Shown piece by piece: positions 1 to 64,000 of a stretch of DNA of 64,000 nt; position 1 is the first letter of the stretch; every line of letters starts with the position of its first letter. Origin of the DNA: Telopea speciosissima (Eukaryota > Streptophyta > Magnoliopsida > Proteales > Proteaceae); contig NC_057919.1 in NCBI RefSeq assembly GCF_018873765.1, forward strand, positions 63,502,484 through 63,566,483. Reading direction: 5' to 3'. Position numbers and translations under genes: made by a program. The notes beneath the pieces were generated by a model, which worked only from the letters and a program-made list of their open reading frames with translations, did not search any database and had not been told where the DNA came from.

Positions 1-2697
1 TTTGTACCCAGTTTCATACTCGCATTCAAATTGTTCGCTCTGATAAAGGGGGGGAGTATATGTATGGGGGGCTTCAACAGTTTTTTACTGATCATGGCAT
101 CATCCATCAAGTTGCCTGTGTTGACACCCCTCAACAGAATGGGGTGGCAGAAAGGAAAAATCGTCATCTGTTGGAAATCACTAGGAGTCTCTTGTTTGGC
201 ATGCATGTTCCTAAGACTTTTTGGTCAGCAGCCCTTCTTACTGCTGCCTTTTTAATCAATCGCATGCCCTCTAAACTTCTTGGCTCCAAATCCCTTATAG
301 ACTTGTTGTCTCCTCAGACTTCTGCTTTCTCTCTTCCTCCTAAGGTGTTTGGATGTGTCTGCTATGTCCATGTCAATAAATGTGCTCGGACCAAGCTTGA
401 CCCCAAAGCACTCAAATGTATTTTTCTTGGATACTCCTCCTCTACCAAGGGGTATAAGTGCTACCATCCTTCTTCCAGAAGGACATTTCTCTCCAAAGAT
501 GTTACCTTCTTTGAATCTATTCCTTTCTTTACTTCTTCTCATCATCCTCTTCAGGGGGAGAATAGTGGAAATGAAGAGGTTGCTTATCCCTTTCTATCCA
601 CCTTTGCCTACTTCTCCGTTTCTGTTTGATATTGGGAAACACAAAGAAGGGGTTGTTGTTGTTGATACTAATACTCATTCAGGTAATGATGCTAGCAATG
701 AAACAGAAGGGGCTGTTGTTGTTGAAAATGGTTTTGGTAATCAGAAAGATTACCACATTACATACAAAAGAGGTGAAGGGTTGCATAATACAGGACAGAA
801 GACCTGCCAAGAGCCCTCTTTGGATCCTCATCCTGAGCTCCACTGACCTCATTCAGGTGATATCCCTTCTCCTCCCTTTGATTTAGACCTTCCGATTGCT
901 GTTAGAAAAGGAAAGAGAGCTTGTACTAACCCTATTTCCCAGTTTGTTTCTTATGATGCTCTCTCTCTCACAAGTCTTGCTTTCACTGTTGCTCTTTCTT
1001 CTGATTCCATTCCCAGGAATCTCACTGAAGCTATGTCTGACCCAAAGTGGAAGCAAGCCATGTCTGAGGAAATGATGGCTCTTGAGAAGAATGATACTTG
1101 GAAATTAGTAGATCTTCCCAGGGGAAGAGTCTCAATCGGATGCATGTGGGTTTATACAATCAAGTATAGGTCTGATGGTGCAGTTGAGAGGTACAAAGCA
1201 AGATTGGTAGCCAAAGGTTATAGTCAAGTATATGGGATTGATTATCAGGAGACATTTGCTTCTGTAGCTAAACACAATTCTATTCGGGTTCTTTTATCAT
1301 TGGCAGCCAATAGGGATTGGCCCCTATTCCAGTTGGATGTGAAGAATGCGTTCCTCCATGGTGACTTAGAGGAAGAAGTATACATGCAGCCTCCTCCTGG
1401 CTTCAAGTTCCCTTTAGCTGAAGGCAAGGTGTGTCTCCTCAAGAAGGCTTTATATGGTCTCAAACAATCTCCAAAAGTATGGTTTGAGAGGTTCAGGCAG
1501 ACTATTCTGAAGAATGGATACTCTCAAAGTCAAGCTGACCATACCTTATTTACTCGGAGTAGTAATGGTACCATTACAGCCCTTATAGTCTATGTTGATG
1601 ACATTATTGTGATTGGTAATGACAGTGTTGAGTTAGCTAGACTGAAGTCCTACTTGGCTCAACAGTTTGAGATTAAAGATTTGGGTCCCTTGAGGTATTT
1701 TTTGGGAATTGAAGTGTCACGGTCCAAGAAAGGCATCAACATATGTCAAAGGAAGTTTGTTCTTGACTTGTTAAACCAGCAAGCTCTCCTATTGAGCAAA
1801 ATCACAAACTAGGAGAAGATTGTGGTCCCCCTCTTGTTGCTGCAGGGAAGTATCAGAGATTAGTGGGGAAACTCATCTACCTATCTATGACTCGCCCAGA
1901 TATTTCTTATGCAGTGGGAGTTGTGAGTCAGTTTATACATGCCCCCAAGAATGGGCACTTGGATGCTGTATACCGTATACTTAGATGCTTGAAGTCCTCC
2001 CCAGGTAATGGACTATTGTATGCCAGGCATGATCACCTGAGGATAGAGGGCTTTACAGATGCTGATTGGGTTGGATCCATCTCAGACAGAAGATCTACTT
2101 CTGGTTATTGCACATTTGTTGGTGGTAATTTGGTTACATGGAGAAGCAAGAAACAACCTGTTGTGGCTAGATCCAGTGCAGAGGCAGAATTTAGGGCAAG
2201 GACACATGGAGTTTGTGAACTTATATGGTTGAAGCGATTAGTTCAAGAGTTAGGGTTTGCTGCAAATGATCCTATGTGGCTCTATTGTGACAACAAGGCA
2301 GTTATAAGCATTGCTCACAATCCGGTACAACACGATAGAACTAAGCACATCGAAGTGGACCGGCATTTCATCAAGGAGAAAATAGACTCTGGCTGTATTT
2401 GCACTCCTTTTGTGAAGACAGGTGATCAATTGGCGGACATCTTTACCAAAGGACTTTTTTCTCTCCAGTTTGGTACCCTATTATGCAAGCTGGGAATGCA
2501 TGATATTTATTCTCCAGCTTGAGGGGGAGTGTTAGAGTTTATATATTGTAAGGGTATTTTAGGGACTAGTTAGTTTACTAGTTGCCTTATGTTGTAATTC
2601 TCCTTTTTCCCTTTTGCCTCTCTAGGGAAGAGTATGTAATTTGTTCTATTCTCATTAGTGAAGTAATATAGGTGTGTGAGAGACATTCTCTCTAACA
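1..2697 (+). mobile_element. Ty1/copia LTR retrotransposon, 3' part (integrase to 3' LTR)
   Basis: The window opens inside the element. Read in order on the plus strand are the end of the integrase (60-629, with the copia-typical GVAERKNRHLLE), the reverse transcriptase (1033-1812, with YVDDI) and the RNase H region (1863-2522, with the tail motif DQLADIFTKG). A purine-rich tract at 2521-2529 precedes the 3' LTR. The 5' LTR, gag and protease lie outside the window. The element is a fossil: the coding region is spread over several frames, with roughly three or more breaks. It lies upstream of, and on the same strand as, the PP4R2 exons, so it probably sits in an intron or the 5' region of that gene; this is inference. 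Confidence 0.93.
2530..2697 (+). repeat. 3' LTR of the left-edge copia element
   Basis: It starts TGTTAGAG directly after the purine tract GAGGGGGAG and ends CTCTAACA, an 8-bp perfect terminal inverted repeat of the TG...CA type. The length of 168 bp is short but normal for some copia lineages. The other LTR is outside the window, so the right boundary rests on the inverted repeat alone. Confidence 0.75.
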
Positions 2698-3437
2698 CAC
2701 AACTTTCCCACCGAATTCTCTTTCTCTCCAGTTCTTCATCTTCTCTTCTTCTTCTATTTTCTTCTTCTTTCTTACCTTACATCCATTACCTAAATCTCAA
2801 CTGTTAGATTGATCCACTTTGGTCAATTACCAAACTGTTTCCATTGGGTATCCTTTGGTTTGTCAACCACCTGTTGGGTTTTAAAAAGTATTGTTATATT
2901 TTTCTCCTTCACTCTAACTAGATTATGGAATGTAAAATGCATTCCCTTTATTGGTTTATAGTAATTTCAACATTCTTCTATCCTTCGATGCAACATGTTG
3001 ACTGGTCATATATTTGTTAGTTCTTTCAAATAACAATTATCATGGTTTTAAAACTCATTATTGATTGTCCACACTGCCAGATGGGATTGGTATCGGACAA
3101 GGACGATCTGAACTAGGACAGTGCAGGATTGTTGATCCTTATTTTTTCCTATTTGGATGGGTGGGTCCTTGGTCTAGACTGTCCAGTTCAGGAAGATCTT
3201 GATCGGTATTACTCACTACAATACTGAATTCTGGATCCTTGGCTGTTAAAGCACTATCTTTGACTCTATTATTCATGTAGTTTGTAGGTAACATCCAATT
3301 CCTCACTATATCTGCATTTCTCCTTCTAAGTTCAAAGCTAGATGCTTTCCTGTCCAAGTTTAGAAAATTTTATGTTAGAAGTACTTGTGTCAGAAAATTT
3401 GATGTTAGAAGTACTTATGTTGCTTATTGCACCTTAG
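2698..3437. other. Non-coding stretch between the copia LTR and the first visible PP4R2 exon
   Basis: I see no coding exon here. I looked for the PP4R2 exon that should end in the first two bases of the Trp codon before HDWYSLKS and did not find it, so the stretch is probably intron. From about 3044 it contains a sequence starting CATGGTTTTAAAACTCA, which resembles the ends of other dispersed repeats in this window. Confidence 0.5.
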
Positions 3438-6400
3438 GCATGACTGGTACTCATTGAAGAGTGTGCTATCTTTTCAGCTGAAGCAGGTATGGGCAGGTCT
3501 GCCAGCCTGTTAGTTTCCAGCTTCCACTGATGAACTTGGATGTTCTTTTATTGTTGAATTGTATTTTAAGTCTTTAGTCAGAATGGATTGTCTTAATTCT
3601 TTGTTTCATTGACTATGCGAAGGTCTTATCTGAGTATCCAGAAGCAAAGATGGCCAATGATCAACAGAGTTCCTTGTTGGGAGAAACACATGCAGAGTTG
3701 GTAAAAAGGTTGGATGGAGGTATTTTTCGAAATTTCATCTTTTACCATTTCTGGTAATGCGTTTGATTTACTTTATTTTATTGCATTCTGGAATATAAAT
3801 ATAATGGTAAAAAGGGTAATTCATAGTGGGAGAGCCTTGCGCAATGGTTAAGTTGCGCTATTGCAACCATCAGGTTGCGGGTTCGAAACATGGAAACAGC
3901 CTCTCCGCAAAACTGCAAAGCGGGGGTAAGGCTGTGTTCATTTCCCCTCCCAGACCCTGCAGTGGCGGGAGCCTCATGCACTGGGATGCTCTTTCTTTCT
4001 GGTAAAGAAGGTAATTTATCTATAGCAATGCTGTTGTTATTGGGTGATTTAAGATATTATAGATCCTTTTGACCCAGTAGTTGTTTGTTTACAAATACAT
4101 TACTTATGCTATTACTTTCTTTTTGTGATATCCCAGTCCCTTCTGAACTTTTCTTTAGCTCGTCATGGCATTTCTCGTGGATCTTAGTTTTGACTTGCAC
4201 TCAAATCTATGCAGGATCAGGGGATAAGTAGTTCTTATTGCTTTTGAAAGATGTTCATTTTGCAACAAATAATTTAATTTAAGTAAACTCGGTTTATGAT
4301 CAATCCACTGTCTGCATGTACTTTCTTTTTTACTAATAAGCTTCATATGAATCTCTGCTTTTCCATGGCATAAATTGATATTCTTAGAATATGTGGTGAT
4401 AGGAATAAGTCTTTTTTCCTTTTTGTGTGCGAATCAAATAAAAGTATGTGCTGTGTGTGTGTGTGTGTGCATGCTTTGCATGGATAGAGAATCTGATTTG
4501 AGAAGCTTAGAGAGCAGAGATTCAGAGGTTCACTCAAGAATGATATTTAATGGAAAACATTAAATAATCTTTATTGTGCCTCTTTCAAACTTTTGTTTGA
4601 AGAATATGAAGTTCATTGTACACTATGTTTATTTATGCCCAACAAATAAGAACAAGAAGAAAATGAAGCATAGAAATGTTCCCCAAGAATCTGTCAAGTT
4701 TCAGAATCCAAGTATCCAACATGTCTGACATGGACATGTCATCAACCTAGGAGAGTCCATGTAACAGTAACACTAAAGAGTGTGTGTGTGCGCTCTTATT
4801 CTTCTTTTGTTTCGCAATGAATGATTGCATTATTTTTTTCCTGTTTTGCAGCTCTCCATAGGTTTATAGAAGGTCCTCCATTCACCCTTCAGAGGCTCTG
4901 TGAGGTAATGTATGCTTCATGCATTAAAAAGAAAGAAATGGCTGTAAATTCTTGTTTGCTGTTGGAAATGAAGTGATTGGCTTCATGTCATGAGTATAAT
5001 TTGCGAGTAATGGTACTCAAAAGTGGGAAATAACATTTCTGAGTAATTTCACATGAAATTATAGGATTTGATGCTAGTGTTTTGTATATTACTATATTAG
5101 GGTGGCTTTATGGGTGCATTTCTGTGAAGTATTTATTACTTTGGTCTGTACAATTACCATGTATATTAACTGATATTTGATTTTTTCGTTTTTCTTTTTA
5201 CCTGGGCATTGAGCAGATTCTCCTTGCTGCATGGAGCATATATCCGAACCTGTCAAAGCTTGCTCTTGCTTTAGAAAAGGTTAGTTGCATGATTACTATA
5301 AATTGATTTGGTTAAGAGCCCTTGGACCTTATCTTTTGTCTAATGATTATTTTCACAACTCTATTGCACTCAGATATTCTTTTCTATGGCATTAAATGAT
5401 ATGATGGTTAATTAGTTTGTTACTGCAATAGTTTCTAGACAATAACATGGTGATATAAATTAGGTTTGGCAACCAATTAGTTCCTAACCCATCCCCACCG
5501 GGTGCTAAAAGTGAACAGAAAAAGAATAACAGAACGATTTATTCAGGATCGTATTCCTTTTCATTACTTGAAAAACTGTAGCCTTCTTTTTCTTCTATTT
5601 CTTTCTCAGGAGAAGTTTCCTCGGAGAGTTAATATGAATCTCTCTTTCTATTGAATATGATTCTAGCTTCTCAATAGTTCACAATGCTAAGTAGAACATT
5701 TCCTTTATGCCGTACAAATGACTTAGTGTAGCTCACTATAAAAGATTATCCAGATTTATTGAATCTTTTCTGTATTTCTAGTTCAATATCCGCAAAACAT
5801 GTCATTTCAGAAGTTCTTCCCATTGTTGAATTAATCCCTTAGAATAATAGTTCAGCATCAGGGGCCTGCTTTACTGGGATAATCATGTGCCAGCTACGTT
5901 GAGAGTCCTGACATGAACTTTCAATTGATTTGAAGAAAGGATGAGAATCGTCATCATTTGAAAGGGGTCACTGTTGTGGAATGACAAAATAATCCAGGGT
6001 AGGTGTCAATTTTTAATTCCTTGCTGAGGGTTAGTGCTAAAATATTGATTTAATGTATTCACATTTCCGTGCCTTCAACAAAAGCAACTTGTCATGACAC
6101 CTGCAGGAAATACTGTAAATACAAATTAAAAATTGAGGCTTTTCCATTTACACACAAGAATTTGGCATCCTGGAGGCTGAGGATTTCCTGGGCAAGTGAG
6201 CCAGGGTTGGATGCACTTAGCTGTATGTTATGCTCCTCAGGTGCACACACCTTGAGAAACCATGCTGGGAATGTGTGGTGTAGATTCTTGTGGTGCATGG
6301 ACCTTCCCTTGGTAGGTCTCAGCATGCAGTGCAAGTACATTTCCTTTGTCATAGACTGTTTAATTCACGTTATTTCAGCCTCTATGCCTAAAATGATTCT

Positions 6401-6823
6401 CTTGTTGTGAATGTTCATGTTAGCCCCTGTTCTCTCTTTTACTTGCGTGGTTTTGTTAATCTAATTTACTAATGTTGTCCCCACTTGTAGAATTTGTCGG
6501 TGACCTCAACTCTATCCAGGGCCACTGATCCATGCCCATCGATGAAACAAATGCTGAGTGAACCTGCCAATGGGAATCAAGATCCCCAAGGTCTCTCCAA
6601 TCCGATCCAAAATGGGGTTGAAGGTATGGCAGGTGATGGGGATGAAGAAATGGTAGAGGCAGAGGCAGGGGAGGTTGAGGAAGGTAACAAGGACATTAAT
6701 ATGGAGACCACCAGCAAAATAACTGATGGAACACAAGAAACAAGATCTGATGGAAGCACCAATTTTGAGCTTTCTACTGACTCCTCTCCTTCAATTGAAC
6801 AGCGTAACTCTGTTGGCTCATAG
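3438..6823 (+). CDS. PP4R2: Serine/threonine-protein phosphatase 4 regulatory subunit 2 (PP4R2), partial at 5' end
   Basis: Five exons join in frame: 3438-3486, 3623-3719, 4852-4904, 5217-5279 and 6491-6823, giving 197 codons and a TAG stop. Every junction is GT-AG and the phases agree. The product reads HDWYSLKSVLSFQLKQ, then VLSEYPEAK, then IEGPPFTLQRLCE, then SIYPNLSKLALALEK. This is the conserved core of the PPP4R2 family, which in known systems binds and directs the PP4 catalytic subunit in DNA repair and cell-cycle control. The C-terminal exon is acidic and low in complexity (EEMVEAEAGEVEEG), as is usual for the tail of the family. The first exon or exons, with the start codon, are not visible and probably lie left of the copia element. 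The 3' untranslated region probably runs to about 7530. The 3720-4851 intron carries a SINE. Frame and splice sites are read directly; the function comes from the family. Confidence 0.9.
3825..3999 (+). mobile_element. Au-like tRNA-derived SINE in a PP4R2 intron
   Basis: A tRNA-like head carries an A-box-like GCGCAATGGTTAAG and a canonical B box, GGTTCGAAAC. It is followed by the Au-type body (AAACAGCCTCT, GGTAAGGCTG, GGCGGGAGCCTCATGCACTGGG) and a T-rich end. It is flanked by a degenerate 20-bp target duplication at 3805-3824 and 4000-4019, identical at 17 of 20 positions and starting TGGTAAA. It is on the same strand as the gene. Confidence 0.88.
4452..4470. repeat. (TG)n microsatellite
   Basis: A short run of TG dinucleotides in the 3720-4851 intron of PP4R2. 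Confidence 0.8.
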
Positions 6824-7540
6824 ACATACAGCTTTACTTGTCTGGCAATGAACTAGCCAGGTCTATATTTCTTTGATTCGGGCTATTTTAGCCATGTGTG
6901 CTCTGCTACAATAGTAATCTGACAAAAGATATTTGTTCCAAAGAAGGGAAAAACTTGATCATTGGTTCCTCTTTTTTTTTCATCCGAAACATTAAACCAG
7001 TATTGAGATACGCTTCAACTGGTGGGAGAGTTCTTATTTTTTTATTCCCCTCTTCTTCGTATCATCTATGCCAAGGGTCTCTGTTGAAAGGATGGCACAC
7101 TGATCCGGTATTTGCAAAGATTTGGAGCTGCTCTGTTTGTACATTCCATGTTTCTATGACCTTTGCCTTAATCAGCAGTGCATGGAAAAGGTTAGTGAAA
7201 GTTGCTAAATAAGATTCAGGAGGGGTGAACCCCCTACCAGCATTGGAGGAGTTTGTGGGTATATCTTTGGAAGGAAGATGTTTTTTTTATCTAAGCCTAT
7301 CGGCTGTAACGGAACTCCCTGATCTTATCGTTCTCTACGGTCCTATAAAAGAGCTGCCTCCAGCCTTTTTCTTCCTCTGATATACCCTTTTTGCATGTCC
7401 TTGGGTGATGAAGACATGTGGGTGCACTATTACGGGGTGGAGATTGTAATTTTTCATGAATTTCCTATTTATCACTGATGTAACTTTGCTTCTTTCTTTT
7501 TCTCAGAATCGATGAATGAAACAATATTTCAATTCCAATT

Positions 7541-8433
7541 TCTGGTTTTTTTTTCTTCCCCCCCACCCCCCAAAAAATTTCCTTGCCACAATGGTTCAGT
7601 TTCTATTATTATCAATTATACAAGTTAGATCCCAGATGTAGAAATAGAAGTAGGTAGAGCCCCTCTTCTTCATCAAAAGCAATGTGATTGTCGCGGGGGA
7701 AGAGGAGAGATGGTGAGAGGAGGTTGATCAGGTAGGGGACATCAAAAAATTTAACCGGGCGTAAGACATGTTTCTCTTAGTATATGATCTGAAAGGGGTG
7801 CATATGAATTAGATTGACAGGAGGTTTTATACTGTTCCGGTAACCTTTCAGGTGAATGACCGATATGACAATTTGGTGCATGCAGCAAACGTACTACTAT
7901 CTCATCTTTTAGATTATGTTTTGACATTACTGGGTTCAATTTAGTTTATTACGTTGGAGGATTTTGATAATACAATAAACAGCCATATCTGTGTGATTTA
8001 CTAATCGGCCCTTCTTCAAAATTGCTACCAAAATCTCTAGTAGTTCAGCAAGTGTTAGCTCTACAGGTCATGGATAACAATGTAGAATTGGCCATGGGTT
8101 GTTGGGTTATCACTTACCTCCCTCTATCAGGTACTTGGAAACCCCACAATTTAAGCGAGTTGAAGATTAATAACAGATATCAACTCAGGGGGTCCAATCC
8201 TCCCTTTTGAATACAAAATACAGCAGGAAACATCATGAAGCTTAAAACTGATGAACACACACACACAAACAACAAAAAAACAAACAAACACGAAAGCCAA
8301 GTATACTCTCTACCTTACAATAAAAAAATGGCAATCTAGGGATCAGAAAATACTACAAAATTGGGATTTTCTAGTGACTATCCAGCAAAGTATGGACTAG
8401 AAATGACTACAGTAATAGGCAGCAGATTGTCAT
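7541..8433. other. Intergenic space between convergent PP4R2 and FYV7-like genes
   Basis: I see no coding exon. Only short C-rich and A-rich tracts are present (around 7560, and CA/A-rich at 8255-8290). Both neighbouring genes end here, so the space holds their 3' untranslated regions and terminators. None of these can be placed exactly. Confidence 0.5.
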
Positions 8434-10924
8434 CTAATCTGTAGAATCTTGAATACTCTGTAGGAGATTCTCAATCCTGTATTTCATAACAGGCTGACCT
8501 GATCGTGTCTTCTTAAACATCTTCTCTCTCACTACCTTCCTTCGAGCTTCAGCTTGTTCTCTCGCTTCCTTCTTTGCTTGGATGATTGCCTCTCTCTCCA
8601 TCTTTGCTTTCTCATCCTCTTCACGCTTCTTTTCATACAATTCTCCCAAACTATGTGTGCTCTTCTTCTTCTTGTTCTTTTCATTTGTCTTTATATCATC
8701 TCCATCTTTTCTGTTATCCTGTAATAACACCCGAAAACTGTTTGTGGTTACACATCATGTTACAAGAAAAAATCTATTGACAATAATCTTACATATTACA
8801 CTAAGCTGATAGGCAGTAACCACATCAAGTAAAATCATAATCATGATGGTTTATATAAGATCTCCAGTGTTGATAAGACCCACAAAAGTGTTCCATTTGC
8901 CTGGATAATGGCGATTTACTCCATCTTAATGCTTTCCAGCCGACTTAGGTGTTGAAAACAAGAAGTCCAATTCCCTTGATTTAATGGACCCAGCAAGAAC
9001 AATAATCAAAGAGTCTGCTTGAAAGCTAAAAGAAACTTCAAGTACAAACCTCTGGTGATTCTTTGGTTGCAAAAAAATTGTTCCCTGTTTCATTTTGTTG
9101 CCTCAACAATTTCTTGTACTTGCTCACTTGTTTGGCATTTTTATAAACCTCCCTTTGCTTCTCTGAAACATTAAAATTAAGTTCATTAGCCATGAAGATA
9201 GAAACGATAGGAATGGGGGAAGGAAGAGAAAACTACCTAAAAGATGAAGCAGCATTGTAGCTTCGAGCCCTAACAATCAATTAAAACATAAGTTTATTGA
9301 ATTAAGTAAGGTCGATGACTTGCTCATGAGAGAATGAATCATGAAATAACAACGGTGAGAGAGCAGATCACATCTCTCACACCCACCAAAGACCCAAGGT
9401 TTATATCCAATAGCCTGCTTATTCTGTTATTCACACTTTTTCAGGGTTGTTCTTAATTTTCTTCTCTAAAACCACAGGATGTGGAAGCTATGGTATACAA
9501 ATATGCTCACTCTAGTTTTTGGCCACACCCTGGACAAGAGACTGCCTTCTTGTTAAATACTCTTTCTAGATCAGGTAGTAAAACACATTTACAATTTATG
9601 AGTTTCTGACATTATAAAAACTCTTTTTGGATTCTTCATCGTTTTGGTTACTTCTTGATGCAATGACAGTATAAATGGGAGAAAAACGTGCTCCTCATCC
9701 AATTCGGTTGTACTAATTGAATACTACAGAACACAAGCAGCCAAGATACAGAAAATGGAGTAAGCAAATTACATGGGGAAGGAAGCAGGCAGAGTGGACA
9801 AAAAAGGTAGTTGGTTTCCACTGCAATGCACAGAAAAGCCCAAAAAGTTGTACCTCAGCTAAGTTGTGCATCGCATGATCTGCAGACCCGGGGACTAGGA
9901 AGGTTAGGATTCATGCCAGGATCACTAAGTATTTATCAGTAACCTATCTCCTGATTGCTTGTCTTAGGTATTATGTTCCACTTACTTGGTAAGATTACAA
10001 GGTTTCCAGTCATCAAAACTTTTCCTTGATTCAGAAAGTTCCCAGACAGGGGCACCCACAACCCCCTTTTCTCTCCAGGTTATAGATAGTGTCAAGCCAA
10101 GGGATTCCCCCCCTGCCATCTGTTACTCATGGAACTTAACCCTCCATGGCTTTTTAATTCCTCAAAAGCTAGTTAGGCCGATCCAAGAACCTTGCAATGG
10201 TGAGCGTAATTCAACTTGTTCAAGGTTCAGATTGATCCATGTGGAAAGCCAAGAGCGAATAGCCCAAATTGGAAACTTAAATTCATCTGAATCATTTGTA
10301 ATTTACGGGTCATGAAATGGACTGGTTAGCCACCACGCCTCTGTTTCCTTCAATCCCAACTATCAGTTCTAAGCATCAAACCTACACTTCAGTGGCTAAA
10401 CCTGAGATTTGAGTTGGACCCACAAAACAAAACCACAAAATTCTTGCATTCATGTTGCTTTCCTACCCTCCCTCCCAACCAATTTTTTTTTTTTTTTTTT
10501 GGTTGCAGTTGCCACTGATTTTCTACTCACGTAATTGGAACTCCACAAAATTATCGATCGGACGACAAAGGAAATGACAAGCAAACAAACCAATGGATAA
10601 GAAGAATGAAAAGGTAAGATTAAAAAACATTGAAAACCCTTGGGGGTGGGGGGTGAATGAAAACCCTAAAATTTAATAACAAGTAGATGTTAAAATTGAA
10701 GTAGGTCAAGTCTGTTAATGAAGAATAGAAGGCTTACTAATGAGGGAAGGATTGTAGTTTCTGCTCTTAGACTTGGCATTGGCGAAAGTTTCAAGCGGCA
10801 GACCTCCCCCTCCCAATCTCTTCTTCTTCGTAATATTATTCGTATTCTTCTTGAATGTGAATGATGATTTGGAGCCCTTCTCTCCATTCCCTTTGATGTG
10901 ATTTTCGTCTCTTCGCTCTTTCAT
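8434..10924 (-). CDS. FYV7: FYV7-like rRNA-processing protein
   Basis: Three minus-strand exons fit together: 10738-10924 (start codon at 10922-10924), 9050-9162 and 8434-8718. All junctions are GT-AG and the phases match. The product is 194 residues, small and very basic. The N-terminal third is rich in Lys, Arg and Asn. The middle reads KQREVYKNAKQVSKYKKLL. Next comes a charged coiled-coil-like stretch (ELYEKKREEDEKAKMERE). The C-terminus, KTRSGQPVMKYRIENLLQSI, is the conserved end of the FYV7/rRNA_processing family, nucleolar factors for 18S rRNA maturation in yeast. The upstream start region has a short 5' UTR to about 10990. The 1.58-kb intron 9163-10737 shows no recognised element apart from a poly-T tract near 10484-10500. 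The exon structure is secure; the family name rests on the C-terminal motif and overall character. Confidence 0.8.
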
Positions 10925-11139
10925 CTTTGTAGAGAAGAGAAACTTTGTAGAAGAACAGCTTGACCCAGAGAAAAGAGATAACTAAACTAACTTCCTAAAG
11001 TTCAGAAAAAGCTCTCTGATCCTCTACTGAAAGTCCTGCCTGAAATTAGTTTTTAGGGTCTTATGTCGGTCTGGGTTGGACGATCCGAAACGAAACATCA
11101 AAATCGGTTTTTATTTTTAGGTTAAAAATAGACAAGAGT

Positions 11140-11300
11140 TCGGGATTGTAGCACCTGCGCCCAAAAGTCTCTTGCGAAATGACCGCCCTACCCTAATGAC
11201 ATGCAGAAATCTCACCCCTATTAATGCTTCCATGTGCCCTCCATTGGCCCCCATGCTGGTGTAGGAGCCATACTTCCAGACAGAAAACTCTCTCCCTTAT
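11140..11300 (+). repeat. Dispersed repeat, similar to 38184-38290
   Basis: It contains AAATGACCGCCCT, a CATTGG...CATG.TG.TG.AG stretch, then a ...CCAGACAG/CGGACAG...CTCTCCC-like tail. The same order of words recurs at 38184-38290. This is probably a fragment of an uncharacterised transposable element. No ends or target duplication could be fixed. Confidence 0.5.
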
Positions 11301-11471
11301 TTTTAGGGATAAAGAATGCCACCTGGTTGCACAACGAATGCCGCCCATGTGCCCAGACACAAGAGCGTGTGAAATGACCACTGTACCCCTAGTCATTTCT
11401 ATCTTTTCAGGGGGTGTGAGGGTCATTTCGCTAGTGCCGTTCTTTCTCCCGTTTGTGAACAGCCTTTCTGA

Positions 11472-11877
11472 GCTGCCAACATGGGCTATCTGTCTCATCT
11501 CACTTCTCTCCTTCCTTCCCCTTCCCGTATAGACGAATCATTGAAGCACGCTTCGATTGATGTGCTACCTATATGGTTATACCGCTAGCTCAGAGAATCT
11601 CTCCTTTTTAATTTTTGGGTAAGGGTTTACGCATGCCCACTTGAGTAGATAAAATCTCCCATACCACATCAATCATGTTGTCAACATGGGTTATTTGCCT
11701 CCTCCCACCACCTCTCTCTTTCCTTCCCCTATCGATGAATCATCGAAGCATGCTTGGATTAATATGCTACCTATATGTTTAACCGTTAGCTCAAAGAATT
11801 TCTCTTTTTTTATTTTTGGTTAAGAGTTATCCATGCTATTGGTGTGGGCGGAATCTCCCATATGTCACACCAATCAT
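11472..11877 (+). repeat. Tandem duplication, two units of about 200 bp
   Basis: Unit 1 (11472-11676) and unit 2 (11677-11877) share the same order of words: GCTGCCAACATGGG / GTTGTCAACATGGG, GAATCATTGAAGCA / GAATCATCGAAGCA, GTGCTACCTATAT / ATGCTACCTATAT, and AATCTCCCATA. They end in a common CAATCAT. Divergence is visible throughout, so the duplication is not recent. No coding content was found. Confidence 0.7.
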
Positions 11878-12971
11878 AAAATGGAAAATGGTTTCGTCAA
11901 TAAAGAGTACATATGGTTAGAGTGGAGAAAAAAAGTTATCAGTATGGATCCACATGGTTAGAATATGAGACGATTTGGATAATAAACTTGAGGATTGCCA
12001 AGTGAATAGTTAGCTATGCAACCTTTTGCAGTGGGTACTTTATTATAAATTCAAGAGAAAATGATACTGTTATCATGCATTTGCTTTGCTAGCACTCTCT
12101 CCTTGACATATGAGGCCCCTTATGTGTGAATCGTGTAGTGCCCCCCCTCCTATATTCTTATTGGCTTAGCGTGGAAGATTCCATCTCACAACAGCAATGT
12201 ATCGATCCTTTGTCGTAAATTTAAATAAGTTTCCCTAGACTGCATGGGTCACAGTTAACTGACCATGTGGAAGCGTATTATTGGTGCCATACAAAGTGGT
12301 GTGGGTTAGCCATGTGTCAAATTTTAGACTCAATTCAATTATCTATCCTCTTACTTGTTATCTTCTCATGTATTTCTATGGTTTTAGAAATTTTATTTGT
12401 CACTAGTCCAAAGGGAAGGTCTGAGACTTGACATGTTAGTGAAGATCTTGAGTCTACCTGTCAGACAAAAGTTCACCTATATTTAACTACCATTTCAAGT
12501 TAATGTCTAGATATGGCTGAGTTTATCAAGTTAACGTGAAATGGATTTGTGGAGTCAAAAAGACTCAAAAAACCAAGCCAAATTACAGCAAGTTTTAAAG
12601 GAAATCCAAACTCCAAAGAGAAACCCAGTTGATCCCTGAGTTTTCATGTTATTGACTGCTTGATTTCTTACTTAATTTCCTTCTTCTTAACAACTACTTG
12701 TCTAATTTGCAGAAGAGATCAAGAGTGATCCATAGCAATGGCAATTCCACATATAACATCTTAATTTTTGAAGCTAAAACCATGGTTCACAAGTACATTT
12801 CTGATATATAGCTATTCTCTTCCATGTGGAATGTAAAATCAGTTGTTGCAGGAAAGAATAAGTAATGGTGAAGATGTATAGTATGTTTGACGAGTATATG
12901 TCAAGAACAGAAACAGCAAAACTCTCCCCCTGAAGTCCTCCATCAGAACTCCATCTCAAGTACCTCAACAA
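11878..12971. other. Intergenic space downstream of the SWEET gene
   Basis: No exon or element is recognised. The stretch closest to 12972 will hold the 3' untranslated region of the SWEET gene on the minus strand. Confidence 0.5.
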
Positions 12972-14281
12972 TCATCTCTTGTTCATAGACTCTCTCTCAG
13001 TGGATTTTTCTTGAATGCCCTGTTCTGTGTCAATCTCTATTGGTTTACCTTGATCCTCACTTGGGTAAGTGTTGGGATCCAATTCTTGCAACTTCAGCTC
13101 CAATACAAGGCCTTTCTTCGTATCCTTGTAGATCATGTAAAGGATCATTTGAACAATTCCAAATGTGAATCCCAATACGTTTGGTAACTAGTCATCAAAC
13201 AGGCACCATTAGCAACTCTGCACAATGATTCAGAGATGATTTTGAGCATTGATTTAAGAACAGAGCTGAATAGTGAAACTTAAGCAAGGCTTACTGCTAT
13301 GTAGAAATCTTTCACCAATAGGCCATAGAAGAACCACATGACTGCACATAGAGTGAGGAAGAAAGACAATGAGAATGGCATGAACTCGACGCTCTTTGTT
13401 CTTATGACTAGCCTCTGCAATTAAATGTGTAAAAAGAAGTATCATTAATGGACATAATACTATTTTCTTGATTCAAGTACTGTACTGAGTTATGGGTTTA
13501 AGCATTACCATGACACTAAGAGGAGCAGCGAAAACGCTGACACTGAATCCAGCACAGATCCACCCGACAATGGCAATCCTTAGTGATCCATGAGCAAATA
13601 TAATCGTGAAAGTTAAGATCGATCCAAACATTCCGACGTTGAACAATAGGAGCAACTTTACAGTGAAGATCTGGCAAGGCAAGGTACAAGTGAAGATGTC
13701 AAAGAAACACCATTAATGGAGGATCTGGGTAGGATAAATCAAGTGGGTTTTGAAGGTCTATAACTATAAGGATATAAAATTACAAACCTTAGCCTCTTTG
13801 GTTGCATATATCAGGTATATTACTATGTAAATGGCTTCTGTTGTGCATCCTATGCTGTTGATGGTGATGAGCATGTACTCATTAGGCTTGAGGAAGGCAT
13901 AATACAACCATAACATTGCACTAAAGTGTGCTACCACATAAGGTATTGATTGAAAGGCTTCTGTTGATTTCTTCTTATAAACACGATAAAAGGTTGGCCT
14001 AAAATGGAAGAGAAAAAACAGAAAAAAATTAGCAAAAAATTTCAAAAAATCTTTAATCACTGATTAAATTAGTTAATATAATATCATGAAGCTTACAATG
14101 GGGCCAGATACACCATGAATGACACAATATTACCTAGAGAAGTTTGAAACAAAAAGCAAGGGATTAGTATTAAGAGGAAATAAATCAAGAAAGAGTTTAG
14201 TGGGAGAGATGGAAATGAATGTGTGATACCTAGAAGGCCAAAAGCAAAAGCTAATGGGTGATGGCCAGTTATGATTGCCAT
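12972..14281 (-). CDS. SWEET: SWEET bidirectional sugar transporter (clade III-like)
   Basis: Six minus-strand exons join in frame: 14230-14281, 14097-14133, 13788-13998, 13509-13670, 13295-13414 and 12972-13187. The product is 265 residues, and the six-exon layout is usual for plant SWEETs. The chosen start gives [18 protein letters not shown], the standard N-terminus of SWEET9-15. Then come [35 protein letters not shown], a second MtN3/saliva half with [15 protein letters not shown] and FAAPLSVM, and the seventh helix ([18 protein letters not shown]). Seven transmembrane helices are expected in the plasma membrane. Clade III members export sucrose down its gradient for phloem loading, nectar or seed filling. 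The cytosolic tail after the last helix is about 50 residues, acidic and Lys-rich, and ends ESMNKR. A possible TATA-like box lies near 14412-14420, about 135 bases before the start codon. Confidence 0.93.
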
Positions 14282-15159
14282 TCTTGGGTTGAAGCTCTTT
14301 GGCACAGCAACAAGCTTGTGATAGCCTTCCACACTGACTGCATTGATATAACTACAAAAAAGTAGAGATGATGATGAAATAGTTTTCTTTTGAAGCTTTA
14401 TTCAATCAAACTCTATATGGCTTTTGCTTTTAGCTGAAGAAGACAAACAGCTCTGTTCGTTGGTGTCCTAATTGCGACCTTAAAATGTGTGTGGAGTGCT
14501 GTATGAAGCCCATAACTTGTTGGGCTGGGCTAAGTCATAAATTGGCTCTTGACAAATCAGGTGAAAGCACTATAAGAATGGAGCCCATTCAAGTGTTTGA
14601 TGGACAATGGTTTTCAAAGCAAAACTTAATTAAAATGGAGTTGGAATGCGTCTATCATTTCTAATTAGTACCAATAAACCCATGATTTGATAGGATGAGA
14701 GCACTAATCAAGTAAAAATTTGCTTCAGTGATGACCGGAAAAAAAAATGCGGCAAATATACATAGCTAGATAGTTCATGCTAAGCAAAACAAAAATGTAG
14801 CGTTACATGCTTATGTTAATTACTAGGAGGTAATTAGTAGGTTAGTGCATGATGAATAAGATCTATTAAGTACTAAATGGTGAGTCTCACCCATGTACAA
14901 ACAAGGGTGGATGACATTTTATCAGAAGTTTGTTAGAAAAGAATAGTAAATGACTATAGACAGCCCATTATGTTTTTAGGTGCCAAGTACAACGCAACAT
15001 TATTATAGGGAAAATTATGAAATTGAAAGGCATTTTGTGGCTCTCATATCAGATTAAACCATCATTAATCACATTGGGATAAGGTTTAGTGAATTGAAAT
15101 GCTGGTTGTTCATCAGTCTTGTACCAAAACATAGATTATTAAGACTGTATATAGTTAGG
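14282..15159 (-). promoter_or_regulatory. Upstream region of the SWEET gene
   Basis: There is no coding exon. Read on the minus strand it should contain the 5' UTR and promoter of the SWEET gene. A TATA-like CATATAGA is visible at about 14412-14420. I cannot support any specific transcription-factor site from sequence alone. Confidence 0.35.
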
Positions 15160-15170
15160 GAGATTAACCA

Positions 15171-15344
15171 AATCCGATTCCTCTACTTCCGCCTGCCTGG
15201 TACTGCCGTGCGCCCCAACACACAATCAAGGCGGAAAGTACCACCTTACCCCCACTCGGGCAGGGGTAAGGCAGTACATTCTGCCTTGCTTGTGTGTGGG
15301 GCGCACACGGAGGTAGGGGCAGGCGGAAGTAGAGGAGTCGAATT
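15171..15344. mobile_element. Foldback MITE with 11-bp target duplication (Mutator-like)
   Basis: A 174-bp element whose two halves are near-perfect inverted copies. The left end, CGATTCCTCTACTTCCGCC, pairs with the right end, GGCGGAAGTAGAGGAGTCG. The pairing continues inward to CACCTTACCCC / GGGGTAAGG. It is flanked by identical GAGATTAACCA at 15160-15170 and 15345-15355. A duplication of 9-11 bp points to the Mutator superfamily. There is no coding capacity. Confidence 0.85.
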
Positions 15345-15355
15345 GAGATTAACCA

Positions 15356-16246
15356 GCCAGAGCTCTTCTAAAGTCCCAAAAGAATTAGTTGTTACTATAT
15401 CTGGTAATTGACAAGCCAGAGTAAATTTCTGTGCTAGGCAGGAGAGGATTGGGCATGGAAAAGACAACTGGTCCTCCTTTTTTATTGTAATTTTTGTAAA
15501 GCATTCACTCCCCGAATTTGGAGCCATTAGCTTCTCTCCATCTTGTATTTTTGGCAAGTATTTTGATGCAAGACATGATGAAATGATGGGCAGATTGATG
15601 TCCACATGGCAAAATAGATGTTTTGTGACATTTGGAAATATAACAGATCATTGTGATAATAATAATATAAGGGCATGAGATTGTTGTCTGGTTGTGTAGT
15701 CCCTGCACAATCGTAGGGACCATGACAGCACATAGGGGCATTAACATGGATGGTTTTATTTATTTCACCGGGGGTTCAGACGATAAATTTGCACTCTCCC
15801 GTGTCTATGCACAGGAACTATGTGACTTGGTATCGTTCTTTTTCCCTAATAATAATAATTCGCTTAATTATAATTAACCGCAACGAGGCTTAAAGCTTAT
15901 ATTGTTGAAGCCACTTTGGACTCAAAGCTGGGCCTCATTTTTAATATCATCAATATTAACAGGGAGCTCAGCCCAGGTCCCTGCCATTCAGTCATTGTCA
16001 GGCCCTTGGAGCCACCGAGCCACGGGAGCCACCAAGCCGAGCAGCCAAGCCAAGGGTGATGTGAAGAGAGAGAGAGAAATGGTTAAGAGCCCTTATGTTT
16101 AAAACGGTTTCCACTAGTACAAACGTAAAGGCACCAGCCCACACGCCTTGCGTTGATGCCTTTTTAGCTAAGCTATATGCACTTAATACACAGCGTTCTT
16201 TAGTTTTCTTCTGATATATATAAGTAAGGAGAAAGTTGTGTGTGTG
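15356..16246. other. Intergenic, nothing recognised
   Basis: No exon with splice support and no element with visible ends. The open frames in this stretch show no family motif. Confidence 0.45.
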
Positions 16247-16376
16247 GGAGGGTGGCCTACACCAGCACTCCCATGAGTCTATCTCTCTCCTCCCCATATG
16301 AAAAGATACCTCTGCCCCCTTGTTTTGAGGAGAAGAGAGATAGACACATGGGAGTGCTGGCAAAGGCCACACTCTG
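16247..16376. mobile_element. Short foldback (MITE-like) element
   Basis: The arms GGCCTACACCAGCACTCCCA and TGGGAGTGCTGGCAAAGGCC are inverted copies. Pairing continues inward through TGAGTCTATCTCTCTCC / GAGAGAGATAGACACA to a loop near 16310-16320. A partial relative of one arm (AGTCTATCTCTCTCCTTCCC) occurs at about 37689-37740. The target duplication is unclear. Confidence 0.7.
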
Positions 16377-18338
16377 GGATTTGTCATCCCTACTGCATCT
16401 GGAAGAAGATATTTCATCCCATTCTTCTCCTTTTCTCTCTTATTAACTATAGCTTTGATCTACCTTTCATTGATGAGCTATTTATGGCTCTGGTTGATCT
16501 CTTTCCTGTTGTTTTCTAAACCTCATATTGCTTTATTTTTGTTGATTCCTCTCAGCAGCTTCTCCTTACCAGTGACGAGTAGTGGACAGTAGGTGAATGA
16601 ACTTGAGATTTTCCAACTTGTCCTGATTCCCAAATGGAGATCCAATTCACTTGAATCTTAAAGAGTTTTGGAACCATTGGATACAAGGTCTGCATGGTGT
16701 GTTCTGCAAGAAGACAAGTCAGAGGTAGGGGCATCAGTTCAGAAATCGTATGAATTGTAACCAATATTTGAGTTTCTACTGCTAAATACCAAAGGTTGGC
16801 ATATATCCTAGTTATCCTTTACCGGCTTCATGAAGCTTTGCAATTTGGGTGATCCCATGTACTATTTATGTCCACCGCAGGTTGCAGTTCTTCCAATTCC
16901 AATGCAAAACCATAATGAAACCAGCAAAGAGCATAACAAAACTTAACACCAACCAAACTTCGCCTTCTTGGCCAATGCAAATGTGCCTCCCTTCCCATTG
17001 TCTCTCACCTTATATGAGTCATTTGGGTTTCCAACGGAGTCTCCAGTCTTGGCATCACAGCACTCTTCACCTTTTAAATGCAAGTTGAAGTTCTACTCCG
17101 TAATGTTGATGCTGCTAATCGAGCCATTCCTGCTTTAAGAAACAAAGCAATAGGATAATCCTGTAACCTACAGTTGCAGTAAATTCTATCTTATAACAGG
17201 CGTAAACATGCATTGAACCTGCACAACTTTAAAAGTATCTCAAAAACAAAAAAAACAAAAAAAAAAAAATTGTTGTATGGGCAGCACCAATGGAGCACAG
17301 CATTAAATATTTCAAGTGATGCAAATACAGGCCTGCAAGTCAGATTGAATACAAAGAGGGCACAAGAAGTTGATTTACCTCCTTATAGGTGGTCAGGCTA
17401 TTTGTCCCTTTGGTCTTATACATGGGTTGGGCTAATTATATAATGGGTTATTACTGTAATGGGCCGACTTAAAAGACCAACACTGTGTACCTAATGGGTA
17501 TATGAATTTTTATAATTTTCTTTTACTCAACTAGTCTTCAAGTGCTTAAGCACAAAAAAAAGAAAGAAAGAGGGCACTAGTCTTTAAGTGCTCTAGTCTT
17601 ATTAGGAATCAGTCCCAAAGTTTAAGTCTGTTGTCATCAATGAGTTCTCATTTAGAAAGGTTTCATACTAGCCTTGGTAATTCTATCTTATGAATAGACC
17701 TTTGGTCTTCTAATGGGGATTTCTAACCACCAAAGTGTTAGGGCTTAGAAAACCTTTAAAAAATAAAATTACAGATTAAAGGAACAAACCAGATTTGAGA
17801 GATTTTTAATAACTGAGGTAAAACAAGTCAGAACTAGCTGCACTCCTGGTCGAGTGTACAGTCCTAGAGGTATAACAGCAAAACAGATTTTAGATTCAGA
17901 AAATTAAATTTCATAAATCCATGTAACTGTAGGACTCTAGAGCTCGATAGAGAATTGGAGAAAACAGAAACTATTTTATAGATCTTTATCGAAACAGAAG
18001 TCTAAACATTAAACAGAAACCAAAACCAGCAATTGAAGAGCAGAAACAGTTTCTGAAATTCCTGATTTAAAGAATCCTAGTTGCAGTAGGATTTGAAGTA
18101 TTGATTGAAAAAACTATATTTTGATATCAGGATTGCGACTAAAACTTAATGATGAACTGATGTGTAGCAGAATAGTAATCAAACAAAACAGAATCAGAAA
18201 TATCAGCCGCAGGTTAGAAGGTTTCAGAAACAATTGAGCTGAAAGCTTCATCTTCATTCATAAATTCATGAGCAGGCTGAAGCCCTCTCTGGCCTCATGC
18301 TTTATTAAGCCTATTCAAGTTTTACCATAAACACTTAC
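16377..18338. other. Intergenic, nothing recognised
   Basis: AT-rich DNA without a supportable gene. The part from about 17700 lies next to the En/Spm-associated exons and may be further remnants of that element. I see no terminal CACTA sequence to prove it. Confidence 0.4.
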
Positions 18339-18890
18339 TAATATTTCTCTTGAAGCCTGATCTACAATGCTGCCATCTCTCCTTTTGTGGGTTTCCTTAA
18401 ACAATTCCACCCTGGAAGATTCTGCACCGTCAGGTTTTTTCTTCTGTTGAACAAGCAAATATGAGAGTTAGATAAAATAATTTCACATGCATATATGATA
18501 TTACCAACTGTTCGTGAGTTGTGCGTAAGAAACTTACCAACTGCTCTGCTACCTGTGCAAAGCTCTTCCGGCCCGCTGTATGGGACATGTTTTGTTTTGC
18601 TCTCCTACTTTTATTTTTTCTAGATTTTTCCTATCATACATAAAACCCATAATTAAAATAGGTATCCTAGGAAATTAAGTAAAAGGAAACTTGTCACTTC
18701 ATTGTTGCAAAAAATCATATTACTTGCCACTCCTCATATGCCCACCTTCTTATAAGGTACTCCCACTGACTAGCTGGAATGTCTATAGGATATGTAAGGC
18801 GAGTGGGATCATATAAATTAGGATATTTATTCCGTCTCTCTCTCCTCAGTTCGAGCTTGTAATCCTGCCACATGTGCGCCAATGTCATAA
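18339..18890 (-). pseudogene. En/Spm (CACTA)-associated Transposase_24-type protein remnant
   Basis: Three minus-strand exon-like blocks read as one product. About 18724-18885 gives MWQDYKLELRRERRNKYPN followed by DIPASQWEYLIRRWAYEEW. 18538-18619 gives KQNMSHTAGRKSFAQVAEQL. 18339-18443 gives KKPDGAESSRVELFKETHKR then DGSIVDQASREIL. The boundaries look like GT-AG introns, with a very good GTAAGT after the last block. This layout (QW.YLI..W...EWQ, then GRKSFAQ, then ELFKETHKRRDG) is characteristic of the Ptta/En/Spm plant transposase family carried by CACTA elements. The N-terminal part is missing, and the RTE LINE starts shortly to the right. Confidence 0.8.
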
Positions 18891-19109
18891 AACAATATGT
18901 TGGCCCCCATCATTTATATTAAATTTTTCCTATTAAACAAGTTGAATTAGTAGAAGATTAAACCCAACAACGAACACCCAACTGAGGTTTGGAAGATTGT
19001 AGGACTCTATGGGCTATCTTGGCTAACCAAGTTGTTTAACAAGATTATGACCACTAGGAAAATGCTAGATGAAAGGAGGAGAAGCTTTGTGGCTCCAATC
19101 TACAAAAAC

Positions 19110-20837
19110 TGTTAGCAAGACTGAAATTAAGAGAATGGCTTGAGTGAATTGATCTTCACACTCAGCTCCTTCATTTATAACATTCACTTATAAGGCAGAA
19201 TTACAATATTGTCCCTGTATAGCCAACTATGCTTATAACAGGGAATAAATAAAGAAAAAAACCAAAATACCTTTATCGGGTTACATAACTCAACACTCCC
19301 CCTCAAATTAGTGCATAGATATCGCACATGCCCAACTTGACTAGACTAGGATGAAATAATTTTCCACTTAACCCTTTAGTGAATACATCTACAAGTTGAT
19401 CATCAGATTTCACAAAAGGTATACAAATCTGCCCACTTTCTAACTTCTCCTAGATGAAGTGTCTGTCAATCTCCACATGCTTGGTACAATCATATTGCAC
19501 TGGATTGTGAGCAATGTTGATCGTTGTTTTGTTGTCACAGTACAACATCATTGGACGATGAACAGAACCACCAATATCCTAGAGTAAGCTCTGAAGCCAC
19601 AATAGCTCACATATGCCCTAGGCTATGGCACGGAATTCTGCTTCAGCTCTGGACCTAGCCACCACAGTTTGCTTTTTACTTCACCATGTGACAAGGTTAC
19701 CTCCTACAAAGGTACAATAGCATGAAGTAGATTTCCTGTTAGGGTTACCACCCCAATCAGCATCTGTGTAAGCCTCAATGCGAAGATGATCATGTGGAGA
19801 TAGGAGAATCCCTTTCCCTGGAGCTGACTTCAAGTAGTGGAAAATACAAAGAACAACAACCATATGGGTGGAGTAGGAATCATGCATGAACTGACTGACC
19901 AAGCTAACTGCAAATGCAATGTCTGGTCTAGTGTGGGAGAGATAGATTAGTTTTCCCACCAACCGTTGATAGCGCCCCTTATCAAGAGGATCACCATCCT
20001 TTTCTTGTAGACGAGTAGTAGCCTCCAAAGGGGTGTCACATGGGTGACATCCTAACAACCCAATCTCTAAGAGTAATTCCAGAACATATTTCCTTTGGGA
20101 GAGAAAGATGCCTTTGGGAGAACGAGCAACTTCAATCCCAAGGAAGTACCTAAGCTGTCCTAGATCTTTTATTTCAAATTCTTGTCCCAAGAAAGCCTTT
20201 AGGTGAGAAAATTCATCTGCATCATTGCCAGTCACCATTATATCATCGACATATACGATAAGAAGAGTGACCTTATCTCCATTTCGCTTGATGAACAAGG
20301 TGTGATCAGCATTGCTCTGTTTGTATCCTACAGAGATCATTGCTTTATGGAACCTGCCAAACCAAGCCCGAGGAAATTGTTTCAGCCCAAATTTTCCCAT
20401 GAGTCTTGTCACAAGAGAAACCTAGAGGAACCTCCATATAAACTTCCTCCTCCAGCTCTCCATGAAGGAATGCATTTTTCACATCCAATTGTTGCAAATC
20501 CCACCCAAGATTGACAACATATGATAGCAAAACCCGAATAGTGTTCAATTTTGCCACTGGGGCAAATGTCTCCTGATAATCAATCCCATAGGTCTGAGTA
20601 AAGCCCTTGGCCACCAGCCTGGCCTTATATCTATCCACTGTTCCATAGCATGTTAGCAAGACATAAATTAAGAGAATGGCTTAAGTGAATTGATCTTCAC
20701 ACTCAGCCCCTTCATTTATAACATTCACTTATAAGGCAGAATTACAATACTATCCCTGTATAGCCAACTATGCTTATAACAGGGAATAAATAAAGAAAAA
20801 AACACAAAATACCCTTATCGGGTTACATAACTCAACA
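19110..20837 (-). mobile_element. Short Ty1/copia element with both LTRs and target duplication
   Basis: LTRs lie at 19110-19295 and 20651-20837, each starting TGTTAGCAAGAC and ending CTCAACA. The flanking 5-bp target duplication is AAAAC, at 19105-19109 and 20838-20842. Between them the minus strand encodes reverse transcriptase ([32 protein letters not shown]) and part of RNase H. A purine tract lies next to the left LTR, as expected for minus orientation. At about 1.7 kb it is far shorter than an autonomous copia and is broken: gag, protease and integrase are not seen. The LTRs differ at roughly 4% of positions, suggesting an insertion about one to three million years old at usual plant rates. 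Confidence 0.9.
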
Positions 20838-21343
20838 AAAACAAAGGAGATATTCAGAATTATAATAACTACAGGGGCATAAAGTTAATGACCATACGAT
20901 GAAACTATGGGAGAGTGTCATTTACGCTCACTTAAGAAAGGAGAATACTATATCGGAAAACCAATTCGGATTTATGCCAGGAACATCATCAATGGAGGCA
21001 ATTTTCTTATTAAGGAGACTAATGGAAAGATACAGAGAAGGCAAGAAAGATTGTCATATGGTCTTTATAGGTCTGGAAAAACCCTACGACAGAGTTCTTA
21101 GAGAGCTAATCTGGAATATATTAGAGAAGAGAAGAGTGTCATGTAAGTACGTAAACATAATTAAAGATATGTATGCTGATGTGGCGACTAGCGTTAGAAA
21201 ACCGGGGGCAAAGTAGTGAATTCCCAATCTCAAGTGGGTTACACCAAGGATCAGCCTTGAGCCCCTATTTGTTTGCACTTATCATGGATGACTTAACCAG
21301 GAGCATACAAGGAGAGGTCCCATGGTGTATGATCTTTGCAGAT

Positions 21344-21614
21344 TGTTATAATATCAGAAAATAATTAACCAGACCAGAGGAAGAAGAAGAAGACAGAAGA
21401 AGAGAAGACAGGAAGGAAACCATGCAAACCCCAATAGGGAAAAGGGCTTGCGGTAGAACTGAATGTTCTATCGCAGGTCATTGACTAAATTTATTATGTT
21501 TAAAAACAATAATACTGATCGAACAAAATTGCCCCTACATAAACCGTAATAGTAAAAGACAGGAATAAATAAGAGGGAAAGACACATTTGACCCTATAAA
21601 CACTTATTTTAATA
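21344..21614 (-). repeat. 3' LTR of the 21344-26487 copia
   Basis: 271 bp, matching 26209-26487 along its length. In minus orientation it follows the purine tract GGAGGGGAGTAGGGGAG. The outer end reads TGTTATAATATCAG on the plus strand. Confidence 0.9.
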
Positions 21615-24600
21615 CTCCCCTACTCCCCTCCAAGCTGGAGCATATATATCGCCCATGCTCAGCTTGCTACAACAAGACCGAAAAGCAGGGGCAAATAGGG
21701 ACTTTGTGAACACATCAGCAACTTGATCAGACGAGGTAACAAAGGGTGTCTCAACCAACTTCTTCAAGACGGCGCTGCGAACAAAGTGACAATCCACTTC
21801 TATATGCTTAGTCCTCTCATGAAAGACCGGATTACTAGCAATATAGATGACTGCCTGGTTGTCACAAAACATCTTCATAGGGGTTGAGACTGAAAACCCC
21901 ATCTCAAGTAGGAGAGACCTAATCCACATCAACTCTGCAGTGGTATAGGCCATAGCTCTATACTCTGCTTCAACACTAGATCTGGCAACTGTGGTCTGTT
22001 TCTTGCTTCGCCACGTCACTAGATTTCCTCCAACAAATGTACAATACCCTGTAGTAGATCGACAGTCACTAGCAGAACCTGCCCAATCTGCATCTGAGTA
22101 GGCAACAAGTTCCCTATTTTTATTTGGGCAATAAATCAGCCCCTTCCCTGGGGCTCCCTTCAAATACCAAAGAACCCGAATGGCAGCATCCCAATGAAAC
22201 TTACAAGGGGATTGCATGAACTGGCTGAGAACCCCAACAGCATAAGATATGTCTGGGCGAGTGACAGTCAAGTACAACAACTTTCCAACGAAGCTTCTAT
22301 AGGAGTGGACGTCCTTAAGACCTTCACCATCATTAGAGCCCAACTTGTGATTAGGATCCATAGGAATATCAACTGGTTTTGCAGCAAGAATACCAGTTTC
22401 AGTCAAGAGGTCCAACACATACTTCCTTTGGGATAGGCTGATTCCTTTTTTACTTTTGATAACCTCAATCCTAAGGAAGTAGTGAAGCTGGCCCAAATCT
22501 TTAGTCTGAAAATTCTGATGCAAATAATTTTTCACCTCCTTGATCCCACTCTCATCATTTCCTGACACAATAATGTCATTAACATAAACAACAATGACGA
22601 CCAATTTCTCTCCTTGCCGACGAGCAAATACAGAATGGTCTGAGAAGCACTGAGAAAAACCAAAACCAGTCACAATGGAACTAAACTTCTCGAACCATGC
22701 TCGGGGAGACTGTTTCAGCCCATAAATGGCCTTGTGTAGTCTACACACACGCCCACTATTCTCCCCCTGAGCAACATACCTGGGCGGTTGCTCCATATGG
22801 ACCTCTTTGAGTAAGTCACCATAAAGAAAAACATTTTTAATGTCCAACTGGTACAAGGACCAATCAAAATTTACAGACATAGAAATAATGAGGTGAACAG
22901 AGTTCAGCCTAGCCACAGGAGAGAAAGTCTTAAAGTAGTCAACACCATAGGTCTAGGTATATCCCTTAGCAACTAGACGGGCTTTTAGCCGCTCAACAGA
23001 ACCATCAGAATGATACTTAATAGTGTACACCCACCGACACCTGACTAGGTCTTTACCAGGAGGTAAATCCACCAACTCCCATGTATGACGAGTCAATAAG
23101 ACATCCATTTCCACATCCATGGCTTGCTTCCAAGCAGGGATAGCAAGAGCTTCAGTGTGGGTACGAGGAATGGTATAAGTAGACAAGGAAGTAGCAAGAC
23201 TAAGATGGTAGGATGGAAGATGAGATATAGAAACAAATTGCTCAATGGGATAGGCAACTATAGATTTTTGAGTACATGTGCGTTTACCTTTCCGAGTAGC
23301 AATAGGTAAGTCATCAGGATCTGGATCAGCTGGTAAGTCAAGAAGAGCAGGTAAATCTGGATCTCCACCAAAGGTTGAGGATGGTATAGGAAGCGATGTA
23401 GATGGATCAGTATTATCTGGATGGAGCTGCCCAATGTGCCTCTTGCACCGATACACCTATAGTGGAGAAGTGGATATGGGAAAAACAGCAGGGATAGGAG
23501 GAGGATCAGACACAGTTAACGGATCACTAGGCACAGTACGGTGATCAGAAAAATAAGATGTACCTTCAAAGAAGGTTACACATGCACTAACAAACTGCCT
23601 GCGAGTCAGAGGGTCATAACACCTATATCCCTTTTGAGTCCTAGAGTAACCCAAAAATATGCATTTGGTGGACCGAGGGTCCAATTTATCACCAGGAAGA
23701 TGAAGGTTATGAACAAAGCAAGCACACCCAAAAACTCGAGGAAGCAAGGTGAAAATCGAAACACCAGGGAATAAAATTGAAAACGGAGATTTATCAACAA
23801 GGACAGACGAAGTCATCAGGTTAATCAAGAAGCAAGCAGTAAGAACTGCATCGCCCCAAAAATGTTTGGGCACATGCATATGCAACATGAGAGCCCAGGC
23901 AACCTCAAGTAAATGCCTATTTTTTCGTTCCGCTACCCCATTTTGTTGAGGAGTGTAGAACAACTAGTTTGATGAATCATTTCGTTAGCGACACAAAAGG
24001 AAGATATCTCGTTTTGTACAAATTCCAACGCATTATCAGACCGAATTTTTTTTTTATTTTTTTTGGTAACTAATAGAAGTATTAAATTGAGTCTTTATTT
24101 CATTGCAAAAACTTTGAAACACATGTAAAAATTCAGACCGATCCTTCAAAAGATACATGGTTCGGGAATGGTCATCCACAAAAGTGATAAAATACCGAAA
24201 ACCATGTCTATTACTTGCACGACAAGGACCCCACACATCACTATGCACTAAAGAAAATAAGGACGTACTACGAAGCATAGAACGAGAGGGATAAGTAGCA
24301 CGGTGATGCTTACCCAACTCGCAGCCCTCACACTCTAACTTATCTAAAGATTTAAACTGCGAAAATAAAACCTTTAATCTAGACAACGATAAATGTCCTA
24401 GCCTACAATGCCACTGAAAAGGAGACTCTCCACCAACAGCAGTAGTAGCAATCGAGGCAGATGGAGAAACACCATGTAGATAATATAGTCCATTCTTCTC
24501 ACACCCTCCACCAATCTTCTTCCTCGTGTGAAGATCCTGAAAAATACAATGAGAAGGAAAGAAAGTTACTGAGCAGTTCAAATTTTTAGTAAGTTGACTA

Positions 24601-26208
24601 ACTGAAAGGAGACTTAATGGAAATTGAGGAACATGTAAGACAGAGGAAAGGGGCAGGGTAGAATTAAGACAGACAGTGCCATGCCCAGTAACAGGTGTGG
24701 AGGAACCATTGGCCACAATAACCGATGGAGTGTGAGAATCAGATGAAATAGAACTAAAAATGGAAGACTTAACAGTCATGTGAGCGGAAGCCCCCAAATC
24801 TATGATCCAAGGTGTGGAAGCAGTAGAAAAGAAGGCAGCTGGTGTACCTACATGGGCTAATGTGCAGCGGAGGAAGATGACCCATAAGTGGAAGTGGATG
24901 ACTCGAGACTCTTGATACGGCGCATCAATTGTTGCATCTCATCACGAAGGTTAGTGGATGAATCTCGCCCGGCTGAACCACGGCCTCCAGTAGTAGTAAA
25001 AGCAGAATTTTCCTTAGGAGTAGTGTCAGGGTTGGAACTAGGGGAAACAATGCGCTGCAGCTTGGAGTAGGTATCATTCAATGTAGGGATAGATTCACTA
25101 GCAAGTAGATGTCCTGTCACATTCTTCAAATTAAGATTTAAACCAGCCAAGAACTTGGATACAAAAAACTCATTTCTCTGGGCTTTCAATTTCTCAACAT
25201 TAGTAGTAAGCGGCTGGAACACATTTAATTCTTCCATCATACCCTTAAAAGCACTATAATACTCCTGAAGAGATTTATCGGATTGTTGAAATTGAAATAA
25301 CTTCTCATAGAGGTCAAAGATACGTGTCATGCTCTGCTCATGAGAGTATGTCTCCTTGAGGTCATCCCAAACTCCCTTGGCAGTGGTATGGAACATGACA
25401 TTGGCAACAATATCCGACTCCATACTGTTCCATAACCAAATCAGAATAATAGCATTCTCCTTCCTCCAGGGATTACAGGTGGAGGATTAGAAGTAATATA
25501 GCTAAGTTTGTCCTTAGCTATGTTGTAGACACGGACAGTTTGTGCCCAAAGTAAATAGTTAGAATTACCCTTCAATTTGATGGAGGTGATCTGAACATTG
25601 AAATTATCATGGGGAGTCTTTGAATCAGCCATAGTGAACCACACTCTTCAAGAATCGATCAGGGAAACAAGTGGAGTCAAGGGACAGCAATCGACACTGA
25701 AGAGAAAATTAGAATAGCAGCAATAAACCAGCCTTCAAGGAATAAAAAATAAGGGCAGTCTTCAGCAGAGTAGCCAGGCAACAAGCAGCAACCAACTAGC
25801 AACTCACAACCAGAAGAAGCCAACCAACCAAAAAAAAAAATGAATGTCAAGGTTTTGGAGGAGAAAATTCAGTAGCAATCAACCATCAAAAATATAGCAG
25901 AACCACAGAACTTCATGACAAAACACAGAGCTTCAACAACACTCTTCCCATGTGTGATCGAGAACTGTCAGGGTTTTCTCTGGAGATCGATCCTTGCAAC
26001 AATAATTGTGGTTGATGTAGACATTCAAGCAACAACAAGTAATAGGTAGATATAATTAAAATCACTCCATTAAATATTGATAGGAGTGTATTTAAGGCAT
26101 AATAGAAGCAGCTATGGGTGGCTGCACACCACAAGAGGAAAACGACAAGGAGGGATCAGAAGAAAATCGAAAAGAAACTCCAATCTGATTAAGGAAGCTC
26201 TGATACCA

Positions 26209-26487
26209 TTTTATAATATCAGAAAATAATTAACCAGACTAGAGGAAGAAGAAGAAGACAGAAGAAGAGAAGAGAGGAAGGAAACCACGCAAACCCCAAT
26301 AGGGAAAAGGGCCTGCGGTAGAACTGAATGTTCTGTCGCAGATTCGCAGGTCATTGACTAAATTTATTATGTTTAAAAACAATAATACTGATGGGACCAA
26401 ATTGCCCCTACATAAACCGTAATAGTAAAAGACAGGAATAAATAAGAGGGAAAGACACATCTGACCCTATAAACACTTATTTTAACA
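26209..26487 (-). repeat. 5' LTR of the 21344-26487 copia
   Basis: 279 bp. Its inner end abuts the primer-binding site and its outer end reads CTTATTTTAACA on the plus strand, followed by the CAGAT target copy. Confidence 0.9.
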
Positions 26488-27465
26488 CAGATGATACTGT
26501 CTTAGTAGATGAGGCAAAAGCAGGGATTAACACCAAAGTGGAGCTATGGAGATCAACCTTGGAATCAAAAGGTCTGAAGATAAGTAGAACTAAGACCGAA
26601 TACATGATGTGTAACTTTAGTAGCTCGGGAACAGATAAGGAAGTGGTGAATATTGAGGAGAGCGAGATCCCGCAAAGTGACCACTTTAGATATCTGGGAT
26701 CAATCGTAAATAAGAAAGGAGACACAGATGACGACGTTGCCCAAGGATTAAAATAGGGTGGATGAAGTGGAGAAGTGCGACCGGAATACTGTGTGTTTAA
26801 CGTTTCCCTTTAAAACTTAAAGGAAAATTTTATAGGACTGTCATTAGACCAGCTATGATGTACGGGTCGGAATGTTGGGCCATGAAGAAGTGCCACATCA
26901 ATAAACTTGGTGTAGCAGAGATGAGGATGTTGAGATGGATGAGTGGGAAAACTAGGAAGGATAAACTAAGGAATGATCACATTAGAGCTGGCTTGGGAGT
27001 AGCTCCAATCCATGATAAACTTAGAGAGAATCGTTTGAGATGGTATGGCCATGTCCAACGGAGGCCTTCTGGTGCTCCAGTCCGGAGGAGCGACATGATC
27101 TTGATTGAGGGAACCAAAAGAACTAGAGGCAGGCGGTGAAGAAAGACATGCTTAGCTTAGGCCTTGCCCCGAGTATGACCTCAAACAGAGCTGATTGGAG
27201 ATCAAAGATCCATGCGGTCAACCCTATTTAGTTGGTCTTTGTTATGTATTGCCATTGTTTGTATTCCCCCCCTCTTCGAGACTAAGCGCAAAATGTTGGG
27301 CAGTTAAGAAGCGGTACATAGTTAAGAAGGGTCGATGTCTTAGAGATTTGTGTTGATGTTGTTTGCCCCTCCCCTCCTTTTTTACTTCTTTTCACCTTTT
27401 TCTCTTATAGGATCCATGTAGCCCACCCCATTAAGTTGCTATAAGGCTTGGATGCTGTTGTAAAC

Positions 27466-28131
27466 ACAACAACAAATACACATATGAATGAAATTAAGTC
27501 CTTTATGATTGCTGAAATCAATCCACTCTTCAATACTGGGAAGAACCATACATCTGTTAGTGAATGCCATGGAATGAATGTTTATTTTAACTATTTGATT
27601 CTAGATATGGGGTGGGAAAAGAGACTGGAAAAGGCTTATATCAGATTGTACTCCATGATTGCTGAATTGAATGGAATAAGTACTGGTTTTTTGAAGTGGA
27701 GTGGCTCTTCCCACACTTGTACAGCAGAACAGCATCCATGTGTCCATATTCTCAATATGTTAACCCAATTGCAGGGACAGTACTGCAACAGATTTAAATA
27801 TGAATCCCTATGGACTCCCAGATGTGTGTAAACCATGCAATTCACAAAGACAAAATACATAGCTCAGAATAATGTTTAAATACCATGCACTCCTGCTATG
27901 GCCCATGTTTAGAAGCATATAAAATACATAAAAACATAAGAACATTTCATGCCATGCACTTCCTTAGAAACACGAAGTGACAACATCATGACCAAGAACA
28001 TTGCATGCCATGCTCTTCATTGGAAAGCCCAATGTAAGGTTAAAATTTCTATGAAATAAGCATGAAAATATCCTCTTTCAAGAGGACAAGTTGGTTCTTC
28101 CCAGTATTGGCTTCGCAATGGGCAGGTCATA
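27466..28131. other. Intergenic, nothing recognised
   Basis: An open frame at 27448-27831 shows no family motif and begins in the LINE tail. No other structure is seen. Confidence 0.45.
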
Positions 28132-28144
28132 TCCTTTACTCACC

Positions 28145-28318
28145 ACAAAAAAAAGGCGTACCTAGTGCACGAGGCTCCCGCCACTGTGGGATCTGGGGAG
28201 GATCATAATGTACGCAGCCTTACCCCTGCTTTCGCAAAGAGGCTGTTTCCAGACTCGAACCCGTGACCATTTGTTCACAATGGAGCAACCTTACCATTGC
28301 ACCAAGACCCACCCTCTA
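28145..28318 (-). mobile_element. Au-like SINE, full length
   Basis: Read on the minus strand it has a tRNA-like head with B box GGTTCGAGTC, then AAACAGCCTCTTTGCGAAAG, GGGGTAAGGCTGCGTACAT, and GGCGGGAGCCTCGTGCACTAGG, ending in a T tract. It is flanked by a degenerate target duplication: CTTTACTCACCACAAAA starting near 28134 and CTTTATTCACCATAAAA starting near 28320. Confidence 0.88.
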
Positions 28319-28534
28319 TTCTTTATTCACCATAAAACTAATAAATTCTAATGGGAGCATGGTACAAGAACTCACGAGATCTCGCTAATAACTCGCCATT
28401 TCAAAATAGCAAGACGAGATGAAGGTCTAAATGGAAAGTTATAATGTCTCAGCCGAGATCTTGGTGGTTTTGGTCATCTCGGTTGGAAATCTTGGTATAT
28501 AGATACCTATTTATGCCAGAAACCAGGACATACA

Positions 28535-28608
28535 CTTATTTATGCCTAATATCATTTAAGTAAATGTTTTTTTTATAACATTTACTTAAGATATTATTCA
28601 TAAATAAG
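28535..28608. repeat. Palindromic hairpin, about 32-bp stem
   Basis: The left arm, CTTATTTATGCCTAATATCA (continuing TTTAAGTAAATGTT), pairs with the right arm, AACATTTACTTAAG (continuing ATATTATTCATAAATAAG), across a loop of about 8 bases. There are only a few mismatches or bulges. This may be a tiny MITE remnant. Confidence 0.7.
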
Positions 28609-29898
28609 CAAATACCCCCTATTTGAATAAAAATAGTTAAAAAATCAAATTTCAAAAGGATAAAAAGTCAACCCCTCAGTTCAAGAACAAAAGCTGGATT
28701 TTCTACGGTTGGTGCAATTTTCAACTTTCTAATGCTGGGGTTTTTCTCAAATCTAAAAATCCCACAAATTTTATTATGGTAAAACATTGCGAAAAACCAA
28801 AAGTGCGGTAAAATATTCATTTGTTTTGATGTCCAAAAAAATATTTTCATTCAGAGCAATTTTGACAACATTCGCGCACACCAAATTAAGTTTTACCGGT
28901 ACATAACTCCTTCAATATAAATCAGATTCTTTCATAGACTAATAAATACATAGCAATCGATTTAGAGGGTTTTAAAATTCAAAACCTTGTACAGAGAAGA
29001 CAATTTAAATCGTATAACTTACAACATAACATAAAAGTTAAGTTGCTGAGTTTTATATTTCATATGACATAAAATTATTTTGAAAGTAAAGAACCAATAC
29101 TAGGATGATTATTTATAATTATGATAATAATAGAAAGAAGAGCTTTTGCCTTTGAAGAAGAAGAAAGAAGCCCAATGAAAGAGGAATCCTAGTGATAGAA
29201 GGCTGGTACCTGTTATGCAATGCAGCTCATATCAGTTGCATTTCTCACACTGAAATACTGGTTCTGCTCATGATGTCAACAGTGGTTCCACTCAATTGTC
29301 CAGTGTCCAGGAATCAGCCTGAATTCAGGGCAAAACTTCCACATGAGTCTCGGAAATGATATGGAACCAAATTATCTTGCATCAGATATTTTCACTCTAA
29401 CATCTCACCCACCTCCATTACTGGTTAAACTTTAGCTCTGGGCAAGGATGGGTGCTTCATAATGCTGAAACAAATTCGTATAGAATTTTGAGATGAAAAG
29501 GATAAATGTCTACACTGCGTAGCAAATGCAATACATACATCATGGTCCTCCATGACATGAAAATTGAAGTAATAGTATACATGCATATAGATTCACACAT
29601 AATAAAACACAAGTATATCCGATTGCCACATTTTTGGCATTACTATCCTAAAAGCAGATATGCAAAACTAATCCTCATTGAAAAGATAAAATTGCAGCTA
29701 TAATCTAATACCGTAGGTCAGTGGGATGACTATTCTCATATCATTGCTTTATACAGAAAGAATAATTGCATAATAAATTCTCCATATACGAGGCTTCAGT
29801 TACCTGTTTATAGAGATAACTCCAGCTCAATGTTATCATCCAGACAAAATGGAAAAAAACTGAGCAATTAGTGGTTAATCTCTTTTAGTGAATCCACA
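28609..29898. other. Intergenic, downstream of the PPR gene
   Basis: Very AT-rich, with no supportable gene. The part next to 29899 will hold the 3' UTR of the PPR gene. A CTCG-rich repeat at about 28375-28500 recalls the CTCGTCTCG repeat at 53996-54424. Confidence 0.45.
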
Positions 29899-32403
29899 TC
29901 ACCAGTAATCACCACAAGAGCAGTGCCCATCTATGAAATGATGGAAACGGTTAGCATCTCTGACAATGATCTCCCTCCTAACAATCTTCGAAATATACTT
30001 TGTCACAGTATGACAGTCATTACAGACACGAAGATTCTTCGTGATCCTTATCAAGCTCCCGGATGGGGTATTTATAAGTGCAAATGCAATTGCTAATCTC
30101 TCACTATGGCCCCACAGAAGCTTCACCTTCAGCTGCTTGTCGATGTCAAGAATAACACAACTAGTGTCTGGCATGTAACCTAAAGCCTCTATCTGTATCC
30201 TCAAATTCTCCAACATGTGAGAAATTTCTACCCAATATGGATGTGAATCATCCCTAGCAAAAAATGCATGGACCCGATTTCCTATTTCGGTCAAGCAGTA
30301 TCCAGGAGTTTTCCTAAGCCCTTTCTTCCTCATAAGATCTCTTACATAATCTACTTCACTCCACCTCCCTCCTTCAGCATATATATTTGATAACACAATG
30401 TAAATTCCAGGGTTCATAGTATCTAAACTAAGCAATTTATCTGCAGTTCGGATACCCATATCAATGTTCTTATGAGTTCGGCATCCACTAAGCAAAGACT
30501 GAAGAACAAGGTTGCCCGGTTCAAATGGCATTTGTTTGATCAAGGCTTCAGCTTCTTCAAGACGGCCTGCTCTACTGAGAAGATCAACCAAGCAAGCGTA
30601 GTGCTTTTCTCTCGGCGAAATGCCATGGTCTGTGGACATGCTCTGGAACAAATGCATCCCCTCTCTGACCATTCCTGAGTGGCTACAAGCAGACAGAACA
30701 GAAATGAAGGTAGTTTCGTTTGGTTGGACTTCCTTCTCTTTCATCTGATTAAAGACTCTAACAGCTTGGTATCCATTTCCATGTATGCCATAACCAGTTA
30801 TCATAGAATTCCACAGAACAACATCGTTGGGTATGCAGCCGTTGTTGAATAATCGCTCTGCAGAGTTTATAGTTCCACACTTGGCGTACATATCAATGAG
30901 GGCTGTCATGTTAACTACATCAAACACAATTCCATGCCGTAGCAAATGGGCGTGAACACTCTTTCCTTTCTTCAAAGATCCCAGATGCGCACAAGCATGG
31001 ATCAAACCAACGAGAGTGAAAGAATTTGCAGCAACTCCCTCCTCTTGCATCTGGCTAAATAATTTCAATGCATCCTCTGCATGGCCATTTTGTGCCAGTC
31101 CTACCAACAATGCTGTCCATGAGATCACATTCCTCTCCTTCATCCCATTAAAAACAGAAGTTGCTAGATTTAAAGCACCACATTTAGCATACAGATCAAC
31201 AACTGCAGTCGACACAATGAGATTCGATTGAAAGCCTCTTCTAAAAGCACAACCATGAAGGATTTTCCCACCTTCCAAACAACCTATCTGAGCACAGATC
31301 TGAAAGAGGCTAAGAATTGTAGCTGAGTCAAATACAATGTCGTCCGATGTGAATAGACGGAAGAGCTCAAATGATTCAAAGATTAATCTATTCTGCACAT
31401 ATCCTGAAAGCATGGCATTCCATGAAACCAAAGTCCTTGATGGCATCCTATCAAACACCTGCCTAGCACTTTTAGTGTCACCAATTTTACCATACATATC
31501 AACCAAAGAAGTAAGAACCAAAACATCACCATTCAATCCCAATCCAATCACAAATGCATGAATGCATTTCCCAAGTGCTGAATTTTTTATACCTCCACAC
31601 ACCTGGATCAAGTTTGAAACAGTTACTGCAGTTGGTATAATCCCAGCAACCCACATCTTGAAAAACAATTCAAAAGCCTTATCTAGGCAACCCGACTGCA
31701 CATAACCTCCAATCATTGAATTCCAACAAACAACATCTTTATGAGGCATTTCATTGAACACCCTTCGAGCTTCCTCAATTTTGCCTGATTTCACCAAGAA
31801 GCCTATCGCTGAACTCCCAAAGAAACGATTATTTACCAGACCATTATTCACGGCGTCTCCCATTATTATATTACCCATTTCAAAATCTGACAAGCATGTG
31901 CAAGCCTTGAGTGCCAAAGTAGAGGTGCAACCATTGGTTTTTAAATCGCGGGATTTTATCATCTGATACAACTCAAGGGTCTCCATGAAACGCTCATTTT
32001 TAAGATACCCACCCATCATGGCATTACATAGGAAGACCGTCGGGTTACATATTTGATCGAAGACTTTGCGGGCATCGCTCAAAGTGCCCAAATTGGAATA
32101 CGTATTAACAAGTCTGGTGGCGACAAATTCATCTGAGGAAAGAGAGTTGATAATGATCTGGGCATGGAGCTCTTTAACAGATAAAAGACTTATGGAGGAT
32201 TCACGCAAGCGGGATAGCAATAGTTGCATGATGGGTATCGATTGATTGAGTCTAAACTTGAACTTGAACAGGGTATCTTCATCTTCATTTGCAGATGCGA
32301 AGATGGTGGAGAAGGGCGAAGAGGAGGGGGGTTTATTCCGTATCTTCTTGGGTTTGGGTATTATAAATCGATAGGTACGCGGAAATGAACAAGTAGAAGG
32401 CAT
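29899..32403 (-). CDS. DYW-class pentatricopeptide repeat protein (PLS subfamily)
   Basis: A single intronless frame of 834 residues. The first ~60 residues are rich in Ser, Pro, Arg and Lys (SFPRTYRFIIPKPKKIRNK), fitting an organelle transit peptide. From about residue 75 to 640 there is a run of PLS-type PPR repeats (DVVCWNSMIGGYVQSG, TLVSWNAMLSGYVQN, NVISWTALLVGLAQNG, DVVLWNSMITGYGIHG), then the E/E+ region (about 640-735) and a complete DYW domain. The cytidine-deaminase-like zinc residues are all visible: HSE at 766-768, CNDC at 794-797, a His pair at 821-822, CSC at 828-830, and the final GDYW. Such proteins bind single organellar transcripts and perform C-to-U editing. The target site cannot be told from family knowledge. 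The gene looks intact. Confidence 0.96.
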   Translation of the reverse strand: MPSTCSFPRTYRFIIPKPKKIRNKPPSSSPFSTIFASANEDEDTLFKFKFRLNQSIPIMQLLLSRLRESSISLLSVKELHAQIIINSLSSDEFVATRLVNTYSNLGTLSDARKVFDQICNPTVFLCNAMMGGYLKNERFMETLELYQMIKSRDLKTNGCTSTLALKACTCLSDFEMGNIIMGDAVNNGLVNNRFFGSSAIGFLVKSGKIEEARRVFNEMPHKDVVCWNSMIGGYVQSGCLDKAFELFFKMWVAGIIPTAVTVSNLIQVCGGIKNSALGKCIHAFVIGLGLNGDVLVLTSLVDMYGKIGDTKSARQVFDRMPSRTLVSWNAMLSGYVQNRLIFESFELFRLFTSDDIVFDSATILSLFQICAQIGCLEGGKILHGCAFRRGFQSNLIVSTAVVDLYAKCGALNLATSVFNGMKERNVISWTALLVGLAQNGHAEDALKLFSQMQEEGVAANSFTLVGLIHACAHLGSLKKGKSVHAHLLRHGIVFDVVNMTALIDMYAKCGTINSAERLFNNGCIPNDVVLWNSMITGYGIHGNGYQAVRVFNQMKEKEVQPNETTFISVLSACSHSGMVREGMHLFQSMSTDHGISPREKHYACLVDLLSRAGRLEEAEALIKQMPFEPGNLVLQSLLSGCRTHKNIDMGIRTADKLLSLDTMNPGIYIVLSNIYAEGGRWSEVDYVRDLMRKKGLRKTPGYCLTEIGNRVHAFFARDDSHPYWVEISHMLENLRIQIEALGYMPDTSCVILDIDKQLKVKLLWGHSERLAIAFALINTPSGSLIRITKNLRVCNDCHTVTKYISKIVRREIIVRDANRFHHFIDGHCSCGDYW

Positions 32404-32640
32404 GAAGACGAGGTGGGAAGCAAAGAGATTTGGGCTTTAAAAGCGGAAGTCATCGACCCCATGAAAGCGCGCTATTCTCATCTGCCTCCCTCGATCCAAA
32501 TGAAGAAGAAACTAATCCACCATTAACAGGCGCGAGGTAGGAATGTAGGATCGATATAATAAAAATTTGTAGGTACCACACAGAATTTGAATGGGACGCT
32601 TAAGAATCCGGTTAAATTTTTTGAAAATGCAAACAAAAAA
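32404..32640 (-). promoter_or_regulatory. Upstream region of the PPR gene
   Basis: The non-coding stretch just before the start codon. It should carry the 5' UTR and promoter of the PPR gene. No specific box could be assigned. Confidence 0.3.
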
Positions 32641-32929
32641 AACAAAAGAGCAAATTACATTCGCCTCCCCTTGTGTTTGAAACATTAACAGAATACCTCC
32701 TGTTGTTTGAACAATTACGTTCGTACCCATGAACGCTAACGGTGTTAATGTGGTGTTAGTTTTGAAATGTAAAAGACATTTAATTATTTAAAATAATAAA
32801 ATTTTAATACTATTTTTACCCTTACTACGTCCTCCAAATCTAAAATCGAAAAATCGATTTTCAAATAGGGTTTGCTACACACCATCTCCAACGAAGGTCC
32901 AGGTCAGGTAGATAGAATTTTCCGACGGA

Positions 32930-33300
32930 CCTCCCATTGCCCAACAACTCTCCGGTGAAAAGGTGTACTTGGGTCAATGGCTACACTATCGAATGTTAGA
33001 GGGATGGAAACTAGGGCTCACGAATAACAAGAAGCTAGTGGCAGTCAATTTGGGGTTTAATAGGATTAAAGGGTACTTCCCGTCAATCTGGCGAGCTTTC
33101 CAGTGCTATCAGCGATTACGCATGGTACAATAGGTTCCGTGGTCCAATTCCCTGGGATTACAACAAGAAGATGAAGGACCAGAGCTTAAGAAGGCTGTTC
33201 CTGAACGATAATTTCTTGAATGCGAAGCTGCTGGTAGGGTTTTTCGCAAGTAGGTCATAAACGTCGGTGGTGGGGAGCTTCGGGGATAACTGCCTTGAAA
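32930..33300 (+). pseudogene. LRR-protein gene fragment
   Basis: In more than one frame the plus strand reads KLGLTNNKKLVAVNLGFN followed by IKGYFPSIWRAF. It then reads YNRFRGPIPWDYNKKMKDQS, then LRRLFLNDNFLN and VGSFGDNCLES. These are leucine-rich-repeat words (xLxxNxFxGxIPx) and the GDNC cap typical of plant extracellular LRR proteins. The frame changes at least twice and stops are present, so it is dead. It has no start, signal peptide or kinase. Confidence 0.6.
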
Positions 33301-33305
33301 GTTAT

Positions 33306-33558
33306 TCTAGGTTTCAATTAATAGAAAATTAGAGAAGAGGTTAGAGAATTGAGAGATGAGAATGGGTTTTCAATTGGGTTTTTAGGAGAAGATAATCAAA
33401 GGGATGAGAGGGTTCAGTCATGGCAAAATTCTGGGTTTCAGTTGGGAGAAAATTAGAGAGGAGGTTAGAGATTTGAGAGATGGGAATGGGTTTTCAATTG
33501 GGCTTTTAAGAGAAGATAATCAAAGGGGAAGAGAAGAGAGGGTTCGGTCATGGCAAAA
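33306..33558 (+). repeat. Tandem duplication of about 125 bp
   Basis: Unit 1 (33306-33429) and unit 2 (33430-33558) share TCTRGGTTTCARTT, GAAAATTAGAGARGAGGTTA, GAGAATGGGTTTTCAATTGG / GGGAATGGGTTTTCAATTGG, GAAGATAATCAAAGG and GTCATGGCAAAA. They are roughly 90% alike by eye. The function is unknown. Confidence 0.75.
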
Positions 33559-34109
33559 AGAAGATAGAAGAAGGAAAGGAGAAGTGGTTTAGATGGTTTC
33601 GGATGGGTAGAAGAAGAAGAAGAATCAGTTGGGGCTTACCGGAGAAGAAAGGAATATGCTGCGGCCATTTCTGGTTCTGCCAAGCTCAGAGGGATGTCGG
33701 GAGTTGGCATCCGCTACCTGGTTTCTTCTTCCCATTCCACTTTTTCTTCTCTATCACTTGTAGAGGCTTTACTTGAGCAGCTGATGATCGGATCCATGAA
33801 GGGTGCTTCTTTTTGAGATCGTCGGAATGGAGAGTGGAGCTCCTCCCTCGCAAATTGCCGGAGAGGACAGTGGAGGTTCGCAAAACGCGGGAGATGAAAG
33901 AGGGTTTTGTAACATAAGGGTAAAACTCCATTAAAGTTTGGGTTTTTGGGTAAAAGGGTAAAAGTATATTAGTGAAGGTTAATATGGCTATTTATGAATG
34001 TTTTGCTTTTAACTAACGGTTTCAATCTTTTTTTTGTATGAATAAATCTATTGATAAACTCGTGAATTACACGTGGTGGATGAGTTATAGTTTTCAACCA
34101 ATCACGGAG

Positions 34110-36410
34110 TGGAGTTTGGTCAAACTGTTGTACACGGCGTTGACAAGGCCTTCCGTGTTAGGATATCAACTATTAAGTTGGTTTTGCTAGGAACAAAAGA
34201 GAATTTACAATCTAAGACACAGGTACTCAGATATTTGATGTCCTCGACGATAGACTCCACCAATAAAGGAGCCAGCTTCACATGATTTTGAAGATAGGAG
34301 ATAATATTGTGATTATCCAACCCTACCATAAGTTGGTCAGCAGCAAGACCAATTCTCTCCAAAAGACCTTCCCTTGTGGCAATAGCTTCCCCTTCTTCAA
34401 TGTCCATAAAGGTAAAGGAAGTAGATTTGGCAAGGCAAGGGGTCCCCAAGTGGTTTCTGATGATGATACCAATACCCCTCTTGTTACTTCGCGGGTCTAG
34501 AGACGCGTCACAATTAATTTCCAGGAAAGGAAAAGGGGGAGGAGACCATTGTGGTGTAGAAATGACTTGAGGGGGAATAGTCCCAGATTGAGGCTTGCCA
34601 ATCGGGCTGCAATACTGAAGAAATTCAGAGGTACTTCAGACAGCAGCTTCAATGACATCACTTGGAGACCAGGTCGTTCTTCCAAAGGCCTGATCATTTC
34701 TAGCTTTCCACAGATACCACGCCATAAAGCTAGCTAAACACTTCCGATTGCGACCATCAGCTTTGCTGTCTTTGTAGAGAGATGCCCACTGTTGAATTCA
34801 ATCTGATATCTTGAGAGTAGATCCATTATGAAATCTAACAGAAAGGGGGCAGTCGAACCAAGCTGCTTGAGAGAAAGGACAGTGAAGTATAGTGTGATCT
34901 ATAGACTCAACTGTAGCTCCACATTTCAGACATTGAGGATCAATGTTGAAACTTCTCTTCACCAGACCTTCTCCTGATGTCAGGCCATCAGCAGTAGCTC
35001 TCCATAGGAAGGTTCGAATCTTGGGGGAGGGGGGGAATTACATCGCCATATTCTCTTCCACACTGCTGAACTGGTGTTCTCCCATTTACCACCTGTAGAG
35101 GAGGGGCTTTGGCTTGTCTTCAGGTCTTCAATGTTGCAAAGTAAGTGGTAAGAGGACTTGAATGAGAATTTTCCTCGTTTGCCTGCTCCCCAAACAAGCT
35201 TATCCTCTCTTGGAAAGAGTGGAATTTGGATTTCTTGAATTGTATTCGACATCTCCTTGCTAAACATGGAGTTCAGCAACTCAACATTCCATATCCTATC
35301 CTCCTAAGAGATCAAATCCGAAACCCATTGAATGGTTGGAACTGGGTCATTTGGTTTTGGAATTTTACTAGCCTGAATAGAGGGAATCCACTTGTCTCTC
35401 CAAATATCTATCTTGTGGCCTGTTCCAATCTTCCAAAGAAGACGTTCAACAATGACTTTCCTCCCCTCAATAATGCTTCTCCATCCCCATGAGAGGCAAT
35501 TTCCAAGTTTTGCTTCCAAGAAGGTACACGACGGGAAGTACACATTTTTCATGAACAAACTAATTGTGGAATCTAGTTCGGCCCATAGTTTCCAGGCAGC
35601 CTTAGCTAGAAGATCCTTGTTTTGTAATGTTGGGTCTGGAAAGCCCAATCCCCCATGTTGCTTTGAGTGACAGAACTTGTTCCATGATAGCCAATGCATC
35701 TTGGTGCTGTCCTCCTTACCTCCCCAATAAAAATTGGCAGCCATCTTTCGAATCCTTGAGTGGTAAGAACTAGGGAGTTTGAAATGAGAGGCTGCATAAC
35801 TTGAGGTCGCCATGGCTGATGACTTGAGGAAACTTCTCTCCCTGCATGAGAAAGGTAACTCTTAGCCCATCCATTCATTTGAGGATCCTTGAGAACCATC
35901 GCTTCAAACGGGGGGTGTATTTGGGTTGAAACATATGCTCGATTTCTTGGAGTTAATAAGCTGTCCGCTGGCTCGACAGTATGTATCAATAACATCCTTG
36001 ACATTATGAAGATCATCAAGCTTAACCTCCAAGAAAATCAAGCAGTCATCCGTAAATAGTAAATGTGAGATTGGCTGACCCCTATTGTGAACTCGGATAC
36101 CTTTTACTTTCCCTTCCACTGCCTTTTTCTCCAACATGGCACTTAGGGCTTGGGCACAAATCACAAACAAGGCAGGGGAGAGAGGGTCTCCCTGACGGAT
36201 TCCTCTCGATGGATTGATAGAACATCTAACCACGCCATTGATAAGGAAGGAATAGCTCACCGAGGTAACACAGTACATAATGATTTACAGCCATTGAGTT
36301 GAAACCAAACCGACCAAGAAGTCTGCTAAGGAAAGGCCACTCAACTCTATCATACACTCTCTTCATGTCGAGCTTAAGGCCACTCAACGGTTTCAAATTA
36401 TAAGTCAAGG
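34110..36410 (-). mobile_element. L1-type LINE, 5'-truncated (RT, zf-RVT, RNase H)
   Basis: Minus-strand segments are in the usual order. Reverse transcriptase spans about 36408-35904 (LDMKRVYDRVEWPFL, RGIRQGDPLSPALFVICAQA, LLFTDDCLIF). The thumb and connection region spans about 35813-35304 (AANFYWGGKEDSTKMHWLSW, HGGLGFPDPTLQNKDLLAKA). A zinc-finger RVT region follows at 35279-34980, and a C-terminal RNase H-like end at 34449-34120. The catalytic box reads FTDD rather than FADD. The endonuclease and 5' half are absent, and the segments lie in different frames, with breaks near 36270, 35850 and 35290, so the copy is dead. It lies between the PPR and MCTP genes. Confidence 0.9.
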
Positions 36411-36435
36411 TTTACTTGTAAGCCCCACAATAATC

Positions 36436-36515
36436 TAGGGGAGGTCCATGTAAATGTTCAAACAATGGGGGTTGTTCTGTAAATGGTTCAAACACGAGGG
36501 GAGGTGCATGTAATT
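36436..36515 (-). repeat. Copy of the dispersed repeat seen at 32650-32730
   Basis: Read on the minus strand it gives AATTACATGCACCTCCCCTC then GTGTTTGAACCATTTACAGA and GTTTGAACATTTACATGG. This matches 32650-32730 word for word with scattered changes. It is probably the end of an uncharacterised transposon. Confidence 0.65.
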
Positions 36516-36518
36516 GAA

Positions 36519-36682
36519 GTTCCCTGCATGGGACGCAAGGGCCACGCCAAACACATTGGGGGGGGGGGGGTCAAAATTACCACCTCGAATGGTAGATTTT
36601 CTGCCCCCCCCCCCCCCAATGTGCCAGCGCACTCCCATTAGCTGTCTTGCGTGCGTGGCCCTTGAGCTCCCATGCAGAGAAC
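36519..36682. mobile_element. Foldback element with G-tract and C-tract arms
   Basis: The left end GTTCCCTGCATGGGA and the right end TCCCATGCAGAGAAC are inverted copies. Inside them GCAAGGGCCACGC pairs with GCGTGGCCCTTG, and CACATTGGGGG pairs with CCCCCAATGTG. The innermost part is a run of about 14 G facing a run of about 15 C. There is no coding capacity. A target duplication was not clear. Confidence 0.75.
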
Positions 36683-36689
36683 AGTTCCC

Positions 36690-38183
36690 CCAATAAATAA
36701 CTATATAAATATAAATATAAATAATATATATATAAAATTTAGTAAATATTACCTAAATATGTGCAAAATGTATATATTATTCACAACCCATTCCTTCTAC
36801 CCCAACAAAAAAATTCTACAACCCATTTCAATCAATTTTCAAGCTAACAACCAATTTCTATAAAATAAAAAAAAATAAAAAAAGCCCCCCACCCCTTGCT
36901 AGTTGTAGGTTTATGTTGACTTGTCTTAGCCTTCCCTTTGTAGCTTAGATTGGGATAGACCAGAAAACAAAAAAAAAAAAAAGAAGGCCATGAGAGCATA
37001 GAGGTCCAAAGGACATCTATGGAGGCAATCAAAAGCTCAAAGAGCATAGTTATTTTAGTATGGAAACTATAAAATTGAAATTTTTTCCAAGCATAGATGG
37101 TTAATACTTAATAGTGAGGTAGAAGGTTTGGACTAACTCACAATACCATTTAGATACACCTTCCTTGTCAATTCTATTTACAGAAAAGGAAAAGCAAATT
37201 CCTTGCAGGGAGAGGGTTTTCTACGCTGCCAGTATGACAATGAATCTACTCATTACACCATCCAATGGGGAAGTTTTTCCTTTACCTTTATATGACCTCA
37301 TATGTCAAATTATACAAGTTTACCATGAAAATACTTAATGCTTAACCAACACTGCAGCACAAGATCAATTCTAGTATAATACGGTGGGTAGGGTTGGCAA
37401 GCTTGTGCCCCAATCATTCAGTAGTCACCCCACTCTGCCTCACCCGAGAGTACTTACCTCAATTGCCTTGTAAAATTTGGGAGTTCCATGTCTAATTGGT
37501 GGGCCAATTGGTTGTGGTTTTTAAATATCTTCAAAGAACTGGGTTTGGTATCAGTGAAGCCCATACTGTTTTTTTTGGTATCAATGAAGTCTGTACTATA
37601 TCATCCCTCCAATGGTGGGCTTTTCTTGTTACAAAAAAAAATTTTAAATGGTGGGCTTTTCTTATATGGAAATAGAACTCTGTCCGGGAGTCTATCTCTC
37701 TCCTTCCCAAATGGAAAGACATCTCTACCCCACTCTTGGATAGAAAATTATTTCCCTTTTTTATAATGCAATTTTGACGGATATCAATTCACCCAAAAAT
37801 GGTTTACAATTAAGGGTCCACATGATTACCAAGGAAAGAAACTGTCAGGAAAGGGAAGAGATTGTGAGTAGAGGTGTAGTACCTGCAGTGTGAACATTAC
37901 TTTCCCTTTTTAAAAATTTTCCTTTGAGCAATTTTTTTACAGTGACAAATAAGAACTTCTTTATCAAGAAGGAAAAAAAAGAACCCAATTTCTCTCTAAC
38001 CATGATGATGAGATAATCTCTTCATTTCACCCCATCTGATCCTTGATTAGACTGAAAAAGAATATTTTAGACTATAAATAATAAGGGTGAGAATTAATGA
38101 AGAATCCAGAGTCTAGACATAGCATCACATCACTATTGATGAAGAGAAAACCCTCCGATGAAGGAAAACTTAAAAAGGGAATG
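36690..38183. other. Intergenic, nothing recognised
   Basis: The first 200 bp are very AT-rich (TATAAATATAAAT-like). At 37680-37740 there is a partial relative of the 16247-16376 element. No gene is supported. Confidence 0.45.
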
Positions 38184-38290
38184 AAATGACCGCCCTGCAC
38201 CCATTATGTTGGATGCCCATGCGTGCCCCTCATTGGTCCTCATGTTGATGCAGGGGCCACACGACCGGACAGCAAACCTTTCCCCAACAA
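38184..38290 (+). repeat. Dispersed repeat, relative of 11140-11300
   Basis: It contains AATGACCGCCCTGC, CTCATTGGTCCTCATGTTGA and GACCGGACAGCAAACCTTTC, in the same order as at 11170-11290. The element type is unknown. Confidence 0.5.
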
Positions 38291-38706
38291 ATCATGTACT
38301 GGAAATCTAGAATAAAACCTAGGTCCCAGCCTAAGCTCGACTTGGATTGAAAAAATACATCAAATCCATTGGCGGGCCATTGCCCCATAGTCCTTTTTTC
38401 TTCTTCTTCTTCTTCTTCTTTTATTTTTGGTAGTCCTTGTCCCCCTTTATGAGAATCTTGGCTTTGTTCTCTTATCAAAAAAGTGAGGAAAAGGGGGAAA
38501 TGAAATTGGATTCGTACTCTACTCACTCATTAAACGATTAGATGTAGCTGCTTCTGCTTTCTGGTGCTTTAATGAAGATTCTCTTTTCCACCAAAGAGCA
38601 AAAGGGAGAAGTTCTTAACTTTGTTCTCCGATGTTTGTCTAAGATATCTACAGCGTGCTCAATAGTTCAAGTCCAGGAAAAATGAAGATATAATTTCACT
38701 GCTGAA

Positions 38707-38824
38707 GAGAGGTTGTTTTCCAACTTGAACCCGCTATCACCAGGTTGCAATGGAGCATCTTACCGTTGCGCCGAGGTCTGCCTCAGCCTACAGTGGTGGG
38801 AGCCCCGTACACTAAGTAGCCCTT
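38707..38824. mobile_element. Rearranged Au-like SINE (head and tail in opposite orientation)
   Basis: 38707-38784 is the tRNA-like head on the minus strand (B box GGTTCAAGT on that strand, A-box part CGCAACGGTAAGA). 38785-38824 is the SINE 3' body on the plus strand (ACAGTGGTGGGAGCCCCGTA, CACTAAGTAGCCC). The two parts face each other, unlike the intact copies at 3825 and 28145. This is either an internal inversion or two partial insertions. Confidence 0.7.
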
Positions 38825-39225
38825 AGAACTCCTTTGCAATGATCCCTTCTCATAGGTTGATTGCTACCATCCTATATCCATCATGGATTACTAGCTAAAA
38901 ACAAGTAATTAAGAAACTTTTGAATCAAACTATTTGTTAACCATGATGGATGCGAAGCAGATTCCAATCCAAAGACACAAAACGATCCCTCGATGAGGCT
39001 TCTAACCTCATTGGATCACTTCCAATTTCCGTTTACTTTAAATATTGTAGTTGTATTCCCCACTTTTTTTTTTTTTTTTTGGTAAATTGTTGTATTCCCC
39101 ACTTAGTATGCATGGAATAAAGCAAGCTAACAATGACTTTATAGCTCGCCATCCAAAGAACAAGAATGTTGGACCTGCTTAAAAGGAACCATTCTGACCT
39201 CCATTTTTCTTCTCAAAAAAAAAAA

Positions 39226-39266
<41 letters not shown>

Positions 39267-40292
39267 TCAATAAAAAATTATGCCCAGTATCCCTCATATG
39301 CCAAATGTCAAAAAGCCACCTCCCCCCACACCTTCCCAGTTTTAAACCCACCATCTACAGATAGAATATGCCTGCTGCAAATGCCAAGATAGAATAAACT
39401 GTGAGATTGCCACTTGATAGTTTCAGTGATTTCAAGAGTTCAGAGGCAGCCACCAATATTACAAAAGGGTTTGTGTGGAATTTTATCATTGGATGCAGAA
39501 AGGTGGGTTAACAGAAAATAGTTAAAGTAAACCAAAGAAGAAGAGAGAAAGAGAATAAAGCAAGCAAAAGCATCTTTGGCAAGCTCACAACCGCTTGAGC
39601 TTTTGGTTTGGCTTTCACTTTTCTGCCACCCTTCACTCTGCTTTACTCTTTGTTTTTCATTCTTTTTCCACTTGCTTTCCTCCACATTGGTTTTGCTGCC
39701 CAAAGAAGAAAGGGAACATAGAGGATCAAAGTCGAGCATTCTTACACAGAACAAAGGGCATTGTGAATAGTCCAGTTTACGTGTGAAAGTATAACAAAAA
39801 CAAAGTATGGTGCCACTGAAATCTATAGACTCTTAGCTAAACTATATGCATTGTCTCGGTCCATCATAAACCCAAAAAAGACCCATTCTGTTTTCTTACC
39901 CTTTATCACCTATATGTAAATGGGAAATCTGGGGACCAACTCATTTGTTTTGTTTATACTTAGAAAAATGAGTCTGGCCCCCTTGAAGCTTTTAAACAAT
40001 ATCTCATATATGCCTCTTTCCCTTTCTTCTTCCAGCCCCTCCTTTGGGTGACTGGTGGTGTTCAGTGATAGCTTTCTACCAAAGCATTCTTTTTTCCTGT
40101 ACAACCAAACCAAAGCCTGCCATGTGAGGAACAAAATCAGAATGATGCAAAGGACAAAGCCTTAACTATTCCTTCTTTAGCTTTTTCTTTCCTACCTGGG
40201 ATACTTCTGCTTCAGAATCAAGCTTCAGGTTTCCAGTGAGGGGCTGCTTCCTTGCAGCTTCTCACAGCAGTAAACCAAGGAGAAAAGGGACT
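38825..40292. promoter_or_regulatory. Intergenic and upstream region of the MCTP gene
   Basis: No exon is supported. It contains a poly-T tract (39065-39080) and a (TA)n tract. The last several hundred bases before 40293 should hold the MCTP promoter and 5' UTR. No box could be assigned with confidence. Confidence 0.35.
39230..39263. repeat. (TA)n microsatellite
   Basis: About 17 TA units following an A-rich run. Confidence 0.95.
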
Positions 40293-43200
40293 ATGAAGCT
40301 GGATGTGGAGGTGGTGAGCGCGCATGATCTTATGCCCAAAGATGGTGAAGGATCCTCCAGTCCCTTTGTAGAAGTTGACTTTGACAACCAAAGAAACAAA
40401 ACCCATACTGTCAACAAAAATCTCAACCCTGTCTGGAACCAAAAACTCCTCTTCAATTTGGATGACCCCAACAGCCTCCATCATCACAACATTGTGTTCT
40501 GCGTCTACAACGAGAGGAAATCATTCCCTGGTTGCAACTTCCTTGGAAAGGTATGGATTCATGAATTAAATATAGTTAGAAAAGGGGAGGAAATTTTGCA
40601 ATGCTTCCAATTAGAAAGGAAGTGGTTTTTCTCATCCATCAAAGATGATATTGGCTTGAAATTTTATATTTTACCTGAATTTGAACCCAAATCTCCCCCA
40701 CCATACGATCAAGTGATCAATCTTTACCATCACCACCTCCTGTTTCTGATAATCCTACAAACATTCTTACTACTACAGATAATTCAGCTGCTTCTGGTAC
40801 TGTGGCCACTACTAGTAACAGTAACCCTGCAACTCTTGCTACTTCTGAAGCTGTGCCGTTGTCGATACTTCTAAGGCTACTGCAGTGACTGAACGTTCTA
40901 CTACAACAGTTGCTGAAATCAACAGCTCTGCCCCCCAGCTCTGCTTCTCAAGAGCCAGAGGAGATAAAGGAGTCAATTGAAGTTAAAGTTGAGACAACTC
41001 AATACATACACAAGCATGCAGCAGGTCAACCCACAAGCCCATCCTATCAACCAAGAGGACTACAAATTAAAGGACACCAGCCCCCGCCTAGGAGAGCGAT
41101 GGCCAAATGGAGGAGTACGTGGCAGTGGAGGGTGGATGATGAGTGGAGAAAAATTCACCAGCACATATGACCTTGTAGAGCAGATGTTCTATCTGTATGT
41201 TCGAGTGGTCAAAGCCAAAGATCTACCCCCCAGTGCCATCACTGGAAGCTGTGACCCATATGCAGAGGTGAAACTTGGTAACTATAAAGGGAAAACAAGG
41301 CACTTTGAGAAGAAGACCAACCCTGAGTGGAATCAGGTCTTTGCATTCTCTAAGGACCGAATTCAGTCATCAGTGCTGGAGGTGTTCGTCAAGGATAAAG
41401 AGATGGTGGCCAGAGATGACTATCTTGGCAAGGTGGTCTTTGACATGAATGAGGTACCAACTAGGGTGCCACCAGATAGTCCCTTGGCACCTCAGTGGTA
41501 CAGATTGGAGGAACGACATGGAGAGGGCAAGGTCAAAGGTGAGATCATGCTAGCAGTTTGGATGGGAACACAGGCTGATGAAGCTTTCCCAGAAGCCTGG
41601 CACTCAGATGCTGCCTCTGTTCATGGAGAAGGTGTTTTCAACATCCGATCAAAGGTCTACGTCTCACCTAAATTATGGTACCTAAGGGTGAACGTGATAG
41701 AAGCCCAAGATGTACAACCAACGGACAAAACCCGTCTCCCTGAAGTTTATGTTAAGGCTCAGGTAGGCAACCAGGTTCTCAAAACCAAGATATGTCCTAC
41801 TCGTACCACCAATCCCATGTGGAATGAAGATCTAGTTTTTGTAGCAGCTGAGCCTTTTGAAGAACAGTTGGTGCTCACAGTTGCAGATCGTGTGCACCCA
41901 TCCAAAGATGACTCATTAGGGACGATAAGTCTGTCGCTCAACATATTTGAGAAGCGCCTGGACCACCGGCCTGTTCATTCTCGTTGGTTCAACCTTAAAA
42001 AATTTGGGTTTGGGATATTGGAAGGAGACAAGAGGAACGAGCTCAAATTTTCAAGTAGTATCCATCTAAGAGTTTGCCTTGAGGGTGGTTACCATGTGCT
42101 TGATGAATCAACGATGTATATAAGTGATCAACGCCCTACTGCAAGGCAGCTTTGGAAGCAACCAGTTGGCATATTGGAGGTAGGCATCTTAAGCGCACAA
42201 AACCTCCCCCCAATGAAGACGAAGGATGGACGGGGCAGCACAGATGCTTACTGTGTAGCAAAATATGGACAGAAGTGGGTAAGAACCAGAACAATAATTG
42301 ACAGCTTTAGTCCCAAATGGAATGAGCAATATACATGGGAAGTGTATGACCCCTGCACGGTAATCACACTTGGGATTTTCGACAACTGCCACCTAGGTGG
42401 CAGTGAGAAACCAGCTAGTGGAGGAGGCCCTACAAAAGACCCAAGGATTGGGAAGGTAAGAATTCGACTATCAACTCTTGAAGCAGATCGGATTTACACA
42501 CACTCTCATCCCCTCCTAGTTCTAAATACATCTGGGGTAAAGAAGATGGGGGAGCTCCAGTTAGCAGTTCGTTTCACTTGCCTATCACTAGCTAACATGA
42601 TATACCTCTATGGTCATCCTCTATTGCCAAAAATGCATTACCTGCATCCTTTCACAGTGAACCAAGTAGACAGTCTTAGATACCAGGCAATGAGCATTGT
42701 AGCGGTGAGGCTTGGACGGGCAGAGCCACCACTCAGGAAAGAGGTTGTTGAGTACATGTTGGATGTGGATTCTCATATGTGGAGTATGAGAAGAAGCAAA
42801 GCAAACTTCTTTCGGATCATGTCACTACTGTCAGGTTTTATATCTGTCAGTAGATGGTTAGATGATGTTTGCCACTGGAAGAACCCAATCACAACAGTAC
42901 TGGTTCATGTTCTGTTCTTAATACTGATCTGTTACCCAGAACTGATACTTCCTACAATCTTCCTCTATATGTTCCTCATTGGGATATGGAACTACAGGTT
43001 CCGCCCAAGGCACCCACCACACATGGATACTAGACTTTCATGGGCAGAAGCAGTTCACCCAGATGAGCTAGATGAGGAATTTGACACCTTCCCAACATCT
43101 AAGCCCCAAGACGTAGTCCGGCTGAGGTACGATCGGCTAAGAAGTGTAGCCGGAAGGATACAGACAGTAGTTGGAGACATGGCGACACAGGGGGAAAGAT

Positions 43201-43418
43201 TTCAGTCCCTGCTCAGCTGGAGAGACCCTAGGGCAACCAGCCTCTTCATAGTCTTTTGTCTGTTGGCTGCTGTGGCACTTTACATTACACCATTCAGAAT
43301 AGTGGCTCTTGTCACAGGCCTAGTCATGCTCCGCCACCCTAGATTCCGGAGCAAATTACCTTCTGTACCCAGCAATTTCTTCAAGAGATTGCCAGCTCGG
43401 GTAGACAGCATGCTTTGA
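40293..43418 (+). CDS. MCTP: MCTP (multiple C2 domain and transmembrane region protein), QUIRKY-type, linker not in one frame
   Basis: 40293-40712 encodes an N-terminal C2 domain (MKLDVEVVSAHDLMPKDG, SPFVEVDFDNQRNKT, NLNPVWNQKLLF). 41022-43418 is in the same frame and encodes three more C2 domains: C2B about 41190-41540 (GSCDPYAEVKLGNYKGKTR), C2C about 41680-42000 (LPEVYVKAQVGNQ) and C2D about 42160-42560 (GRGSTDAYCVAKYG). It ends with the PRT_C membrane region (ITTVLVHVLFLILICYPEL, SLFIVFCLLAAVALYI). Known members tether ER to plasma membrane at plasmodesmata and affect cell-cell signalling. The linker 40713-41021 stays coding-like (SLPSPPPVSDNPTN, EPEEIKESIEVKVETTQY) but shifts frame several times, first just after an imperfect GATCAAGT/GATCAATC duplication. 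Either the linker is mutated (or mis-sequenced), or it is spliced out: GT at 40713 and AG at 41020-41021 keep the frame and give about 938 residues. Family genes are usually intronless and about 1,000-1,080 residues long. Confidence 0.9.
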
Positions 43419-43700
43419 GGAGGTACAAACAAGTCCATATCAAATTATTGATCCCATTTCTGTGATCTGTTTCATGGCTACATTGGAATCCTTTCTAGTT
43501 TCACTGTTACAAACTGTTCTTTTTCATGTAGAGTCAATGGTTTTACATTTCCTCATGGTGTCCTGTGAAGATGTGTGTACATTACTTCAAGGCAACAGCC
43601 TTTGCCCCAATGTTGAAACTTCCTAATGAAATAATCTGCTTCATTAATTTGCGCTAAAGGATATTTTGTTCCCCCCCCCCCCCCCTCCCCTTCCATTTTA
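43419..43700 (+). other. 3' untranslated region of the MCTP gene and a C tract
   Basis: No coding sequence. AATGAAATAATCTG near 43625-43638 could serve as a polyadenylation region. A run of about 16 C at 43671-43686 follows. Confidence 0.4.
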
Positions 43701-44790
43701 TCCAATTTATCACAGGAATAGACAGTCAACGTAATTAAGCTTGTAACTGAATTCCAAACCATCTTTATGAAAAGGATTTCAGCTAATAAGAAAAGAGCAG
43801 CAGGGAAAGCAAGAATCTGAAGCCCAACCATAACAACACTTTCAAAGAAGCAAACTGTCGTTCACGTGTGCATTTATACCTGCTTTTTTGCTCCTTTTCT
43901 TTCTCTTTTTCATTTTTTGGGGAGGGGGACGGGGGTGTCATCGGAGGCAAGAATTTAAAGATAACCCCTGTGGAGTGTGGAAACCCAAGTAATACATGTC
44001 AATCTTTGGAAGGAATGGCTTACCCAGATAATTTCCTGCAAAACTCTTTGTGCATCTCTTTTAGCCAAAAGAGTAGTTGCAGGCAGAGTAAAGGGTAAGG
44101 GTGAATAAAATCTACCATTTCCACCTGACACTCCCGAGAGAGACAATCAGAATCGTCCCCAGAATGATAATTACACCAAACAATTTAGCAGATGAAAGGG
44201 TAAAACATCAATAAGAACAAATGAAATCAAAAGAGAAACCCTGAAAAATTAATGGTTTGCCGAAGAACTGAAAACAGGAGAGCAGAGACCGAGAACCTGA
44301 GCATGGCGGTCTCGGATTTGCGCTTATTGACCACGGGCTTCTTGATGTCTTCAGCAGGAATAGTAGTTGGGAGCTTCACGGCGGGTTCTCAAGTGCATGG
44401 TGCATACCCAAGTTGAGTATCGGATCACGGTTGGTTACTGCCAACTCTCGGTTTCCTCTCCTTGGGACTTGGGACTTGGGACTTGGGACTTGGGAGCCAT
44501 TTCATCCGAGTAAAACTTCCAAATCTCTCAGATCGGTCTCCCACTCTCCCTCCTCGGTCTTCCTCTCCATTCACCACAAAGCCCAAGAGAGAAGAGACAA
44601 CCATAAGATTAAACTAGGAAACAAATGGCGTTAAAATTCCCTCGATTTCTTATTTTGCCATAAAGAAATCAGTAATCAGGGTTTTTCCCAAAAAAGAAAA
44701 AAAAATTTAATCAGGGTATCTCATTGCTCCCGTGCTGGTGTAGTAATTACATGACCATGCGGTAATCTCTTGTCTTTTTTCTTTTTTTAA
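43701..44790. other. Intergenic, no supported gene
   Basis: Contains a 7-bp tandem repeat (listed separately) and a 37-codon open frame at 44303-44416 with a good initiation context (GAGCATGGCG) but no homology I recognise. The opposite strand of the same stretch is also open, so I do not call a gene. Confidence 0.4.
44461..44496. repeat. 7-bp tandem repeat, CTTGGGA x5
   Basis: Five consecutive copies of CTTGGGA. Confidence 0.95.
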
Positions 44791-45957
44791 GGGGCAATTA
44801 CTATCATTAACGTATACTTAGCCTATATTTACTAAAACTATCCTATCTTAAATTTCTTTTCTGATACTACCTTGTTTTTTAACTTTTACATCTCTTTCTA
44901 CCCTCATATTTTTAAATACCCAGATTACCCTTACTTTCACCTAGTCACCTGCTAATCTCTTTAACCTACCATTCTTCTATTTTTTTACTATTTTTTTTTA
45001 TTAAAATAGTAATTAAAATAGTAAAAAATGAAAGCACCCATCCGCTTCTTCTCTCTCCCGTTTTTTACTTCTTTTTTTTTTGTTTTTCTTCAATTTTTCT
45101 ATTTAATTAATTTCTTATTCAACATTTCATCTTCATCGTTCTTTTTCGAACAGATCATGGTTCTAAGTATCGGTATTGTATCGCCTGTATCGAGGGATAC
45201 ATATCGATTTTGCTAATCATCGATCTCGATACCGAACAAGGGGTAAAATGGTTTAAAAACTCATTTTAAGGAGATTCAGGGGTAATTTTGTCTAATACAG
45301 TCGATCTAGGCCGATATCGTATCGGTATCGTATCGGTTTTGCAGGTTACCAATATCCATCCCGATACCATGCACTAAAACCATGCAATAGATCGACTCTC
45401 TTCAAAGCACCCCACTTCTTCTCTCTCTTCCTCTATTTATTCAATTTAGCTTTCCGTGTTTTTTATTTTTTATTAACCTACAATGCGATTCTCGAGTCGT
45501 CACTCTTCTTCTCTCTCTTTATATTTGTAGAAGCAGAAGGCAAACCTCATTGATCTCTACATGACCATCTTCATCTCTCCTCAACCTCGCAGCCATGGGA
45601 TAGAACGACACAAGATCAATCATTGGATTGTTTTTGCCTTCTTGTCAATAAAAAAATAATTAAATAAAAAATTGAAGAAAAAAAACCAAATGAAGTAAAA
45701 AACAGGAGAGAGAGAAGCAGGTGGGTGATTTCATTTTTTACTATTTTAATGACAGAAATAGTTAAAAATAGAAGAAGAATGTTAGGTTAAATGTATTAGT
45801 AGGTTACTATGTGAAAAGGAAGGGCAATCTGAATATTTAAAAACGTGTAGACAAAGATGTAAAAGTTAAAAAACAGGGTAGTATCAGAAAAGAAATTTAA
45901 GGTAGGGTAGTTTTAATAAATATAGGCTAAGTGTAGAGTAGTGATAGTAATTGCCCC
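44791..45957. mobile_element. 1.17-kb foldback element with about 320-bp terminal inverted repeats (Mutator-like)
   Basis: The left end, GGGGCAATTACTATCA, is the reverse complement of the right end, TGATAGTAATTGCCCC (with one change). The match continues inward for about 320 bp, through TTAGCCTATATTTA, GATACTACCTTGTTTTTTAA, AGTAAAAAATGAAAGCACCC and CCCGTTTTTTACTTC, each mirrored at 45640-45940. The flanks TTTTTTTAA (left) and TTTTTTAAA (right) fit a 9-bp target duplication with one change. No transposase is present. The middle holds a second element (45157-45383). Long TIRs with a 9-bp duplication point to the Mutator superfamily. Confidence 0.85.
45157..45383. mobile_element. Small MITE nested in the foldback element
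   Basis: The left end ATGGTTCTAAGTATCGG and the right end CCGATACCATGCACTAAAAC-CAT form an imperfect inverted repeat. The interior is full of GTATCG/CGATAC words (TATCGTATCGGTATCGTATC). It lies in the central part of the 44791-45957 element and is not mirrored on the other side, so it came later. Confidence 0.6.
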
Positions 45958-47981
45958 TTTTTTAAATTGTCAGATTTATAAAAATGTTTTTGATTTTATC
46001 AAAGCTTCGGTTTCATTTTAAAGGGTCGACGATCTCTGAGGAGGAGCATGGGTCCATTGGCATAATGGGGGGCAGGATTTCCACCTTTCATGGCATGCGG
46101 GATGGTCATTTTCACTCCCTCTTAGTCCGGGTGTGGACAATACACTACCCCACAGAGAACTTTCCCCTTAATTAAATTATGGCATGAAATCAAAATATAA
46201 AAATATGTATATTATTACAGAAAGATAAGATGCAGAATATAGTTTCCCACCAATAAGGAGACGGGTGATCGAATTGTCCAATAAGGAGTTTAATGACCCT
46301 GAGATCAGCTTTATTGTGCCAATATTATCGAGACAGAAACAACCCCCCCCCTCTCTCTCTCTCTCTAACTCCACCGTATATATATGTGAATCCAGAATAC
46401 ATTATTAACAAAATTATTCTTTTCTCTTCATTTCTTTTCCTTGTGTTAGTTTTCCTTCCAATCTATGTTATATAAGTGGTCTCTGTATACATTATTTTAA
46501 GTTTCTTAATGTTCCACTAGTTATAGTGTAAACACCTTAGAAATTCAAAAAATGATGAAAACACCTACAGTTTTCTCCAAATAACAGAAAAAACACAATA
46601 CCTAAAGGGATTTACAATGCCTACTCACCCTGCTCCGTTGTGCTTTCAAACCCTAACTCACAGCATGGAATGATTGAATCACACAACCATTTACCCTTCC
46701 AAGTTGTAGACAGCCTCCTCCTTTGCCTTCTTGTCCATTTGCTTCTCCTGCAATCCCTTGCAAAAATCACTAAATATTTTTAACATAATGGAATTGGAGG
46801 TTGAAATTCACCTCCCACCATTCCACCAAGCAACCTTCAGATTTGCTTCATACACAATGATGGCTCTCTGCTTCTTAAACCCATTACCTATGCATCAATC
46901 TCTCTGCCTCTTGAACCGATTCATCTACGCATCCCATATCACTGTCAACAGCAACAGCAAAAGCAGCAACAACCACAATTCTTCTGTTGCCGTCCCATAT
47001 CGGGTTCAGTACAAGAGGAATGAGAGAAACTGGGAAGCCATTAAACCCAAGCAAGAGTAAATTCAGGGTAGAAGATTCAGATAAGAGAGGGGGGGGGGGG
47101 GGGGAGGACCTGGGCTGATGATTGGCGAAGATGCAGTCAGTAAAAAAGCCACTGCCACTAAAAGTCTTCAACCCAAAGGTTGAAGATTGAGGAGAATGCA
47201 AAGAAGGTGAAGATACAGTTATAGGAATCGAGGAAACTGTCCACCACACCACCGCCAAAGGTGATATCGTATAAGATTGATTGATTTCTCAAATCTCGTT
47301 GAGTCAATCCTGTTCTACCCTGATTGCGCAGAAGTGGCAAGACAAATAATACTCCAAGTGTACAAGTCATCCGACACTTCCTGCCCAGCCCAAATGATCA
47401 ACTAAGCAGGCGTGCATCCGCACAAATTCAAAGTTGCCATTCAAAATTAAAAAATGCCAGGCCGCAGACGAGCTCGATCCTGCTCCCGCAACCCTAGTCA
47501 GCTCACAAAAGAGACAGTTTCCCATTCACAATAAAATTGGAGGATGGCATTCATAATCCTACCATAAAAATTAGCAGTTAAACCATAGAGTAAAGCAAAT
47601 CAATTCTTGATCAGCAAACATGTGATTGAACAGAATATACAAACAAGTGTAACATTGTCTCCTGATCAGTAAGGCAGTAAAATCTACCCACCTGTATTCA
47701 TGGAAATGAAAGTGAAAACATGCAATCATTCTGGAACCCCTTCATTTTCCTTTTAATAAAAAAGAAATGTCATTATATATACAATTATTAGCTCCTTCTG
47801 AATGTGGAACTACTGAAATATGGCCTTAACAAATTAAATGTGATTTTAAGACCTGAAAAAAATTTACAAAACGTACAAAAACTTTTGAAAGAGAGATGGG
47901 GGGAAAAATCTAAACTTTTCCTACAAAATTCCAGCTGGTGCAGGTACCAAGTTTTAATGCCATGCAGTCAGGACCCAGTAC
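45958..47981. other. Intergenic, downstream of the GFA2-like gene
   Basis: Contains a (CT)n run near 46350-46367 and a run of about 16 G near 47088-47104. A proline- and serine-rich minus-strand open frame (46884-47258) has no recognisable domain. The 3' UTR of the GFA2-like gene lies next to 47982. Confidence 0.45.
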
Positions 47982-50900
47982 TCAGCCAGATGCTCCAGCA
48001 GCAGTAGCGCCCTTGTCATATTCTCCTTGCTCCTCCTTGGCAAACTCTTCAATTAGCTCACGCTGTCTTTTTGTCAAATTCCTGCCAGCATGATCATATG
48101 AAATGAAGCTTCATTTTCTCTAAAGATGTGAAGTAAACAGAACAGGCAACAAATATGTAATTACACTGAACAGAAGCTGTGAACAAGAGGACTCACGTTG
48201 GCATGCTAACATTGAAGTGCACATATTGATCTCCAAACGATGCAGAACTCCTGGTTTTAATTCCTGTAAAAAGACACAAGTCAGAGGTCTTGTTAACTAT
48301 TGCACAGAAATTTTGTTAACTACAACACACGTGAGAAAGCATAAAGAAATGAATCAAATACATTATTACCGAACAGATATATTGAACTCCAGCTACTGAC
48401 TGAAAAATTATAGCAGTTGAATTCATAACCAGCAAACCCAATAAAGAGAATATTTATTAGTTAAAACTCAGACTAAATGGGGATGTAAAATTTTGGGTAA
48501 AAACCACCCTTATTATATAGTCGAAAAGGGTTGGGCTCCCAGGGTTGTTCCTGGAAAAAAACATGCCCCATTTACTTATCTAAGCTAAGGCACTTCAATT
48601 CCTTCCAGAAGTTATCCATTATTACGGTTTGACTATAAAGTTCCATAAGACACCAAACAGTTCCCCACTCAAATAAGTTTCATAAGAACCCGAATACCAA
48701 ACAGCTTTCCCACATTTTACTAGATAAATTTATCATACCATATAACCAAATGAAGCTTGAGGGAGCTTCTCGCATTTAAAAAAAAAAAAAAAAAAAAAGG
48801 AAGACGATGGCGAAGAAAATCAACAATGACCTACAGCCATAACTTTTTCAACTCCCATTCAAATCGTTGCTGCAATAGAAGCTCTGAGCTTTTACAAAAT
48901 AGAAGAGAACGCATTACTCCAAACTGTAGGGAAAGGTAAGCCGACCTATGATCTATATCCTGCCAAGTAGGGGTGCCAAACAGTTGGTTCAGTTTCAGTC
49001 GGTCTTGTCAGTTTTATAACATACATCGGGTCAGACGACTCAGACTGAAACAGACCAATAACTAATCGGTCTATAAAATCCAAACCAAAACCGATAGCTA
49101 TCAGTCCAGTCGGTTTCCCTAAATGAATTTTTTTTCGTGTTTCTATGGTTTTGGTACATTCGGTCCAAATAATCCAGATCAAAACTGAACCAAACTGAAA
49201 GTTTTTCCTAAAATCAAAACCAAAACCGAACCAAAAAGGAGGTCGATCCAGTCAGTTTCTGCTTTTTGGTTCGTTTCAGCTGTCTTTTCAGTTCAGCCTC
49301 CAATTTGACAACCCTACTCCAAGCAACCTTGATGGCAGCAGTCCAATCCATGGCCCCTTTTACTGTCTTATCTCCAAGACCTTTAAGCTGGGATTGGGCA
49401 ACCATATGCAAGTTTTTAAGTTTTGGGATTGGATTGAGCAGATCTGCTGATCTCAATTGGGATCATCCAGCACCAATCCAGCTGATAACACCAATATTGT
49501 GGCTAATATCAGTCAGTATTGGGCCAGATCAGCAATGTCTGATCCTATCTGCAACAGTGAGATTTGAAACCTTGATCACATGTCTTGCTCCTAAATGACA
49601 AACTGGGTGCTAGGTCAACAACTTCATTCTTTTCGGACATGAAATAATATCAGAGTTTGGATAACCAATGACAGAGACGAAGAGAAGAGAAGAAGAAGAT
49701 GGAGGAAATCGAGAAAGGGGAGAAGACAGGACACAATAAATCAAGTAAACTACTGTGAGCAGGAAGCTTTAGCCGAAACCGACTCTTCCTAACAGCCTAC
49801 TAACGAGTCAAAGACTCATTACAAAGGAAGTAAAACAGAAACAAAACATTTACCAGGCCTAAGAAGTCTAATTACAATAGGAAAGATAAGTAACAACTAG
49901 CTAAGCTACTTAGATATGATCCCATGGTACAGAAGTCCATGGACATCCATAGACCCCCAAACCGAGAAACAGTTTAACACTCCCCCTCAAGCAGGAGTAT
50001 ATATATATATATATCTCCCATACCATAGTTGTCACGCCGTCTAGGTGACCCAAGGGCAAGGCGTTGGATAGGGTCCAAAACCAAGGTGACACCAACTAGT
50101 CAACCAAGGCGCCTTGACAACTATGTCCCATACCTAGCTTGGAACAACCACTAAGAAACTCAAGTCGGAATAGCGCCTTCGTGAACATATTACCAAGTTG
50201 ACTGCTGGAGTAGATAAACAGAGTCGAAATAAGCTTTTGCATTATTGCACTTCCCACAAAATGAAAATCGACTTCAATATGCTTAGTCCTCTCATGAAAA
50301 ACTGGATTATTGGCAATATAAATTGCAACTTGATTACCACAATACATCTTCAAAGGTTTACTAACTAACAACCCCAATTACTGTATGAAGGACTTCAATC
50401 ACATCAACTCCGTTGCAATATGAGCCATAGCTCTATACCCACCCAGCCTCTGCACTCAACCGAGCCACAGTAATCTGATTCTTACTCCTCCAAGACACAA
50501 GATTAATACCAACAAACGTGCAATATCCAGTAGTTGATTTACGATCATTGGCAACACCAGCCCAATCAACATTAGAGTAACCCACAATAGCAGTGTGATA
50601 GACAATGAAAAACAAGACCTTTCCTAGGGGCACCTTTAAGATATCTCAGAATGCGACAAACGACATCCCGATGAGCATATTTAGGACTCTCCATAAATTG
50701 ACTTATTAACTTCAAAGACAAAGGAAATATCCGGAAAAGTAACAGTCAAATAAATAAGTTGTCAATCCAATCTTCTGTATTGATGTCAAATAAATAAGTT
50801 TCCTCGTAGACTTTAACGTTAGCAGGTTCTTTGGAATCGGCAGAAGGAGGTTTAAATTGGAAGTACTTCAACTTCCCTTTAGAATAAAATAAACCTTTAG

Positions 50901-53900
50901 CCTGAGCCCATAGCAAATAATTAGAAACTCCATTGAGTTTAATGGTAGTGATCTGGACATTAACATGATCTGAGGTAGATTTGGGATCAGTCATCATGCA
51001 TAGTAAACACAAATAAACAACTTCTGAATAGTCTCCAAGCTTGGAGATATGTAGTATAATAGTGGAGGATACAAACCCCCAAGGCTGCCTGCTCTGTCCT
51101 AAATAGACAAACAGAAAAGCTGAAGAAAGGCGCAAGAGAGAGAGAGAGAGTTGATACTGAACTCACCTCCACTCTTCCACAATTAGGTGAAGACATGGAG
51201 GACCAGAAACCCCAACGGGAAAGCTTTTACCGCGCCACACAATATATATCACTGATTTGAGGAAGATTAACAAAACAGTAGCACAAAACCACAATTCGGG
51301 ACCTTGAAAAACCCAGATTTGGATATTTTAGACTGCAGCAACACAGGGTGTCAGATGGACACCCAAGTAGGATCGAAGCACCTCTGGATAGAGGACAATA
51401 ATGTCCTAAAAGATGATAGGGATCTGATGGACAGATCCAAAATAATTCCAGAAATCGATTCTGAAAAAGGGGAGGAAAAAAAAAAAAGCAGTAAAACAGG
51501 GTATCACAGGACTCTATAAAGATTTTTAATTGCTCAAATCATTTGCTTCCCAATAACCAGGTTGAGTGGCCTTACAAGTGTATTGAATCAGCTCCTGAAA
51601 AATAAGAAGAATCTTCTGGGTAGAAAGTAATTTCAATTTCCTCTATGCAGTTGAGGGAAAATTCCAGAACATACTATCGCAAGTCATTAACCTTGATTTC
51701 TGTAGATAAATCTCCATAGAAGATAAGATCAGGTGGTAGATGTAAGGAGGCCCTAGTTTATCTTCATATCTTCACCAACTAGGGCTTTAGGTAGGGAGCA
51801 TAGCAACCATACAAAAAAAACAGGACACCAAAAGACTATCAAACCAGAATCAGATGTGAAATAATACCAGCGGTGGTCGCAGATTATTGTAACTCTGATA
51901 CTACGAAACAATATCAGAATTTGGATAACCAATGACAGAGACAAGAAGAGAAGAAGAAGACCGGAAATCAAGAAAGGGGAGAAGGCTGAATGCGATAGAT
52001 CAAGTAATCTATCGTGAGCAGCAAGCTTTATTTATAATGCTGAAACCGACTCTTAGTAACAGCCTACTAAGAGTCGGACTCATTACAAAAAAGAGTGTCC
52101 CAGTGCAGGAGGCTCCCGCTACTGCAGGATCTAGGAGGGGCAAATGTACGCAGCATTTGCCTAATGGAAGTAAAGCAACTAGCTAAGAAGTCTAATTACA
52201 ATAGGAAAGATAAATAACAACTAGCTAAGCTACTTAGACATGATCCCATGGTACAGAGGTCCATGGAAATCCATACACCCCAAACCGAGACGCACTTTAA
52301 CAGGACACAAACCCAGAAACATAATAAAGATAGATCAGTATGTAAACCCCTACCCAACCCCTCACATACAAGTGCATGTGAAAAAGTGAAGAACAAGAAA
52401 GAGTGCACAAAAAAGAGCAGCATAAATTTGAGTAAAGCTCACCTTTTCTCTTCATAACAACCGCCTGTCCAGGTTGAGTGCCTGGACGGACCTGCAAATC
52501 ACAAGACAAGTTACTCATTTCACCTGACTGAACTAAAACATTTTCTCCTGGGAACCCCAGAGACACATGTTTGCCAAAAAAAAAATGAATATCACACATT
52601 TGAGTATTTTTTTTTTTAAATTATTCGACTAAATAAAGAAAATCACAAGTCCTATTATTCATGACAATAAACCTTGTTACAGACAAACAGTAAGATAGTA
52701 CTTCAGACAAACCTTAAGAACAACATCTCCTGTAAGAGTTGGGACTTGGATGGTTCCTCCAAGAACAGCCTGCACAAGAGCAGACAATAAGTGTTACGAC
52801 AATAAGCACCCCTGACCCCACTTCTGCTAAGATAAAACTATAAGTGGCGGAGGAGAGGATAAGTTGTGAACAGGGAACTAGGCCCAATCATAAATACATA
52901 ACTGCCAACGTTTGAGCCCAATCCCTTTTACAAGAGGCATGCAATGGTTAAAAAAGAAAATTTTGCATATACATAGTATTAATATTGTTCATTTAATATG
53001 TGAACAATACAAGCAACAATTCATTTAAAATGAGTATAACATGGTTTAGGTATAAAATATTTGTACTTCTAAATCTTTTCACACCCTTCATATGGCGCAT
53101 AAAACTGTGTGTGCATGTCATTGGGGATTTAATAACTGCATCCCCAAATCAACACGAGTCAAGAGTAGGAACTACCTGAGTGATACTCAAAACAGCATCA
53201 ACATGGATATCGGAGCCTTCTCTCCGAAAAACAGAGTCTTTTTGGACCTGGGGAAAAATTATGGCAGCAAATTCGAAGTAAACACATACAGACTTCTTAA
53301 TAACTGCAAATCATCAATCATACAATAACATAATAGGTGATCATGTTGGAAAAGCTACTTTGATGGTAACATAAAGATCGCCCGGCTGATTGCTGTCAGG
53401 ATCTGCTCCACCACTTCTAGACACCTTTATTGTTTCATTATCATCAATTCCTGCCCACATCAAGTCAAGAGTTGAAGCTCTTCACTAATGATTATAAGTG
53501 CATGATCAAAGATGAGCACATGCAGATAATGCTTCAATAAAATATATATATATATATATATATTATTTCTTTTATTCAATTCTGGTGTTTGTTTTCTTCT
53601 ACTTCTATGAGGGTTTATCAAACCAACTTGAAGATAAGATGACCAATTCGAAATAACTAATGTTGCCTCAAAAGCAACACAATATTCAGGTCCCAAACTA
53701 TAGAATGTATATAGCTTTTGATCACTCATCAGTTTTCATTGTCAGATATAACTACATGGCATGAAGCGAATTTTCCAGTGACGGGCATTGCCCCCCCCCC
53801 CCACCCCACCCCACCCCACCCATCTTTTTTTTTTGGGGGGGAGGGGGAGTTCATTAAAGCCTTTGCTTCACCTGAAACAGGAACATCAGAGCTGGTTTGA

Positions 53901-56299
53901 GATAACATTCAGATTCTTTTTCTTTTTAACTCCCACTTTCGGGCCTTCTATGGTTTTTTCATTTGTCTGTTCTAACCAAGATTTAAAATCTCGTCTCGTC
54001 TCCCCATTTCGGGCTGGTCGAGATTTCCGAAATATACCGAAATTTCACGGAAATATGGTATTTTTTCTGCCATATTTCGGCACTCCATCTCAGTGGGGTT
54101 TTTGGCCATATTAAGGCCTGATACTTTATGCACACCCTTATTTAAGCTAAATAAACACACATTTAAACCTCATATTGCAAAAAAATGAACTCAAAGTGGT
54201 GTTTTGGATTTGCACAATTGATTGACAGTATACGGTCGGACCCTGATGTATAAATAGTTAAATACACATTGTTTAACGAAATATACCAAAATTTCACGAA
54301 ATTTTGACGAAATGTACAAAAATATTCTGAAATTTGAACATTTTTCATTTCGGAAGCCCATCTCGTCTCGGCAGTGTCAAAATTACCGAAATTTCAGCGA
54401 TATATCGCGAAATTTTGAACCATGGTTCTGAGTTCTGACACATGTCATGTCTAGAAGAGGGTAGAAAACAATTTCACATACCTTCCAGAGTTAACATCAC
54501 CGCCCACATTTTAAGCATAGAAAATGATTATCAGCTATGATGTGTGCTTTTGGACCAAGCTTAAAACTGAGATTCATTAGTACTATTAAAGCTTTGTCCT
54601 AACTATTCCAGTCAGCTAAAGGACCACCACTCTGTGATGCAGATACATCACCAAAAGAGGCTTATTTTAATGGGAATAAGTCTAGGGTTGGGTTATATAC
54701 ATGTTAGGCCTTTGATCCCATGGGTTTTCAATGTAATAGGCCACTTTTATGGGCCTAAACTATGGGTAATAAGGTTACATACAGGATTAGTTAGTAGATT
54801 TCTTTTTATTTGGTTAGTGGCCATGTGACTTGGTTAAGTGATCATGTGACTTGATTAAGTGGTCATGTGACAGCTTAAGTGGTCATATGACTATTTAATT
54901 GTTGTATAAGTTGGGATGGACTAGGACTCTATAAAGTCCAGCCATATTTTGAATCTATTTCCTTCAGTATTTCAGTTTCCTAGTCAGTTTAGGTTACCTA
55001 ATAGGTTAAGGATTTGGTTAGTCCTTTCCTTTTTAGTGTACGAGTCTATTTTTGAATCATTTATATAATAAGGTTGTAAGGGGGGAAAGTATTGAACATG
55101 AATTTTGATTAATGAAAAGCTTTTCGCTGCTCTCTTCCATTGAAGATTTGTCTTGTGTGTGATCAAGGCTGGTGGGATTGGTGTTTGATCCAATCGACAC
55201 CTTGCAATGGGAAGCCCGGGTGGTTCGTTGAAGGAATCGGTGTTTGATACGATTGAAGCTCTCCATTATTGTTCTACTTGAATTTGACTCTATGGTTGAG
55301 GTTGGCGGTAATTCTTCTGCTAACAGTATCTATGATTTATTACCCCATCCCTAACCTAATATATTTGGGTTCCCATTGTTCACTTGGTTTCCCCATATGA
55401 TTTATTTCCCATTGTTCTCTTGGTTTTCCCATATAATTTATTTCCCATTGTTTTCTTGGTTTCCTCGTATGATTTACTTCCCATTATTCTCTTGGTTTCC
55501 TCATATGATTTCTCGCCCCATTGTTCTCCTGGTTTTACCCTAAAACTGATTCACCTTTTGATAAAAGTAACAGGTTTGGTTCCTAGTTTGACTATTCAAA
55601 TCTAGGATTACATTACTCTGCAATGACTATGTTTATTTAGGGCATATCTTCTGATGCCCAAATTTTAATTTGAAATATCAATTCAAGATTCTTGTGAGGG
55701 ATTTGACCATTTCTCGGCAAGCTGATGCAGCCATCACCAACTAAGATTGGGATGTTACTAGCTCAACGATGGAAACTGGAGATACCATTTAACTCTGGTT
55801 TCAGCCCCACAGGCATAAGACAGTAAACCATAGAAAGCAACAAGCCAACAATCAGATGAAAGAAAGAGACATACATGCTTCGCAAGTCAAACAATAAAGA
55901 GATTACCAGAAATTAAATAACCACCCCAGAATAGGTAAGTTGAATCTCTGAAAGATTTTCCATCAGCATACATAGAAGTGGGAAAAGAAAAGGAACAAGA
56001 CAACTTAAGCCTCAAAAGAAACGAAATAGAAAGAAATAACCTCCCTATTTTAGAAGAAAAATAGCAGTAAATAGAATAAGATAAAGAACAGAAAGCAAGA
56101 AGTTCTAAAAAATAGTAAACTTAACTACGATATGATATTTTGTCTAATATGTTACGACATATCCAGCAGACATATGAACATTTTATTATATTAAGAACTC
56201 TTTGGTTCAAAAGAAACTTGAAATACCTGCCATAATATCCAGCTTGACTGATTTTGATCCCATCACAACACGATCTCCTTTACATGATTTGCAAAAGCT
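47982..56299 (-). CDS. GFA2: GFA2-like mitochondrial DnaJ (type I Hsp40), C-terminal third
   Basis: Seven minus-strand exons join in frame with GT-AG borders: 56227-56299, 53359-53450, 53176-53247, 52713-52769, 52443-52491, 48197-48263 and 47982-48081. They give 169 residues plus stop. The first visible exon holds the last zinc-finger repeat (CKSCKG). The next exons hold the peptide-binding C-terminal domains: QPGDLYVTIK, VFRREGSDIHVDAVLSITQ, GGTIQVPTLTGDVVLK, VRPGTQPGQAVVMKRKG, FGDQYVHFNVSMPT and NLTKRQRELIEEFAKEEQGE. This order matches bacterial-type DnaJ and in detail the plant GFA2 family, a mitochondrial co-chaperone needed in Arabidopsis for polar nuclei fusion and synergid death. The J domain and the rest of the zinc finger are not in the window and must lie beyond position 64000. 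Introns are long (4.2 kb, 2.8 kb, and over 7.7 kb at the right) and loaded with transposable elements. Confidence 0.93.
48968..49316. mobile_element. hAT-like MITE
   Basis: The 13-bp ends TAGGGGTGCCAAA and TTTGACAACCCTA form a terminal inverted repeat with a few mismatches. The interior is made of subterminal words GGTTCAGTTTCAGTCGGT and ACCGAACC/AAACCGA. The flanks CTGCCAAG and CTCCAAG fit an 8-bp hAT target duplication with one base lost. There is no coding capacity. Confidence 0.75.
49640..52302 (-). mobile_element. Ty1/copia element with both LTRs, reduced internal region
   Basis: LTRs lie at 49640-49979 and 51904-52302, with the 5-bp target duplication GGACA at 49635-49639 and 52303-52307. 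A primer-binding-like AACTCTGATACTA lies beside the right LTR, and a purine tract lies beside the left LTR. On the minus strand there is the start of gag (about 51135-50746, with VQITTIKLNGVSNYLLWAQ) and RNase H pieces (50633-50433 and 50377-50096, with HERTKHIEVDFHFV). At 2.7 kb it is much shorter than an autonomous copia and is broken, with several frames. The right LTR holds a SINE fragment. LTR divergence looks higher than in the two copias near 20 kb, so it is probably older. Confidence 0.9.
52089..52162 (-). mobile_element. Au-like SINE 3' fragment inside a copia LTR
   Basis: On the minus strand it reads TGCGTACATTTGCCCCTCCT, TAGATCCTGCAGTAGCGGGA and GCCTCCTGCACTGGGACACT, then a T tract: the 3' body of the same SINE family without the tRNA-like head. 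The partner LTR at 49640-49979 lacks it at the matching position, so it arrived after the copia. Confidence 0.8.
53996..54424. repeat. Repeat made of GAAATTTC/CGAAAT words
   Basis: Starts near TTTAAAATCTCGTCTCGTCT and ends near GAAATTTTGAACCATGG. The interior repeats CCGAAATTTC, ACGAAATTTTGACGAAAT and similar. The ends are roughly complementary (AAAATCTCG at one end, CGAAATTTTGAA at the other). It resembles the CTCG-rich stretch at 28375-28500. It is probably a degenerate MITE family. Confidence 0.5.
54702..55325 (+). repeat. Solo-LTR-like block
   Basis: Starts TGTTAGGCC and ends GCTAACA, an inverted TG...CA end of six bases (TGTTAG/CTAACA). A promoter-like CTCTATAAAGTCC is near 54928, and an AATGAAAAGC poly(A)-like region lies near 55110. 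No matching partner LTR or internal genes were seen beside it, and no clear 5-bp target duplication. Confidence 0.55.
55369..55549 (+). repeat. 36-bp minisatellite, about five units
   Basis: Units start at 55369, 55405, 55441, 55477 and 55513. A representative unit begins TTTCCCATTGTTCTCTTGGT and ends CATATGATTTA. The first four are close to 90% alike by eye and the fifth is diverged. The unit length is a multiple of three, so one frame gives a repeating 12-residue pattern; I treat that as accidental. Confidence 0.9.
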
Positions 56300-57059
56300 C
56301 TGTACAAAATGTGTGTAATAGAACTTAAGGCCACAGTTGTTTCACAAAAGATAGTCAAATTTCAGGAATTGGAAAGAAAAATGGGAATCTATAAAAAAAC
56401 AAATAAAGGACAACTTTTTGTAGCACCTGAATAGCATATGAATAGGATAATGACACTCTTAACAAACTACAACATATAAAAGTTTGTTAAGAGAATTCAG
56501 AGATTTGTACACAAGTTTCCCATCATGCATGAATGCACGGTCTACCATGTGATAATACATCTATAGTTTCACTGTCTAACAGCCTCGCTACAGAGAAAAC
56601 TTTCTGAATGTTTTCTTTAAACCAAAAGACTGTCAATTCACAATAAATGCCCGTATCCAAGTTGTATTAGATGACTGTACATCAACTGAAGAAGTAAAAA
56701 CTGTTTTTTTCTTTCCCAATGTGCCACATGTGTAAACAGAAGGATTTCCTGTTGAATCGTCCAATGTATTTCTAACTAGTGAGGTTTGAACCCTTTTCTT
56801 CCCCTTCCCCCTGAAAAGTGTAAGGTTTTGACTCATTTCTTTAATGTCTTAGGTGTACATTGGGTGTTTCCTCTGGATGCTAATGCTTTCTTTTTGGTAT
56901 TCTATACCTTTAGGCAAACATTAGAAATTTAGAATCTCATGTGGAGATGTACTTCCAGTTGGGATGTGGACAACTTGGGAAGAAAGGAACAATAAAACAT
57001 TTATACCAATAGATTGGAGAAGAGGTAAACAAAATTGATGCAGTTACACATACTTGGTT
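56300..57059. other. Start of the next GFA2-like intron, nothing recognised
   Basis: No exon homologous to the missing zinc-finger or J domain was found here or further right, so the intron runs at least to the window end. Confidence 0.5.
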
Positions 57060-60000
57060 CCATAGGGGAATGTAGGGGCTTGTTTATATGTTGGGTTGTC
57101 TTTGTAATTTTTGTTGCAATTAGATAGTGTTAGCGGTCGTAGGAGTCAGTAGGAGATTGAGTTAGAAAATCAAAGTCTGTTTCAGATATACGATTAGGAG
57201 TTTTGTTTTCTTTATTTATGTAAGCACCCCATCGAGATATACATATTGAGAATCGAATGAATTTTAAGTTTGAAATTGCCCTTTGCGATAGAGGAACTGT
57301 GGGTCTGCGATCGGATTGGGTCAACCGTTCTATTCTTCTTGCTGTTCTCTATCCTCTCCACTCCTCTCCATCAGATATGATCCACCCTCTCCCTTCACTT
57401 TTCAATTTTCTTCTTTCTTCCTCACTGATTTTTTGCATTATTTTCTTTTTTTTTTCCTGTTCCTTAAACTAGCAGTCCTAGCAGTCCAAGAAGCGAAGAC
57501 TGATCTCCCTTGTTTATCTCCCTTACTTCTTAAGATTCTGGGTGTTAATCCCTCTACATTAAGTGACTCCAACCCCAGGTCACTGTCCCCGAAAACCAAC
57601 CCTATAATAAGAACCAAGCTTTAAATCATTGCTGAACCTGCAACTACCGCTACTTCCAGTTTCAGGAATTTATAATCGAAATACCCTTGGTTTCTGGATT
57701 TGTTTGGATAGAGCCTTAAATTATGAGCTGTTCCCTAAATTTTCCTGTGGTTTGGATTCTTTTCTAGGAGGCTAGGTTGTTCGCTGGTTCTACACTTCTA
57801 CCAAGAAAGTATTCTTCTAAAGTGCAAGTAAGCCAAAATTTCTTATATTTACAAAAAGCCCTTCAGTTCTGAACTTTAATTCTATTTAACCCAATTTAAT
57901 TTTAAAAATGAAAAAGCCCTTATTTCCAACTTATATTTATAATTTGGTCTTGTTACTTGAAAACTTCACATTGAAGAGTCTGAACTGTTAAAGAAATTAT
58001 GAAATTATAACTCATTCTTTTATTTGGAAATTTTATCATTATAGTGAGCCCATATCAACCCAAAACTAGGGTTTTGGAACCCAAGACTGCAATAATTGGT
58101 ATCAGAGACGAATCTAACCATGACAAGACCCTCTCACATCACCAACCCTAATCTCCACAAGCTTTACAAGGAATTACAGGAAAACCAGCTGAGAACTGAA
58201 GTTAAGTTTGACAGGTTTATGGAAGACACTCACAAGTTCAATGTAAAAAACTCAAGCTGACCAAAAACCGACTCACAGAACTCTCTATGCAACTCTTGCC
58301 TTTGTGAAGAGAACCGACAGGCAAGAGATGATGCAGAGCCATCTACAGTTTGGTACTCTACGGCTTAAAGACGCACCTCTGAGACCGCCACCAGAGCCAG
58401 TTTGATACAGCTGCATTGGACATTAATCCTGTTGGAGGCCTATGCCCAAGCCTGGGAGGCCCACAAGGTTCTGGTGGTAGTCTAATGGGTTGAAATCGAC
58501 CTTTGGGTAGTTATATTATAGGTGGGCCTTTTATTTTTGGGTTTCTTTGTAATGGGCTTAATTAATAAGCTCATAAAGTAGGGGTAAAGTTAGTACACAG
58601 GATTAGTAGTTAAGTGTTTGAGTTAGATTAGAATGTTTAATAGCTAGATAGAGTTTTTTTGAGTTTATTTACTTATTGAGAGTATGTAATGCAAGAGTCA
58701 ACCTCGAACCAGGGAGAAACCAGTGAGAGATCGATTGCAGCCAGGATCAACACGATAACGATCTATTAATGGTGTGCAATAACAGCAAACCTTGAAGATG
58801 ATTGGGAATTGAATTTGGTCTTCAAAGGGTATCTTCACAACAGTTTATTGCAGTCACAGAAACAGCACAGCAGTGTATGTTGAACAGGAAAAAGGAGAAG
58901 AAGATAGAAGAGAAGGGGGGTAGGGGAATGGCTCTCTCAGCCTGGGTCTCTCACCCACAGCTATCCCAGCTGTTGAAACATGGAATTTCTCCCATAACCG
59001 ATGGCAATAAGGCCTGAAAATTCTATTCTCCAAATCTGTTTCTACTACAAGAGGGGCTGCCTATTTAATGGAATAGGTCAGCTAACAAAAATAGAAACTT
59101 AAGAAATAGTAGCTTCTAAAAGAAATAGCAACTTCTAAAAATAGAAACTAGGCTTTATAGTTCAGACAACATGCAAGGAACAAAATTAGAAATATAAAAT
59201 AGAAACAAAGTCTAATTAAAAATAGAAACTTAAGCCTACTTTCTAAATCTGTAATTAGAAACTAAACTAAACTTCTAAATCCCCACACATAGACAAAATA
59301 GAATCTTTTAAAAAGTATTCATGCAATTTGGTCTTGAACCCACAAGATCTTCTAGTAGCATTCACACCAAGGCAAAATAAGGGGCTGTGCCACTGTTCAC
59401 GTGAACAGTGTTTTGGCCTCTTTTTCTTGGCCCTTCTAGAAGACCTGCTGGGCTGGCTCGATCTGGTCCATCTGGAGCTGGTTCGATGGGCCTTGGTTCT
59501 TCTTCTTCTGCTCAGTCGTGGATTCTACATCAGTATGAGTGTGATTAAGAGTCCTTTTATGAGTCAAATTAGGAATTTTAGGTCTTTATATATGTAAATA
59601 TGTAATAAACCCCACCCCACCCACTCCCCACCCATTAATTAGAAATGATTCGAGTAAAGAATGAGTTTTTTAAGAGTTTTGGTGTTGTTGAGCTTGGAAT
59701 ATGGGAATGAATCCCAAACTTGATTTCTTCCCTTCTCTTTTGTTCTCTTCTCTCTTCTCCCACACGTTTTCTCTTCTTCCTCCTCCCAAGAAGATCGATC
59801 TCATCTCTCTTCCGTCCCCTTCCATCGATCTGATTTCTTCCCTTAACAACACAGTTGTTTCCTTGCTCACATAATTGGGTTTGCTTGCATCTGAGATACA
59901 TAATCTGGATTTTCAGATTGCATTACAGTAATTCCCCAAGACGTCACACGGAAGTTTTCAGATAGGGAATACTCCATCAAGGTCGAAGTTCCAAAGTTCG

Positions 60001-60470
60001 ATGGCAAAAAGGGACCCGAGGATTTTCTTAACCGGTTGACTAATGTCTATAGGATTTTCGTTTACAAGTCCTTGCAGATGACAAGAAATGCGAGCTTACC
60101 TCACCAATTTCACTGGGTATGCTTGTTTGTGGTGGGATGACATGCTATAGTTCAGGTTCATCAGGAGACTTGGACCCGTCACTAATTGGAAGTTCATAAA
60201 GCAAATATTGAATGAGAAGTTTGTTCCTCCTAACTACAAGAAAATGCTCTTCCACAAGGTGGTCAATTTCCAGCAAGGCAGTAAAATTTTGGATACTTGT
60301 TGTCTTCCAAGAGCAGACTCGGAGAGGCAGATCAATAGCGGGTGTTGAGACATATCAATAGACTGAACACATAGATCCTATTAGAGCTTGCTAATAGAGA
60401 TTTCAGATTGATCGATGTGGCAGCTGCATATGCCAATACAGCCAAGGAAAAGTATAGCTGAATTATGGTG
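57060..60470 (+). mobile_element. Broken Ty3/gypsy-like LTR element pieces
   Basis: A primer-binding-like TGGTATCAGAGAC lies at about 58099, followed by a gag-like start (MTRPSHITNPNLHKLYKEL) at about 58121. About 57060-58095 upstream may be its LTR, but the boundaries are not secure. Gag-like protein resumes at about 59935-60460 with VEVPKFDGKKGPEDFLNRLT, ACLWWDDM and NEKFVPPNYKKMLFHKVVNF, which are words of gypsy-type gag. The piece is dead, with several breaks and a foreign block within it (58430-59930). Pol is not seen. Confidence 0.6.
58430..59930. mobile_element. LTR-like block interrupting the gypsy-like gag
   Basis: Starts TGTTGGAGGCCTATGCCCAA directly where the gag reading stops. 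Gag resumes after about 59930 (ATTCCCCAAGACGTCACACG). The stretch has no coding motif and resembles LTR or leader sequence. Its exact right end and target duplication could not be fixed. Confidence 0.4.
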
Positions 60471-60479
60471 GAATGTAAG

Positions 60480-63400
60480 TTGATAAGTCCAACCGTTTTT
60501 ACACTCATTGTGAAAAACAAAATCATACCATTGATACTTGTTGGACCAAGCACGGCAAGCCAGAGTGGGCTAATGAGTTGGCTAATACTGCTATGACCGA
60601 TCACTCTATTGAGAAGATACTTCTGGCGACTCAGTGTCTGCACCTGGAGCTTCTTCCACTGTGTCCATTCCTCGAGATGATTACACTCAGATACTCAAAC
60701 GTTTGCACCAACTTGAGGCTACTACAGCCACTCTAGCTCACACAGGTAACTCAGCCCTTCTTACTACTACCACCCCCTGGATCATAAATTTTGGAGCTTC
60801 CTCTCACATGACTGGTAAGGCTGATTTATTTACTTCTATTTCTAAACTTCGTCAATCTTCTCCTGTCATCTTAGCAGATGGTTTCTCTACTGCGGTGACA
60901 GGTCATGGTACTATTTCTCCTACTTCATCCATGACCTTGTCATCAATTTTACATGTTCCTCGCTTACATTTATCCTTCTTGTCTGTTTGTCAGCTTACTA
61001 AATCTCTAAATTGTTCTATAACCTTTTATCCATCTTATTGTGTTTTTCAGTGGACCTTCAAACAAGGAGGACAATTGGTGGCGGGGTTGAGCGGGCTGGT
61101 TTGTACTATTTGGACAGCACAAGACCTTCTACTGCAGCTGCTACATCTTCTAGTGGTTCTTCTCCTCTACAATGGCATCAACGTATCGGGCACCTGTCCT
61201 TGTCCAAGCTACAAATTATGGCGTGTGAATTAGGAATACATCATAGATCTTCTTTTCTCTCTTGTAGTATGTCTAGTAGTAGTTATTTATTTCATTTAGT
61301 TCATTTTGATATTTGGGGTCCGTGTCGTGTCAGTAATAGGTTTGGTTTTCATCATTTTGTCACGTTTGTGGATGTTTATTCTCGTTCCACTTGGGTCTAT
61401 TTGTTGAAAGACCGGTTGATGCCGATCCAAGCATCTACAAGAAGAAGAAGCAGCCCTAAGATTAGGGCCAAGTGTTAGGAGCCTTAGTTTAACTTTTAGT
61501 TTCCATAGTTTATTTTTCAGTTTAATTGTAAACTTAAATTGAACCGGTTCAGACCATGGTCCAATTTAAGTGACTTATTTCTATTGGTTGTTAGGAGATT
61601 TATTTCTATTGGTTGTTAGGCAATTTTTAACTTGTTTTAGCTTTTATTTAAGTTGTCCCACCCCTCCACGATTTATGTTGAGGGAGTGCCTTGCTTTTGT
61701 AATAGAAATCAGCTTTGGGATTCAAATTCCTAGGGTGACTAGGTATTAGGCCTTTGGTCAAGTATAAATAAAAGCAATCGTGCGAGGCTCCCCCACAATT
61801 TAGATTTCAAAAACTAGTTTACTGCTTGCTGCCTTGCTCCATCATGAGTGTTGCCTTGTGGATTCTATCAAGGTGAAGGGATTGGTGGATCTCCAATCGA
61901 CTCCTTGCATCTTGTAGATCGGGAGGACCTATTCTCTATCTTCAAGCTGCTGCCATTGAAGACCTGCAATTCCAAATAAGTTACTGTTATTGTTAGCCAC
62001 CCCTTTCTTCTCCCAATCCTCTAAACCTAGTCCCATCGCTCCCCATCATCATTCCATCCATAAACTCAATCGATCCATCAAACCCCTAACCATCTACATT
62101 CTGTCCAGACCATTTCCACCATCCAATTTCATTCAAACTTTAACAACAGGACCCTCACATCACCCCCTCCACTCGATCCTAGTTTCAGCCCCATCCCTCC
62201 TTCAAAACCCTAATTCCCCTCTACTTCCATTAAAACCCTAAAACCCTAAATCCTACCTGAACCAATCCAGCCATAAAAAACCTTCCATATTACACTCGAA
62301 CCACCCCCTGTCCCTTGCACTCGATCCAAGGCCCATCCTAAAACTACCTTCCTAAACCCTAGTTTCACCTATTTTTCTATTTCCCAAAACCCTAATTTTC
62401 TATTTTTGAATTTCTTATTCAAACATCACTAAACCTAGCTCATTAGACTCCTAAAAACCTGCCTAGCTTTACCATATAAGACGCATCCCTATTATCTTAA
62501 CCGTAAACCTAAATTTAACCTAAAATCCTCAATTTTGCCCCCTTCGAGCTAACAGTTCAGTAGGTCCTGGTTACTTGGCTCCTGGTGGATCTTCTATCTA
62601 TCTAGGAGACTAGGACTACATTACCAGTCTGAATTTCCTACTGTACTAAAAAAATTTTATCAAGAAATAAATCCACTTGGGTCTATTTGTTGAAAGACTG
62701 GTCTGAGTTTCCTACTATACTCAAAAAAATTTATCAAGAAATAAAAACTCAGTTTGATGTGTCTATTAAGATTTTCAGATCTGATAATGCACTTCAATAT
62801 GTTCAATCGGATATTTCTCAATTTTTCTTCGATAATGGTATGATTCATCAGACAAGTTGCTCTTACTTGCTGAACGTAAGAATCAACATCTATTAGAGGT
62901 TGCCCAATCTCTTATGATTCACATGCATGTCCCCAAACACTTTTGGTGTGATGCTATCCTTGCTGCCTGTTTTTTAATTAACCGTATGCCATCCTCCGTG
63001 ATAAATAATAAATTCCCGTTTTCTGTTTTTTTTCCTAGTGTTCCGCTCTTTTCTATTCCACCCAGGGCGTTTGGTTGTGTCTGTTTTGTTCAGATTCTAC
63101 ATTCCCATGTTGATAAATTATCACCTAGGGTTGTTAAGTGTATCTTTCTTGGTTATTCTTGTACTCAAAAGGGATATAAATGTGATAATCCTTTGTCTCA
63201 TAAGCAGTACATTAGTGTTGATGTCACATTTTTTTGAAAATACACCATATTATCCTGCTCCTACTTCTCTTCCTACTGCCGATTCGGATATTCAAGATCC
63301 TCCCCTTCCTTTTGTGATCCCACTGAGTACTACTAAACCCTTGCAGGTGTACCAGCGCCACAAGAAGACCGTGCCCTCTACTAGTGCTGCCCCTGCTCCA

Positions 63401-64000
63401 TCTGCTCCTCAATCTGATCCACGTCCGGAGGTCTCTTCTGATCTCCCTATTGCTCTTCGGAAAGGTACGCGTACTTATACTCATAAGTCCTTTACTGCTT
63501 ATCCCATTGAGAAGTATGTTTCTATTTCCCATCTTCCTTCTGACCTTCACAACTTTGTTTGTTCCTTATCTACTTTGTTCCCCGTTCTCTTTCTGAGGCC
63601 TTATCTCAACTTGGCTGGAAGTTAGCTATGGATACAGAAATGGAGGCGTTATTATCTCGTGGCACTTGTACTTTAGTGGATTTACCTCCAGGAAAAGATA
63701 TTGTGAAATGCCCTTGGGTATACACTATCAAATATAATCCCGATGGTACTGTTGAACGTCTCAAGGCACGGCTTGTGGCTAAAGGGTATACTCAGACCTA
63801 CGATATTGATTATTCTGAGACATTTTCTCCTATTGCTTGTTTGAATTCCGTTCGTGTTCTCATCTCTGTAGCTGTCAATTTGAGTTGGCCCCTTTATCAG
63901 ATGGACATCAAGAATGCCTTCCTCTATGGTGATCTCCAAGAGGAAGTTTACATGGAGCAACCTCCTAGGTATGTTGCTTAGGGGGAGAATTCTACCAGAG
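60480..64000 (+). mobile_element. Ty1/copia element, internal part, running off the right edge
   Basis: Plus-strand parts are in order. A gag zinc-knuckle-like piece lies at about 60490-60600. The protease region follows (about 60770-60900, with WIINFGASSHMTG), then GAG-pre-integrase (about 61080-61230) and integrase (about 61230-61420 and 62670-63236). The start of reverse transcriptase is at about 63628-63980 ([40 protein letters not shown]). The element is interrupted by an LTR-like block at 61473-62617. It is a fossil with several breaks. Its protein words are very close to those of the 21344-26487 element (for example [13 protein letters not shown] / [13 protein letters not shown]), so the two are probably one family. 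Confidence 0.88.
61473..62617 (+). mobile_element. LTR-like insertion in the copia integrase region
   Basis: Starts TGTTAGGAGCCTTAG, with an LTR-like stretch to about 61996. A C-rich leader-like stretch follows (62000-62540, many AAACCCTAA words). The flanking copia sequence TCCACTTGGGTCTATTTGTT occurs on both sides (61387 and 62671), and about 50-70 bp next to the right side is present twice. The family is not identified. TGTTAGG also starts the solo-LTR-like block at 54702. Confidence 0.5.

Follow-up and report, generated by a model that had tools for sequence, protein, structure and literature searches.

A broken C2A–C2B linker, possibly lost by splicing, in a plant MCTP gene of Telopea speciosissima

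Arabidopsis MCTP3/4 are three-C2 MCTPs, and MCTP6 and QUIRKY/MCTP15 are four-C2 members of the same family. In seed plants, the intronless fraction of MCTP genes ranges from 0.64 to 1.00, and all three grape MCTP genes are annotated with one to three introns (PMC7325108); in maize, 15 of 18 MCTPs are intronless (PMC9347167). The characterization of the family as 'normally intronless' in the first-pass annotation of the locus analysed here therefore needs a qualifier. In a 2026 cryo-ET study of moss plasmodesmata (PMC13197227), C2A, carried on a disordered C2A-B linker of 80–150 residues, is proposed to act as the tether between desmotubule coat and plasma membrane. Conversion of coding sequence into introns has been described for human retrogenes (PMC3565874) and in Paramecium (PMC9612004). 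Among the titles and opening abstracts listed by searches of a paper library, we found no report of an MCTP linker turned intron.

The present gene lies in a stretch of 64,000 nucleotides (the window) on a chromosome-size contig (C4) of an 823-Mb genome assembled in 1,287 contigs. Like the four-C2 MCTPs of Arabidopsis and nine genes of its own genome, it displays the order C2A, C2B–D and PRT_C; unlike them, it has a broken linker, and its C2A and C2B are without a common unspliced frame. Like the three-C2 MCTPs, two of which are found on contig C10, it has an ORF spanning C2B to the membrane region (C2B-TM) that could start at a similarly placed ATG, whereas, unlike the C10 genes, it is preceded by an intact and apparently still constrained C2A in the same orientation. 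Finally, as in intronization (PMC3565874, PMC9612004), inner coding sequence drifts between flanks that appear selected and are in frame. In contrast to those cases, splicing is putative here and the broken part is a disordered linker, which is perhaps dispensable.

Gene layout and the MCTP family of the genome

The sequence at 40293-43418 (+) identifies a plant MCTP gene, for a membrane protein of the plasmodesmata type, having the three to four C2 domains and the subsequent PRT_C membrane region of this family. Its main parts are as follows.

40293-40712 (+): C2A module, a clean ORF, with a Pfam C2 match over residues 2-103, to about 40601
40713-41021 (+): former C2A–C2B linker, coding-like in three shifted-frame pieces, with non-coding-like evolution
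41016-41018 (+): ATG in frame with C2B (MQQVNP...), kept in the duplicate copy on contig C777 (MQQINP...)
41016-43418 (+): C2B-C2C-C2D-membrane module of 800 aa, with three C2 domains and a full PRT_C; dN/dS of 0.146 against the C777 copy

The 800-aa ORF from the ATG at 41016 matches PRT_C positions 1-156 of 156, and one further C2 domain, C2A, is encoded in the ORF upstream. C2B-TM (41022-43418) sits inside the longer open frame 40968-43418. C2A is 40–55% identical to its counterparts in the nine four-C2 genes of the genome. The open C2A–C2B linker of a four-C2 MCTP is, however, interrupted in the genomic sequence by stops and frame changes at 40713-41021, although a spliced message could still encode a four-C2 protein.

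The genome contains 15 PRT_C loci. Thirteen are complete, covering no fewer than 155 of the 156 positions; the other two (C4:4574047-4574295 and C8:58123773-58123964) are fragments with an in-frame stop each and look like decayed MCTP pieces. Nine of the 13 complete MCTPs have C2A in the same ORF, two are the three-C2 genes on C10 (774 and 777 aa), whose start (MQRPPPPEDYSLKETSPHLG) is placed like the ATG at 41016, and two are split into separate ORFs, namely, the window gene and the gene on C777. The comparison set of 11 MCTP ORFs used below consists of the longest open frames of the other complete genes and excludes the two stop-bearing fragments. A free-standing C2A with a partial linker is present in a 202-aa ORF within C1:76556000-76563000, the C2A match itself being at C1:76559384-76559794 (minus). 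It lacks C2B-TM and is very close to the C2A of a complete MCTP about 27 kb away, and is thus apparently a partial local copy.

Elsewhere in the window, ORF pieces at 847-1809 (+), 19684-25486 (-) and 60613-61230 (+) match Copia-type retrotransposon domains (RVT_2, gag, Pol_BBD). An intact 844-aa PPR protein with an E motif and a DYW deaminase domain is encoded at 29902-32433 (-) and is likely an organelle RNA editing factor.

Frame changes in the linker and the copy on C777

As the first-pass annotation had observed, C2A (40293-40712) and C2B-TM (41022-43418) are both open and share frame 0, and the 309 bp between them read as protein in successive frames. Read straight from C2A, frame 0 meets its first stop at 40872-40874. 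The coding-like signal runs through three pieces, in frames 2, 1 and 2, before returning to frame 0. A detector that assigns frames from codon usage, and for which the nine intact MCTP linkers of the genome served as training set, supports this order; it placed 39 of 42 pieces correctly when one gene at a time was left out. It assigns 40742-40850 to frame 2 (score 0.85), 40851-40934 to frame 1 (0.46) and 40940-41015 to frame 2 (1.06), the other frames being negative in each case. On the shortest stretch of the middle piece alone (12–13 codons), the margin is small, 0.14 versus -0.06 in C777. The breaks are distributed as follows.

40707-40722 (+): imperfect 8-bp duplication GATCAAGT/GATCAATC, at the first frame change (0 to 2)
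40747-40824 (+): five stops in the frame of the middle piece, at 40747, 40750, 40813, 40816 and 40822
40850-40862 (+): -1 shift between the first and middle pieces, common to C777
40931-40962 (+): C run and adjoining stretch, 32 nt shorter than in C777; frame change 1 to 2
41014-41015 (+): site at which the window is without 62 nt found in C777; frame change 2 to 0

The duplication, already noticed in the first-pass annotation at the point of frame loss, falls largely within a 12-nt stretch that is missing from C777. Four frame changes within 309 of 3,126 bp would arise with a chance of about 1e-4 if changes were uniform, and the 11 other complete MCTP ORFs (32,127 bp) contain none, so the concentration of breaks in the linker exceeds chance. 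Errors of sequencing or assembly in a repetitive linker, an alternative put forward together with the original observation, could account for differences in short homopolymers, such as the six C at 40931-40936 and the T and C runs in C777. Yet slippage in homopolymers does not explain differences of 32 nt and 62 nt, the probability of four errors within the 309 bp is about 3e-8 at the 95% upper error rate given by the 11 unbroken ORFs, and the central shift, together with the stops, recurs at a second locus. We therefore consider errors a very improbable source of the breaks.

That second locus is an unplaced 14.9-kb contig, C777, carrying the other MCTP broken between C2A and C2B, which is the sister copy of the window gene (support 100/100). 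C777 was rejected as an allele or haplotig, since it aligns to the window over 39333-44353 only, at 73–85% identity, and dS in C2B-TM is 0.317. Other MCTP pairs of the genome have dS of 0.295 and 0.304, indicating a like age, and a third pair has 0.504. C777 stops at 12413, 12410, 12353, 12350 and 12344 match those of the window at 40747, 40750, 40813, 40816 and 40822, respectively. The frame of the middle piece, in which these five stops lie, is C2B's own frame in C777; it is not in the window, because the window has the 32-nt and 62-nt shortages besides.

Since the -1 shift and the five stop positions are common to both copies, the linker break probably predates the duplication (dS 0.32). 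The ancestral age we infer for the shift hangs on indel polarity. With frames read by hand, one of four polarity choices, in which the 32-nt difference is an insertion in C777, allows an intact ancestor, and this choice is disfavoured by the frame detector. It is also conceivable, if improbable, that the gene was intact at duplication and that each linker was broken later, the constraint on C2A being a memory of its former state. Several breaks are indeed specific to one copy, namely, the two shortages in the window and, on the C777 side, a lost T behind the C2 domain and an extra C, and C2A has an intermediate dN/dS (see below). However, recent decay of this kind has to accommodate the shared shift and stops and a linker gap count equal to the level of non-coding DNA, and would require gene conversion or an unusual indel polarity.

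Constraint on the two modules and drift of the linker

Between the window and C777, gaps per 100 aligned bp amount to 4.04 upstream of the gene, 3.54 in the linker and 4.28 on the 3' side, and to only 0.29 in the C2A core and 0.08 in C2B-TM. C2A up to 40625 has no gap versus 13.8 expected at the non-coding rate (P about 1e-6). The linker, in turn, has 9 gaps versus 10.5 expected at the non-coding rate and 2.1 expected at the rate of three intact linker pairs of like age (P 3e-4). The nine include a portion of one gap that extends across the linker boundary, and adjacent gaps may have arisen together; merging split gaps into six events still gives P 0.019 against the intact rate. In the three intact pairs, all nine linker gaps are multiples of three and C2A is without gaps, whereas seven of the nine gaps between the window and C777 linkers are not multiples of three. 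Moreover, the first linker piece has its substitutions spread evenly over the three codon positions (7, 7, 6).

In C2A, 28 of 112 amino acids differ between the two copies versus medians of 48 and 56 in neutral simulations (P at most 0.0004). Neither copy has a stop in C2A, which is weak evidence when taken alone (3–6% under neutrality). The dN/dS of C2A is 0.54 (bootstrap range 0.30–1.10, with 4.1% of resamples at or above 1), and two intact pairs are tighter, at 0.245 and 0.079. By contrast, C2B-TM has a dN/dS of 0.146 versus 0.139, 0.120 and 0.115 in other pairs. Substitutions by codon position are 9, 16 and 21 in C2A, a mild third-position excess, and 50, 34 and 135 in C2B-TM. At columns invariant in nine other MCTPs, C2A is changed at 4 of 33 in the window and 5 of 29 in C777, and C2B-TM at 3 of 186 and 5 of 186, respectively. 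Beyond codon 86, pN/pS of C2A nears 1 (0.170/0.190 and 0.150/0.150); we claim no end-of-constraint boundary there, the differences being few (22.5/10.5 before codon 86; 10.5/2.5 and 7/2 after). C2A thus seems relaxed yet not dead, being free of indels to 40625 and having fewer amino-acid changes than under neutrality despite its looser dN/dS, and the linker looks unconstrained. It seems, furthermore, that C2A stayed translated although it has no unspliced frame to C2B. If so, the linker would be removed by splicing or C2A would be made as a product of its own.

The latter alternative amounts to gene fission: a three-C2 MCTP would be made from the ATG at 41016, its transcript starting or being spliced past C2A, and C2A would be either a small separate product or a slowly decaying remnant. 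In C777, the C2B ORF has its first ATG at the equivalent position, which is also where the three-C2 MCTPs on C10 start. The normal constraint on C2B-TM agrees with such a fission, as do the looser C2A and its larger share of changed invariant columns. A remnant silent since before the duplication should, however, show indels and about twice the observed amino-acid changes. In addition, a tblastn search with four C2A proteins over some 6 kb upstream of the C10 genes gave no C2A remnant with E below 0.5, matching only those genes' own C2B, C2C and C2D. Nor is the tail that follows C2A on read-through kept between the window and C777. On balance, fission is a real but somewhat doubtful possibility. 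A C2A-less protein, one of the alternatives named in the first-pass annotation, is likewise conceivable.

The read-through of C2A itself (frame 0, 40293-40871, 193 aa) ends in a strongly hydrophobic tail with a Kyte-Doolittle value of 2.53 over 19 residues. We do not take this for a membrane anchor on a C2A protein: the frame is not common to C777, and translating the nine intact linkers in frame +1 gives values of 1.88–3.15 in four of them, so that the tail is probably a by-product of Thr/Ser/Ala-rich codons.

Candidate splice sites and a possible exon-to-intron change

The first-pass annotation suggested that an exon may be turning into an intron, spliced from 40713 to 41021. The general part of this suggestion is supported, in that a formerly coding linker evolving like non-coding DNA between two selected modules in one frame is what an exon turned intron predicts, with the reservation that C2A is under weaker constraint than in intact pairs. 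The particular splice sites do not fare as well. Removal of 40713-41021 does leave one open frame (938 aa by arithmetic), but this says little, since the region contains 508 GT-AG pairs with a spacing of 60 nt or more, of which 82 keep the frame. Scored with a splice matrix (maxima 11.8 for donors and 16.6 for acceptors), the donor-like site at 40713 (CAA/GTGATC) reaches 3.8 and the acceptor-like site at 41022 (ATGCAG/C) reaches 2.3. Furthermore, the donor falls in a stretch missing from C777, and the linker, with 27% T, is not T-rich. Nor is the pair special: in each of the nine intact genes, 10–71 frame-keeping pairs score at least its 6.1, counted over spans of 543–708 bp, which are open by design and extend into the C2A end. 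The following candidate sites are among those kept in both copies.

40551-40552 (+): best donor-like GT of the region (AAG/GTATGG, 8.9 with this matrix), identical in C777
41020-41021 (+): acceptor-like AG (ATGCAG/CAG), found in C777 also

Combined with any of the conserved acceptors at 41022, 41025 and 41073, the donor-like site at 40551 would keep the frame. Its use would shorten the Pfam C2 match by 17 residues at the end, and as it also encodes the conserved FLGKV motif, it may have a coding role alone. Another strong donor-like site, at 12502 of C777 (7.3 with this matrix), has no counterpart in the window. Removal by any of twelve homologous GT-AG pairs would leave open frames in both the window and C777.

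We propose the following course of events, to which we attach a chance close to even. The ancestor of the window gene would have been a four-C2 MCTP in which a -1 frameshift arose in the disordered C2A–C2B linker, probably before the duplication that yielded the C777 copy. C2A and C2B would then have been without a joint unspliced frame and the linker would have drifted like non-coding DNA, both modules remaining under selection in both copies. The linker would be spliced out of at least part of the mRNA, turning from exon into intron and giving a four-C2 protein with a shortened linker, and the actual splice sites probably differ from 40713/41021. We prefer splicing because one promoter and one message suffice and because all breaks fall between the two modules. 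A bolder version, which we regard as unlikely, is that the entire linker of this otherwise single-exon MCTP is now a spliced intron, which reached fixation ahead of a genome-scale duplication and was kept in both copies with different splice sites. If true, the tether from the desmotubule to the plasma membrane would have been shortened by the change of its disordered part from exon into intron.

With C2A and the coat-forming part retained and the readable linker lost, the gene offers a natural test of the tether model (PMC13197227): it points either to an MCTP with a short tether or to a C2A that is no longer attached. If the gene has undergone fission, it would illustrate the route by which three-C2 MCTPs arise. 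Collectively, the locus would represent either a dated exon-to-intron change or the step by which three-C2 MCTPs lose C2A.
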